Shown: positions 1 through 44,460 of the stretch, in pieces
Position numbering within the stretch: the stretch's first letter is position 1
Layout of the letters: each line of letters begins with the position of its first letter
Origin: Saprospiraceae bacterium
Lineage (GTDB): Bacteria > Bacteroidota > Bacteroidia > Chitinophagales > Saprospiraceae
Reading direction: 5' to 3'
Assembly (NCBI GenBank): GCA_015490175.1
Contig: WFYJ01000248.1
Span: 1-44,460 of the forward strand
DNA length: 44,460 nucleotides
Notes under the pieces: generated by a model
The model's input: the letters and a program-made list of their open reading frames with translations, nothing else
The model's database searches: none
Told to the model about the DNA's origin: nothing
Made by a program: the position numbers and the translations under genes

Positions 1-1
1 C

Positions 2-160
2 ACGAAAAGCGGTACGGAATCGCAAGGATGGAAAGTCAACCCCCTGAGGTGTTACAGAGACAGTAAATTCGCAGCCTTGGGCAACACCTGCGTGCCAGGG
101 TTCAGCATTTGCACGACCAATGACTGCCCTTCAGGCACGAAACCCAAAAACGAGCAGTAA
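2..160 (+). CDS. 3' end of a small Cys-containing peptide gene (possibly NVEALA-like), cut by the window edge
   Basis: An open frame runs from the window edge to a TAA at 158-160 and gives 52 residues. It has Cys at residues 17, 30, 37 and 42 of the fragment, with a Gly-Asn-Thr-Cys segment, and ends in a charged Lys-Pro-Lys-Asn-Glu-Gln tail. Small secreted NVEALA-type peptides with a Cys-rich tail are often encoded just before six-bladed propeller lipoproteins in Bacteroidota, and the next gene here is such a propeller. The family call rests on that context and on the Cys pattern only, because the N-terminus that defines the family lies outside the window. The frame could also be a chance open stretch. 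Confidence 0.4.
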   Translation, partial: TKSGTESQGWKVNPLRCYRDSKFAALGNTCVPGFSICTTNDCPSGTKPKNEQ

Positions 161-162
161 TC

Positions 163-170
163 AATCTTTG
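163..170 (+). promoter_or_regulatory. Candidate Bacteroidota -7 box before the propeller lipoprotein
   Basis: AATCTTTG is one base off the TAnnTTTG consensus and lies 53 bases before the ATG at 224. The same ATCTTTG core recurs before purD, the SPT/KBL-like gene and odhB in this window. No clear -33 TTTG box was found. Confidence 0.35.
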
Positions 171-223
171 CGCAGGCTGGTGCGGCACCGGCCTGCGCCT
201 CTCTCTCACCCCCCTGCAAAATC

Positions 224-1393
224 ATGAAAACGCACTTTGCTGTCTGCTTTTGTTTTTCCATCCTGATCCCGACGCTCATCTTGCTCTCCTCCAGTTGTCA
301 GTCAGACAATGGCACAGAGGGAAAATGGCCGGTGGTGGACATGGACCAACTGCCCGACACGGTTTTCGACTGCCGCGCGCTTGTTCGGGAGGTACGCATT
401 GTTCCGCTTGCGCCCAGCCCGCTGCTGGGGACGATCAACAAGGTCGCAGAACGGGATTCCCTGTTTTACATCCTGGACGAAACCGGCGTTCAGGTGCTGG
501 CATTCGACCGGGAGGGGCGCTTTGTGAGGCGTTTCGGCAAGCTCGGCGAAGGGCCCGGCGAGTTCAAGTCAGTCTATGACATGGTGGTGCCGGCAAATTC
601 GGACCAAGTGATCGTGCTGAAAGCCTGGAAGCTGATTTTTTTCGACTCTGCGGGCCGGTTTCTCAGGGAAGTGCCGCTCGAGATCATGCCTGGATGCCTC
701 GGCAGCAGTGCCCGCGCCGATGTTTTCTGCTACACGACCTCTTTCGACGACCCCGCCTTTTTCGTTCATTGCATCAACAGTGAGGGCAAAATCATCGGCA
801 AACATCTGCCTTCCTCGCGCGACAAGGCTCCCAATTACGATTTATCCAACATTTCCGGAATACTGATCAACGGCTCCGACAATCAGCTTTACGCCAACTA
901 TCCCGGTTCTTCCGTGGTGCACGTATTCCGAAAGGGAAAATTCGAGCCCCTGATCCAGTTTGTCGGCAATCGCTTCTGGCCGGAAGCGCGCAAAGAGGAT
1001 ATCGAGCATTTCATCGGCCGACTTTACGCAATGGACGATTTCGGATACCTGAACCAATATCAGATTGCCGATGACTACGGCATTTTCACCATTATACGCG
1101 ACTTGCGCATGCAGAACCTGATCTGCTTTTTCGACTCGGGAAAGGTATATGGCGCACAGCACTTTGCCGACAATGCGCTTCGACACCTGCTGGTCACCTA
1201 CACCCCGAGCGGATGCACCCGGGACGGCGGCCTCATCTTCGTGCTGGACGAAGAGCGAAAGCTGTGGCTCGAAGACAGGTACGGAGATGATCTGTCGCCG
1301 CTGGTGCCCGAGCTGATCCCTTCGGCGCGCTGGGACGCACTCAGCGAATCGGGTGGCAATCCGATACTCATGGTAGTGTACCTCGAAGGGTAA
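224..1393 (+). CDS. Six-bladed beta-propeller lipoprotein
   Basis: The 389-residue product begins with a lipoprotein signal peptide ending in Leu-Ser-Ser-Ser-Cys (Cys25). The body has propeller-type repeats, with phrases such as VLAFDREGRFVRRFGKLGEG near residues 90-110, which is the NHL/6-bladed signature strand with a Gly-rich turn. This family (BF3134-like) is common as surface or periplasmic lipoproteins in Bacteroidota and has no settled biochemical role. It follows the small Cys-containing reading frame by 63 bases, a pairing seen elsewhere in the phylum. Its end faces the M4 peptidase gene, so the two converge across a 77-base gap. The fold call is confident; substrate and partner are unknown. 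Confidence 0.75.
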   Translation: MKTHFAVCFCFSILIPTLILLSSSCQSDNGTEGKWPVVDMDQLPDTVFDCRALVREVRIVPLAPSPLLGTINKVAERDSLFYILDETGVQVLAFDREGRFVRRFGKLGEGPGEFKSVYDMVVPANSDQVIVLKAWKLIFFDSAGRFLREVPLEIMPGCLGSSARADVFCYTTSFDDPAFFVHCINSEGKIIGKHLPSSRDKAPNYDLSNISGILINGSDNQLYANYPGSSVVHVFRKGKFEPLIQFVGNRFWPEARKEDIEHFIGRLYAMDDFGYLNQYQIADDYGIFTIIRDLRMQNLICFFDSGKVYGAQHFADNALRHLLVTYTPSGCTRDGGLIFVLDEERKLWLEDRYGDDLSPLVPELIPSARWDALSESGGNPILMVVYLEG

Positions 1394-1470
1394 ATGCGGC
1401 CATGCGGCCCGGCAGGCATTTACGCATGCGTTGGAGAGAGGCGGCCTGCTCCGCTCTCCAGCGCTTGCGC

Positions 1471-4400
1471 TCACTGCTTCAGCAGGCGCAGCGCAGCCGT
1501 GCCCACATCGCCTGTGACTTCGATGAGCCATATGCCTTTCGGCAAATGCTGCACGGGCAGGCTGAGCGTGGCGTCGGTGGCGGGCTGCCACGTGCGTTCC
1601 CAGAGAATGCGGCCGTTGAGGTCGGTGCAGCGCACGCGCAGGGTGCCAACGGGCGGCGTGCCCTGCCAGCGCAGCTCGGCCAAGTCGGATGCGGGGTTGG
1701 GCGTGAGCCCCAGCTTTTTGGCGAAAGCCGCCTGCTCGGCGGTGCCGGTCAATGGGCGCTCGCCCGTGGCAAACCACACGCCCCACTTGCCCTGCTCGAT
1801 AAATACGAAGGGGTCGCCCCCCGCACTGATCTTGTCGGGTGCCAGCGGAATCATGGCCAGCACAGGGTCGTCGAAGGCGCCGGCCGTGGCATCGAACACC
1901 ATGAAGTCGTCGGCCACCGAGTAGTTGGGATAGCCCAGCGTGGTGTTCTGGTAGATGGCGCCCACGTCGCCGGTCTCGATGTTGGCGGCCAGCACGTAGT
2001 ACTCACCCGCGAATTCGTCCAGAAAGTCAAAGGCGATGATGTAGTCCGAGTTTTTGGAGAAGGCGGGATTGCCCACGCTCGAGTTTTCGGGCAGGGTGTT
2101 GAACAGCTTGTCCACGAAGCCGTCGCCCCAGTAGTCGGCGCTGCCGTCCCACACGCGCACAAAGCCGATGTCCCAGTACTCGATGTCGTTGCCGAAGGTG
2201 CCTTCGATGCGGTTGAACGCATCGTACATGACCCACTGGCCCGAGAAGTCGAACTCGAGCACGTCGGCGTACTGCACGTCGTTGGTGGTGATGCCGCCGG
2301 TGGCGGTGGTGGGGTTGTACAGCTCGAAGGTGACCCACTCTTCCAGACCGAAGTCATAGACCCAGACGCGGTTGTCGTAGTCGTCGGTCAGGGCGGCGAT
2401 GCGGCTGCCGTCGCGCGCGATGGCCACGTTGCGCCAGATGGGATCGGACTGGATGGTCGTTTCCTCGAAGGTGCCGTTCTGCCAGTCGAAGATAATGGCG
2501 CGCATGGTCTGGTCGGAAGCGATATAGACGGCCACGCTGCCGTCGTCGGTGAGGCTGGGCTTGCTCAGCGGGGCGATGGTGGTCAGCGGATTGGCCACGG
2601 GCTGCCCGTCGGGCGAGAAGATGTAGAGGGCACTGAGGTTGGCATCGCTCAGCAGCACGAAGTCGTCGCCCGGGTTGGGCGTATAGTCGTTGCCGCCGCC
2701 CGTACCCGCGCCGCCGGTACCGATACCCACCAGGTCGAAAGCATTTGCTGCGGCCTGCACCTCGGCCGAGTTGGCGCCGTAGAGGTCGGCAGCCGACTGC
2801 ACCACGGCCAGCCGCAGGTCGGCAAACTGCGACGACTTGGTCAGGTATTGCGTCAGGGCGCGGTACCAGACCTGCTCGGCCTTGTCTTTGCTCACGGCCG
2901 TGGCGAAGATGTAGTAGGCGCGGTTGGGGATGCCGCTGTTGATGTGCACCCCGCCGTTGTCCTGATTGCCGAAGTACTGCTCGCTGGTGTGGGCCGGCTG
3001 CCAGCCGGGGTCGTTGAGGCTGTTGCCGCCGTTGTGCGGGTTTTCCATATTGCGCAGGGCGCCCGAGGGAAAGTAGAAGCCGTTGGCCACGTCTTCGCCC
3101 AGCTTCCAGTCGTCGCGGTCAATCATGGTGCCGAACACATCGGCGAAGTGCTCGTTGATGGCGCCCGACTCGCCGTAGTACTCGAGGTTGGCTTCGGCCT
3201 GGATGACGCCGTGCGCCATCTCGTGGCCGGCCACGTCGAGCGCTTTGGCCAGTGGCGCCGTGAAGGCCTGATTGCCGTTGCCGTAAAACATGGCCTGGCC
3301 GTTCCAGAAGGCGTTGTCCATCTCACTGCCGTCGGCCTCCGTCACGTCAATGAGCGAAATGATGGTGCCCCCCACGCCGTCTATCGAGTTGCGGCCGAAG
3401 GTGGTGCGGAAGTACTCGTAGGCCACGCCGCCGTTGTAGTGAGCCGACACGGCCGTGGGATTGTCCCACTGGTTGTCGGCAGTAGCCAGGTGCGATGCCG
3501 AGAAGTCGTCGTTCTGGGGCGAAGTGCCGTTGGCCGTGATCGTCCAGATGGCGCCCACCGGCTCGTCGGGCAGGTTCGAGGCGGCGGCGTCGAACATGGG
3601 CCGCGAGGCATCGATCAGGTAGAAAGCGCCATTCACTTCATAGGTGTGGATGGTGCGCACCTGTCCGTGCAGATCGTAGGCCTGCGCCGTGGCGGGGCCG
3701 TCGGGTGGCAGCGCATGCACCTGCCTTCCGGCAAAATTGCAGACCTCTTCCTGGCGGTGCAGCACCTCGCCGGTGGTGGCATCCACCCATACGGTCTGCC
3801 GCGACAACAGGTGGGGCATCACCTGCACGCGCCAGGCGGGACGCGCCGGCAGCGCTCCATCCACGCCGGCCCACCAGCAGGCCTCGCTGATGAGCTGCGG
3901 TCCGGGTGCCAGCAACTTTTCCACATCGGCGAACGGCCGCAGCGACTCTCCGCCGGTCGCCTCCTGCACGGCTATCTGTTCGGCTTCGGCTTTCGCCAGA
4001 TGGAACGCGCCGGCCGCTGCATCGACGCGGAAGTAGCGGCCATTGATCAGGAAGGGCACGCCGTCGGCGCCGATGTGGACGACGAGCTCACCGCCATACA
4101 CGGGCCGGTCGTCCTTCACCTGTTGCAGGCGCACGTGTGTCATCCCCAGCGCGTCGGTACGTACCTGACGCACCTGCCAGCCGTCGGCAGGCCATTGCAG
4201 CAGCGCTTCGGTGCGGGCCAGCAGCTTGCGCGCGGTGGCCTCGGGCGTGGCCGCCACGGCCTCGGGCCAGCGCCCTTCCACCCAGCGCGGCAGGTGCGTG
4301 GTCGGATCGAGGTGCACGCGCAGCAACTGCGGTACGGCGGCATTTCCCGAAAGGGGCACGGGCGCGGCGGGCAGCGCCCAGTGGGTGCGGGCCGGCGCAG

Positions 4401-4557
4401 GTGCGGCCTGCACCGAAGCCCATGGTTTCATCACCGCGCCCACCTCTTGGGGCTGGTGTTTTTTGCCGGAAGGCAGGACAGTCTGCGGCGCCTTCATCTG
4501 GGCCGTGGCCCACAGGCTTATACTCATCGAAGCAAGAAGGAGTATCCATTTTTTCAT
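1471..4557 (-). CDS. Secreted M4 (thermolysin-like) metallopeptidase with T9SS type A sorting domain
   Basis: The 1028-residue product has a signal peptide (1-20), an FTP/PepSY-type propeptide (about 70-260) and an M4 catalytic domain (about 290-610). The zinc motif HEMAH is at 445-449, the third zinc ligand Glu469 sits in NEHFAD, and the proton donor His538 sits in GGVHINSGIPN, so all catalytic residues are present. A roughly 330-residue region (about 625-940) follows with repeated Asp-rich, WD40/PD40-like strands. The last 80 residues begin LGLTPNPASD and look like a T9SS type A sorting signal. The protein should therefore be exported by Sec, carried across the outer membrane by T9SS and released or anchored outside. 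It is much longer than classical thermolysin because of the propeller-like region and the sorting tail. Four copies of the GNAA hairpin word lie inside the gene (1534, 1716, 3723, 4461). Confidence 0.92.
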   Translation of the reverse strand: MKKWILLLASMSISLWATAQMKAPQTVLPSGKKHQPQEVGAVMKPWASVQAAPAPARTHWALPAAPVPLSGNAAVPQLLRVHLDPTTHLPRWVEGRWPEAVAATPEATARKLLARTEALLQWPADGWQVRQVRTDALGMTHVRLQQVKDDRPVYGGELVVHIGADGVPFLINGRYFRVDAAAGAFHLAKAEAEQIAVQEATGGESLRPFADVEKLLAPGPQLISEACWWAGVDGALPARPAWRVQVMPHLLSRQTVWVDATTGEVLHRQEEVCNFAGRQVHALPPDGPATAQAYDLHGQVRTIHTYEVNGAFYLIDASRPMFDAAASNLPDEPVGAIWTITANGTSPQNDDFSASHLATADNQWDNPTAVSAHYNGGVAYEYFRTTFGRNSIDGVGGTIISLIDVTEADGSEMDNAFWNGQAMFYGNGNQAFTAPLAKALDVAGHEMAHGVIQAEANLEYYGESGAINEHFADVFGTMIDRDDWKLGEDVANGFYFPSGALRNMENPHNGGNSLNDPGWQPAHTSEQYFGNQDNGGVHINSGIPNRAYYIFATAVSKDKAEQVWYRALTQYLTKSSQFADLRLAVVQSAADLYGANSAEVQAAANAFDLVGIGTGGAGTGGGNDYTPNPGDDFVLLSDANLSALYIFSPDGQPVANPLTTIAPLSKPSLTDDGSVAVYIASDQTMRAIIFDWQNGTFEETTIQSDPIWRNVAIARDGSRIAALTDDYDNRVWVYDFGLEEWVTFELYNPTTATGGITTNDVQYADVLEFDFSGQWVMYDAFNRIEGTFGNDIEYWDIGFVRVWDGSADYWGDGFVDKLFNTLPENSSVGNPAFSKNSDYIIAFDFLDEFAGEYYVLAANIETGDVGAIYQNTTLGYPNYSVADDFMVFDATAGAFDDPVLAMIPLAPDKISAGGDPFVFIEQGKWGVWFATGERPLTGTAEQAAFAKKLGLTPNPASDLAELRWQGTPPVGTLRVRCTDLNGRILWERTWQPATDATLSLPVQHLPKGIWLIEVTGDVGTAALRLLKQ

Positions 4558-4599
4558 GGCGAACTCGTTTCAGCATTTGGGGAAAACAGAATGGAGCAT

Positions 4600-5046
4600 T
4601 CATTTTTTGGCGGCACGCGCCAGCTCCATGAGGTGTGCGTGAAGAGTGCGCACCGCCTCAGGCAGCGCCTCATCCGGCCGGTTGGGGTCCCACGCGATGC
4701 GGTGGCTGCTTTTGCCGGAAGGCAACTCAAAGAAGTGATACACATTGCCGGGCTGCTCGTAGTGCAGCGCGCGCAGGCCCAGCGCGTCGAGGGCTTCGAA
4801 GGCTTCCCTGGCCGCGCGCCGGGGCAGCCGCCCTGCCTCCTCGATGGCAGCCGACACGCCTTCCTGCCGAAACAGTTGCCCGTTGTCGCACAGGATGTAC
4901 CGGTGCTCGATACCGGTAAAGCCGCCGCCCTGGCCGAAGATGAGCACCTCCTCGGGCAAAGTACTGGCAGCGTACTTGTGCGACCGACAGGCAAACAACC
5001 ACAATGCCATCCCGGCAAGGGCAACGAACAGAGATGGTGATTTCAT
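4600..5046 (-). CDS. Small lipoprotein of unknown function
   Basis: The product has 148 residues. The ATG at 5046 was chosen because it opens a clear signal peptide ending in Leu-Phe-Ala-Cys (Cys20); an in-frame upstream extension to 5298 has no signal and crosses the leader. After the lipobox comes a compact domain with ILCDNGQLFRQEG (about 50-63) and a C-terminal helical part. It resembles short Bacteroidota lipoproteins with no assigned role. It lies 42 bases upstream of the M4 peptidase in the same direction and could share its transcript, which hints at a role at the cell envelope but nothing firmer. Confidence 0.65.
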   Translation of the reverse strand: MKSPSLFVALAGMALWLFACRSHKYAASTLPEEVLIFGQGGGFTGIEHRYILCDNGQLFRQEGVSAAIEEAGRLPRRAAREAFEALDALGLRALHYEQPGNVYHFFELPSGKSSHRIAWDPNRPDEALPEAVRTLHAHLMELARAAKK

Positions 5047-5386
5047 GAGGATACGACTTTGATGGCCCGACAGGAAGGAACACGAAAAAACGGCAAGAGA
5101 GGCAAGCCCATGGCCCGAACAGAAGGGCAGGCCCCAAGATAGCGCCTTTCTGTGGGGGCACCATGGACCGGGCCGCAAAATATCCGACAAACGAACCGGC
5201 TGACCCCCTCCGGCAAGTGTTAAGAAAATCTGAAACTCTCCTTTTTGGGCAAATGCAAGACGCTCTGGTGTCAAATTTGGAAGTACATTTGCCTGCACGA
5301 TTCAGGAAGCTCCATTTTTTTGCCTTTCGGCAAAAAATACCCTGAAAGTGAAAATCAATTTTTCGAATCACCAAAATTTTGCACTC
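5047..5386. promoter_or_regulatory. Divergent control region between the 4600-5046 and 5387-5827 genes
   Basis: This 340-base spacer has no convincing gene. It holds a perfect -7 box, TACATTTG (5284-5291), facing the 5387 gene, and a near-perfect hairpin at 5314-5336: a T run plus TGCC, a TTTC loop, then GGCA plus an A run. Read on the minus strand, the hairpin has a GAAA loop and belongs to the iterated hairpin word described in the findings. If transcription starts near 5298 the hairpin would lie in the leader, about 50 bases before the start codon. Confidence 0.45.
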
Positions 5387-5827
5387 ATGAAGAAAGTAAC
5401 TTTGCTGCTGGCATTCTTCGCTTTTGCCGCATTGGGCGCCCAAGCCCAGACCAAGGCCTGCACCAAGGCCGACAAGGCCAAGGCCGAAATGAAGGCCTGT
5501 ACCAAAGCCGACAAGGCCGTCATCGAGAAAGCGGCTGCTGAAGACGAAACCATCGAGGCCCGCACCGCCGAAGACGGCAGCACCTACTACGTGCGCAAGG
5601 TGGCCGGAGAAAACGGCGAAGTGACCTACCAGCGCGTCAAGTACTGCACCAAGAGCGGCAAGTTCATCAACGAATCGCCCTCGGGCGGCTGCAGCGGCGA
5701 CAAGGCCGAAGCCAAAGCCACTTCCGGCGAAGGCAAAATGAAAGCCTGCTGTGCCAAGGGTGCCAAAGAAGGCAAGGCCTGCTGCGCCAAAAAGAAGGCG
5801 GAAAAGAGCGACGAAGGCGAAGGCTGA
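5387..5827 (+). CDS. Small secreted Lys/Ala/Cys-rich protein
   Basis: The product has 146 residues with an N-terminal signal peptide cleaved after Ala-Gln-Ala (about residue 20). The mature part starts with two copies of a KACTKADKAK-like decapeptide, then has a central globular-looking segment (about 55-105, with TYYVRKVAGENGEVTYQRVK). It ends in a Lys-Ala-rich tail with two Cys-Cys pairs, each in a KACCAK context. Paired cysteines in a basic, low-complexity tail suggest metal binding or disulfide cross-linking outside the cytoplasm, but I do not recognise a family. The gene stands alone between a -7 box and a strong terminator, so it is probably well expressed as a single unit. Confidence 0.7.
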   Translation: MKKVTLLLAFFAFAALGAQAQTKACTKADKAKAEMKACTKADKAVIEKAAAEDETIEARTAEDGSTYYVRKVAGENGEVTYQRVKYCTKSGKFINESPSGGCSGDKAEAKATSGEGKMKACCAKGAKEGKACCAKKKAEKSDEGEG

Positions 5828-5850
5828 GACGCGCCTCTCACCAAAAACAG

Positions 5851-5891
5851 CAAAGCTCCCGATCCATTCGCGCTCGGGAGCTTTGATTTTT
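5851..5891 (+). terminator. Rho-independent terminator of the Lys/Ala/Cys-rich protein gene
   Basis: A perfect 12-bp stem (CAAAGCTCCCGA at 5851-5862 with its complement at 5874-5885) and an 11-base loop are followed by ATTTTTC. It lies 23 bases after the stop codon. Confidence 0.9.
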
Positions 5892-5933
5892 CGTGCACTC
5901 ATGAATGCAGTCCGGGAAATTCAGGGGTAGACA

Positions 5934-6036
5934 GTCTCTCTGTCTCTCCATCTCTCTGTCACTCACTCCTCCCTCGCTCCCGCTCTCAATCACTCCCTCT
6001 CAAAACTCCCGAGCCGGATAGCGTTGCCTGTTTCAT
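5934..6036 (-). repeat. Composite intergenic repeat: CT-rich array plus block C
   Basis: 5934-5999 is an array of TCTCTCTG, TCACTCAC and CTCCCTC-type units, the complement of the GAGTGA arrays found elsewhere. 6000-6030 is a shortened copy of block C (core CTCCCGAGCCGGATAGCGTT). See the finding on mosaic spacers. Confidence 0.6.
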
Positions 6037-6042
6037 CCCAAC

Positions 6043-6070
6043 AAAGAAACCGCCCCCGAAGTGAGGGCGG
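6043..6070 (-). terminator. Likely terminator of the Arc-like gene
   Basis: Read on the minus strand, CCGCCC (6065-6070) pairs with GGGCGG (6050-6055) across a 9-base loop and is followed by TTTCTTTG. It lies about 55 bases after the stop of the minus-strand gene. The T run is interrupted, so termination may be partial. Confidence 0.55.
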
Positions 6071-6125
6071 CCCGGCTGTCAAATTCCAATCTCAAAAAGG
6101 TGAATACAGCCTGAGTATCCGCACG

Positions 6126-6341
6126 TTAGTCTGATTCAGCCGAGTTGTTTTTTTGCTCTTCGGTCTTTTTGCGCGCCGGGGCCTGCTGCTGCGGGCCGGG
6201 CAGGCGACCTGCCTCGCGTAGCGCCTTGGTGATGATCCATTCCAATTGGCCGTTCACGCTGCGGAATTCCTCCGCCGCCCATGCCTCCACTGCCTTCATG
6301 GTGGCCTCGTCTATGCGCAGCATGAACTTCTTTTTGGCCAT
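6126..6341 (-). CDS. Arc-like ribbon-helix-helix DNA-binding protein
   Basis: This 71-residue protein begins MAKKKFMLRIDEATMKAVEA, the short beta strand (KKKFMLRI) and first helix of an Arc/MetJ-type ribbon-helix-helix domain. The second helix follows with a Ser-Val-Asn-Gly-Gln-Leu-Glu pattern, close to the Arc-family SxNxE segment. Residues 45-71 are a charged, disordered tail. Such proteins bind DNA as dimers of dimers over short direct or inverted repeats. No toxin gene is next to it, so it is not evidently part of a toxin-antitoxin pair. The neighbouring AT-rich island with two 11-bp direct repeats is a plausible target (inference). Confidence 0.8.
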   Translation of the reverse strand: MAKKKFMLRIDEATMKAVEAWAAEEFRSVNGQLEWIITKALREAGRLPGPQQQAPARKKTEEQKNNSAESD

Positions 6342-6469
6342 ACAATGGAATGATAAAAAAGCCTCGCCACGTCATCCCTCCTTTTCAGTCGCAGATAGCG
6401 CTCATAGTGTGCGCTCTTGTGGCGAGGCATCAAAACAGCAGACGAATTGAATCAGTTGTCAGGCAATTT

Positions 6470-6665
6470 GACGGCTAAATGAAATCAAAAAACTGCAACT
6501 GTATTTGCTATCATGGCGCAATAATACCATAAATCGAACAAAAAAACCAAATATTGCCTTCATTTTTCATGAAAAACAAACAAAAATCATCATTTTAATG
6601 GTAAATCAAATCATTTTAATATCAAAATAAAACCAAAAAGACACACACTCTGATTTGGTTAAAAC
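6470..6665. promoter_or_regulatory. AT-rich island with two 11-bp direct repeats
   Basis: Bases 6481-6660 contain 48 G or C out of 180 by my count (27 percent), in a window that is otherwise GC-rich. ATCATTTTAAT occurs perfectly at 6589-6599 and 6610-6620, exactly 21 bases apart, which puts both on the same face of the helix. The island lies between the Arc-like gene (minus) and the MORN-like/porQ pair (plus). It is probably a promoter and operator region. Confidence 0.5.
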
Positions 6666-6731
6666 CGTTTCCTGCGGACAATGAAAATCGGCACTGCGTT
6701 GTTCGAACTGCGTTTACAAAACCGGTACGCC

Positions 6732-7403
6732 ATGCGTATGTTACTTCCAATCAGCCTGCTGCTTGCGGCGTGGTCATGCAACCCGGACACTGAAGTGGTG
6801 CAGCAGTTCGACGAGTCAGGCACACTCATCGCCGAATTCAGCATGGACAAGAAGACGGGCAAGCGGCAGGGACCGTATCGCTTTTTTTACCCCAACGGCA
6901 AGGTGATGGAAGAAGGCTGGTACGAGCAGGACAGCCTGCACGGCACGCGCCGCCTCTACTACGAGTCGGGGCAGTTGCAGGCCGAGGAACACATCGTTGA
7001 AGGCAGCTATGAGGGGCCGTGGCGATCGTGGTACCCTTCCGGCCGGCTCGACATGGAAGGCCGGTACGAAAACGACAAGATGAGCGGCGTGTGGAAACGC
7101 TATTACGAAAGTGGCCAACTGATGGAAGAAGTTACCTTTGCCGACAACCTCGAAAACGGGCCTTTCCGCGAGTACTGGCCCAACGGCCGCCTCAAAGCTG
7201 AAGGCACCTACAAGGATGGCGATTACGAACACGGCCTGCTCTTGCTCTACGACGAGTCGGGGCAGCTGGAGCGCAAGATGGACTGCAAGCGCGGCATCTG
7301 CCGCACCATCTGGACGCGCGATCAGGGCGACATTCAGGATCCGCACCTCGACTCGCTGCAGCGCCGCCTCGAACAGCTCACCGAAGAACACCTTTCCAAC
7401 TGA
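6732..7403 (+). CDS. MORN-like (YwqK-type) repeat lipoprotein upstream of porQ
   Basis: The ATG at 6732 (or 6738) opens a lipoprotein signal ending in Ala-Trp-Ser-Cys (Cys16). An upstream in-frame ATG at 6681 would put extra residues before the signal and is less likely. The mature 207 residues contain about seven MORN/YwqK-type repeats (YxxGxLxxEGxY pattern, for example FYPNGKVMEEGWY, YYESGQLQAEEHI, WYPSGRLDMEGRY, YWPNGRLKAEGTY). The family is often annotated as the antitoxin of YwqJK, but lipoprotein forms are common in Bacteroidota and are more likely envelope proteins. It ends 8 bases before porQ and is very probably co-transcribed with it, so it may act with the T9SS outer-membrane machinery (inference). 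Confidence 0.75.
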   Translation: MRMLLPISLLLAAWSCNPDTEVVQQFDESGTLIAEFSMDKKTGKRQGPYRFFYPNGKVMEEGWYEQDSLHGTRRLYYESGQLQAEEHIVEGSYEGPWRSWYPSGRLDMEGRYENDKMSGVWKRYYESGQLMEEVTFADNLENGPFREYWPNGRLKAEGTYKDGDYEHGLLLLYDESGQLERKMDCKRGICRTIWTRDQGDIQDPHLDSLQRRLEQLTEEHLSN

Positions 7404-7411
7404 ACGCGCAC

Positions 7412-8500
7412 ATGAAACGACTGCTACCCATCATTGCCGGACTCTGCTGCATGCTGTATGGCGGGCCCGCCCATGCCCAGATCGGCGGCCTGCATGCCTA
7501 TACCTTTCTCAACCTGCCGCTGTCGGCCCGACATGCCGCACTTGGCGGCATGACCCTCGCCTTCCGCGACGACGACCCCGTGACGGCAGGCACCAATCCC
7601 GCCACGCTCAACCCACAGATGGATGGCGTGCTCAGCTTCAACCACGCCTTCCTGGCCGGCGGCATCCAGCACGGTTATGCGGCTTTCGCCAAATACCTCG
7701 ACGCGCGCGCCCTCACCCTGCACGGCGGCCTGCAATACGTGCGCTACGGCCTTTTCGATCGCACTGACGAATACGGGCAAGTGCAGGGCGACTTCAAGGC
7801 GGCCGACTATGCCCTGACCATCGGCGCCGGCAAACAGCTCTACGAGCGCCTCTCGGTGGGCGCCAACCTGCGGCTGATCAGCTCCCGACTGGAAAGCTAC
7901 CAGAGCCTGGGGCTGAGCACCGACCTGGCGCTGATGTACCACGACACGGCCCGACTGCTGCAGGTGGCGCTCGTCTTTCGCAATGCCGGCGTCCAGCTCA
8001 CGCCCTACGTGGAAGGCACGCGCGAGCCGCTGCCTTTCGACCTGCAGCTCAACGTCACCCACCGCCTGCGCCACCTGCCGTTCCGCTTTGCGGTGGTCTA
8101 TCACCACCTGCAGCGCTGGAACGTACTGTACGATGACCCCAACCTCGAGGACAACATCTTCCTCTTCGGCGAGCCACAGCCCGAAAGCCCCTGGAAAGAC
8201 CGCATCGACAACTTTTTCCGCCACCTCGTCTTCAGCGGAGAGCTGCTGGCCGGCGCGCGCGACAACTTCCGCCTGCGCCTCAGCTACAACCACCTGCGCC
8301 ATAAAGAAATGACGGTGGGCACGCTGCGCAGCCTGGCCGGCTTCGGCTTCGGCCTTGGCATCAAGGTCAACCGCTTCCGCATCGACTACGGCCGGGCCAT
8401 CTACCACCTGGGCGGCGGCATCAACCATTTCTCCATCTCCACCAACATGCACGAGTTCGGGCGCAAGCGCAGGAGCATGCCGGTACCGGGGGAGGAGTGA
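7412..8500 (+). CDS. porQ: Type IX secretion system outer-membrane protein PorQ
   Basis: The 362-residue product has a signal peptide (about 1-23) and the PorQ/PorV-like N-terminal motif LPLSARHAALGG followed by a TNPATLNP segment near residue 63. After that come alternating strands of an outer-membrane beta barrel. PorQ is part of the T9SS attachment complex with PorU, PorV and PorZ, which removes sorting signals and links cargo to surface lipopolysaccharide. The sorting-signal proteins elsewhere in this window fit that role. It follows the MORN-like lipoprotein by 8 bases. Its stop codon coincides with the start of a GAGTGA heptamer array, and one hairpin word lies inside it (7681). Confidence 0.85.
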   Translation: MKRLLPIIAGLCCMLYGGPAHAQIGGLHAYTFLNLPLSARHAALGGMTLAFRDDDPVTAGTNPATLNPQMDGVLSFNHAFLAGGIQHGYAAFAKYLDARALTLHGGLQYVRYGLFDRTDEYGQVQGDFKAADYALTIGAGKQLYERLSVGANLRLISSRLESYQSLGLSTDLALMYHDTARLLQVALVFRNAGVQLTPYVEGTREPLPFDLQLNVTHRLRHLPFRFAVVYHHLQRWNVLYDDPNLEDNIFLFGEPQPESPWKDRIDNFFRHLVFSGELLAGARDNFRLRLSYNHLRHKEMTVGTLRSLAGFGFGLGIKVNRFRIDYGRAIYHLGGGINHFSISTNMHEFGRKRRSMPVPGEE

Positions 8501-8536
8501 GGAGTGAGGAGTGAAGAGTGAAGAGTGAGGAGTGAG
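8495..8536 (+). repeat. Perfect-phase GAGTGA heptamer array
   Basis: Six 7-base units (GAGTGAG or GAGTGAA) in exact register, starting at the porQ stop codon. The same unit family appears in the spacers at about 31040, 31585, 37567 and 44330, and inverted at 5934, 18598 and 26325. Confidence 0.8.
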
Positions 8537-8592
8537 CCTGTCCCCTGGCAGGCATCGCCGGGCAGTAGCACCAATGGCGCCTTTTTCGTATC

Positions 8593-10497
8593 ATGCCCTT
8601 CGAAATCGTCGCGTGTATGTACGAAATGGCAGGCATCATTATTCTGGGCATTTTCGCCCAGTGGTTGGCCTGGCGCATCCGTGTGCCGGCCATCCTTCCG
8701 CTGATCCTCATTGGGCTGGCTGTGGGGCCGATCTCCACGCGCTACACCCCCGACGGCACCAAGCTGCTCGAGCCCGTCTATCAGCCCGCCCTGGACAAAG
8801 GACTCTTTCCCAACCAGTACCTCTTCTACTTCGTCTCGCTGGCCATCGGCATCATCCTGTTCGAGGGCGGGCTGACGCTGAAGCGCAAGGAGCTGCGCGG
8901 CATGGCGCCTGCCATCGGCCGCCTCATCTCGCTGGGGGCTGCGGTGACCTTCCTCGGCGGTGGCCTGGCCGCCTATTTCATCATGGGGCTGAGTGCACCG
9001 CTCTCTTTCCTGTTTGCTGCCCTGATCATCGTGACGGGCCCGACCGTAATTGCGCCCATCTTGCAGAACGTGCCGCTCAACCGCAAGGTGGCCACCATCC
9101 TGAAGTGGGAAGGCATCCTGATCGACCCCATCGGGGCGCTGGTGGCGGTGCTCGTCTTCGACTTCATCGTGTCGGGGCACGGTGCCATTGCATTCACCTC
9201 GCACGCCCTGTTGGCTTTCGTGTACATCATGATCACGGGCGGGGTGGTCGGCCTGCTGGCGGCCCTGCTGCTGTACCAGTTCATCAAGCGGAACCGGGTG
9301 CCCCACTACCTGACCAACGTCTTCACGCTGGCCGTGGTGCTGCTGGCCTTTGTGCTGTCCGAATACTTCGCCCACGAGTCGGGCCTGCTGACGGTGGTGG
9401 TCATGGGTACGGTGTTGGCCAACATGGACGTTCCACAGCTCAAGGAGATCCAGTTTTTCAAGGAAAGCATCAGCGTGCTGCTCATCTCGATGCTCTTCAT
9501 TTTGCTCGCCGCAAACATCGACCTGGCCCACCTGCAACTGCTTCTGGACTGGCGCTGCCTGTGGCTGTTCCTGTTCGTCATTCTGGTGTTGCGGCCGGCC
9601 GCCGTCTTTCTGAGCACGCGCGGCTCGGAGCTCCACTTTCGCGAAAAACTGTTCATCTCGTGGGTGGGGCCGCGCGGCATCGTGGCCGCCGGTATCGCCT
9701 CGCTCTTTGGCCTGAGCCTCACCAACGACGGCATTCCCGGCGCCGAATACCTCACGCCCCTCGTGTTCATGATCGTGCTGGGCACGGTACTGCTCAACGC
9801 CACCACGGCGCGCCTGGTGGCCCGATGGCTGGGCGTGACACAGGAAGCCTCCAACGGCATCCTCTTCGTGGGGGCCAACAAGGCCGCACGTCTCATCGCC
9901 AAATACCTGCAAGACAACGGCCGCCACGTGGTACTGGTGGACAGCAACGAGAAAAACGTGGAGCGGGCGCGCGCAATGGGACTCGAAGCCCTCAGGGCCA
10001 ATATCTTCACCGACGACCTCGAAGAGCAGTTCGAGCTGGTGGATGTGGGCTACCTGTTGGCCTTCACCAGCAATGCCGACGTCAACGAGTTTGCCGTGAC
10101 GCGCTACCGCAAGGTCTTCGGCGAAAACGGCACCTTCCGCCTGCTCACCGCCGAAGAGCTGCGCCAGGACCCCGCCGAGCTGCCCGAAACCGGCATCTTC
10201 TCCTACACCGACGACTACCTCAACTTCAACGAGGTGGCGCGCGACTACCCCTACATCCACGAGGAGCCCATCCGTTCGGTGGACGAGCTGCGGCAACTCA
10301 TCCGCCAGATGTCGCTCATCGACTTCCGGCTGCCGCTGTTCATCAAGTATCCCGACGGCTTCATCGACATCATCCCGCGCGACCTGGACCAGCTCTCCAT
10401 CGAGGGCGAAGGCTACTACCTGGTGTACATGGGCAAGCCTCTCGACACCACACCCCGCGAAGCGACGCGTCAGGAGCCTGCGGCAGCGCGCGAATAG
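8593..10497 (+). CDS. CPA-type cation/proton antiporter with C-terminal RCK (TrkA-N) domain
   Basis: The 634-residue product has about 12 hydrophobic segments in residues 8-410, typical of the CPA1/CPA2 Na+/H+ exchanger fold, including a FEGGLTLKRKEL motif near residue 95 and an SWVGPRGIVAAG motif near residue 355. A Rossmann-type nucleotide-binding domain starts about residue 420 (ILFVGANKAARLIAKYL) and matches the RCK/TrkA-N family that gates transport in response to NAD(H) or other nucleotides. A TrkA-C-like end may follow. It should exchange Na+ or K+ for protons at the inner membrane. An internal ATG at 8617 is an equally good start. The gene converges with the minus-strand nucleotidyltransferase gene with a 17-base gap. 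Confidence 0.85.
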   Translation: MPFEIVACMYEMAGIIILGIFAQWLAWRIRVPAILPLILIGLAVGPISTRYTPDGTKLLEPVYQPALDKGLFPNQYLFYFVSLAIGIILFEGGLTLKRKELRGMAPAIGRLISLGAAVTFLGGGLAAYFIMGLSAPLSFLFAALIIVTGPTVIAPILQNVPLNRKVATILKWEGILIDPIGALVAVLVFDFIVSGHGAIAFTSHALLAFVYIMITGGVVGLLAALLLYQFIKRNRVPHYLTNVFTLAVVLLAFVLSEYFAHESGLLTVVVMGTVLANMDVPQLKEIQFFKESISVLLISMLFILLAANIDLAHLQLLLDWRCLWLFLFVILVLRPAAVFLSTRGSELHFREKLFISWVGPRGIVAAGIASLFGLSLTNDGIPGAEYLTPLVFMIVLGTVLLNATTARLVARWLGVTQEASNGILFVGANKAARLIAKYLQDNGRHVVLVDSNEKNVERARAMGLEALRANIFTDDLEEQFELVDVGYLLAFTSNADVNEFAVTRYRKVFGENGTFRLLTAEELRQDPAELPETGIFSYTDDYLNFNEVARDYPYIHEEPIRSVDELRQLIRQMSLIDFRLPLFIKYPDGFIDIIPRDLDQLSIEGEGYYLVYMGKPLDTTPREATRQEPAAARE

Positions 10498-10514
10498 GCA
10501 AGGCGGGCGGTACT

Positions 10515-11012
10515 TCAGTCCCCCTCGCGAATGCGGCGCTCCACAGCCGTGGTCGAGTAGCCGGGCACGAAGGGCAGCACGCGCACTTCGCCGCCTGCGG
10601 CCCGCACCACCTCGGCGCCCACGATCTGGTCGGGCTGGTAGTCGCCGCCCTTGACCAGCACGTCGGGCATCAACAGCCGGATGAGTTCCAGGGGCGTGTC
10701 CTGCTCGAAGACGACCACGGCATCGACGCACTGCAAGGCCGCCAGCAGATGGGTGCGCGTGGCCTGGTCGTGGATGGGGCGCCCTGCCCCCTTGAGGCGG
10801 CGCACCGAGGCCGCGCTGTTGAGGCCCACGACCAGCCGGTCGCCCAGGTCGCGCGCCTGCGCCAGGTAGTGCACGTGGCCGTAATGCAGGATGTCGAAGC
10901 AGCCGTTGGTGAACACCACGCGCTGCCCCTCCGCCTTCCATTGGCGCACGCGGGCCTGCGCTTGCGACCACGAAAGGATCTTGGCGCGTATCTGGTCGAG
11001 TGTATCGGGCAT
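10515..11012 (-). CDS. rfaE2: D-glycero-beta-D-manno-heptose 1-phosphate adenylyltransferase (HldE C-terminal/RfaE2 type)
   Basis: This 165-residue cytidylyltransferase-fold protein has the [17 protein letters not shown] signature with the HxGH nucleotide-binding motif and a C-terminal [12 protein letters not shown] segment typical of the RfaE domain II family. It should transfer AMP to heptose 1-phosphate in the pathway to ADP-heptose for lipopolysaccharide. Here it is a stand-alone adenylyltransferase without the kinase domain, as often seen in Bacteroidota. The ATG at 11012 gives the normal family length; the frame continues upstream to 11081 without a good start. A hairpin word (11022-11033) lies 9 bases upstream of this ATG. 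Confidence 0.82.
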
Positions 11013-11120
11013 GTCGGTCTGTTTTGCGAAAGCGAAAAAAGCACGAGGGCGTAAATTAGCGGTGTTTGCGGGAAGGAACATCGCCTTCCGCCCACCAACT
11101 CATCAAACCACATCTGCCAT

Positions 11121-11498
11121 ATGGCCCGAAGAATCCGTCTTACCCTGTTTGCCCGCCTGTTGCTCGTCATGCTGATCCTGATTCCTGCCGCCTGGTTCGG
11201 GGCGGCCTGGCTCAACGAGGAAGACCCCATCGAGAGCCTGCGCCGCTGGCTGGGCCAGGACGAGCCCGTGGTGATGGTCGAGGAACAGCCCTCGCAAGCC
11301 GAAGCCGAACAACCCGCCATGCCGCAGCCCGCCGCCCCTTCGGCAGATGCCGACTCGCTGCGTCAGGCCAATGCCGCCCTGCGCCGCCAGATCGAGGAGC
11401 TGCGCGAGGAGCTGCGCTTCAAGAATCGCCTCGTCGAGGAGCTGCGCCACGAAGCCGACTCGCTCAAGAAGCGCATCTGGCAACTGGAAAACGAATGA
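11121..11498 (+). CDS. Small single-pass membrane protein with coiled coil
   Basis: The product has 125 residues: a basic N-terminus, one hydrophobic segment (about 9-31), a Pro/Ala/Glu-rich linker (about 40-75), then a strongly heptad-patterned coiled coil (about 77-125, with RRQIEELREELRFKNRLVEE). The layout resembles FtsL/FtsB-like or other envelope scaffold proteins, but I do not recognise a specific family and there is no cell-division context. It is transcribed divergently from the heptose-phosphate adenylyltransferase gene. Confidence 0.65.
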   Translation: MARRIRLTLFARLLLVMLILIPAAWFGAAWLNEEDPIESLRRWLGQDEPVVMVEEQPSQAEAEQPAMPQPAAPSADADSLRQANAALRRQIEELREELRFKNRLVEELRHEADSLKKRIWQLENE

Positions 11499-11595
11499 GC
11501 GGGCTTGCCGCCAGGCACTTTTTTGCGAAAGCATAAGAAACAGGCCTGAGGCGCAATGAAAGGGTGTATATCGCTCATTCAAAACTCATTGCGCC

Positions 11596-12714
11596 ATGAA
11601 AACTTCCGCCATCCGCCTCGCTGTCGCATGTCTTGGCCTGTTGCTCGCACTGCCTTCCTGCAAGAAAGACGAGCTGTGCACGCCGAGCCTCAACCTCGAA
11701 GTATTCGACAGCCAGTTGCGCACCAGCATCCCCAGTGGCCTGAAGGGCTACACCTACCTGATCATGAGAGACGGCAAAGTGTACTACACGCATTCGGAGG
11801 GCTATGCCCGCAGCCCCCAGGACGGCCTGCAGCACTGGGACGAGTTTCAGAAGATGCACGTGGCATCCATCAGCAAGACCATTACCACGGTGGCCACGCT
11901 GCGCCTGTTGAAGCAGAAGGGAATCTCGCCCGAGGAACCCATCGCCTCCTTCCTGCCTCCCGACTGGGACATCGGCCCCTACGTGGATCAGATCAGCTTT
12001 CGCGATCTGATGCGCCACAAGACCGGCTTTCTCGACGTGGTCAACGAAGCGGAATATCTGTCCACTTCCTGGACGGGCCTCAAGGTAATGGTGGCCCACG
12101 GCGCCAATGGCCTCAAGACGCGCAAATACTCGAACGTGCACCACGCCTTGCTGCGCGTCATCCTGCCCGTACTGTGGAACTACCCCCACAGCGGCGTGGT
12201 GACCTACGACGAGGACTACACGGCCATGCGCTACGAGCAAATAGTGAACGAGCTGGTGTTCAAGCCGTTGAAAATCCAGGCCGCACTGAAAGACGACGAC
12301 CCCAACGGCGGCGTGCTGGCCTATAGCTCGGCCACCGATTTCACGGGCGAATTCGAGCTGTTCGACTATACCCAAAAAGCCGGGGGCTACGGCTGGGTGC
12401 TCTCGGCACGCGACCTGGCCAAATTCTGGGCCTACCTGTGGCACTCCGACCTGTTGCTCGACGACAGCCAGCGCGACTACATGCGCAACTACTACCTGGG
12501 CCTGTGGAACTCGGGCGAAACCGTAAACGGCATCTACTACTGCAAACTGGGCGGCTGGTTCGTCAATCGCGACGGCCGGGAGCACTGGCTGCGCAGCGCC
12601 GCCGTGGAATTCCCCGACGGCACGGGCGTGGTGCTGTTCGTCAACTCACCCTCTTCCCGCGGGCTGCGCACCGCCATCGTGGAAGCCTACGAGCAATCTT
12701 TCGGTTGCTTCTGA
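11596..12714 (+). CDS. Beta-lactamase-fold (class C/PBP-like) serine hydrolase lipoprotein
   Basis: The 372-residue product has a lipoprotein signal ending in Leu-Pro-Ser-Cys (Cys22). The active-site SxxK motif is Ser91-Ile-Ser-Lys94, and the second motif Tyr178-Ser-Asn180 is the YxN of class C beta-lactamases and DD-peptidases. The third (K/H-T/S-G) motif is not obvious by eye. Proteins of this type (PF00144) are esterases, peptidases or inactive relatives, and few are true beta-lactamases. As an envelope lipoprotein it may act on peptidoglycan peptides or small esters. A strong terminator follows, so the gene forms its own unit. Confidence 0.8.
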   Translation: MKTSAIRLAVACLGLLLALPSCKKDELCTPSLNLEVFDSQLRTSIPSGLKGYTYLIMRDGKVYYTHSEGYARSPQDGLQHWDEFQKMHVASISKTITTVATLRLLKQKGISPEEPIASFLPPDWDIGPYVDQISFRDLMRHKTGFLDVVNEAEYLSTSWTGLKVMVAHGANGLKTRKYSNVHHALLRVILPVLWNYPHSGVVTYDEDYTAMRYEQIVNELVFKPLKIQAALKDDDPNGGVLAYSSATDFTGEFELFDYTQKAGGYGWVLSARDLAKFWAYLWHSDLLLDDSQRDYMRNYYLGLWNSGETVNGIYYCKLGGWFVNRDGREHWLRSAAVEFPDGTGVVLFVNSPSSRGLRTAIVEAYEQSFGCF

Positions 12715-12744
12715 AGCTCATTACCGGGGGAGGACACCCTTTCG

Positions 12745-12777
12745 GGGGAAAGGCTCGCGTGGCCTTTCCCCTTTTTT
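12745..12777 (+). terminator. Strong rho-independent terminator after the serine hydrolase gene
   Basis: A perfect 10-bp stem (GGGGAAAGGC at 12745-12754 with GCCTTTCCCC at 12762-12771) and a 7-base loop are followed by six T. It lies 30 bases after the stop codon. Confidence 0.92.
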
Positions 12778-12842
12778 CTCTTACCGCTCCGATAACGGCG
12801 TAGTCGGGAGGGTACATACAGCAAGAAGGCCGCCCCCACTCT

Positions 12843-13871
12843 TCACCGCACCAGCACGACAAACACGGGAAAGTGGTCGGAATAGCCGCCGAGGTATGCG
12901 CCGCCGGCGAAGGTGCGGAAGGGATAGCCTTTGTAGCGGCCCGACTGCTGTACGAGGTAGCGCTTTTTGAAGATGTGTGCCGAATGGAAGCGGAAGCCGT
13001 CGTCGGGCGGGTGGACGAGGTTGCCCGTCATGATGATCTGGTCGAAGAGGTTCCAGGTGTCGCGCCAGGCCAGCGTGCCGAAGCCGCGCCGGTACAGGTC
13101 GAACATGGGATTGTAGAGGGTACAGCCGGTGGCTTGCCGTTTTCTGGTTACGGGATGCAGCACGTCGCGCACGCTGGGGCTGGTGGGGTCGTCGTTGAGG
13201 TCGCCCATGATGAGGATGCGCGCCGTGGGCTGTGCCGCGCAGAGCGAGTCCACCACCTGCTTCACCTGCTGCGCCGCCTTGATGCGCTTGTGGCGCGAGG
13301 CCTGCTCGCCGCCGCTGCGCGAAGGCCAGTGGTTGACCAGCACGTGCACCGTGTCGCCCAGCAGCAGGCCGCCCACCACCAGCAGATCGCGCGTGTAGTC
13401 GGTGCTGCCGTCGCTGCGTTTGAGGTAGAGGTGATACACCTTCGAGTACAGGGGCTGAAAGTAGCGCGGCTGGTAGAGCAGCGCCACGTCGATGCCGCGC
13501 TCGTCGGGGCTGTCGAAGTGGATGATCTGGTAGTGGCGCTCGGCGATGGCGGGTTGGGCCACCAGGTCTTCGAGCACCTTGCGGTTTTCTACCTCGGCCA
13601 CCCCCAGCAGCACGGCCCCGGCCGGACTGAAGTCGGTGCCGATGTCGGCAATGACGCGGGCCATATGGGCCTGTTTTTCGGTATAGACGGCTGTATTCCA
13701 TCCGCGACCGCCGGCAGGAGTAAACTCTTCGTCGCGCACGTCAGGGGCATCCAGTGTGTCGAAGAGGTTTTCCAGGTTGTAAAAACCAATGACAGCCGCT
13801 TCTTGCGGTTTTTGCGCATGCAGCGCCCATGCGCCTGCACAAATGATGGCCAGTGTGATCCAGTTTTTCAT
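12843..13871 (-). CDS. Secreted endonuclease/exonuclease/phosphatase-family enzyme
   Basis: The 342-residue product has a signal peptide (1-19, ending in Leu-His-Ala-Gln). It shows the EEP fold: FYNLENLFDT near residue 30, the metal-binding Glu in GVAEVENRKV (about 93), VNHWPSRSGG near 187, and IMGDLNDDPTSP (about 225-237) with the catalytic Asp-x-Asn. Such enzymes cleave phosphodiesters in nucleic acids, lipids or inositol phosphates. This secreted Bacteroidota subgroup is usually annotated as an endonuclease or EEP protein, and the substrate cannot be told from sequence. It is divergent from the FadH-like gene across a 196-base spacer. Confidence 0.85.
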   Translation of the reverse strand: MKNWITLAIICAGAWALHAQKPQEAAVIGFYNLENLFDTLDAPDVRDEEFTPAGGRGWNTAVYTEKQAHMARVIADIGTDFSPAGAVLLGVAEVENRKVLEDLVAQPAIAERHYQIIHFDSPDERGIDVALLYQPRYFQPLYSKVYHLYLKRSDGSTDYTRDLLVVGGLLLGDTVHVLVNHWPSRSGGEQASRHKRIKAAQQVKQVVDSLCAAQPTARILIMGDLNDDPTSPSVRDVLHPVTRKRQATGCTLYNPMFDLYRRGFGTLAWRDTWNLFDQIIMTGNLVHPPDDGFRFHSAHIFKKRYLVQQSGRYKGYPFRTFAGGAYLGGYSDHFPVFVVLVR

Positions 13872-13938
13872 GAGGTCGGTTTGTGTTCGGGGCGCAAGTT
13901 AGGCTGCGCGCAGGTCAAATCGGGCATCTCTTCTTTGA

Positions 13939-16098
<2,160 letters not shown>

Positions 16099-16109
16099 GC
16101 CGTGCCGGG

Positions 16110-18341
16110 CTAACGAAACAGGGTCACAAAGCCTTTGTGCAGCACGTAGTCGCCGCGGGGCGCGCGGAAGCGCACCTGCCACACATAGGTGCCGGCCGGC
16201 AGGTCGGGACCGGTGTTGTGCAGGCGGCCGTTCCAGCGCTCGCGCGGGCTGCTCCCCACAAACACTCGCTGTCCCCAGCGGTCGTACACCTCGAGCCGAT
16301 AGTCGGTCAGGCCCGTCCAGATGCCTCCCGGCCCGAAGCCCTCATTGCGGGCGTCGTGGTTGGGCGTGAAGGCGTTGGGCATGAAGAAGGTGTATTCGGG
16401 CGCCACGTCGAGCCACTGGCGCGCCGTGTCGGTGCAGCCAAAGGCATGGGTGGCCACCAGCTCGATGCGGTGCAGGCCCGTGTCGGGGAATACGTAATCG
16501 AGCATTTCGCCCTGGCCGATGAACAGGCCGTCGTCGTACCAGTCGAGCCGGGCGGCATTTGCCGAAAGGCTGGAAAAAACGACCTCGGGATGGAGGCCGG
16601 AAATTGCATGGGGGCTGTAGTCGAAAGCAGCCTGGACGGGCTCCTCGATGCGGATGAGCGCGGGAAAGACGGTGTCGATGTGGCAGCCAATGGGACTGGT
16701 GACTGAGAGGGCCAGGTCGTAGGTACCGGGAAGGGTGTAGGTGTGTACGGGTTGCAGGCTGGTGTCGCTGCCGCCGTCGCCGAAGTCCCACATCACTTTG
16801 TAGGTTTCATCAACGGGGGCCGACAGCAGGTCGAAGGCGATGGCTGCCGGCGGGCACGACAGGGTGTCGTCGGGCGCCACGATGAGGATGGCGGGCGCCG
16901 GCTGGTAGCGCACCTGTCGGATGCGTTGGGCCACACAGCCGTTATCGTCGGTAGTGGTGAGGATGACGTTGTAGTGGCCCGGCGCCTGATAGACGTGGGC
17001 GGGCTGCGTGGCATCGCTGAGCGTGCCGTCGCCGAAGCGCCACTCGCGGGCCACGATCGGCGCTTCGACTGCCGTGCTGTGGTCGAAGAACAGGACGGGC
17101 CCGGCGCGGCAGGTGTCGTAGGCGAATGAAAAGTCGGGATCGGGCCCCGCGTAGATGCGCACCTGCAGCAGCGCCGTATCGCTGCACTCGGCACCCGGAT
17201 TGAGCAGCAGCCAGCCCGGCCAGGTGCCCGGCCCGGGAAAGGTCAGCTCGGGATGCCAGGTGGTGGACACGATCGTGTCGCTTTCGCCAAAAAACTCCCA
17301 GCGGTACTCGTCAATGAGGCCCTGCTGCACGCTCTGGTTGGTGAACTGCACCACCGGATCGAGGCATTGCTCGATGAGAAAGGTGTCGCCTATCAGGGTA
17401 TCGGCTGCCACCTGTGCGGCAACGGTGGGCGTGCAATTGACGACGTTGAACTGGAAGTCGCGACGGATGGTGGACAGCAGCACTCCATCGCGGTATTCGG
17501 ACACACAGACACCCACCACGAACTGCCCGAAGGTGGTGGGCGTACCGGTGAGCATACCTGTCTGCGGGTCGAGCTGCAGGGGCGGGTCGCCCCCCATGGG
17601 GTCGAGCGGCGTGTAGGGTGGCAGGAAATTGACGGGCTCGTAAGGGGGCGGACAGGCCGGATCGGGTATGACGGAGTTGCAGCCGTTGCCGGAGGTGTTG
17701 TTGCCGCCGCCGGCCAGCGGCGCGCACAGCGCGTACACCAACTGGTCGCCATCAGGGTCGAAGGCGCTGTGGTTGACCACAAGCGGCTCCCCGTTGCAAA
17801 TGACGATGGGCGGAAGATCCTGAAAAAAGGGCGAGCTGTTGCAGACGGCCTGTGCTTCGGGCGTAAGGGTAATGGTGAAAGTAGCGCCCACGTCGCCCGG
17901 CGTGGTGATGTTGCTGATCGAGTTGTTGCGGCAGCACCGCTGGTACGAGATCGTGTAGGGCTCGTCGCTTGGCCAGTCGGCGAAGGTGTAGAGGAAGCTG
18001 TAAATACCCTCCTGCACGCAGATGCTGGACGGGATGTTGACGCAGGGATTGTCCACCTCGGGCTCCAGGTCGTTGACGATATCGGGGCCGGGATATTTCG
18101 TTTCGAGCAGCTCGTCGCCCTTGTAGATCGACACGGCCGCCTCGTAGTCGAAATAGGCGCCCGTGGGGTCGGAACAGTCGCGGTACATCTTGAGCACGAA
18201 GCGATAGGTGCCGCCGCCCAGGCACTCGTAGGTGAGTACGCCGCCGATGATGTGTTTGGCGGAAGCCGGCAGGACCAGCAGGCAAAAAATCAGCCCGCCT
18301 GCAAGCAGGCGCAATCGGGTCGGTGCATTACAGGGGTTCAT
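16110..18341 (-). CDS. Large secreted PKD-domain protein with CHU_C/gliding-type T9SS tail
   Basis: The 743-residue product (start at 18341) has a signal peptide ending near Leu-Pro-Ala-Ser-Ala. An N-terminal domain contains KHIIGGVLTYECLGGGTYRF and several Cys. At least two PKD domains follow (WRFGDGTLSDATQPAHVYQA and MWDFGDGGSDTSLQPVHTYT). The C-terminal domain carries MPNAFTPNHDARNEGF and LEVYDRWGQRVF, the gliding-motility-associated (CHU_C, type B) sorting signature. It should be a T9SS-exported surface or adhesive protein. It converges with the FadH-like gene with an 11-base gap. Hairpin words lie at 16557 and 18255. Confidence 0.85.
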   Translation of the reverse strand: MNPCNAPTRLRLLAGGLIFCLLVLPASAKHIIGGVLTYECLGGGTYRFVLKMYRDCSDPTGAYFDYEAAVSIYKGDELLETKYPGPDIVNDLEPEVDNPCVNIPSSICVQEGIYSFLYTFADWPSDEPYTISYQRCCRNNSISNITTPGDVGATFTITLTPEAQAVCNSSPFFQDLPPIVICNGEPLVVNHSAFDPDGDQLVYALCAPLAGGGNNTSGNGCNSVIPDPACPPPYEPVNFLPPYTPLDPMGGDPPLQLDPQTGMLTGTPTTFGQFVVGVCVSEYRDGVLLSTIRRDFQFNVVNCTPTVAAQVAADTLIGDTFLIEQCLDPVVQFTNQSVQQGLIDEYRWEFFGESDTIVSTTWHPELTFPGPGTWPGWLLLNPGAECSDTALLQVRIYAGPDPDFSFAYDTCRAGPVLFFDHSTAVEAPIVAREWRFGDGTLSDATQPAHVYQAPGHYNVILTTTDDNGCVAQRIRQVRYQPAPAILIVAPDDTLSCPPAAIAFDLLSAPVDETYKVMWDFGDGGSDTSLQPVHTYTLPGTYDLALSVTSPIGCHIDTVFPALIRIEEPVQAAFDYSPHAISGLHPEVVFSSLSANAARLDWYDDGLFIGQGEMLDYVFPDTGLHRIELVATHAFGCTDTARQWLDVAPEYTFFMPNAFTPNHDARNEGFGPGGIWTGLTDYRLEVYDRWGQRVFVGSSPRERWNGRLHNTGPDLPAGTYVWQVRFRAPRGDYVLHKGFVTLFR

Positions 18342-18491
18342 GCCTGCAAGATGCAAATTGACTCGCAAAAACAACTGGCCCTCAGCGCAAAAAACTGGTC
18401 GGCCTGCCGGCAAATGTGGTCATGGGGCCCGGGCACACGGCACGTGGAGGGAGGCGTGCGCGGCAAATACCAAGGCCGCTTTCGCGAAAAG

Positions 18492-18683
18492 CTATACCCG
18501 AAACGAAGTGGTTTTGGGAAAAACGGTTGTGAAAGTTGAGCGTTGAGCGTGTAGCGTTGAGCGTTTGGCACCACTTGTGTGAATTTCGTGCGCACGGTCA
18601 CTCCCTCACTCCATCTCTCTTCTCTCCATCTCAGAAAATCGCCCATCGTCAAAAATTCCCAAACCGGACCGCGCCGGGCATAT
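18492..18683 (-). repeat. Composite intergenic repeat upstream of purD (D, heptamers, CT array, C)
   Basis: Block D inverted (18492-18530, including GGTTTTGGGAAAAACGGTTG) is followed by GTTGAGC-type heptamers (about 18535-18569). A TCACTCC/CCATCTC array lies at 18598-18633, then block C inverted at 18642-18683 (AAAAATTCCCAAACCGGACC). The order mirrors the inverted copy at 27691-27915. Block C ends directly in the purD -7 box. Confidence 0.65.
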
Positions 18684-18688
18684 CTTTG
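18681..18688 (+). promoter_or_regulatory. -7 box of purD
   Basis: TATCTTTG matches TAnnTTTG exactly and lies 21 bases before the ATG at 18710. The upstream half of this promoter region is supplied by repeat block C, and a TTTG-like -33 box is not evident there. Confidence 0.6.
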
Positions 18689-18709
18689 CCCGCACAAAAC
18701 CGACGCGCC

Positions 18710-19987
18710 ATGAAAATCCTGCTGTTGGGCAGCGGCGGCCGCGAACACGCCTTCGCCTGGAAGCTGTCGCAAAGCCCCCTGTGCACCGAACTGTTCATCG
18801 CACCCGGCAATGCCGGCACACGCCTGCACGGCACCAACGTGCCCATAGACCCGATGGACTTCGAGGCGGTGGGCCGTTTCGTTCAGGAACGCGGCATCGA
18901 GATGGTCATCCCCGGCCCCGAGGGCCCGCTCGTGGCCGGCATCACCGACTGGTTCGAGCAGCACGCGGCCCTGCGCCACGTGCCCGTCATTGGCCCTACG
19001 GCCGAGGCTGCCCGCCTCGAGGGCTCGAAAGCCTGGGCCAAAAATTTCATGATGGAAAACGGCATACCGACGGCGGCAAGCCGCGTCTTCACGCGCGAGA
19101 CGCAAGAGGAAGGGCTGACCTGGCTGCGCAAGCACCGCCTGCCCATAGTGCTGAAGGCCGACGGCCTGGCAGCAGGCAAGGGCGTCGTCATCTGCCAGAC
19201 GCACGAAGAGGCCGAGCGCGAGTTTCGCGACATGCTCGCCGGCAAATTCGGCGAAGCCAGCGCCCGCGTCGTGGTCGAAGAGTTCCTCGAAGGCATCGAG
19301 TTTTCGGTCTTTGTCGCCCTCGACGGCAAACACTGGCAGATCCTGCCCGTCGCCAAAGACTACAAACGCATAGGCGAAGGCGATGCCGGCCCCAACACCG
19401 GCGGCATGGGTGCCGTGTCGCCCGTGCCTTTTGCCGACGAGCGCATGCTCGAAAAGGTGGAAGAGCAGATCATCCGACCCACCGTGGCCGGCCTGGCCGA
19501 CGAAGACATCGTGTACAAGGGCTTCCTCTTCCTCGGCCTGATCAACGTGGAGGGCACCCCCTACGTCATCGAGTACAACTGCCGCATGGGCGACCCCGAG
19601 ACGGAAGTGGTCTTTCCGCGCCTCGACACCGACCTGGTGGCCCTGTGCCATGCCATCGCCACCGGATCGCTGGCAGGTCTGGAAGTGAAGCACGACCTGT
19701 ACGAGGCCGCCACTGTCATGCTGGTGTCGGGCGGCTATCCGGGTGCCTACGAGAAAGGCAAACTGATCGAAGGGCTCGAGGAAGTGTCGGACTGCCTCGT
19801 CTTTCATGCAGGCACGCGCCTCGACGAGGAAGGCCGCGTGCGCACCAATGGCGGCCGCGTGCTGGCCATCACGGCGCTGGCCGAGACGTTTCCGCAGGCA
19901 CTGGACCTCTGCTATCGCAATGCCGAAAAGATCCGTTTCGAAGGAAAATACTACCGCCGCGACATCGGCTTCGACCTGATGGGCTGA
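18710..19987 (+). CDS. purD: Phosphoribosylamine-glycine ligase (GAR synthetase)
   Basis: The 425-residue protein is normal length for PurD. It begins MKILLLGSGGREHAFAWKL, the family N-terminal signature, followed by GNAGT near residue 33. The ATP-grasp domain contains LKADGLAAGKGV, an acidic FLEGIEFSVFV segment, and NTGGMGAVSPVPF with metal-binding ENxR-like residues in IEYNCRMGDPETE. It makes glycinamide ribonucleotide from phosphoribosylamine, glycine and ATP in purine synthesis. The start at 18710 was chosen by homology and by the -7 box; the frame extends upstream through repeat sequence to 18536, which is not coding. The gene converges with the minus-strand lipoprotein gene with a 4-base gap. 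Confidence 0.96.
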   Translation: MKILLLGSGGREHAFAWKLSQSPLCTELFIAPGNAGTRLHGTNVPIDPMDFEAVGRFVQERGIEMVIPGPEGPLVAGITDWFEQHAALRHVPVIGPTAEAARLEGSKAWAKNFMMENGIPTAASRVFTRETQEEGLTWLRKHRLPIVLKADGLAAGKGVVICQTHEEAEREFRDMLAGKFGEASARVVVEEFLEGIEFSVFVALDGKHWQILPVAKDYKRIGEGDAGPNTGGMGAVSPVPFADERMLEKVEEQIIRPTVAGLADEDIVYKGFLFLGLINVEGTPYVIEYNCRMGDPETEVVFPRLDTDLVALCHAIATGSLAGLEVKHDLYEAATVMLVSGGYPGAYEKGKLIEGLEEVSDCLVFHAGTRLDEEGRVRTNGGRVLAITALAETFPQALDLCYRNAEKIRFEGKYYRRDIGFDLMG

Positions 19988-19991
19988 GGCA

Positions 19992-20873
19992 TCAGCGGGG
20001 CGGCGCTTCCTGCAGCAGGCCCGTCAGCATGTCCACGGTCCAGGTACGCGTCTGGCCGCGGGCGTCTTTTGCCGAAAGGCGCACAAAACGAGCGGTGCGC
20101 ATGGCCTCGTCGGTCAAGGGCTCGATGGGCAAGGGCCGCTCGAAAAGCGGATTGACCCGAAAGGCCGCCCCCTCGTAGTCGTACCACGGCAGAATCGCCT
20201 GGCGGTTGCCGGCCTCGTCGGCGGGCAACAGGAAGAGCGACCGCACCATCTCGTTGGGCAGGCGATATTCGGCTTCGGCCGGCACGGCGCGCGGAGCCTC
20301 CTGCGACATGTCGAACACGAAAGCCCCCAGGTCCTGCGCCCAGCCCGTAAGGTAATACTCCCACAGCTCCAGCCGCAGGATGCGCCCCGACCCGGCATCG
20401 GCCCATTGGCGCGGCAACCGAAAACGGGGCTCCAGCGGCCCGAACAGGCGATCGGCCATCACGTCATAGACCCATACCAGGTCGAAATCGCGCACGGCCA
20501 CCAACTTGCTGGTCTGGTTGTACGACACGTCGGCCAGGTAGCAGGGATAATCGGGAGCACGCACACCCTGCAGCATCCGGCTGCGCACCACCCGGCAGGC
20601 CGTATCGCGCACATCCAGACGCGCGCCCCCCTCGACGGGCACCAACTGGACGAGCAGCCCCACATCCTGAAACCACAGCTCGGTCTGGAAAGGCACTTCG
20701 TCGCACTTTGGACGCGAGGGCGCCACCTCAACCACCTCGCGCCTGCGGGCTATCTGTATTCCTTCGGTGCTATCGGCCGTCACCTCGGCGGCAGTATTCG
20801 GCACTTGCGCCCCATCGGCGCAACCCGCCAGACCCCAGACACATATTGCTGCAAAGAAAAGGTACGGCCTCAT
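19992..20873 (-). CDS. Lipoprotein of unknown function
   Basis: The 293-residue product has a lipoprotein signal ending in Leu-Ala-Gly-Cys (Cys18). A short disordered linker follows, then a domain of beta-rich character (for example AVRDFDLVWVYDVMADRLFG near 127-147) and a C-terminal part with RFVRLSAKDARGQTRTWTVD. I do not recognise a family. Read from the gene strand, the LSAK stretch is encoded by one of the hairpin words (20067-20080). Another hairpin word (20905-20917) lies 31 bases upstream of the ATG. Confidence 0.65.
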   Translation of the reverse strand: MRPYLFFAAICVWGLAGCADGAQVPNTAAEVTADSTEGIQIARRREVVEVAPSRPKCDEVPFQTELWFQDVGLLVQLVPVEGGARLDVRDTACRVVRSRMLQGVRAPDYPCYLADVSYNQTSKLVAVRDFDLVWVYDVMADRLFGPLEPRFRLPRQWADAGSGRILRLELWEYYLTGWAQDLGAFVFDMSQEAPRAVPAEAEYRLPNEMVRSLFLLPADEAGNRQAILPWYDYEGAAFRVNPLFERPLPIEPLTDEAMRTARFVRLSAKDARGQTRTWTVDMLTGLLQEAPPR

Positions 20874-21046
20874 TGCTTGCTCGTTTGAGCGTGTTTTTTC
20901 CTCCGGCTTTCGCCAAAAAGATACTCAGCCCCATGCAATTCGGGAATGGCTGGCGAGGGTCATTTCGAAATGGAGCGAAGAACTGACAGCGTAAAGGAGT
21001 GCGTGCCGGTTGTGCCGCTTTGACCGCCTGGCGCCGGACATCATTT
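20874..21046. other. Spacer between the lipoprotein gene and MITE-1
   Basis: It contains the hairpin word at 20905-20917 and, at 21039-21046, the left 8-bp target duplication of MITE-1. I saw no gene. Confidence 0.5.
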
Positions 21047-21298
21047 GGTGGTGTCCTTAAACAGATGATCGCCCATCCCGAAAATGGACCGGCTGCAGAA
21101 AGGTGTTGCGTGTAGGGTTTAAAGTTTAGGGTTTAAAGTTTAAAGTTTTTCTTATTGACTATCAGTTTTTTGTCAAACCCTCGGTTCTTCGGTTCCTCGA
21201 ATCCTCGGTTCTTCGATTGCTCATCCATTGCAACCGCAGCCTTCGGCCGCAGAAAACGCAGTCTGAAATCAGTTGATCGGGGACACTACCCATCATTT
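21039..21298 (+). mobile_element. MITE-1, non-autonomous element with 8-bp target duplication
   Basis: The element is 21047-21290 (244 bases). Its ends are GGTGGTGTCC and GGACACTACC, inverted repeats matching at 9 of 10 positions. It is flanked by a perfect 8-bp duplication, CATCATTT, at 21039-21046 and 21291-21298. Inside are a conserved left arm (to about 21107), a GGGTTTA/AAGTTTA heptamer array (about 21112-21148), a TTGACTATCAG spacer, a CCTCGGTTCTTCGGTT-type array (about 21178-21222), and a conserved right arm with AACCGCAGCCTTCGGCCGCA. There is no transposase frame, so it would need a partner element elsewhere. The 8-bp duplication fits IS1595-like families among others. Confidence 0.85.
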
Positions 21299-21727
21299 TT
21301 TGATGAACTCGCTGTACATCTTCCCCTGGCGATATTGCGCCAGTACGTGCCGCACGGTATGGGTCAGGTTTTTCGGCAAATTCTCGAGGGAAAACCAGCG
21401 CACTTCCTTGAACTTTTCCGGTTCGCGCGATCGCAACTTTCCTTCCCAGCGCGTCGCCTTGAAGTAGAGCGTCACGCGGTGGCCGTTGCGGGTGCGCTTG
21501 TGCAGCACGTGAGCCAGTTGGAGGTCTTCGGCGCGCAGCAGGATGCCGGCCTCTTCGCGCGCCTCGCGGATGAGCGACTGCGTGGCCGTTTCGCCCGGCT
21601 CGATGGTGCCCCCCACCAGGGTGTAGTTGCCGCCATTGGCCTTGGTCTGGCGCAACAACAGGATCTCACCCTTGTGATAGAGGATGAGACGCACTTTGAG
21701 CGTGGTGGTCCATTGTGTCGTGGCCAT
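21293..21727 (-). CDS. Nudix hydrolase
   Basis: The 144-residue protein starts at the ATG at 21727, and the Nudix box fits the consensus fully: GTIEPGETATQSLIREAREE followed by AGI. It should hydrolyse a nucleoside diphosphate linked to another group, with substrate unknown. An upstream extension of the frame to 21871 overlaps the terminator of the next gene and is not coding. Its stop codon sits inside the right target duplication of MITE-1, so the element inserted at the last codons without changing the protein. Confidence 0.85.
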   Translation of the reverse strand: MATTQWTTTLKVRLILYHKGEILLLRQTKANGGNYTLVGGTIEPGETATQSLIREAREEAGILLRAEDLQLAHVLHKRTRNGHRVTLYFKATRWEGKLRSREPEKFKEVRWFSLENLPKNLTHTVRHVLAQYRQGKMYSEFIKK

Positions 21728-21756
21728 AGGCGTGAACGCGAAAGTTGGCGATGAGT

Positions 21757-21803
21757 AAAAAATGCAGCAAGCGGACACAGGGCAAGCCCGTGTCCGCTTT
21801 GCT
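21757..21803 (-). terminator. Terminator of the SPT/KBL-like gene
   Basis: Read on the minus strand, a near-perfect stem (AAGCGGACAC at 21769-21778 with its complement at 21790-21799) continues inward as GGGC/GCCC and outward with one bulged base. Six T follow (complement of 21757-21762). It lies about 35 bases after the stop codon. Confidence 0.88.
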
Positions 21804-21833
21804 GTGTCGTTGTGTGAGCGGGCTGGTGCCCTG

Positions 21834-23096
21834 TTATTGCTGTGCGGCAGCCGCTGCCTGTTTGTATGCACCGGCTTCGAGCTTGTCTTTCACCGCAACG
21901 AAAGCCTCGATGGTCTGGTCGATGTCTGCCTGCGTGTGTGCGGCGGTGGGGATCAGGCGCAGAATCATCATGCCCTTGGGCACCACCGGATACACCACGA
22001 TCGAGCAGAAAACGTGGTGATTTTCACGCAGATCGCGCACCAGCGCCATCGCTTCGGGGATGGTGCCGTTGAGGTACACCGGCGTCACACAGGAGTTGGT
22101 CGTGCCCAGGTCGAAGCCGGCGGCGCGCAGACCGCCCTGCAGGGCACGGACGTTGGCCCACAGGCGCTCCTTGTGTTCGGGCTGGGTGCGCAACATCTCG
22201 AGGCGCTTGAGGTTGCCCTCGACGATGGGCATGGGCAGCGACTTGGCAAACACCTGGCTGCGCATGTTGTATTTCAGGTACTTCATCACGTCGGGCTCGC
22301 CCGCAAAGAACGCCCCGATGCTGGCCATCGACTTGGCAAAGGTGGAGAAGTAGATGTCAATTTCATCTTGAACCCCTTGCTCTTCGCCGGCGCCGGCACC
22401 CGTCTTGCCCAGCGTGCCAAAGCCATGGGCGTCGTCCACCAGCAGGCGGAAATTGTATTTCTTCTTCAGCTCGACGATGCCGCGCAGGTCGCCCTGGTCG
22501 CCGCGCATGCCGAACACGCCTTCGGTGATGACGAGGATGCCGCCGCCCGTCTTTTCGACGATCTTCTGCGCCGACTGCAGGTGGCGCTCCAGCGATTCCA
22601 TGTTGTTGTGCTCGAAGGCAAACCGGCGGCCATGGTGCAGGCGCACGCCATCGACGATGCAGGCATGGCTCTCAGAGTCGTACACCACCACGTCGCGGCG
22701 GCCCAACAAGGCATCAATAGCTGAGACCATGCCCTGGTAGCCGAAGTTGAGGAGGGCAGCAGCGGGCTTGCCCACGAAGTCGGCGAGTTGCTGCTCGAGG
22801 CGGTCGTGCAGTTCCGTAGCGCCCGACATCAGGCGCGAGCCCATCGGATAGGCCAGGCCCCAACGGGCAGCGGCTTCGGCATCCACCTTGCGCACCTCGG
22901 GATGGTTGGCCAGGCCCAGATAGTTGTTCACACTCCATACGATGACCTCCTTGCCCTGAAATTTCATCCGCGGGCCGATCTGGCCTTCCAGTTTCGGAAA
23001 AATGAAATACCCTTCCGCCACATCGGCCCAGCGGCCCAGCGGCCCCATGTCCTTTCTGATCTTGTCGAAAATGTCGTTTCCTTTCTGCTCGGCCAT
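21834..23096 (-). CDS. SPT/KBL-like PLP acyltransferase (alpha-oxoamine synthase family)
   Basis: The 420-residue fold-type I PLP enzyme has the PLP-stacking His144 in DSESHACIVDG, Asp221 in VDDAHGFG, and the Schiff-base Lys255 in STFAKSMASIG. The family joins an amino acid to an acyl thioester with loss of CO2, as in serine palmitoyltransferase, 2-amino-3-ketobutyrate ligase and AONS. The N-terminal extension (DKIRKDMGPLGRWADVAEGY) is typical of the Bacteroidota lipid-forming branch, which includes serine palmitoyltransferase and cysteate acyltransferase. With a CBS-like synthase upstream in the same direction, a sulfonolipid or sphingolipid role is plausible (inference). An ATCTTTG box (complement of 23168-23175) may be its promoter, so it is probably transcribed separately from the CBS-like gene. 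Confidence 0.85.
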   Translation of the reverse strand: MAEQKGNDIFDKIRKDMGPLGRWADVAEGYFIFPKLEGQIGPRMKFQGKEVIVWSVNNYLGLANHPEVRKVDAEAAARWGLAYPMGSRLMSGATELHDRLEQQLADFVGKPAAALLNFGYQGMVSAIDALLGRRDVVVYDSESHACIVDGVRLHHGRRFAFEHNNMESLERHLQSAQKIVEKTGGGILVITEGVFGMRGDQGDLRGIVELKKKYNFRLLVDDAHGFGTLGKTGAGAGEEQGVQDEIDIYFSTFAKSMASIGAFFAGEPDVMKYLKYNMRSQVFAKSLPMPIVEGNLKRLEMLRTQPEHKERLWANVRALQGGLRAAGFDLGTTNSCVTPVYLNGTIPEAMALVRDLRENHHVFCSIVVYPVVPKGMMILRLIPTAAHTQADIDQTIEAFVAVKDKLEAGAYKQAAAAAQQ

Positions 23097-23167
23097 AATG
23101 ATTCGATTTTGAATAATCACCCACTTCCACGCGGCATGAGCGCCACCTGATGTGGGGAAAAACTGCG

Positions 23168-23175
23168 CAAAGATC
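23168..23175 (-). promoter_or_regulatory. Candidate -7 box of the SPT/KBL-like gene
   Basis: On the minus strand GATCTTTG matches TAnnTTTG except at the first base. It lies 71 bases before the ATG at 23096, between the gene and MITE-2. Confidence 0.35.
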
Positions 23176-23240
23176 CGAAAATGACAGGACATGCCGCCCG
23201 AAGGTGAGATAAATTACCCTCGCTCAAGCAGTCCGCCCTG

Positions 23241-23488
23241 AAAACGGCCGGTGGTGTCCTTAAATAGATGATCGCGCATCCCGAAAATGGACCGGCTGCA
23301 GAAAGGTGAATCGCTGAGGGTTGAGCGTGCAGCGTTGAGCGTTTTTTGCATTGACTATCAGGTGCTTGCTCAAATCCTCGATTCCTCGATTCCTCGGTTC
23401 CTCGGTTCCTCACTCATTGAAACCGCAGCCTTCGGCCGCAGAAAACGCAGTCTGAAATCAGTTGATCGGGGACACTACCAAAACGGCC
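23241..23488 (+). mobile_element. MITE-2, second copy with 9-bp target duplication
   Basis: The element is 23250-23479 (230 bases), with the same ends (GGTGGTGTCC and GGACACTACC) and orientation as MITE-1. It is flanked by a perfect 9-bp duplication AAAACGGCC (23241-23249 and 23480-23488). The arms are nearly identical to MITE-1, but the internal array slot holds GTTGAGC-type heptamers (about 23311-23342) where MITE-1 has GGGTTTA/AAGTTTA. The second array is CGATTCCTCGGTTCCTC-type. It inserted at the base of the terminator hairpin of the CBS-like gene. Confidence 0.85.
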
Positions 23489-23521
23489 AACGGCCTGCAC
23501 CACTTCTCGCGATGCAGGCCG
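23484..23521 (-). terminator. Terminator hairpin of the CBS-like gene, adjacent to MITE-2
   Basis: On the minus strand CGGCCTGCA (23513-23521) pairs with TGCAGGCCG (23491-23499). A few bases and a GTTTT run follow, the run lying in the right target duplication of MITE-2. The T run is short. Confidence 0.6.
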
Positions 23522-23543
23522 CCGCACACGTGCCTCGCAGCAT

Positions 23544-24596
23544 CTACTTGTTGCCGGCAGCAGCAGGCCGAGGGGCGTCCTCACGCACTTCCTCCTCTTC
23601 GAGGAAGCCCTGCTCTCGCATCCAGTCGTCGTTGAACACTTTGCCCAGGTACTTGCTACCGTGGTCGGGCAGGATGGCCACCACCACGTCATCTTCGCTG
23701 AGCTCACCCTTGATCTGGTGGATGCACTGGATGGCTGCGCCACTGCTGTAGCCGGCCATGATGCCTTCCTTGCGCGCCAGCTCGCGCGTGCGGAAGGCCG
23801 CGTCTTTGTCGGTCACCTTGACGAACTTGTCGATGAGGCTGAAATCGACGTTGGCCGGGATGATGTTCTTGCCCGTACCCTCGATGCGGTAGGAATAGAT
23901 CTCGTTTTCGTCGTAGATGCCGGTCTCGTGATACTTCTTCAGTACCGAGCCATAGGCATCCACGGCGATGACGCGGATGTCGGGGTTTTGCTCTTTGAGA
24001 TAGCGCGCCGTGCCGCTGAGTGTGCCGCCCGTGCCGGCGCTGGCCACCAGCACCGTGACGCGCCCGCCCGTCTGCTCCCAGATCTCGGGGCCGGTGGTCA
24101 GATAGTGGGCCTCGGCGTTTTCGAGGTTGAAGTTCTGATTGACGTAATAGGCATTGGGAATTTCCTGCGCCAGGCGTTCGGCCATCTTGTAATAGGAATC
24201 GGGGTCGTCGGGCTTGGCGCTCTTGGGGCAGATGACCACTTCGGCGCCGAGCGCCTCGAGCATGTCCACCTTCTCCTTGGAAATCTTGCTGGCCGCCGTC
24301 AGCACGCATTTGTAGCCTTTGATGGCCGCCACCATGGCCAGGCTGAAGCCCGTATTGCCCGAGGTGGCTTCGATGAGCGTGGCGCCCGGCTTCAGCTCAC
24401 CGCGCTTCTCGGCCTGCTCGATCATGTGCAGGGCGATGCGGTCTTTGGCCGACTGCCCCGGGTTGAAGCCCTCGACCTTGACGTACACCTCGCCTGGCAC
24501 GCCTTCCACCACCCGATGCAGGCGAATCAACGGCGTCTGACCGATCGTGTCGAGAATGGTCTGGCAAGGCCGGGCAAATCTCATTTTGTCGTCCAT
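23544..24596 (-). CDS. CBS/cysteine-synthase family PLP enzyme
   Basis: The 350-residue fold-type II PLP enzyme has the PLP Lys51 in GQSAKDRIA, the substrate loop TSGNTG at 78-83 and a SAGTGGT phosphate-binding loop. Sequence around KISKEKVDMLEALGAEVV and the ILPDHGSKYL end is closer to cystathionine beta-synthase than to CysK, but the C-terminal CBS (Bateman) domains are absent. Enzymes of this type exchange the beta substituent of serine, O-acetylserine or phosphoserine for a thiol, or for sulfite when making cysteate. The ATG at 24596 was chosen; an in-frame TTG at 24632 falls inside a hairpin word and is unlikely. Its own terminator separates it from the SPT/KBL-like gene. Confidence 0.85.
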   Translation of the reverse strand: MDDKMRFARPCQTILDTIGQTPLIRLHRVVEGVPGEVYVKVEGFNPGQSAKDRIALHMIEQAEKRGELKPGATLIEATSGNTGFSLAMVAAIKGYKCVLTAASKISKEKVDMLEALGAEVVICPKSAKPDDPDSYYKMAERLAQEIPNAYYVNQNFNLENAEAHYLTTGPEIWEQTGGRVTVLVASAGTGGTLSGTARYLKEQNPDIRVIAVDAYGSVLKKYHETGIYDENEIYSYRIEGTGKNIIPANVDFSLIDKFVKVTDKDAAFRTRELARKEGIMAGYSSGAAIQCIHQIKGELSEDDVVVAILPDHGSKYLGKVFNDDWMREQGFLEEEEVREDAPRPAAAGNK

Positions 24597-25006
24597 AGCT
24601 TTTTCTGCTTTGCGTTGTTTGCCTTCCGGCAAAGGACAACGGATTCAAAAAATGGTACCTGCCTGTTCTGGTCGTTGCGGCCCCGGAACATTCAAATTGA
24701 CTTGAGGAGCGATGCAGGCACCCGGTTTTCAGAGCAGCAAAGAGGCGATGGCATGGGGCCGAAGCTACCGCTGCAAATATAGCCATTCACATGCACCGAC
24801 TCAAAATGTTGCAAAGTATTTAACGCAACTCCGGCCGGAATGTACACTTTTTAAAAATAATCGATTTTTCCAGAAGAATCGGCAATACACTGATTTTGTT
24901 TGCCCTGTACCCCTGCCCGCCACACAGACCTTCGTCAACTACAGCTTTTTTCGAAAGAAAAAACACCTCCCCACCCGCCCCGAAGGCACGTCAATGAGGT
25001 GGTTGT
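24597..25006. other. Spacer between the CBS-like and MltD-like genes
   Basis: It holds a perfect palindromic hairpin word TTTGCC-TTCC-GGCAAA (24618-24633), 24 bases before the CBS-like ATG. Bases 24785-24900 are fairly AT-rich. At 24946-24963 there is a hairpin with a TTTTTTC/GAAAAAA stem and GAAA loop, 43 bases after the MltD-like stop, that could act as its terminator. I saw no gene. Confidence 0.5.
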
Positions 25007-26134
25007 TCAGGCGCTACGCCACGTATCCGGCGCCTGATACAGCTTGAGCCACAGGCCCGGCACCGGCTTGTCGTCGGTATCCAGGAAGTTCCACTCCCGC
25101 AGCGCCGACAGCTCGACGCCGTGGCGGCGTGCGACCTGTTCGAGTGTTTCTCCCCGCTCGAGGCGATGGAGGCGCAACAGTGCCGAATCGATGGGGTCGG
25201 CCGCGGGGTCGGGCTGGATGTTGACGCGCACACCTTCGAGCCGCTGGTCCTTGAGCCAGGCGCGGAAGGCAGGAAAAGCCGCTTCGGGCAAGGAAAGCAA
25301 TGCCGGTTTGCGCGATGCCCATATCACTCCCTCCGGCCAGGCGGGGTTCAGCGCTTTCAACACCGCCAGCGGCACGCCCGTGGCCTTGCTCACAGCCCGC
25401 AGCGACAAACGTCCCTGCACGACCACCTCGTTGCGATGACGCATCCAGTCGGGCAGCGGCTTTGGTTCCAGACCGTGCAAGCCGTGGTACTGACAAACGT
25501 ATGCAGCAGCCAGAAAGGCCGACACGTATCGAGCCGTCTGTCGGGGCAACCAGGGGCGCAGGTGCCAGTAGTTGCGCGTGTGCGCCTGACGGATGGCCTG
25601 CAACACCCGCCCCGAACCGCAATTGTATGCGGCCAGCACCAGCTCCCAGTCGCCGAACTCGGCATACAGATCCTTCAAATAGCGGGCGGCAGCCATGGTG
25701 GCACGCCAGGGATCGAGGCGCTCGTCGCGCACAGCGCTGACCTCCAGCCCGTACTGACGCGCCGTGGATGGCATGAACTGCCATAACCCCCGCGCGCCGG
25801 CCTCCGAGAGGGCATCGGGTTGCAGATTCGACTCTACCACCGCAAGATATTTCAGCGATACGGGCACTCCTTCCGCTTCGAACACTTGCTCGATGAGCGG
25901 GAACCACACTTCGGCACGACCCAGCATCAGGCTGGCATCGTAGCGTCCAAGGGTCAGATATCGCTCGAGGAACCAGCGGGCCGTCTCGTCGTACACCGGC
26001 GCCACCGGCACGTCCATCATCAAAAAGCGCTGTTCCACCGCTTCGTCCAGCATTCTGGACGCGCCTGCCGGCCATGCTGCACCCAGCATGACCCACACCG
26101 ACAACGCCCACGGGATCCATTTCTTCATGTTCAT
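25007..26134 (-). CDS. mltD: MltD-like membrane-bound lytic murein transglycosylase with LysM domain
   Basis: The 375-residue product has a signal peptide (about 1-26). The SLT goose-lysozyme-like domain (about 75-215) has the catalytic Glu101 in VVESNL, followed by SEAGARGLWQFMPSTARQYG and the AAYNCGSGRVLQAI motif, all standard for MltD. A LysM-like domain is at about 325-370 (ERGETLEQVARRHGVELSAL). It cleaves the glycan strands of peptidoglycan to 1,6-anhydro products. An alternative start lies at 26128. It faces a large repeat-filled upstream spacer. Confidence 0.9.
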   Translation of the reverse strand: MNMKKWIPWALSVWVMLGAAWPAGASRMLDEAVEQRFLMMDVPVAPVYDETARWFLERYLTLGRYDASLMLGRAEVWFPLIEQVFEAEGVPVSLKYLAVVESNLQPDALSEAGARGLWQFMPSTARQYGLEVSAVRDERLDPWRATMAAARYLKDLYAEFGDWELVLAAYNCGSGRVLQAIRQAHTRNYWHLRPWLPRQTARYVSAFLAAAYVCQYHGLHGLEPKPLPDWMRHRNEVVVQGRLSLRAVSKATGVPLAVLKALNPAWPEGVIWASRKPALLSLPEAAFPAFRAWLKDQRLEGVRVNIQPDPAADPIDSALLRLHRLERGETLEQVARRHGVELSALREWNFLDTDDKPVPGLWLKLYQAPDTWRSA

Positions 26135-26241
26135 GGGACTATGGTTTTCTGGTTCGCCTCTGCCAAAGTGTATTTATGACACAAAGGCAAAAATGGTTCA
26201 ATATCCAACCACGCCACGAGACAACAGCTCGGCGAGGCGCG

Positions 26242-26475
26242 TTTTCATACTCACTTCAAAATGGTTCGGGAAATCCGGCAGTGCCGCTCAGTGTAATCGG
26301 TCAAATCGGTGCAACCTGCACACACTCCCCACTCCTCTCTCCGTCCCTCCATCACTCCGTCCCTCCATCACTCCGTCGCTCCGTCACTCTGTCACTCCGT
26401 CTCTCCTCTCTCTTCACTCCTCACACCATCCCTCCGTCTCAAAATTCCCGAACCGGATTGCGTTGAGTATGCATT
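26242..26475 (-). repeat. Composite intergenic repeat (partial D, ACCGATT array, CTCC arrays, C)
   Basis: Partial block D inverted (about 26248-26278, ATGGTTCGGGAAATCCGG) is followed by AATCGGTCAAATCGGTGCAA (from about 26297). A long CACTCCGT/CCCTCCAT array runs from about 26325 to 26436, then block C inverted 26437-26470 (AATTCCCGAACCGGATTGCG). The order matches the copy upstream of purD. Bases 26476-26678 show no gene or clear repeat. Confidence 0.6.
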
Positions 26476-26678
26476 TGCCCATCTGCCAGCGGGGCAAAAT
26501 CTTACGGGCGAGTGCGGCAAATTGCCCAAAGCCGCTGTCGGCCGTGCAGACATTTTCGATATCTGGTTGTGAGTAAAAGATTTACAGGGCATTGTGGCCG
26601 GGCTCTGGCGGGATGGAGCTGCGCTTCCCGTGCGCAAACGTTCGTTTTTTTCGGGCACAACAGCCCCGCGGCCTTGCG

Positions 26679-26924
26679 GTGTGGCTGCAGCCAAAGGTTG
26701 CGGTTTTTGGCCGAGGAAGCGAAGAACTGAGGAACCGAAGAACCGAGGATTTGAGCAAGGTTGAGACCACTACGCGGATGTTGAGATGCCGACCAGGTCG
26801 GAATCTCAACATCACCGCGGCCTGTCCCGATTTTCGGGGCAGGGGTGTTTCAACCCTACACGCTCAATCCTTTTTGCGCCGGCTCATTTTCGGGATGTGG
26901 AATCATTTATTCAAGCACACCACC
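26679..26924 (-). mobile_element. MITE-3, degenerate third copy carrying two extra hairpins
   Basis: In inverted orientation it has the CCGAGGAACCGAAG-type array, GATTTGAGCAAGG, and a right boundary CATTTTCGGGATG followed by AAGCACACCACC (ends at 26924), which matches the left end of MITE-1 and MITE-2 read backwards. The other end is not recognisable, and no target duplication was found. Inserted within are two strong hairpins, 26777-26813 (11-bp stem GATGTTGAGAT) and 26821-26843 (10-bp stem CCTGTCCCGA with one G-T pair). Confidence 0.6.
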
Positions 26925-26934
26925 GACCAGAGGA

Positions 26935-27636
26935 TCACATCACGATATTGTAGGCGACGAGCTGCCCGAACAGGCCAATCAGGTATCCGGGCCACAGCTC
27001 GCCCGGCGTGTGGGCATCGAGGTACAGGCGCGCCGTACCGACCAGACCGGCCAGCAGAATAAGGCCCATGAGCAGCACATTGACGTGGAGATACAGCGGT
27101 TCGAAGCCGTTGATCTGGAGGGTGAAATAGTCGAGGTCGAACGTAGCCATGGCCAGCAACATCAGCGCCAGCAGTCCGCCCATTCCCACAGCGTGTGCAC
27201 TCACCTTGGTAAACGCATTCAGGAAAAACGTCACGAACAGGGAGATGGACGCGCCCAGCATGAAGGCCGCATAGATGCGCGGAATGTCGGTGTTGTTCAG
27301 GAAGTTGATGACGAGCCACAGGTAAAACATACCCGTCAGGATGTAGGGGCCGATGCGGTCGTGGCGGTCGCGCAATTCGATACTGCCCACCAGCCCCAGC
27401 ATGCGCATCATGAAGACGGCAAAAGCCGGAATGAGGAAGGTGCTGAAAAACACCAGGATGAGCAGCCGCACCTCACCGGCCACCGAATGCACACCAAAGA
27501 GATAGGGATTGGTGCCCAGCAGCAGCAACAGACCATAGGTGGGCACCAGCAGCGGATGCGCCAACAGGGAAACGACCCGGGCGCCCGAACGCAAAAAAGC
27601 AGACAGCTTGTGGCTCGCGTGTGGCATGACATCCAT
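26935..27636 (-). CDS. Multi-pass membrane protein with degenerate PAP2 signature
   Basis: The product has about 233 residues with six or so hydrophobic segments. The second half carries KVSAHAVGMGG and ARLYLDAHTPGELWPGYLIG, which follow the spacing of PAP2 motifs 2 (PSGH) and 3 (SRxxxxxHxxxD) but lack the exact residues: the PSGH is Val-Ser-Ala-His, and the final Asp is Glu. Active or not, it is a PAP2-fold inner-membrane protein, a family that acts on undecaprenyl, lipid or sugar phosphates. Starts at 27636 or 27627 are both possible. The longer frame to 27783 runs through repeat sequence and is rejected. Confidence 0.65.
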   Translation of the reverse strand: MDVMPHASHKLSAFLRSGARVVSLLAHPLLVPTYGLLLLLGTNPYLFGVHSVAGEVRLLILVFFSTFLIPAFAVFMMRMLGLVGSIELRDRHDRIGPYILTGMFYLWLVINFLNNTDIPRIYAAFMLGASISLFVTFFLNAFTKVSAHAVGMGGLLALMLLAMATFDLDYFTLQINGFEPLYLHVNVLLMGLILLAGLVGTARLYLDAHTPGELWPGYLIGLFGQLVAYNIVM

Positions 27637-27690
27637 ATCCTTCGGCCGCAAAGAAATGGAAAAAGGCCGATCATCGGGCCAAGACTTGAG

Positions 27691-27915
27691 ATATACCCCA
27701 CGCAATCCGGTTAGGGAATTTTTGACGATGGTCGATTTCCCGAGAGGGAGAGATGGAGTGAATGAGCGAAGGAGAGACTGCACACCAAGAAAGTTTGGTG
27801 TGCGTGGTACCGATTGACCGGTTGCACCGATTTAACCGGTTTGACCGATTACACCATAACGCTCAACGCTCAACCTGCCCAACCGGTTTTCCCAAACCAC
27901 TTCGCTTCGGGTATA
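27691..27915 (+). repeat. Composite intergenic repeat (C, GAGTGA array, ACCGATT array, heptamers, D)
   Basis: Block C is 27691-27735. A GAGAGATGGAGTGAATGAGC-type array follows (about 27741-27778), then a 9-bp stem hairpin (27780-27803, GCACACCAA stem). ACCGATT-type units lie at about 27809-27856, CGCTCAA heptamers at 27859-27873, and block D at 27880-27915 (AACCGGTTTTCCCAAACCAC). This is the most complete copy and is the mirror image of the purD one. Confidence 0.7.
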
Positions 27916-27974
27916 GCGCAAGGAGAGAAGAGTGCGTGCAAGTCGTACCGATTCCACCATTTCCGCTATTTCCC

Positions 27975-28009
27975 CAAAAAATCAGGCCCTGCCGCTCGCG
28001 CGACAGGGC
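27975..28009 (-). terminator. Orphan terminator-like hairpin
   Basis: On the minus strand GCCCTG, a mismatch and a short inner stem pair with CAGGGC, followed by six T (complement of 27976-27981 region). No minus-strand gene lies upstream of it, because the next gene (28206) is on the plus strand. It may end an antisense transcript or be a relic. Confidence 0.4.
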
Positions 28010-28205
28010 TCATGACTATGGACACCCTATGACTATAATGGTCAGAACGAATAATTTCCGGTACAGCCCGGCCGGACTTCAGCAAAGCTGTGCAATCTGC
28101 CGCACATGCGCAAATGCCGCGCCCGCAAATTGCGCCTCCTTTCGACATTTGCCACGGTTCGTTATACGACCGACATCCTTCCAGGATTCAAAATTGCTGC
28201 AAAAG

Positions 28206-28898
28206 ATGCACCTGCAAACGCTCAAAGAAGGCATCAGCCGCTTTCGCAAACAGCTCGCGCGCCCGGCTCCGCCCGAGGTGCTGGCCCGCTACGAGGCCCA
28301 ATACCACTTCCAGGAGGCATGGGATCCCAAGGCGCCCGATTTCGCGGCCATGCTGGAACGCTGCCTGCAGGCACGCCACAGCCGCCGCCTGTGGAGCCGC
28401 AGCGGCTACGAGCCGCGCGCCGTGCTGCTGGCGTTGGCCCGCTATGCGCCCGAGCTGGTGCGCACCTTCTTTCAGGAGTTGTTTGCCGAAAGGCGCAGCG
28501 TCGAAGACCGGCTCGACCGCTTCGTCTTCCACCTCGACGAGCTCTTTGCCGACTACCGCGCCCACGTGGCTCGCTGCCCCTGGCCCGCCCACTTCCACGA
28601 CGACGGCTACCGCATGGCCTCCCACTATCTGGCGTTTCGCTTCCCGCAAAACTACGCCCCCTACGAACTGGAGCTGATGCAGGCCCTGTTGCGCCACCTG
28701 CGCGCGCCCAACGTACCGCTGAGCCACGACCTCGAACGCTATTTCAAGGTGATGCGCCTGCTGCGCAAGTTCTTGCTCGAAGACGAAGAGATTGTGCATC
28801 GGCACGAAGCACGACTCGCATCCGTGCCCCACGTAGCCGACAACCACCTGCTGCTGACCGAAGAACTGGCGCGCTTCATGACGGGACTCCCTTTTTGA
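28206..28898 (+). CDS. Hypothetical protein, no recognised family
   Basis: The 230-residue product is mostly helical and charged, without signal peptide or membrane segment. A segment near residue 143 (MASHYLAFRFPQNYAPYELE) recalls a Tyr/Phe-rich Phe-Pro-x-x-Tyr motif seen in N-terminal regions of some McrB-like proteins, but no ATPase or nuclease partner is adjacent, so this is only a weak resemblance. The ATG at 28206 was chosen; the frame continues upstream through repeat sequence. A hairpin word is inside the gene (28481, encoding Phe-Ala-Glu-Arg), with another at 28240. It precedes the porE-like gene by 149 bases. Confidence 0.6.
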   Translation: MHLQTLKEGISRFRKQLARPAPPEVLARYEAQYHFQEAWDPKAPDFAAMLERCLQARHSRRLWSRSGYEPRAVLLALARYAPELVRTFFQELFAERRSVEDRLDRFVFHLDELFADYRAHVARCPWPAHFHDDGYRMASHYLAFRFPQNYAPYELELMQALLRHLRAPNVPLSHDLERYFKVMRLLRKFLLEDEEIVHRHEARLASVPHVADNHLLLTEELARFMTGLPF

Positions 28899-28947
28899 AG
28901 CCACGTGCCTCGGGCATACAACTCGAAGGCAGTCGTTGCGTTCAGTC

Positions 28948-28981
28948 TTTGTCCCGAAGCGATCGCAAGGCGCTATCTTGG
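28948..28981 (+). promoter_or_regulatory. Candidate promoter of the porE-like gene
   Basis: TTTG at 28948-28951 and TATCTTGG at 28974-28981 resemble the -33 and -7 boxes with 22 bases between them. They lie 66 bases before the ATG at 29048. Confidence 0.4.
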
Positions 28982-29047
28982 CCAATGCCGGAGCTTCGCG
29001 TACGATTTTTTCCCGGTTTCCTTATGTCGTATCAAACCTCTGCGAAT

Positions 29048-31030
29048 ATGCGCTTTTTGATGTGTTGCGCACTCCTGGGCAGTCTGCTGATGGCCGGCTG
29101 TACCTACACCCGGAAGATCACCGACGGTCAGACAGCTTTCGAACGCAGGCAGTATCCGCTTGCCATCGAGCTGCTGCAAAAAGACTTTCGCAAGGCCCGC
29201 TCGCGCGTGGAAAAAGGCAAGCTGGCCTTCCTCATCGGCGAGAGCTGGCGCATGATGCACGAAAACGACGAAGCAGCCCGCTGGTATCGCACGGCCTGGG
29301 ACAACCTCTACGGCGTCGAAGCGCTCAAGCAATACGCCTATGCGCTCAAGCGTGCCGGCCGCTATGAAGAAGCCATGCAAGCCTTCAAGGAACTCGGCAT
29401 CGAGATTGGCAGCCCCTACGAGTACCGGAAAGAGATCAGCGCCTGCCAGATCGCGCTGGGCTGGCTCGAAAACCAGGACAAGAGCATCCGGATCGAGGCG
29501 GCGCCATTCAACAGCTCGGCGGCCGACTACGCTCCGGCCCTGTTTGGCGAAAGCCGGATCGTCTTCACCTCCGACCGGGCCGCCGCTACCGGCGACGAGC
29601 CCTACCACTGGACAGGACGCGACTACACCGACCTGTTCGTAGCCGACCCCGCGACGGGCATCGTCGAGCCGTTCGATGCCGCCATCAATACGCCGAAGAA
29701 CGAGGGCACGGCTACCTTCACCGCCGACGGCAGCGAAATGGTGTTCGTGCGCTGCGCCAACCAGGGCAAATTCGAAGACGGATATTGCCGCCTCTACTAC
29801 AGCCGGCGCTCCGGCAATGGCTGGACGCCGCCGCTGCCCCTGCCTTTCCAGCGCGAAGGCATCAACTACGGGCAACCTGCCCTGAGCGCCGACGGCAGCG
29901 TGCTCTACTTCTCGTGCAACGATCCCGAAGGATGGGGCGGCTACGACCTGTGGCGCGTGGAACGCCACGGCAACGAGTGGGGCGAGCCCCGACTGCTGAG
30001 CCGCACCATCAACACGCCCGGCAACGAGCAGTTCCCAACCCTGCACGGCGACACGCTCTACTTCGCCTCCGACGGGCACATCGGCATGGGCGGCCTCGAT
30101 ATCTTCCGCACCTGGCCCATGCCCGACGGCGGATGGGTGCCTGTGCGCAACGTGCTGCCCCCGCTCAACTCCAGCGCCGACGACTTCGCGCTGGTGGTCG
30201 ATGACCGCAGCCAGCCCGAAGAGGGTTGGCAGCACGGCTGGCTCACCTCCAACCGCGACGGCAACGACGACATCTACCACTTCGTGCGCATCACACCCGA
30301 AACGCCCGCCCTGGTCGAAACGCCGACGCTCCCCGACTCGGCCTACAAGCTGTGGCTCGACGTGTACGTGCTCCAGAAAATCTTCAGCGACCCGAACGAC
30401 CCCTCCAGCCAGTACCTGGGCCGCAAGCCGCTGCCCGACGCCACGCTCGTCGTGGCCCACGACGGACAAACCGACACGCTCGGCACCGGCCAGGACGGGC
30501 TGGTCAGCCTGCAGCTCGAGTGGGATACCGACTACACCTTCACCGCCTCGGCCGAGGGCTTCCTCACCAATCAGGCCACCTTCAGCACGCGCGGCATCGG
30601 GCGTGACCCCGCCCAGCCCGAGCAGCACTTCGAGCTGGAGATCGTGCTCGACCGCATCTACCTCAACCGCGAGATCGTGCTCGAAGACATCTACTACGAC
30701 TTCGACCGCTGGGAGATCCGCGACGACGCCAAACCCACCCTCGACCGGCTGGCGCAGCAACTCAAGCTCAACCCCGACATCCGCATCATGCTCAGCTCGC
30801 ATACCGACTGCCGCGGCTCCGACCGCTACAACCTCGAGCTTTCGCAAAAAAGAGCCCAGGCCGCCGTGGACTACCTGATCTCGAAAGGCATCTCACCCGA
30901 CCGCCTCGTGGCCCGAGGCATGGGGGAAACGCAGCCCCGCGTGCAGTGCCTCTGCAGTCGCTGCACCGAAGAGGAACACCAGCTCAACCGGCGCACCACC
31001 TTCACCATCATTGATGACGGGGAGTTTTAG
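29048..31030 (+). CDS. porE: PorE-like T9SS lipoprotein (TPR, propeller, CarboxypepD-like, OmpA-C)
   Basis: The 660-residue product starts with a lipoprotein signal ending in Leu-Met-Ala-Gly-Cys (Cys18); an upstream ATG at 29024 is possible. Domains in order are TPR-like helices (about 25-150), a PD40/WD40-type propeller (about 165-410, with EGTATFTADGSEMVFVRC and GQPALSADGSVLYFSC), and a carboxypeptidase-regulatory-like beta sandwich (about 455-530, PDATLVVAHDGQTDTLGTG). The C-terminal OmpA peptidoglycan-binding domain (about 545-655) has YYDFDRWEIRDDAK, SHTDCRGSDRYN and LSQKRAQAAVDYL. This is the architecture of PorE, which links the T9SS to peptidoglycan. Related OmpA lipoproteins share parts of it, so the symbol is probable but not certain. 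A hairpin word is at 29543. Confidence 0.75.
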   Translation: MRFLMCCALLGSLLMAGCTYTRKITDGQTAFERRQYPLAIELLQKDFRKARSRVEKGKLAFLIGESWRMMHENDEAARWYRTAWDNLYGVEALKQYAYALKRAGRYEEAMQAFKELGIEIGSPYEYRKEISACQIALGWLENQDKSIRIEAAPFNSSAADYAPALFGESRIVFTSDRAAATGDEPYHWTGRDYTDLFVADPATGIVEPFDAAINTPKNEGTATFTADGSEMVFVRCANQGKFEDGYCRLYYSRRSGNGWTPPLPLPFQREGINYGQPALSADGSVLYFSCNDPEGWGGYDLWRVERHGNEWGEPRLLSRTINTPGNEQFPTLHGDTLYFASDGHIGMGGLDIFRTWPMPDGGWVPVRNVLPPLNSSADDFALVVDDRSQPEEGWQHGWLTSNRDGNDDIYHFVRITPETPALVETPTLPDSAYKLWLDVYVLQKIFSDPNDPSSQYLGRKPLPDATLVVAHDGQTDTLGTGQDGLVSLQLEWDTDYTFTASAEGFLTNQATFSTRGIGRDPAQPEQHFELEIVLDRIYLNREIVLEDIYYDFDRWEIRDDAKPTLDRLAQQLKLNPDIRIMLSSHTDCRGSDRYNLELSQKRAQAAVDYLISKGISPDRLVARGMGETQPRVQCLCSRCTEEEHQLNRRTTFTIIDDGEF

Positions 31031-31216
31031 TGTAAGTGAGTGAGCGAGGAGAGATGGAGTGAGGAGCGATGGAGAGACAGAGAGACAGAGTGACAGAGAG
31101 ACAGCGTGCAGGTGGGCCGGTTTCACCGATTCCACCACGACAAACCAACGCTACACCCTCAATCACTGCAACCAGATTTTCCGAACCACTTCGCAAGGGA
31201 TATATCCATATCTTTC
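31031..31216 (+). repeat. Composite intergenic repeat upstream of ybjQ (GAGTGA array, ACCGATT array, D)
   Basis: GAGTGAG/GAGAGACAGAG array 31031-31100, then CCGGTTTCACCGATTCCACC (about 31117-31138), CTACACCCTCAATCA heptamer remnants, and block D (about 31165-31205). A TATCTTTC box (31209-31216) follows D, 34 bases before the ybjQ ATG. Confidence 0.55.
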
Positions 31217-31250
31217 CCGTCGGGTTCAACCGTGGATAAATCAACGCTTC

Positions 31251-31583
31251 ATGAAAGACATCCTCATTTCCACCACAGCCCACATTCCGGGCTACGAGAT
31301 CGTCGAGGTGCTCGACATTGCGCGCGGCAGCACGGTGCGGGCGCGTAACCTCGGACGCGATATCTTTGCAGGCCTGCGCAATCTGGTCGGCGGCGAAATC
31401 AAGGAATACACCCAGCTCATGGCCGAGGCGCGCGAGCAGGCCATCGACCGCATGCTGGCCGATGCCGAACAGCTCGGCGCCGATGCCGTGGTCAGCGTGC
31501 GCTTCACGACGGCCATGGTCATGCAGGGTTGTTCCGAGATTCTGGCCTACGGCACGGCCGTGCGCCTGCGTCGAAAGGAGTGA
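31251..31583 (+). CDS. ybjQ: YbjQ family (UPF0145) protein
   Basis: The 110-residue product matches the YbjQ family: ILISTTAHIPGYEIVEVLDI at the N-terminus, then a VRARNLGRDIFAGLRNLVGGEI segment, and an ADAVVSVRFTTAMVMQGCSE core. The small fold assembles as a pentamer, and its function is unsettled (annotated heavy-metal-binding). It is a single gene between two composite repeat blocks. Confidence 0.88.
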   Translation: MKDILISTTAHIPGYEIVEVLDIARGSTVRARNLGRDIFAGLRNLVGGEIKEYTQLMAEAREQAIDRMLADAEQLGADAVVSVRFTTAMVMQGCSEILAYGTAVRLRRKE

Positions 31584-32160
31584 AGAGAGATGGAGTGAGG
31601 AGTGAAGGAGTGCGGGAGTGCGCCGATTATACTCAACGCAATTCGGTCCGGGAATTACTGACAATGGTCAATGAACGATAGACGATGGACATTTTTGATT
31701 GAGGAACCGAGGACCGAGCCCGCTGAAAAAAGTCGAAAAATCATTTCAGTTACACAGAGATGCACTGAGCATACACTGATTTTCACAGAGTTGCAAAAAC
31801 TGCGTGCAAACTGCGGCGCTTTCTGCGGCCGAAGGCTGCGGTTTTTGCCTGAGGAACCGTAGAGCCGAGAAATCGAGGATTTGACCAAGCACCTGATAGT
31901 CAAGATAAAAAACTCAACCCTACACGCTCAACCCTCAACCTGGTCAAAAACTGCGTGCAAACTGCGTTTACTGCGGCCGAAGGCTGCGGTTTCAATGAGT
32001 GAGGAACCGAGGCATTTTAGCAAATGCCCCATATCTTCACAAACATCTGAAAATATGAACATTAAACATTAAACTCTAAACTCTAAACCCTCAACTCTCA
32101 ACCCTCAACCCTCAACCACTGCAACAGGATTTCCCGAACCACTGTGATGCGCGTATACAA
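31584..32160 (-). repeat. Dense repeat mosaic between ybjQ and smpB
   Basis: Left to right it holds a GAGTGA array (31584-31620), block C (31626-31670), repeat B (31738-31798, TTCAGTTACACAGAG core), and an inverted MITE-interior module (about 31805-31945, with CTGCGGCCGAAGGCTGCGGT). A second inverted module (about 31946-32112) has a graded heptamer array: TTAAACA, CTAAACC, CTCAACC. Block D follows (32117-32158). No gene was found. The two MITE-like modules lack recognisable end repeats. Confidence 0.6.
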
Positions 32161-32297
32161 CCATTCGTGCCCCGCGCCGGCAGGTGGCATTTGCCGAAAG
32201 GCAGATGAGGTGCCAACTTTTTTTCATTTTTCGCATTGGTGCCACGGCGCAAGCCCGGATCGCGCGGTGGGCGGTGCTTCAAACACCTGAACATATC
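32161..32297 (+). other. Leader region of smpB
   Basis: It holds a hairpin word (32189-32202) about 95 bases before the smpB ATG. I saw no clear -7 box. Confidence 0.35.
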
Positions 32298-32768
32298 ATG
32301 GCAAAAGAGAAGAAGAAGAGTCCGACAGAAATCGTCAACAAGCGAGCCGAGTTCGAGTACTACCTCGAAGAGAAATACGAAGCGGGCCTCGTGTTGACGG
32401 GCACGGAGATCAAGTCCATCCGGCAGGGACACGTGAGCCTGACCGACGCGTATTGCTTTTTCCGAAAGGGAGAGCTTTACGTCAAGAACATGTACATCAA
32501 GGAGTACGAGTTCGCTTCGCACTTCAATCACGAGCCGCGGCGCGAACGCAAGCTGCTGCTCAAAAAATCGGAGTTGCGCAAGCTGCAACGCCGCGTCAAG
32601 GAGCGGGGCTACACCATCGTGCCCTACCGCCTCTACATCAACGAGCGGGGCTACGCCAAGCTCGAAATTGCGCTGGCCCGCGGCAAGAAGCGCTTCGACA
32701 AGCGCGAAAGCATCAAGGAGCGCGACGTGGCGCGCGAGCTGGGCCGCCGTACCAAAATCAAATTCTGA
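32298..32768 (+). CDS. smpB: SsrA-binding protein SmpB
   Basis: The 156-residue basic protein has the SmpB core: [40 protein letters not shown], a central [18 protein letters not shown] segment, and the Lys/Arg-rich C-terminal tail with [16 protein letters not shown]. It binds tmRNA and brings it to stalled ribosomes for trans-translation. No tmRNA gene was seen in this window. The downstream gene starts 25 bases after its stop and may be co-transcribed. Confidence 0.96.
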
Positions 32769-32793
32769 AGTGGCCGTGCAAGCTGCCCACGCC

Positions 32794-33735
32794 ATGCTTC
32801 CCTGGTTCGACGCCGCCACGATCGATCGCCTGGCGCGCTTCGAGTGGCTGGTCGAGGTATTGCGCACAGGGTTTCAAAGCGAAGTAGTCGCGCCGCCACG
32901 TCCGCACTACGATTTGCCGGAAGGCCGCACCCTCCTGCTGATGCCGGCCTGGGAGGAGGCCTGGATCGGCACCAAGCTGGTGACCATCTTTCCCGACAAC
33001 CCGCAGGCAGGCAAGCCTTCCATCCAGGGCGTGTACGTGCTGTGCAGCGGCCGCGACGGCGCCCCGCTCGCACTGTTCGATGCGCGTGCCCTCACGCTGT
33101 GGCGCACGGCTGCGGCCTCGGCCCTGGCGGCCACCTGCCTTGCCGGCAGCGTGGCCACGCTGCTCGTCGTCGGCACGGGTGCGCTGGCGCCTTTCCTGGC
33201 AAGGGCGCATGCCGCACTGCAGCGCCCGCGCCGCATCCTCGTCTGGGGACGCAAGCCCGAAAAAGCGAAAGCGCTCGCCGCCGCCCTGCGCGCCGAGGGA
33301 CATGCCGCCACCGCCGTAGCCGATCTGGAGCGTGCCATCCCCCGGGCCGACCTCATCAGTTGCGCCACCATGAGCACCGAACCGCTGGTGCGAGGCTCCC
33401 TGCTGCGGCCCGGCCAGCACCTCGACCTCGTGGGTTCCTACCGGCCCCACATGCGCGAAGCCGACAGCGAAGCCATCGGGCGGGCCACCCTCTTTGTCGA
33501 TACGTTCACCGCTCTCGAAGAGAGCGGCGACCTGGCCATTCCCATAAGGGAAGGCCGCCTTTCGGCAAATGACGTGGCGGCCGACCTGACGGCCCTCTGC
33601 CGGGGCCGACACCCGGGCCGCACCCATCCCGACGAAATCACGCTTTTCAAGTCGGTGGGCTGCGCACTGGAAGACCTGGTCACGGCCGCCGCGCTGTGGC
33701 GCCGAAGCGAGGCACAAGGGCCGACGACAGGATAG
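32794..33735 (+). CDS. Ornithine cyclodeaminase/mu-crystallin family protein
   Basis: The 313-residue product has the OCD layout: an N-terminal substrate domain with TKLVTIFPDNP and LTLWRTAAASALAA (the Arg-Thr-Ala-Ala-x-Ser-Ala substrate motif), then a Rossmann NAD(P) domain with VVGTGALAPFLARA and ILVWGRKPEKAKAL. The family includes ornithine cyclodeaminase, alanine dehydrogenase and ketimine reductases, so the reaction is not certain. A GTG at 32776 is an alternative start. Hairpin words at 32912 and 33557 fall in the gene and encode Leu-Pro-Glu-Gly and Leu-Ser-Ala-Asn-Asp, respectively. Confidence 0.82.
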   Translation: MLPWFDAATIDRLARFEWLVEVLRTGFQSEVVAPPRPHYDLPEGRTLLLMPAWEEAWIGTKLVTIFPDNPQAGKPSIQGVYVLCSGRDGAPLALFDARALTLWRTAAASALAATCLAGSVATLLVVGTGALAPFLARAHAALQRPRRILVWGRKPEKAKALAAALRAEGHAATAVADLERAIPRADLISCATMSTEPLVRGSLLRPGQHLDLVGSYRPHMREADSEAIGRATLFVDTFTALEESGDLAIPIREGRLSANDVAADLTALCRGRHPGRTHPDEITLFKSVGCALEDLVTAAALWRRSEAQGPTTG

Positions 33736-33789
33736 GACGCCGTAACGAAGCGGTGACCTACCTTTGCCCCCCATCAAAACCGCCCGACT

Positions 33790-35034
33790 GTGTTGCTGAC
33801 CAAGCCTCTGCGCCAGTATATCAATACGTTTCGCGGCCTGCCCGTCACGGTCTGGAAGCTGGCACTGGTCATGCTCATCAACCGCAGCGGCACCATGGTG
33901 CTGCCTTTCCTCACCGTCTATCTGACCCACGAGCTGGGCTACACGCTGGCCCAGGCCGGCTGGGTGATGACCTGCTTCGGCATCGGCTCGCTGGCCGGCG
34001 CCTGGCTGGGGGGCAAGCTGACCGATCGCATCGGCCCCTGGAGCGTACAGATGGGCAGTCTTTCACTCACGGGCTTCCTCTACCTGGCGCTCATGTGGGT
34101 GACCGACCTGTGGGCCATCGGTGCGCTGGTGACGGCCACCAGCCTGGTAGCCGACACCTTCCGGCCGGCCAACCTGACGGCCCTGAGCCGATACACCACG
34201 CCCGACAACCGCACGCGCTCGCTCTCGCTGATTCGCCTGGCCGTCAACCTCGGCTTTTCGGCAGGGCCGGCAGCCGGCGGCTTCATCGCCGCCCACTTCG
34301 GCTACGCGTGGCTCTTCGTGGTCAACGGGCTGACGTACATGATCTCTGCCGTCTTTTTCGCCTTGGCGCTGCCCCGCGATGACCAGGCCGCCCTCGAAGA
34401 AGGGCAGCAACCCGAAGCCGTCACCGGCTCCCTCCGCAAGCAGGCCTCGGTCTGGACCGACCGCCGGTTCGTGTGGTTCATCTTTTTCCTGCTGCTCAAC
34501 CTCGTGGCCTTTTTCCAGTTGCTCGCCACCGTGCCGGTCTATCTGCGCAGCGTGCTGCACTACAGCGAAGACACCATCGGCCTGGTCATGGCCGGCAACG
34601 GCCTGCTCATCGTCTTGTTCGAGATGCCGCTCATCTACTGGCTCGAGCAGCGCTTCCCGGCCATGGGCCTGATGGTGGCCGGCGCCGTCCTCATCGGGCT
34701 GTCCTATGTGGGCTTCCTGCTTCCGCTGTGGCACGCACTGGCCACAGGATGGTGGGTGGTGCTCATCAGCATCGGCGAAATCATCAACTTCCCCTTTTCC
34801 AACACCCTCGCCATGGAACGCGCGCCGACGCACATGCGCGGCCAGTACATGGGCCTGTACACCATGATGTTTTCCGTGTCGTTTATCCTGGCGCCCCTCA
34901 TCGGCACCCGGATCGCTGATCACTTCGGTTTCAATGTGTTGTGGATTGCCTGCCTGCTCCTGTCGCTGGCCTCGGCGGCAGGGTTGTACCGGATGTGGCG
35001 CAGCGGACGCTTTCCGGGCAAGGCAAGAGCATAA
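33790..35034 (+). CDS. MFS transporter
   Basis: The product has 414 residues and about 12 hydrophobic segments. The MFS loop 2-3 motif appears as GSLAGAWLGGKLTDRIG (about residues 67-83). The N-terminal half has NRSGTMVLPFLTVYL near residues 31-45, typical of MdtH/drug-efflux-like members. It should export or import a small molecule by proton coupling, with substrate unknown. The start is a GTG at 33790. It follows the OCD-family gene and precedes ogt in the same direction. Confidence 0.8.
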   Translation: MLLTKPLRQYINTFRGLPVTVWKLALVMLINRSGTMVLPFLTVYLTHELGYTLAQAGWVMTCFGIGSLAGAWLGGKLTDRIGPWSVQMGSLSLTGFLYLALMWVTDLWAIGALVTATSLVADTFRPANLTALSRYTTPDNRTRSLSLIRLAVNLGFSAGPAAGGFIAAHFGYAWLFVVNGLTYMISAVFFALALPRDDQAALEEGQQPEAVTGSLRKQASVWTDRRFVWFIFFLLLNLVAFFQLLATVPVYLRSVLHYSEDTIGLVMAGNGLLIVLFEMPLIYWLEQRFPAMGLMVAGAVLIGLSYVGFLLPLWHALATGWWVVLISIGEIINFPFSNTLAMERAPTHMRGQYMGLYTMMFSVSFILAPLIGTRIADHFGFNVLWIACLLLSLASAAGLYRMWRSGRFPGKARA

Positions 35035-35055
35035 AGGCCTTCGTATCTTTCGGCC

Positions 35056-35544
35056 ATGGCCATCTTGCACATACAGACCCCCATTGGCTGGCTGCGCATA
35101 GGGGGTACAGCAGCGGCCATACGCGAGGTGCGGCGCGTGGACGCCCCCGCACCCGACACCGAGCCCGTGCCGCCCCTGCTGCGCGATTGCGCCCGCCAGC
35201 TGGAAGAGTACTTTCAGCGTACGCGCCAGACGTTCGAGCTGCCGCTCGACTATGGCGATGCGCCGCCCTTTCACAGGAAAGTGTGGGACGCCTTGCGGCA
35301 AATTCCGTATGGTCAAACCACCTCCTACCTGGCCATTGCGCGCCAGTTGGGCGACCCCAAGGCCGTGCGGGCCGTGGGTCAGGCCAACCGCGCCAACCCC
35401 ATCGCCATCATCATCCCGTGCCATCGCGTCATCGCCGCCAATGGCGACCTGCAAGGCTACTTTTACGGCCTCGAGGTGAAACGCCAATTGCTCGAGCTGG
35501 AAAATCCCCGCTCTTTTGCCCGACAGGGCTCGCTTTTTGACTGA
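35056..35544 (+). CDS. ogt: Methylated-DNA--protein-cysteine methyltransferase
   Basis: The 162-residue product carries the alkyl-acceptor Cys122 in the PCHRVI motif (IIPCHRVIAANGDLQGYFYG) and the DNA-binding helix with RAVGQANRANP just before it. It transfers methyl groups from O6-methylguanine in DNA to its own Cys and is then spent. The N-terminal part is short, as in Ogt rather than Ada. A variant hairpin word (35290-35303, loop GCAA) is in the gene and encodes Ala-Leu-Arg-Gln-Ile. Confidence 0.94.
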   Translation: MAILHIQTPIGWLRIGGTAAAIREVRRVDAPAPDTEPVPPLLRDCARQLEEYFQRTRQTFELPLDYGDAPPFHRKVWDALRQIPYGQTTSYLAIARQLGDPKAVRAVGQANRANPIAIIIPCHRVIAANGDLQGYFYGLEVKRQLLELENPRSFARQGSLFD

Positions 35545-35581
35545 ATGGTATGGTCGCAGAAAGTGCGTTTTTACGTAAAAA

Positions 35582-36130
35582 ATGATAGTCATGCCCCGTA
35601 TCCGCGTCATCAAAGGCGATATCACGAAACAGCAGGTCGATGCCGTGGTCAATGCCGCCAACTCCTCGCTCATGGGTGGCGGCGGCGTGGATGGCGCTAT
35701 CCACCGCGCCGGCGGCCCGGCCATTCTCGAAGAATGCAAACAGATCATCGCGCGCATCGGCCATTTGCCGACAGGCGAAGCCGTAGTCACCACTGCCGGC
35801 CACATGCCTGCACAGAAGGTGATCCACACCCCAGGGCCCATCTACGATCCCGCCCGCCCCGACGAGATGCGGCGCCTGCTGGCCAACGCCTACCGCAACA
35901 GCCTGGCGCGCGCCGTCGAGCACGGGCTGCGCACCGTGGCCTTCCCCAACATCAGCACGGGCGTGTATGGATACCCCAAACCCGAAGCCGCCGAGGTGGC
36001 TATCGAGACGGTGCGCCGCTTTCTCGAAGCGCATCCCGATGCCATTGATGAGGTGCGCTTCGTGTGTTTCGACGACGAAAATTACCACCTTTACCTTGCG
36101 ATGCTGGGCGGCGATGAGGTCGAGGTTTGA
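35582..36130 (+). CDS. ymdB: Macrodomain ADP-ribose hydrolase (YmdB-like)
   Basis: The 182-residue macrodomain begins RIRVIKGDITKQQVDAVVNA and has the nucleotide-binding NAANSSLMGGGGVDGAIHRA loop and the FPNISTGVYGYP substrate loop. It should remove ADP-ribose or O-acetyl groups (O-acetyl-ADP-ribose deacetylase activity is known for YmdB). An ATG at 35591 is an alternative start. It follows ogt with a 37-base gap. Confidence 0.92.
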   Translation: MIVMPRIRVIKGDITKQQVDAVVNAANSSLMGGGGVDGAIHRAGGPAILEECKQIIARIGHLPTGEAVVTTAGHMPAQKVIHTPGPIYDPARPDEMRRLLANAYRNSLARAVEHGLRTVAFPNISTGVYGYPKPEAAEVAIETVRRFLEAHPDAIDEVRFVCFDDENYHLYLAMLGGDEVEV

Positions 36131-36354
36131 GGTGCCGAGGAACCGGAGCATCGAGGATTTGACCAAAAAGCGCTCAACCCTTGTATGTTGCGTCTGCCAG
36201 ATCCGAAGCCTCTTCGGGGGCCAGCCGCCCGGCGGCATCTCAACATCCGCTACGCGGTCCCAACCCGCTACGCTACCCCCTCGACCCTTCATTCCGGGTA
36301 TGAACGAGTACTCATTGCGATCACTTCACCACACACAACAACGAAAGGACTTTT
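36131..36354 (+). repeat. Repeat-containing leader of coaD
   Basis: It has partial MITE-interior sequence (GAGGATTTGACC and CGCTCAACCC near 36152-36181), then a CCGAAG/CTTCGG 6-bp hairpin (36203-36217). CGGCATCTCAACATCCGC follows at about 36233-36250, the complement of part of the large hairpin in MITE-3 (26777-26813). A ribosome site AAAGGA lies about 8 bases before the coaD ATG. Confidence 0.5.
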
Positions 36355-36810
36355 ATGAAAATAGCTGTATTTCCCGGCTCTTTCGACCCCATCACGGCAG
36401 GGCACGTGGACCTGGTGCGCCGCGCCGCGCCGCTGTTCGACAAGATCATCGTGGCTGTAGGCGTCAATTCGCAGAAGCAAACGCTCTTCCCGCTCGAGCA
36501 GCGGCTGGCGTGGCTGCGGGCCGTGTTCGCCCATGACGACAAGGTGGAGGTGGACCACTTCGACGGGCTCACGGCCCACTATTGCGCGCGCGTGGGGGCC
36601 CGCTACCTGTTGCGCGGCCTGCGCAATGCCTCCGACTTCGACTACGAAAAGACCATCTCGCAGCTCAACCACATCATCGGGCACGGCCTGGAAACCATCT
36701 TCCTCATCAGCCGGCCGGCCTACAGCCACATCAGCTCCACCATTGTGCGCGAGATCATCCGCGGCGGCGGCGATGCTTCTCCTTTCTTGCCCGAAGAAAT
36801 CAAACTCTGA
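36355..36810 (+). CDS. coaD: Phosphopantetheine adenylyltransferase
   Basis: The 151-residue product is normal length for CoaD. It has FPGSFDPITAGHVDLVRRAA with the T/HxGH nucleotide motif and the C-terminal SRPAYSHISSTIVREI segment (the ISSTxxRE motif). It transfers AMP to 4'-phosphopantetheine in coenzyme A synthesis. Its stop overlaps the start of the next gene (TGATG), which signals translational coupling. Confidence 0.96.
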   Translation: MKIAVFPGSFDPITAGHVDLVRRAAPLFDKIIVAVGVNSQKQTLFPLEQRLAWLRAVFAHDDKVEVDHFDGLTAHYCARVGARYLLRGLRNASDFDYEKTISQLNHIIGHGLETIFLISRPAYSHISSTIVREIIRGGGDASPFLPEEIKL

Positions 36811-37514
36811 TGCCATACGCTTACCTGCTCTTCGATGCCGACCACACCTTGCTCGACTTCCGGGCCACGGCTCGCAAGGCCTTTTTCCATACCATGCGCT
36901 ACTTCGGCATCGAGTGCGACGACGCCCACTTTGCCCATTACGAGCAACTCAACCACCACTACTGGCAGGCCTACGAGTCGGGCCGCATCGACGAGCGCGA
37001 GCTGCGCCTGGGCCGCTGGCAAGCCTTCTTCGAGCTGCTGCGCGAGTGGCGCGATCCGGCCGAAGTCAACGAATGCTACATCGAGGCCGTGAGTCGGTCG
37101 GCCATCCTGCTCGAAGGAGCCCGGCCGTTGCTCGACCGCCTCAAGGGCGCGGGCTGGCGCATGGCCCTGGTGACCAACGGCCTGAGCCAGGTGCAGCGCC
37201 CCCGCCTGCGGCACAGCGGCATCGAGACCTACTTCGACTTCGTCGTCATCTCCGACGAGGTGGGCAGCGCCAAGCCCCAACGCGCCTTTTTCGATCACGC
37301 CTTTCGGCAAATGGAACCCGTGCTGGCACGCCGCCCCCACCCCGAAGAGGTACTCGTCATCGGCGACAGCCTCGAAGCCGACATCAAGGGCGGGCGCGAC
37401 TACGGCTGCCACACCTGCTGGTACAACCCCGAGGGCAAGCCCCGGCCCCGCGACATCGAACCCCACTACGAGGTGCACCGCCTCGAAGCCGTAGCCGACC
37501 TGCTCGGGGCATGA
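36810..37514 (+). CDS. yjjG: HAD-family (YjjG-like) nucleotidase
   Basis: The 234-residue HAD hydrolase has motif I DADHTLLDF (Asp9, Asp11 in FDADHT), motif II in VTNGLSQVQRPRL, a Lys motif in GSAKPQRAFF, and a C-terminal acidic motif GDSLEADIKGG. The spacing and the YjjG-type cap suggest a pyrimidine 5'-nucleotidase that removes non-canonical nucleotides. The ATG overlaps the coaD stop codon. A hairpin word (37299) encodes Ala-Phe-Arg-Gln-Met here. Confidence 0.85.
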   Translation: MPYAYLLFDADHTLLDFRATARKAFFHTMRYFGIECDDAHFAHYEQLNHHYWQAYESGRIDERELRLGRWQAFFELLREWRDPAEVNECYIEAVSRSAILLEGARPLLDRLKGAGWRMALVTNGLSQVQRPRLRHSGIETYFDFVVISDEVGSAKPQRAFFDHAFRQMEPVLARRPHPEEVLVIGDSLEADIKGGRDYGCHTCWYNPEGKPRPRDIEPHYEVHRLEAVADLLGA

Positions 37515-37521
37515 GCCAAAC

Positions 37522-37558
37522 CCTGTGCCGCACACGCAACCGTTATGCTCGGCACAGG
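37522..37558 (+). terminator. Stem-loop after the HAD gene
   Basis: A 9-bp perfect stem (CCTGTGCCG at 37522-37530 with its complement at 37550-37558) has a 19-base loop but no T run. It may mark the transcript end. Confidence 0.4.
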
Positions 37559-37564
37559 CCGGTC

Positions 37565-37665
37565 TTTGGAGAGGGAGTGAATGAGTGACGGAGTGACAGA
37601 GCGAAGGAGCGACAGAGCACGCAGCAGTTCCACCGATTTGACCGATTTGATGCGAGCCTCCAATC
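37565..37665 (+). repeat. GAGTGA array plus ACCGATT unit
   Basis: Units GGAGTGA, GGAGTGACAGAGC and GGAGCGACAG (about 37565-37618) are followed by TTCCACCGATTTGACCGATT (about 37627-37646). The same order is seen at 27741-27856 and 31031-31138. Blocks C and D are absent here. Confidence 0.6.
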
Positions 37666-37748
37666 GGCGCCTGCATCTGACCTTTGTGTAACTTGAGCGC
37701 CCCTTTTTTCGTGCTTGCGCAAAAAGGCTATCGCCAAACGACCGACGT

Positions 37749-40700
37749 GTGAAGAATCTGATTCCGCATTTCATCCACGACCGATACCTCGAAGGGCGCC
37801 GGCATGGCACCTTCGACGGAGGCGCCCTGTTTGTGGACCTGTCGGGTTTCACGCGCCTGACGAGTACCCTGATGAAGCAGGGCAAGGGCGGCGCCGAGCG
37901 CCTGTCGCTCATCCTCAACCAGATCTTCGAGCCCCTCGTGCAACTCGTCTATGCGCAGGGTGGCTTCATCCCCTACTTTGCCGGCGACTCCTTCACGGCT
38001 CTCTTCCCCGGCAGTGAGGGTGCGGAGGCGCCATTTGCCGAAAGGCAAGAAAAACAGGTTGCCCTTGTCGAGCGGCTCGTCCATACGGCGCTGCAGGCGC
38101 GCGCCCGCTTCATGGCCGACGAGGTGCGCTTCGACGAGTTTGCTTTCGGCATCAAGGTGGGCATGGCGCTGGGCACCGTCGAGTGGGGCATCGTGGGCGA
38201 GGAGCGCCTGGCTTTCTACTTCCGCGGACCCGCCATCGATGGCTGCGCCCGTGCCCAGCAATATGCCGGCACCTCCGAGATCGTGGTGGACGACAGCCTG
38301 CACGCCCTGCTGGCCGATCGCTACCGCCTCAGGCCGCTGCCTGCCGAAGGCCTCTTCGTGCTCGACAGCGACTCCGTGCCGGCAGCAACGCCTGCCGTGC
38401 CGCCCTCGTTGCCCCCCCTGCGCGAAGACGTCCTCGTCCGGTTCGTGCCGGAAGAGGTGTTGCGCTTCGACGCGCAGGGCGAGTTTCGGCACGTGGTGCC
38501 CGTAGCCATCTCTTTCGAAGGGCTCGACACCCACGAAGCCCTCGACCGCTTCGTGCAAATCGCCTTGCGGCAGATGGACGCCTTCGGCGGCTACCTCAAG
38601 GAAGTAGACTTCGGCGACAAGGGCGGCGTGCTGTTCGGGCTGTTTGGCGCACCCGTCACTTTCGAGAACAACGTGGCGCGCGCGCTCGAATTCCTGCTGT
38701 CGCTGCGCGAAGAGTGGCGGGCGTTGCGACCTGACTTGCCCGCCTTGCGCACCCGTGCCGGCCTGGCGTCGGGCGTGGCCTGGGCCGGTCTGGTGGGCGG
38801 CCAGGCGCGCGCGCAGTACGCCGCAGTGGGCCTGCGCGTCAACCTGGCGGCCCGCCTGATGACGCAGGCGCGCTGGGGCGAGATCCTCACCGACGACGAG
38901 GTGCAAAAAGAACGCCACTACAAGTTCCGCTATCAGGGCGACATCACTTACAAGGGCTTCGAGCGCAGTGTGCCCACCTACCAACTGGTGGGCCGCGGGG
39001 CCGTGCGCGCCCAGCGGTTCTCCGGGCCGTTCGTGGGGCGCGAAGTGGAACTGGCCGACCTGCGCATGTTCTTTTCCCAGAACCTGCAGCAGCGGCGCCC
39101 TGCCATGGCGTTCGTCTTTGGCGAGGCCGGTGCGGGCAAGTCGCGCCTGACGTGGGAGCTGCGCACCGCCCTGCAAGGCCGCTACAACCTGGCCTGGTTC
39201 TCCTGCCAGGCCGACCAGATTTTGCGCAAACCCCTCAACCCGTTCATCTTTTTCCTCAAAAACTACTTCGACCAGTCGCCCGAAAACGATCGAGCCACCA
39301 ATCGCAAGCTCTTCGAGCAGCGCTTCCAGAGCTTGCTCAACGATTGCTCGGCCATCCTCCACGGGCAGGCCGAAGCCATCCGCCGCGAGATCGTGCGCAC
39401 CAAACCGGTCTATGCCGCCCTCATCGGGCTGGACCAGGAACACCCCTTCTGGAAAAACCTCGACGCCCGCGGCCGCTACCAGAACTCGCTGGCCGCCCTG
39501 TCGAGCCTGTTCATCGCCGAGTCGTTGATACAACCCATCATTATCGAGGTGGAAGACGCCCACTGGCTCGACGCCATGAGCCGAGACTTCCTGCGCGAGT
39601 TCGTGCCCCGCATGGCCGACTTCCCCATCGCCTTCCTCTTCACCTCGCGCTACCTCGACAATGGCGCCCGCCCCGAGATTGTGGACCGACACCTGCTCGA
39701 ACGCCACCGCATCGACACGCTGCACCTCGACCTGCGCCTCTGGGACAGGGATGCGCTCACGCGCTTCGTGCACGATCAGCTCGGTGGCCCCGTGAGCGAC
39801 CAGTTGGTAGCCACCCTGCAACGCGCCACCGAAGGCAATCCCTTCTATGCCGAGCAGATGCTCGAATACTTCCGCGAGACCGGGCAGCTCATCCGGCAAG
39901 AGGGCCAGTGGACGCTCAAGGACGAGCAAGTGGCGCTGACCAGCTCCATCGAGGCCATCCTGATGGCCCGCATCGACCGCCTGTCCGACATGGTGCGCGA
40001 GACGGTCAAGGCGGCCGCCGTCATCGGGCGCGAGTTCGAGCTGCCCGTGCTCGAAGAGGTGATGAAAGCACACAACCACACGGCCCGCCCGCCGCGCGAC
40101 CTGGGCCAACAACTGCGCGAGCAGGTGCGCCATGCCGAAGAGGGGCAGATCTGGCAGGCCGTCAACGAGCTGCGCTACATGTTTCGGCACTCGCTGCTGC
40201 GCGAAGCGGCCTACGGCATGCAGGTCAAGGCGCGCCTGCGCCAACTGCATCGCCTCATCGCCCGGGCCATCGAAAAGATCTATGCCGACCAGTTGGAAGA
40301 GCGCTACCTCGATCTGGCCTTCCACTACGAGCAGGCCGGCGTCACGGAAAAGATGCAGTACTACCTGCGCAAGGCCGCCGACCATGCGCGCCGCCACTAC
40401 CAGAACCAGACGGCACTGACCTATTACGACAAGCTGCTCGACAGCTTGCGCGCCACCAACGACCTGGCCGGCATGGTCGAGGCCCTGCTCGCCAAAGGCA
40501 ACGTCCTGGAACTGACAGGACGCTGGGACGAGGCGCGCCAGGCGTACGAAGAGGCCCTCGACTCGGCCCGGGCCGAACACAACGACCAGCTCATCGCCCG
40601 CGCCATGGACAGCCTCGGCCACCTGCTCATGCTGCAGGGCCGGTACGACGCAGCGCATGGCTGGCTCGTCAAGGCCGCCGCCCGCTTCGAGCAGCTCGAC

Positions 40701-41804
40701 GACCGCGCCGGCATTGCGCGCACGTATGGCCACCTGGGCAACCTCTTTTTCCGGCAGGGGCGCTACCGCGATGCCGAGCGCTACTTTCTGCGCAGCATCC
40801 ACATGGCCGAAGGGCAGCCCCACACCCCCGACATGGCCGCCATCGTCGGCAACCTCGGCCTCACCTACATGAACCTCGGCCAGTACGACGAAGCCATCCC
40901 CTGGCTCGAACGCCAGCTCGACGTGTGCCGCAAAGCCGGCGACAAGCAGGGCATGGCCGGCCTGTACACCAACCTCGGCATCGTGCGCCTCGAAAAGGGC
41001 GACTACGACGCCGCCCTCGTCAACTTCCAACAGGGGCTGGCCCTGGCCGAAGAGCTGGGCAACAAGCTGCTCGTCTGCATCGCTACGGGTTCCATGGGCA
41101 GCGTCTTCCAGCAAAAGGGCGACTACAGCCGCGCCATGGAACACTTCCAGCGCGACCTGGCCCTCACCGAAGAGCTGGGCGACAAGCAGGGCAAAGCCAT
41201 CGCCCTGGGCCTCATCGGCGACCTGTACAGCACCATGGGCCGATTCGACCAGGCCATCCACTACCTCCAGCAGCAACTGGCCCTCTCGGAAGAGCTGCGC
41301 TACCAGAAAGGCATCGCCAAAGCCGTCAACTCGCTCGGCGACGTCTATTTCTTCCTCGGCGACTACGCCCAATCGCTGCATTACTACGACCGCGCCATCG
41401 ACATCGCCCGACGCATCGACAACCGCCTGGTGCTCGGCTTCAGCCTCGTCGAAAAAGCCATCGTGTTGTGCGAGGCCGGCCGCACCGACGAGGCCGCCCG
41501 CATCGCTGAAGAAGCACAGGCACTGGCGCGCGAGCTGGGCAACCCCGAGCTGCTGTTCGAGACCCGACTGGTGCAGGCGCGCATCGCACGTGTTGCCGGC
41601 CGTACCGACGAGGCGCACGCCATCCTCTCGGAGCTGCGCTCGGGCCTGCTGGGACGCAAAGAGCAGGCCGCCGTCTTCTTCGAGCTCCATGCCCTGACCG
41701 GCAAAGACGCCTACCGCCAGCGCGCCCTCGACCTCTACCAGGCACTCTTTGCCGAGACGCCGCGTTATCTGTATCGCCTCCGCATCGAGGAGCTGCTGCG
41801 ATGA
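37749..41804 (+). CDS. Tandem class III cyclase, STAND NTPase and TPR protein, organised like soluble adenylyl cyclase
   Basis: The 1351-residue protein (GTG start) has two class III cyclase domains: C1 at about 20-200 and C2 at about 245-415. C1 has both metal Asp (Asp30 in FVDLSGFT, Asp80 in AGDSF). C2 lacks them but has a candidate base-contact Lys284, Asp290-Lys291 in DFGDKGG, and the transition-state Asn365 and Arg369 in VNLAARL. The catalytic site would thus be one C1/C2 pair, as in animal soluble adenylyl cyclase. C1 also has AIDGCARAQ near 162-170, close to the C1 segment of that enzyme. An NTPase follows with Walker A GEAGAGKS (458-465) and Walker B-like VEDAHWLD (601-608), then about 470 residues of TPR repeats. 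It should make cAMP (or cGMP) under control of the NTPase and TPR parts. A GCAA hairpin word lies 23 bases upstream (37713) and a GAAA one inside (38033). Confidence 0.85.
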   Translation: MKNLIPHFIHDRYLEGRRHGTFDGGALFVDLSGFTRLTSTLMKQGKGGAERLSLILNQIFEPLVQLVYAQGGFIPYFAGDSFTALFPGSEGAEAPFAERQEKQVALVERLVHTALQARARFMADEVRFDEFAFGIKVGMALGTVEWGIVGEERLAFYFRGPAIDGCARAQQYAGTSEIVVDDSLHALLADRYRLRPLPAEGLFVLDSDSVPAATPAVPPSLPPLREDVLVRFVPEEVLRFDAQGEFRHVVPVAISFEGLDTHEALDRFVQIALRQMDAFGGYLKEVDFGDKGGVLFGLFGAPVTFENNVARALEFLLSLREEWRALRPDLPALRTRAGLASGVAWAGLVGGQARAQYAAVGLRVNLAARLMTQARWGEILTDDEVQKERHYKFRYQGDITYKGFERSVPTYQLVGRGAVRAQRFSGPFVGREVELADLRMFFSQNLQQRRPAMAFVFGEAGAGKSRLTWELRTALQGRYNLAWFSCQADQILRKPLNPFIFFLKNYFDQSPENDRATNRKLFEQRFQSLLNDCSAILHGQAEAIRREIVRTKPVYAALIGLDQEHPFWKNLDARGRYQNSLAALSSLFIAESLIQPIIIEVEDAHWLDAMSRDFLREFVPRMADFPIAFLFTSRYLDNGARPEIVDRHLLERHRIDTLHLDLRLWDRDALTRFVHDQLGGPVSDQLVATLQRATEGNPFYAEQMLEYFRETGQLIRQEGQWTLKDEQVALTSSIEAILMARIDRLSDMVRETVKAAAVIGREFELPVLEEVMKAHNHTARPPRDLGQQLREQVRHAEEGQIWQAVNELRYMFRHSLLREAAYGMQVKARLRQLHRLIARAIEKIYADQLEERYLDLAFHYEQAGVTEKMQYYLRKAADHARRHYQNQTALTYYDKLLDSLRATNDLAGMVEALLAKGNVLELTGRWDEARQAYEEALDSARAEHNDQLIARAMDSLGHLLMLQGRYDAAHGWLVKAAARFEQLDDRAGIARTYGHLGNLFFRQGRYRDAERYFLRSIHMAEGQPHTPDMAAIVGNLGLTYMNLGQYDEAIPWLERQLDVCRKAGDKQGMAGLYTNLGIVRLEKGDYDAALVNFQQGLALAEELGNKLLVCIATGSMGSVFQQKGDYSRAMEHFQRDLALTEELGDKQGKAIALGLIGDLYSTMGRFDQAIHYLQQQLALSEELRYQKGIAKAVNSLGDVYFFLGDYAQSLHYYDRAIDIARRIDNRLVLGFSLVEKAIVLCEAGRTDEAARIAEEAQALARELGNPELLFETRLVQARIARVAGRTDEAHAILSELRSGLLGRKEQAAVFFELHALTGKDAYRQRALDLYQALFAETPRYLYRLRIEELLR

Positions 41805-41819
41805 ACCCCATTTTGCTCC

Positions 41820-42737
41820 ATGCAAACCACGGCCATGTGCTTCACCCTCATCCTTGCTCTCTTGCTCACCTGCAGTTGCCGGCCAACGACCGACTGGTCG
41901 GCCCACTTCGACCCGGCGCCCTTCGACATGCCCTACGACCTGAGCCGGCCCGACACCTGCTGGCTGCTGCCCGACGCCCTGCGCGAAATCTCGGGCCTGA
42001 GCTGGAGCCACGACACGCTCTGGACGCACAACGACGAGCAGGGCATCCTCTTCCGCCTTTCGGCAAATGACGCCTCCCTGCTCGACACCCTCCACTTCCA
42101 CAAGGACGGCGACTACGAAGGCATCGAAAAGGTCGGCTCGACCGTGTGGGTGGTCAAAAGCAACGGCACGCTCTATGCCGTGGACCTCCGCACGCGCACC
42201 ACCCGCAAGTATGCCACGCCGCTGGGCAAGGCCCAGGACGTCGAAGGCCTTGCCTGCGACACTGCCCACCGACGCCTGCTGCTGGCGTGCAAGGGCAGCG
42301 CCGGCGACGGGTTCAGCCCTTTCGAGCGGGCCATCTACGCCTTCGACCTCGACTCACTGGCGCTGGCGCCGCGCCCGCTCTACGTCATCCACCAGCAGGC
42401 TGTGGACGCCTGGCTGGGCAGCCAGCCTGCCGGCGAATGGCGCGACAAGCTCATGGAGGCTTTCGCCAAAACCGACGACCACCTGCGCTTCCGGCCCTCG
42501 GCCCTGGCCGTCCACCCGCTGACGGGCGACCTGTGGGTCGTCTCTTCCCCCGGCAAGCTGCTGCTCGTGCTGTCGCCACAGGGCAAGATTCGGCACATCG
42601 CCCGCCTCGACAAGCGCATCCTGCCCCAGCCCGAAGGTATCGCCTTTGCTCCCGACGGCACGCTCTTTCTGGCCAGTGAAGGGCGCCAAGGGCAGGGCAA
42701 AATTTGCCGATTTCGTCCCGAGACGTCCGCTGACTAA
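41820..42737 (+). CDS. SdiA-regulated-like/YjiK-type propeller lipoprotein
   Basis: The 305-residue product has a lipoprotein-type signal (MQTTAMCFTLILALLLTCSC). The body resembles the SdiA-regulated (YjiK) propeller: REISGLSWSHDTLWTHNDEQ, DGDYEGIEKVGSTVWVVKSN, then LPQPEGIAFAPDGTLFLASE near the end. Members are outer-membrane or periplasmic propellers, some suspected phosphatases or phytase-like. It starts 15 bases after the cyclase gene and may be co-transcribed. Two hairpin words lie inside: 42055 encodes Leu-Ser-Ala-Asn-Asp, and 42458 is the second. Confidence 0.75.
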   Translation: MQTTAMCFTLILALLLTCSCRPTTDWSAHFDPAPFDMPYDLSRPDTCWLLPDALREISGLSWSHDTLWTHNDEQGILFRLSANDASLLDTLHFHKDGDYEGIEKVGSTVWVVKSNGTLYAVDLRTRTTRKYATPLGKAQDVEGLACDTAHRRLLLACKGSAGDGFSPFERAIYAFDLDSLALAPRPLYVIHQQAVDAWLGSQPAGEWRDKLMEAFAKTDDHLRFRPSALAVHPLTGDLWVVSSPGKLLLVLSPQGKIRHIARLDKRILPQPEGIAFAPDGTLFLASEGRQGQGKICRFRPETSAD

Positions 42738-42750
42738 CGTCAGGCGGGCC

Positions 42751-42836
42751 TTTTTTGCGGAAGCACTGCGAGATTTGCCCGGGAAACTCAATCTTTGCAA
42801 GCGCTTTCGCAAATACCTCACAAACCACCTCGAATA
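42751..42836 (+). promoter_or_regulatory. Leader of odhB with two hairpin words and -7 box
   Basis: AATCTTTG (about 42790-42797) resembles the -7 box. Hairpin words lie at 42753-42764 (TTTTGCGGAAGC) and 42803-42813 (GCTTTCGCAAA), the second 23 bases before the ATG. Confidence 0.45.
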
Positions 42837-44114
42837 ATGAGCATCGTTGAAGTACGCGTGCCCAACGTGGGCGAATCGGTTACGGAAGTGACGCTGTCGC
42901 AATGGCTCAAACCCGACGGCGCCTATGTCAGGCAAGACGAACCCATCTGCGAGTTCGAATCCGACAAAGCCACGCTCGAGCTGCCGGCCGAAGCATCGGG
43001 CAAGCTCATCCACGTGGCCAAAGAAGGCGACGACCTCGAGATCGGCGCGCTCATCGCCAAAATCGACACCAGCGTCGCGGCCGATGAAGGCGACGCGCCC
43101 GCTTCGGCACCTGCCACCGATGAAGCCAAACAACCGGCCGCACCCCAACCCGAGGCGGCCGCAGCACCCGCACCGAGTGCGGAAAAAAGTTATGCCGCCG
43201 GCCATCCCTCGCCGGCTGCCGCCAAAATTTTGCGCGAAGCAGGCATCGAGCCCGCTCAGGTAAAAGGCACGGGCAAAGATGGCCGCATCACCAAGGAAGA
43301 TGCGCTCAAGGCCGTCGAAGCGCAACAAGCGGCGCCCCGGCCGGCCGCAGCGCCCGCAGCGGAAGAAGCCACCGACGCCCCCGCACCGGCAACGGCGCCG
43401 GCCCGGCCCTTCAGCCGCAACGAGCGCCGCAAGAAGATGAGCCGCATGCGGCGCACCATCGCCGCCCGCTTGGTCTCGGCCAAGAACCAGACGGCCATGC
43501 TCACCACCTTCAACGAGATCGACATGACGGGCGTCATCGAGCTGCGCAAGAAGTACCAGGAGCAGTTCGTCAAGAAGTACGGCATCAAGCTGGGCTTCAT
43601 GTCCATTTTTGCGAAAGCATGTGCCAAGGCCCTCATGGAGATGCCCGACGTCAACGCCTTCATCGAGGGCAACGAAATCGTCTATCACGACTACGTCGAT
43701 ATCTCCATCGCCATCGCCACGCCCAACGGCCTGGTGGTGCCGCCCGTGCGCAACGTCGAGTCGCTCCACTTTGCCGACATCGAGCGCAAGATCAAAGAGC
43801 TGGCCGACAAGGCGCGCTCGGGCAAGCTGACCATCGAGGAGATGCAGGGCGGCACGTTCACCATCACCAACGGCGGCATCTTCGGCTCGCTGATGAGCAC
43901 GCCCATCCTCAACGAACCCCAGTCGGCCATCCTCGGCATGCACGCCATCAAGGAACGGCCCGTGGTGGTGGACGGCCAGATCGTGGTGCGCCCCATGATG
44001 TACGTGGCGCTCAGCTACGACCACCGCATCATCGACGGCGCCACCTCGGTGACTTTCCTCGTGCGCGTCAAGGAGCTGGTCGAAGACCCGACAAAGCTGC
44101 TGCTCGATATCTGA
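42837..44114 (+). CDS. odhB: Dihydrolipoyllysine-residue succinyltransferase (2-oxoglutarate dehydrogenase E2)
   Basis: The 425-residue E2 has one lipoyl domain (about 1-78, lipoyl Lys44 in ESDKATLE), an Ala/Pro linker, a peripheral subunit-binding domain (about 120-160, [20 protein letters not shown]), and a catalytic domain (about 195-425) with FNEIDM and the active-site YDHRIIDG near the end. The short one-lipoyl layout and FNEIDM fit the succinyl (2-oxoglutarate) form rather than pyruvate dehydrogenase. It moves succinyl groups to CoA in the TCA cycle. The ATG at 42837 was chosen over an upstream in-frame start because it opens the lipoyl domain. A hairpin word lies at 43607. Confidence 0.93.
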
Positions 44115-44460
44115 GCGGGAGCAGATGCGCGTGAGGTTGCGTTTCGTGGTCGAAAGATCATTCAGTTACACAGAGCGCCACTGAGCATGCACTGATTTTC
44201 ACAGAGTTGCAAACTATAAACCCTAAACCCTCAGCCATCGCAACCAGATTTCCTCAACCACTTTGAGGTGCGTGTATACTCAACGCAATCCGGTTTGGGA
44301 ATTTTTGATGATGGTCATTTTGAGATTGAGAGATGGAGCGACGGAGTGACCAGAGCGATGGAGTGAAGGAGTGAGCGAGTGAAGGAGTTAGGAGAGAAGT
44401 AGAGAGTGTGAGTGAGCGATTGCGCAAACTGCGCGACAACTGCGTCTTCTGCGGCTGAAA
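44115..44460 (+). repeat. Terminal repeat mosaic (B, heptamers, D, C, GAGTGA array, module start)
   Basis: Repeat B (44154-44213) is followed by TAAACCC heptamers (about 44216-44232), block D (44236-44277), block C (44273-44318) and GGAGCGACGGAGTGA arrays (about 44330-44412). The last 40 bases (GCGCAAACTGCG on) begin another inverted MITE-interior module, which runs off the window. No gene was found. Confidence 0.6.

Follow-up and report, generated by a model that had tools for sequence, protein, structure and literature searches.

Whether a bacterial protein can share the full layout of animal soluble adenylyl cyclase (sAC) by common descent, and whether such a protein would make cAMP at all, is the question raised by a single gene in the 44,460-nucleotide stretch of Saprospiraceae DNA analysed here (the window). 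The gene lies on the forward strand at 37749..41804, has a GTG start and encodes a 1351-aa protein that we describe as a C1-C2-STAND-TPR nucleotidyl cyclase of the sAC lineage. A first-pass annotation had placed a C1-C2 tandem cyclase, a STAND-like NTPase and a TPR tail in one chain, and both the 1351-aa reading frame and Pfam concur: Guanylate_cyc matched two stretches (E 7.9e-14), AAA_16 residues 427-622 (E 1.4e-16) and TPR_12 six stretches (E 3.2e-57). All parts are encoded on the same strand. C1 (37809..38363, residues about 21-205) was placed by its profile against the PDB and by Pfam PF00211 in the genome scan, and C2 (38478..38996, residues 244-416) by its own profile against the PDB. 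The STAND NTPase, with its helical and winged-helix parts (39000..40463, residues 418-905), was placed by AAA_16 and the predicted fold, and the TPR tail (40395..41636, residues about 883-1296) by TPR_12 and TPR_MalT. The NTPase has a P-loop (GEAGAGKS, residues 458-465) and a Walker B motif (residues 597-603). The residues named at first pass (Asp30, Tyr76, Asp80, Asn365 and Arg369) read from the sequence as stated, and the segments FGDKGG and AIDGCARAQ were found at residues 288-293 and 162-170, so that the gene and its named residues are confirmed as a genuine observation. An antisense ORF of 1513 aa spanning the entire gene was discounted as a shadow of codon bias.

The resemblance of the C1-C2 core to sAC is homology, domain by domain. 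The best PDB sequence match of the tandem was human sAC (7.8e-21), compared with 3.6e-13 for the best prokaryotic chain. When profiles of the two domains were run separately, the matches were uncrossed: the C1 profile found human sAC C1 at the top (1.7e-22, 83 bits; next CyaC, 2.4e-9), and the C2 profile found human sAC C2 (1.7e-16; next AC8, 3.7e-12). Comparison of the predicted structure with human sAC, suggested at first pass, pointed the same way, in that sAC gave the best fit to an AF2 model of residues 1-427 (403 residues, Z 32.8, 3.5 A). However, by VIA Z the sAC rows scored 30.8-32.8 and the AC9 core 30.9, tying with the lowest of them. Because of this overlap, fold alone has no power to separate sAC from the membrane cyclases; fold similarity was dropped as a discriminator, and profiles and trees were used instead.

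The trees kept the two domains apart. In each of three trees, all bacterial C1 domains grouped with human C1 in one supported set (99/99, 100/98 and 100/99), and all bacterial C2 domains with human C2 in another (100/99, 99/95 and 100/98); the 30-33 single-domain cyclases that were also included fell outside both. A tree constrained to hold human C1 and C2 together was rejected (AU p 0.0042), and with it a duplication confined to the human lineage. Placement inside each set is unsure for the long branches (WOR-3, Leptospira and human). The phylogeny of both domains, a check named at first pass, supports common descent, and the first-pass claim of a full animal sAC layout stands for the C1-C2 core on profiles, fold and trees, and for the STAND NTPase on the predicted fold.

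The layout is no lone oddity: about half of the family genomes sampled have it, as do other phyla. That relatives were found at 11 distinct loci puts the observation well outside chance; ten of them lie in Bacteroidota MAGs (49-74% identity; nine essentially full length and one ended by a contig edge) and one in WOR-3 (23%). Full-span matches were present in 47 of 100 genomes sampled from the window's family, apparently Saprospiraceae. A phylum-wide search gave matches to A2 in 155 of 395 genomes; among the matches listed, three rows span the tandem, all from the window's own family, and the others are partial. The C1-C2-STAND-TPR layout noted at first pass is therefore not singular.

The catalytic residues are split between the domains, as the first-pass annotation had read them. 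The metal ligands Asp30 (37836..37838; human Asp47) and Asp80 (37986..37988; human Asp99) lie in C1, and the transition-state residues Asn365 and Arg369 (38841..38855; human Asn412 and Arg416) lie in C2; each of the four is invariant in 37 of 37 family members. Both metal aspartates occur in 17/17 C1 domains, and both the asparagine and the arginine in 17/17 C2 domains. Conversely, neither metal position is an Asp in any of the 17 C2 domains, and the Asn and the Arg are each kept in just one of the 17 C1 domains, so that ordinary homodimeric sites, in which C1 or C2 would pair with itself, are not expected; neither of the refuting outcomes listed at first pass was borne out. The C1 phosphate lysine (the K136 column) is Lys in 34 family members and Arg in three. 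The DKG of the C2 beta2/3 loop is also present (DKGG, 38616..38627; human FDKG 338-341, by alignment and from the part of PMC12867704 consulted, its Table 1), its D and its K each being found in 36 of 37.

The base pocket, which the first-pass annotation had not mentioned, departs from the human enzyme. Glu285 (38601..38603) stands where human sAC has the base-recognising Lys334, a placement on which three alignments concur, and Ala358 (38820..38822) stands where it has the adenine-contacting Thr405; residues 347-358 of the model, Ala358 included, have pLDDT under 50. Within the family, Glu occurs in 36/37 members, Ala in 34/37 and the Glu-Ala pair in 33/37. By comparison, the Glu285 column holds Lys in 28 of 33 single-domain bacterial cyclases, and a second class III cyclase of the same genome has the adenylyl Lys-Asp pair. 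The role of the residue at the Lys334 column in base recognition is treated in the portions of PMC12867704, PMC4215837 and PMC5967339 that we consulted. In guanylyl cyclases, according to the excerpt of PMC4215837, Glu replaces Lys and its partner is C, S, T, H, A or G, a class III rule that Glu285 and Ala358 fit. The first-pass label of soluble adenylyl cyclase therefore holds for the sAC lineage, whereas its adenylyl half is doubtful.

We consider the cyclase very probably active, judging by its conserved residues, and its guanylyl-type pocket makes cGMP the likeliest main product, a choice that we hold tentatively. Glu alone is no proof of a guanylyl cyclase, because a Lys-to-Glu single mutant of Ma1120 still preferred ATP to GTP by kcat/Km (PMC4215837, in part). 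The same mutant favours the reading that this enzyme makes cAMP as animal sAC does, through a drifted pocket where Glu285 is neutral to base choice and ATP binding depends chiefly on backbone and hydrophobic contacts. Human Lys334 contacts the base only via water (PMC12867704, Table 1, in part), and its loss may therefore matter less. The pocket change does not look like drift, however, since Glu and Ala are so widely kept in the family, and the genome already has one Lys-Asp cyclase. Adenylyl cyclases make up most of the class III enzymes of bacteria, and that prior counts for cAMP. On balance, an adenylyl cyclase with a drifted pocket, and cAMP as its main product on the residues seen, is the leading rival and a possibility of some weight, and a product that is other, mixed or none is unlikely. 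Departure of the pocket from that of active sAC might also mean that the C1-C2 pair has lost catalysis and that a STAND regulator uses it to bind nucleotide or to dimerise, but the invariance of Asp30, Asp80, Asn365 and Arg369 and the state of the K136 column make this improbable.

Three further accounts concern origin and role. Two ordinary cyclase domains might have been fused independently to a common STAND-TPR module, and single-cyclase-STAND-TPR proteins are indeed abundant (e.g. in Cupriavidus and Phyllobacterium). Yet the C1 and C2 domains of the tandems fall into two supported sets, with the matching human domain inside each, and a separate human duplication was rejected; barring long-branch effects, the trees refute this account, which we rate as very improbable. 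An sAC orthologue that senses CO2/HCO3- and is regulated by bicarbonate would agree with human sAC being the nearest solved structure, and regulation by bicarbonate is reported for other class III enzymes in the part of PMC3085406 consulted. The first-pass annotation had Tyr76 (37974..37976) in place of the bicarbonate-binding lysine, Lys95; the alignments agree, and Arg176, the second bicarbonate residue of mammalian-type sAC and the human switch, is also lost, being Ala167 (38247..38249) here. Lys is found in none of 37 family members at the first column (Tyr in 31) and Arg in none of 37 at the second, and neither residue is present in the aligned WOR-3, Leptospira and rhizobial tandems. With both binding residues absent, bicarbonate cannot act in the human manner, and in animal sACs replaced bicarbonate residues go with lost bicarbonate sensitivity (PMC12867704, in part); this account is the least probable of all. 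The remaining one is phage defence, in which a Pycsar-like pyrimidine cyclase would make cCMP, cUMP or another alarm nucleotide when its STAND/TPR part sensed infection. STAND-TPR proteins are common in defence, and PADLOC gave a weak PycC match to C1 (3.8e-11), but at 40.7 bits this lies far under the sAC C1 profile. The protein is moreover stably present across many genomes of a single family, and no effector-like gene was seen among the adjacent genes scanned, nor did PADLOC match the neighbouring HAD hydrolase and SdiA-regulated lipoprotein. A defence role is accordingly quite improbable.

Gene context yields no common partner. The gene is flanked by a HAD hydrolase, an SdiA-regulated lipoprotein and sucB, and when seven window neighbours (MFS, ogt, macro, coaD, HAD, SdiA-regulated lipoprotein and sucB) were searched for at 11 related loci, matches were found only at one sister locus (L004). 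Six others (L005-L008, L010 and L013) have different flanks in common, with a DUF5916 protein on one side (L005-L008 and L010) and a thioredoxin-like protein on the other. Conserved neighbours were therefore dropped as a functional clue. In the genome, a profile search for PDEase_II found no match; a search for PDEase_I found none there or in any control, and is uninformative.

The middle of the protein is, by its model, a STAND-fold NTPase of the MalT/Apaf-1 type followed by a repeat region: the AF2 model (pLDDT 86) matched MalT and the STAND-TPR structure 6mfv at Z 22.5 and Apaf-1 at Z 21.5. A STAND domain is likewise predicted for full-length sAC (PMC12802110, in part). That the protein is a paired cyclase of the sAC lineage with a STAND/TPR switch we hold with high confidence. 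Our overall best explanation, to which we give a probability of about 0.55, makes it a switch: a class III nucleotidyl cyclase of that lineage that resides in the cytosol. We envisage that the TPR tail would bind some protein or ligand and that, as in MalT and Apaf-1, binding would release the NTPase from a closed state with bound nucleotide into an active state, whereupon the C1-C2 pair joined to it could close around the substrate. Of the two pseudo-symmetric sites, just one would work, with Asp30, Asp80 and the phosphate lysine K136 supplied by C1, and Asn365, Arg369 and the base pocket by C2. The product may then act through CRP-like proteins; the genome has six cNMP-binding or CRP-like matches.

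Human ADCY10 (PDB 4clf and relatives) has the same tandem, split site, C2 DKG loop, PPi lysine and transition-state Asn and Arg, and a STAND domain behind the core that is itself predicted (PMC12802110, in part); identity in the core is 23-25%. It differs in its bicarbonate Lys and Arg, which the window protein lacks, and in its pocket (Lys-Thr, here Glu-Ala). Other bacterial tandems occur in Leptospira borgpetersenii (WP_002741124.1; L045), on Ensifer/Sinorhizobium plasmids (L048-L050), in Microvirga (L084), in R. jaguaris (L085), on Ensifer plasmid AB (L086) and in WOR-3 (L014). These have C1 then C2 in one frame of 1300-1570 codons and the same split site; AAA_16 and TPR were confirmed in L014, L045 and L048, and identity to the window protein is 22-27% in the NTPase region for L014, L045 and L048-L050. 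Their pockets are L-T, H-T, R-T, Q-T, E-M or D-S, never E-A. In tandems outside the family, the Glu285 position is variable (D, L, H, R, Q or E). Proteobacterial AAA_16-TPR proteins (e.g. L046 and L047) and the TOMM kinase/cyclase family (TIGR03903) also combine a cyclase, a STAND-type NTPase and TPRs, but the single-cyclase AAA_16-TPR proteins must pair their one domain with a second chain, and TIGR03903 scored 175 on the window protein against a cut-off of 706. Dictyostelium sGC is reportedly homologous to mammalian sAC and makes cGMP (Roelofs, 2001). The part of PMC11988041 consulted describes it as a guanylyl cyclase with two catalytic domains that makes cGMP and is a structural analogue of mammalian sAC; by that description it resembles the window protein, but it is eukaryotic. 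We suggest, as a candidate reading a little short of an even chance, that the Saprospiraceae have a C1-C2 guanylyl cyclase built like sAC and gated by its STAND/TPR part, which would make it the prokaryotic equivalent of Dictyostelium sGC.

Bacterial sAC-like cyclases were already known, and the base-pocket change is what is newly noted here; Kobayashi, Buck and Levin are said to have reported in 2004 that sACs of bacteria and eukaryotes share a conserved domain structure. In the open-licence PMC literature, consulted in part, we found no bacterial C1-C2-STAND-TPR protein with a Glu-Ala pocket, and an earlier description of the layout is possible.

The origin of animal sAC is usually told via cyanobacterial enzymes. 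The complete asymmetric C1-C2 pair with its STAND module is present in several bacterial phyla, which opens the pairing to study in bacteria. Since the C1/C2 split is common to animals and bacteria, the paired core would predate the phyla in which it is known, and the gain of bicarbonate sensing and of ATP choice becomes a testable question. Guanylyl cyclases are reportedly rare in bacteria (Shenoy and Visweswariah, 2004). If the Glu-Ala pocket does mean cGMP, this family would add a type of guanylyl cyclase to the bacteria, and the choice between ATP and GTP would have switched within the sAC lineage.

The cyclase gene (37749-41804, forward strand) opens with GTG and encodes a protein of 1351 amino acids, in a reading frame that stays open upstream to 37692. 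Matches at the ten Bacteroidota orthologue loci (L004-L013) start at the same point, with GTG at nine of the ten and TTG in L006. Pfam recognises Guanylate_cyc in two stretches, then AAA_16 and many TPRs. The first-pass annotation had proposed a soluble adenylyl cyclase (sAC)-like layout and named D30, Y76, D80, N365, R369 and the FGDKGG and AIDGCARAQ segments; translation of the ORF and the alignment placed every one of them where it had been put.

An antisense ORF of 1513 aa (37728-42269, reverse strand) spans the entire cyclase gene, and similar frames lie opposite the orthologues; we regard it as an artefact of codon bias in GC-rich coding DNA. A gene for an SdiA-regulated-family lipoprotein (41820-42737, forward) lies 16 bp downstream of the cyclase, a neighbourhood that, among eleven related loci, is common to L004 only. 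The flanks at L005-L008 and L010 differ from the window's yet are conserved, the cyclase lying between a thioredoxin-like and a DUF5916 protein. Elsewhere in the window, a forward ORF of 240 aa (6681-7403) carries MORN_2 repeats (5.1e-32), and two further forward ORFs, at 1402-5040 (1212 aa) and 8532-11054 (840 aa), gave no Pfam match at 1e-6 and are only putative genes.

When residues 1-427 were searched against the PDB with phmmer, human sAC came top (7.8e-21), with both domains in order, followed by Pseudomonas aeruginosa CyaB, matched over C2 only (3.6e-13). A profile of the family (apparently Saprospiraceae) for C1 found sAC C1 at 1.7e-22 (next, CyaC, 2.4e-9) and that for C2 found sAC C2 at 1.7e-16 (next, AC8, 3.7e-12), while the crossed matches, C1 profile to sAC C2 and C2 profile to sAC C1, were insignificant both ways. 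Similarly, with models built from 13 tandem proteins, the matching model gave human C1 119 bits and the mismatched one 18; for human C2 the scores were 93 and 15. In Foldseek, the AF2 model of the core (residues 1-427; mean pLDDT 77, pTM 0.76) had sAC entries as all of its best 24 matches (top 8.6e-27; first non-sAC 3.3e-20), and in VIA it superposed on sAC 8co7 over 403 residues at 3.5 A (Z 32.8), with AC9 reaching 30.9.

Trees gave the same pairing. The 58-row tree, containing both domains of 13 tandem bacterial proteins (a selection from 44 bacterial rows), 30 single-domain cyclases and human C1 and C2, placed all C1s, including the human one, in one set (99/99) and all C2s, likewise, in another (100/99). 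With four long tandem proteins left out and six others brought in (three tandem, three single-domain), the resulting 59-row tree had support of 100/98 for C1 and 99/95 for C2, and keeping every protein (67 rows) gave 100/99 and 100/98. Constraining human C1 and C2 together in the 58-row tree cost 38 log units (AU p 0.0042). As the program cautioned that long branches were joining one another, we do not trust the branching order inside either set. From the trees and the AU result we conclude that the asymmetric pair probably arose once, predating the separation of, or exchange between, the human and these bacterial lines.

Using the human numbering given in PMC12867704 (Table 1) and PMC12250328, we placed the site positions on 37 distinct family rows, which are what is left of the 44 bacterial rows once two near-copies and five non-family rows are removed. 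The split site is conserved: the equivalents of D47, D99, N412 and R416 are kept in 37/37 rows, and that of K144 is K in 34 and R in three. The K95 equivalent is never K (Y 31, H 3, C 2, L 1), and the R176 equivalent is never R (A in 25). The catalytic set is thus intact and the bicarbonate pair gone across the family. Rhizobial tandems (L048-L050, L084-L086) also retain the metal Asps and the Asn/Arg pair; their base position varies (H, R, Q, E).

The base pocket of the family is of guanylyl type. The K334 equivalent is E in 36 of 37 rows (Q in L066) and the T405 equivalent A in 34 (S, V and N once each), with the E-A pair together in 33. phmmer, the family profile and MAFFT all align E285 on K334, anchored by the shared DKG loop behind and a Gly before the strand in front, and 28 of 33 single-domain cyclases have K in this column. 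In L001, the other class III cyclase of this genome (G000:C220:3102-3650; a 581 aa frame with PF00211 at 188 bits and a weak HNOBA match), the pair is of adenylyl type, K-D, versus E-A in the window protein. According to PMC4215837, guanylyl cyclases replace the base Lys by Glu and the Asp by one of C, S, T, H, A or G, bacterial Cya2 having E-G, and PMC5967339 describes the Glu-guanine contact and an E-to-K switch. However, in the PMC4215837 data K-to-E alone gave no GTP-preferring enzyme, and we therefore put the reading of the window protein as a guanylyl cyclase making cGMP no higher than about 0.45. Poor prediction of residues 347-358 by AF2 also counts against its certainty.

A model of residues 418-905 (pLDDT 86, pTM 0.80), from an alignment of 38 sequences including the window's, best matched MalT 8bob (3.3e-10) and the STAND-TPR protein 6mfv, both at Z 22.5, along with Apaf-1 at Z 21.5. 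With the P-loop GEAGAGKS and Walker B in place, the middle of the protein is therefore, on the predicted fold, a STAND module. The tail belongs to the TPR type, which senses ligands in STAND proteins. For full-length human sAC, PMC12802110 cites a STAND domain with a P-loop and reports isoform-specific control by none of the nucleotides tested.

Scanning genome contigs revealed relatives at 11 loci; ten are in MAGs labelled Saprospiraceae, Bacteroidetes or Bacteroidota, the eleventh in a WOR-3 MAG. Identity to the window protein was 49-74% for nine of the ten and 23% for the WOR-3 protein; L012, which ends at a contig edge, entered the core alignment and was excluded from the full-protein identity alignment. 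Tandem-spanning matches (model positions <=4 to >=418 of 419) occurred in 47 of 100 sampled family genomes (E <=1.6e-97), and two more (G405, G438) had both domains in one frame, matched as separate pieces. The phylum-wide sample yielded full-span matches in 3 of 395 genomes, all within the family. On contigs G192:C9 and G023:C59, several C1 matches are packed into one short stretch, like tandem-repeated cyclase genes.

Among plasmid records, tblastn with the C1-C2 part matched 159, with ten matches covering 80% or more of the query, one in Leptospira borgpetersenii and the rest (nine) in Ensifer or Sinorhizobium. A further search with the Ensifer protein found 18 records, adding Microvirga, Rhizobium jaguaris and a second Ensifer type. 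C1 precedes C2 in a single frame in all seven plasmid tandems retrieved (L045, L048-L050, L084-L086), and Pfam found AAA_16 and TPR in the three proteins checked (WOR-3 L014, Leptospira L045, rhizobial L048). Database records name such genes 'adenylate/guanylate cyclase domain-containing protein'. The L. borgpetersenii gene (WP_002741124.1; plasmid lbp2, L045 2896-7089) lies next to genes whose annotations read GMC oxidoreductase and sphingomyelin phosphodiesterase.

A mechanism can be envisaged in which the TPR tail would act as sensor, the STAND module would switch, and the product, possibly cGMP, would be read out by CRP-like proteins; the window genome has six cNMP_binding matches. It is already established that bacteria have sAC-like cyclases and that sAC is of bacterial origin (PMC3085406, PMC6023465), and Dictyostelium sGC shows that a guanylyl cyclase can be built on the sAC plan (PMC11988041). 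What this analysis adds is the C1-to-C1 and C2-to-C2 orthology with human sAC across several bacterial phyla and, throughout this family, the loss of the bicarbonate pair together with a conserved guanylyl-type pocket.
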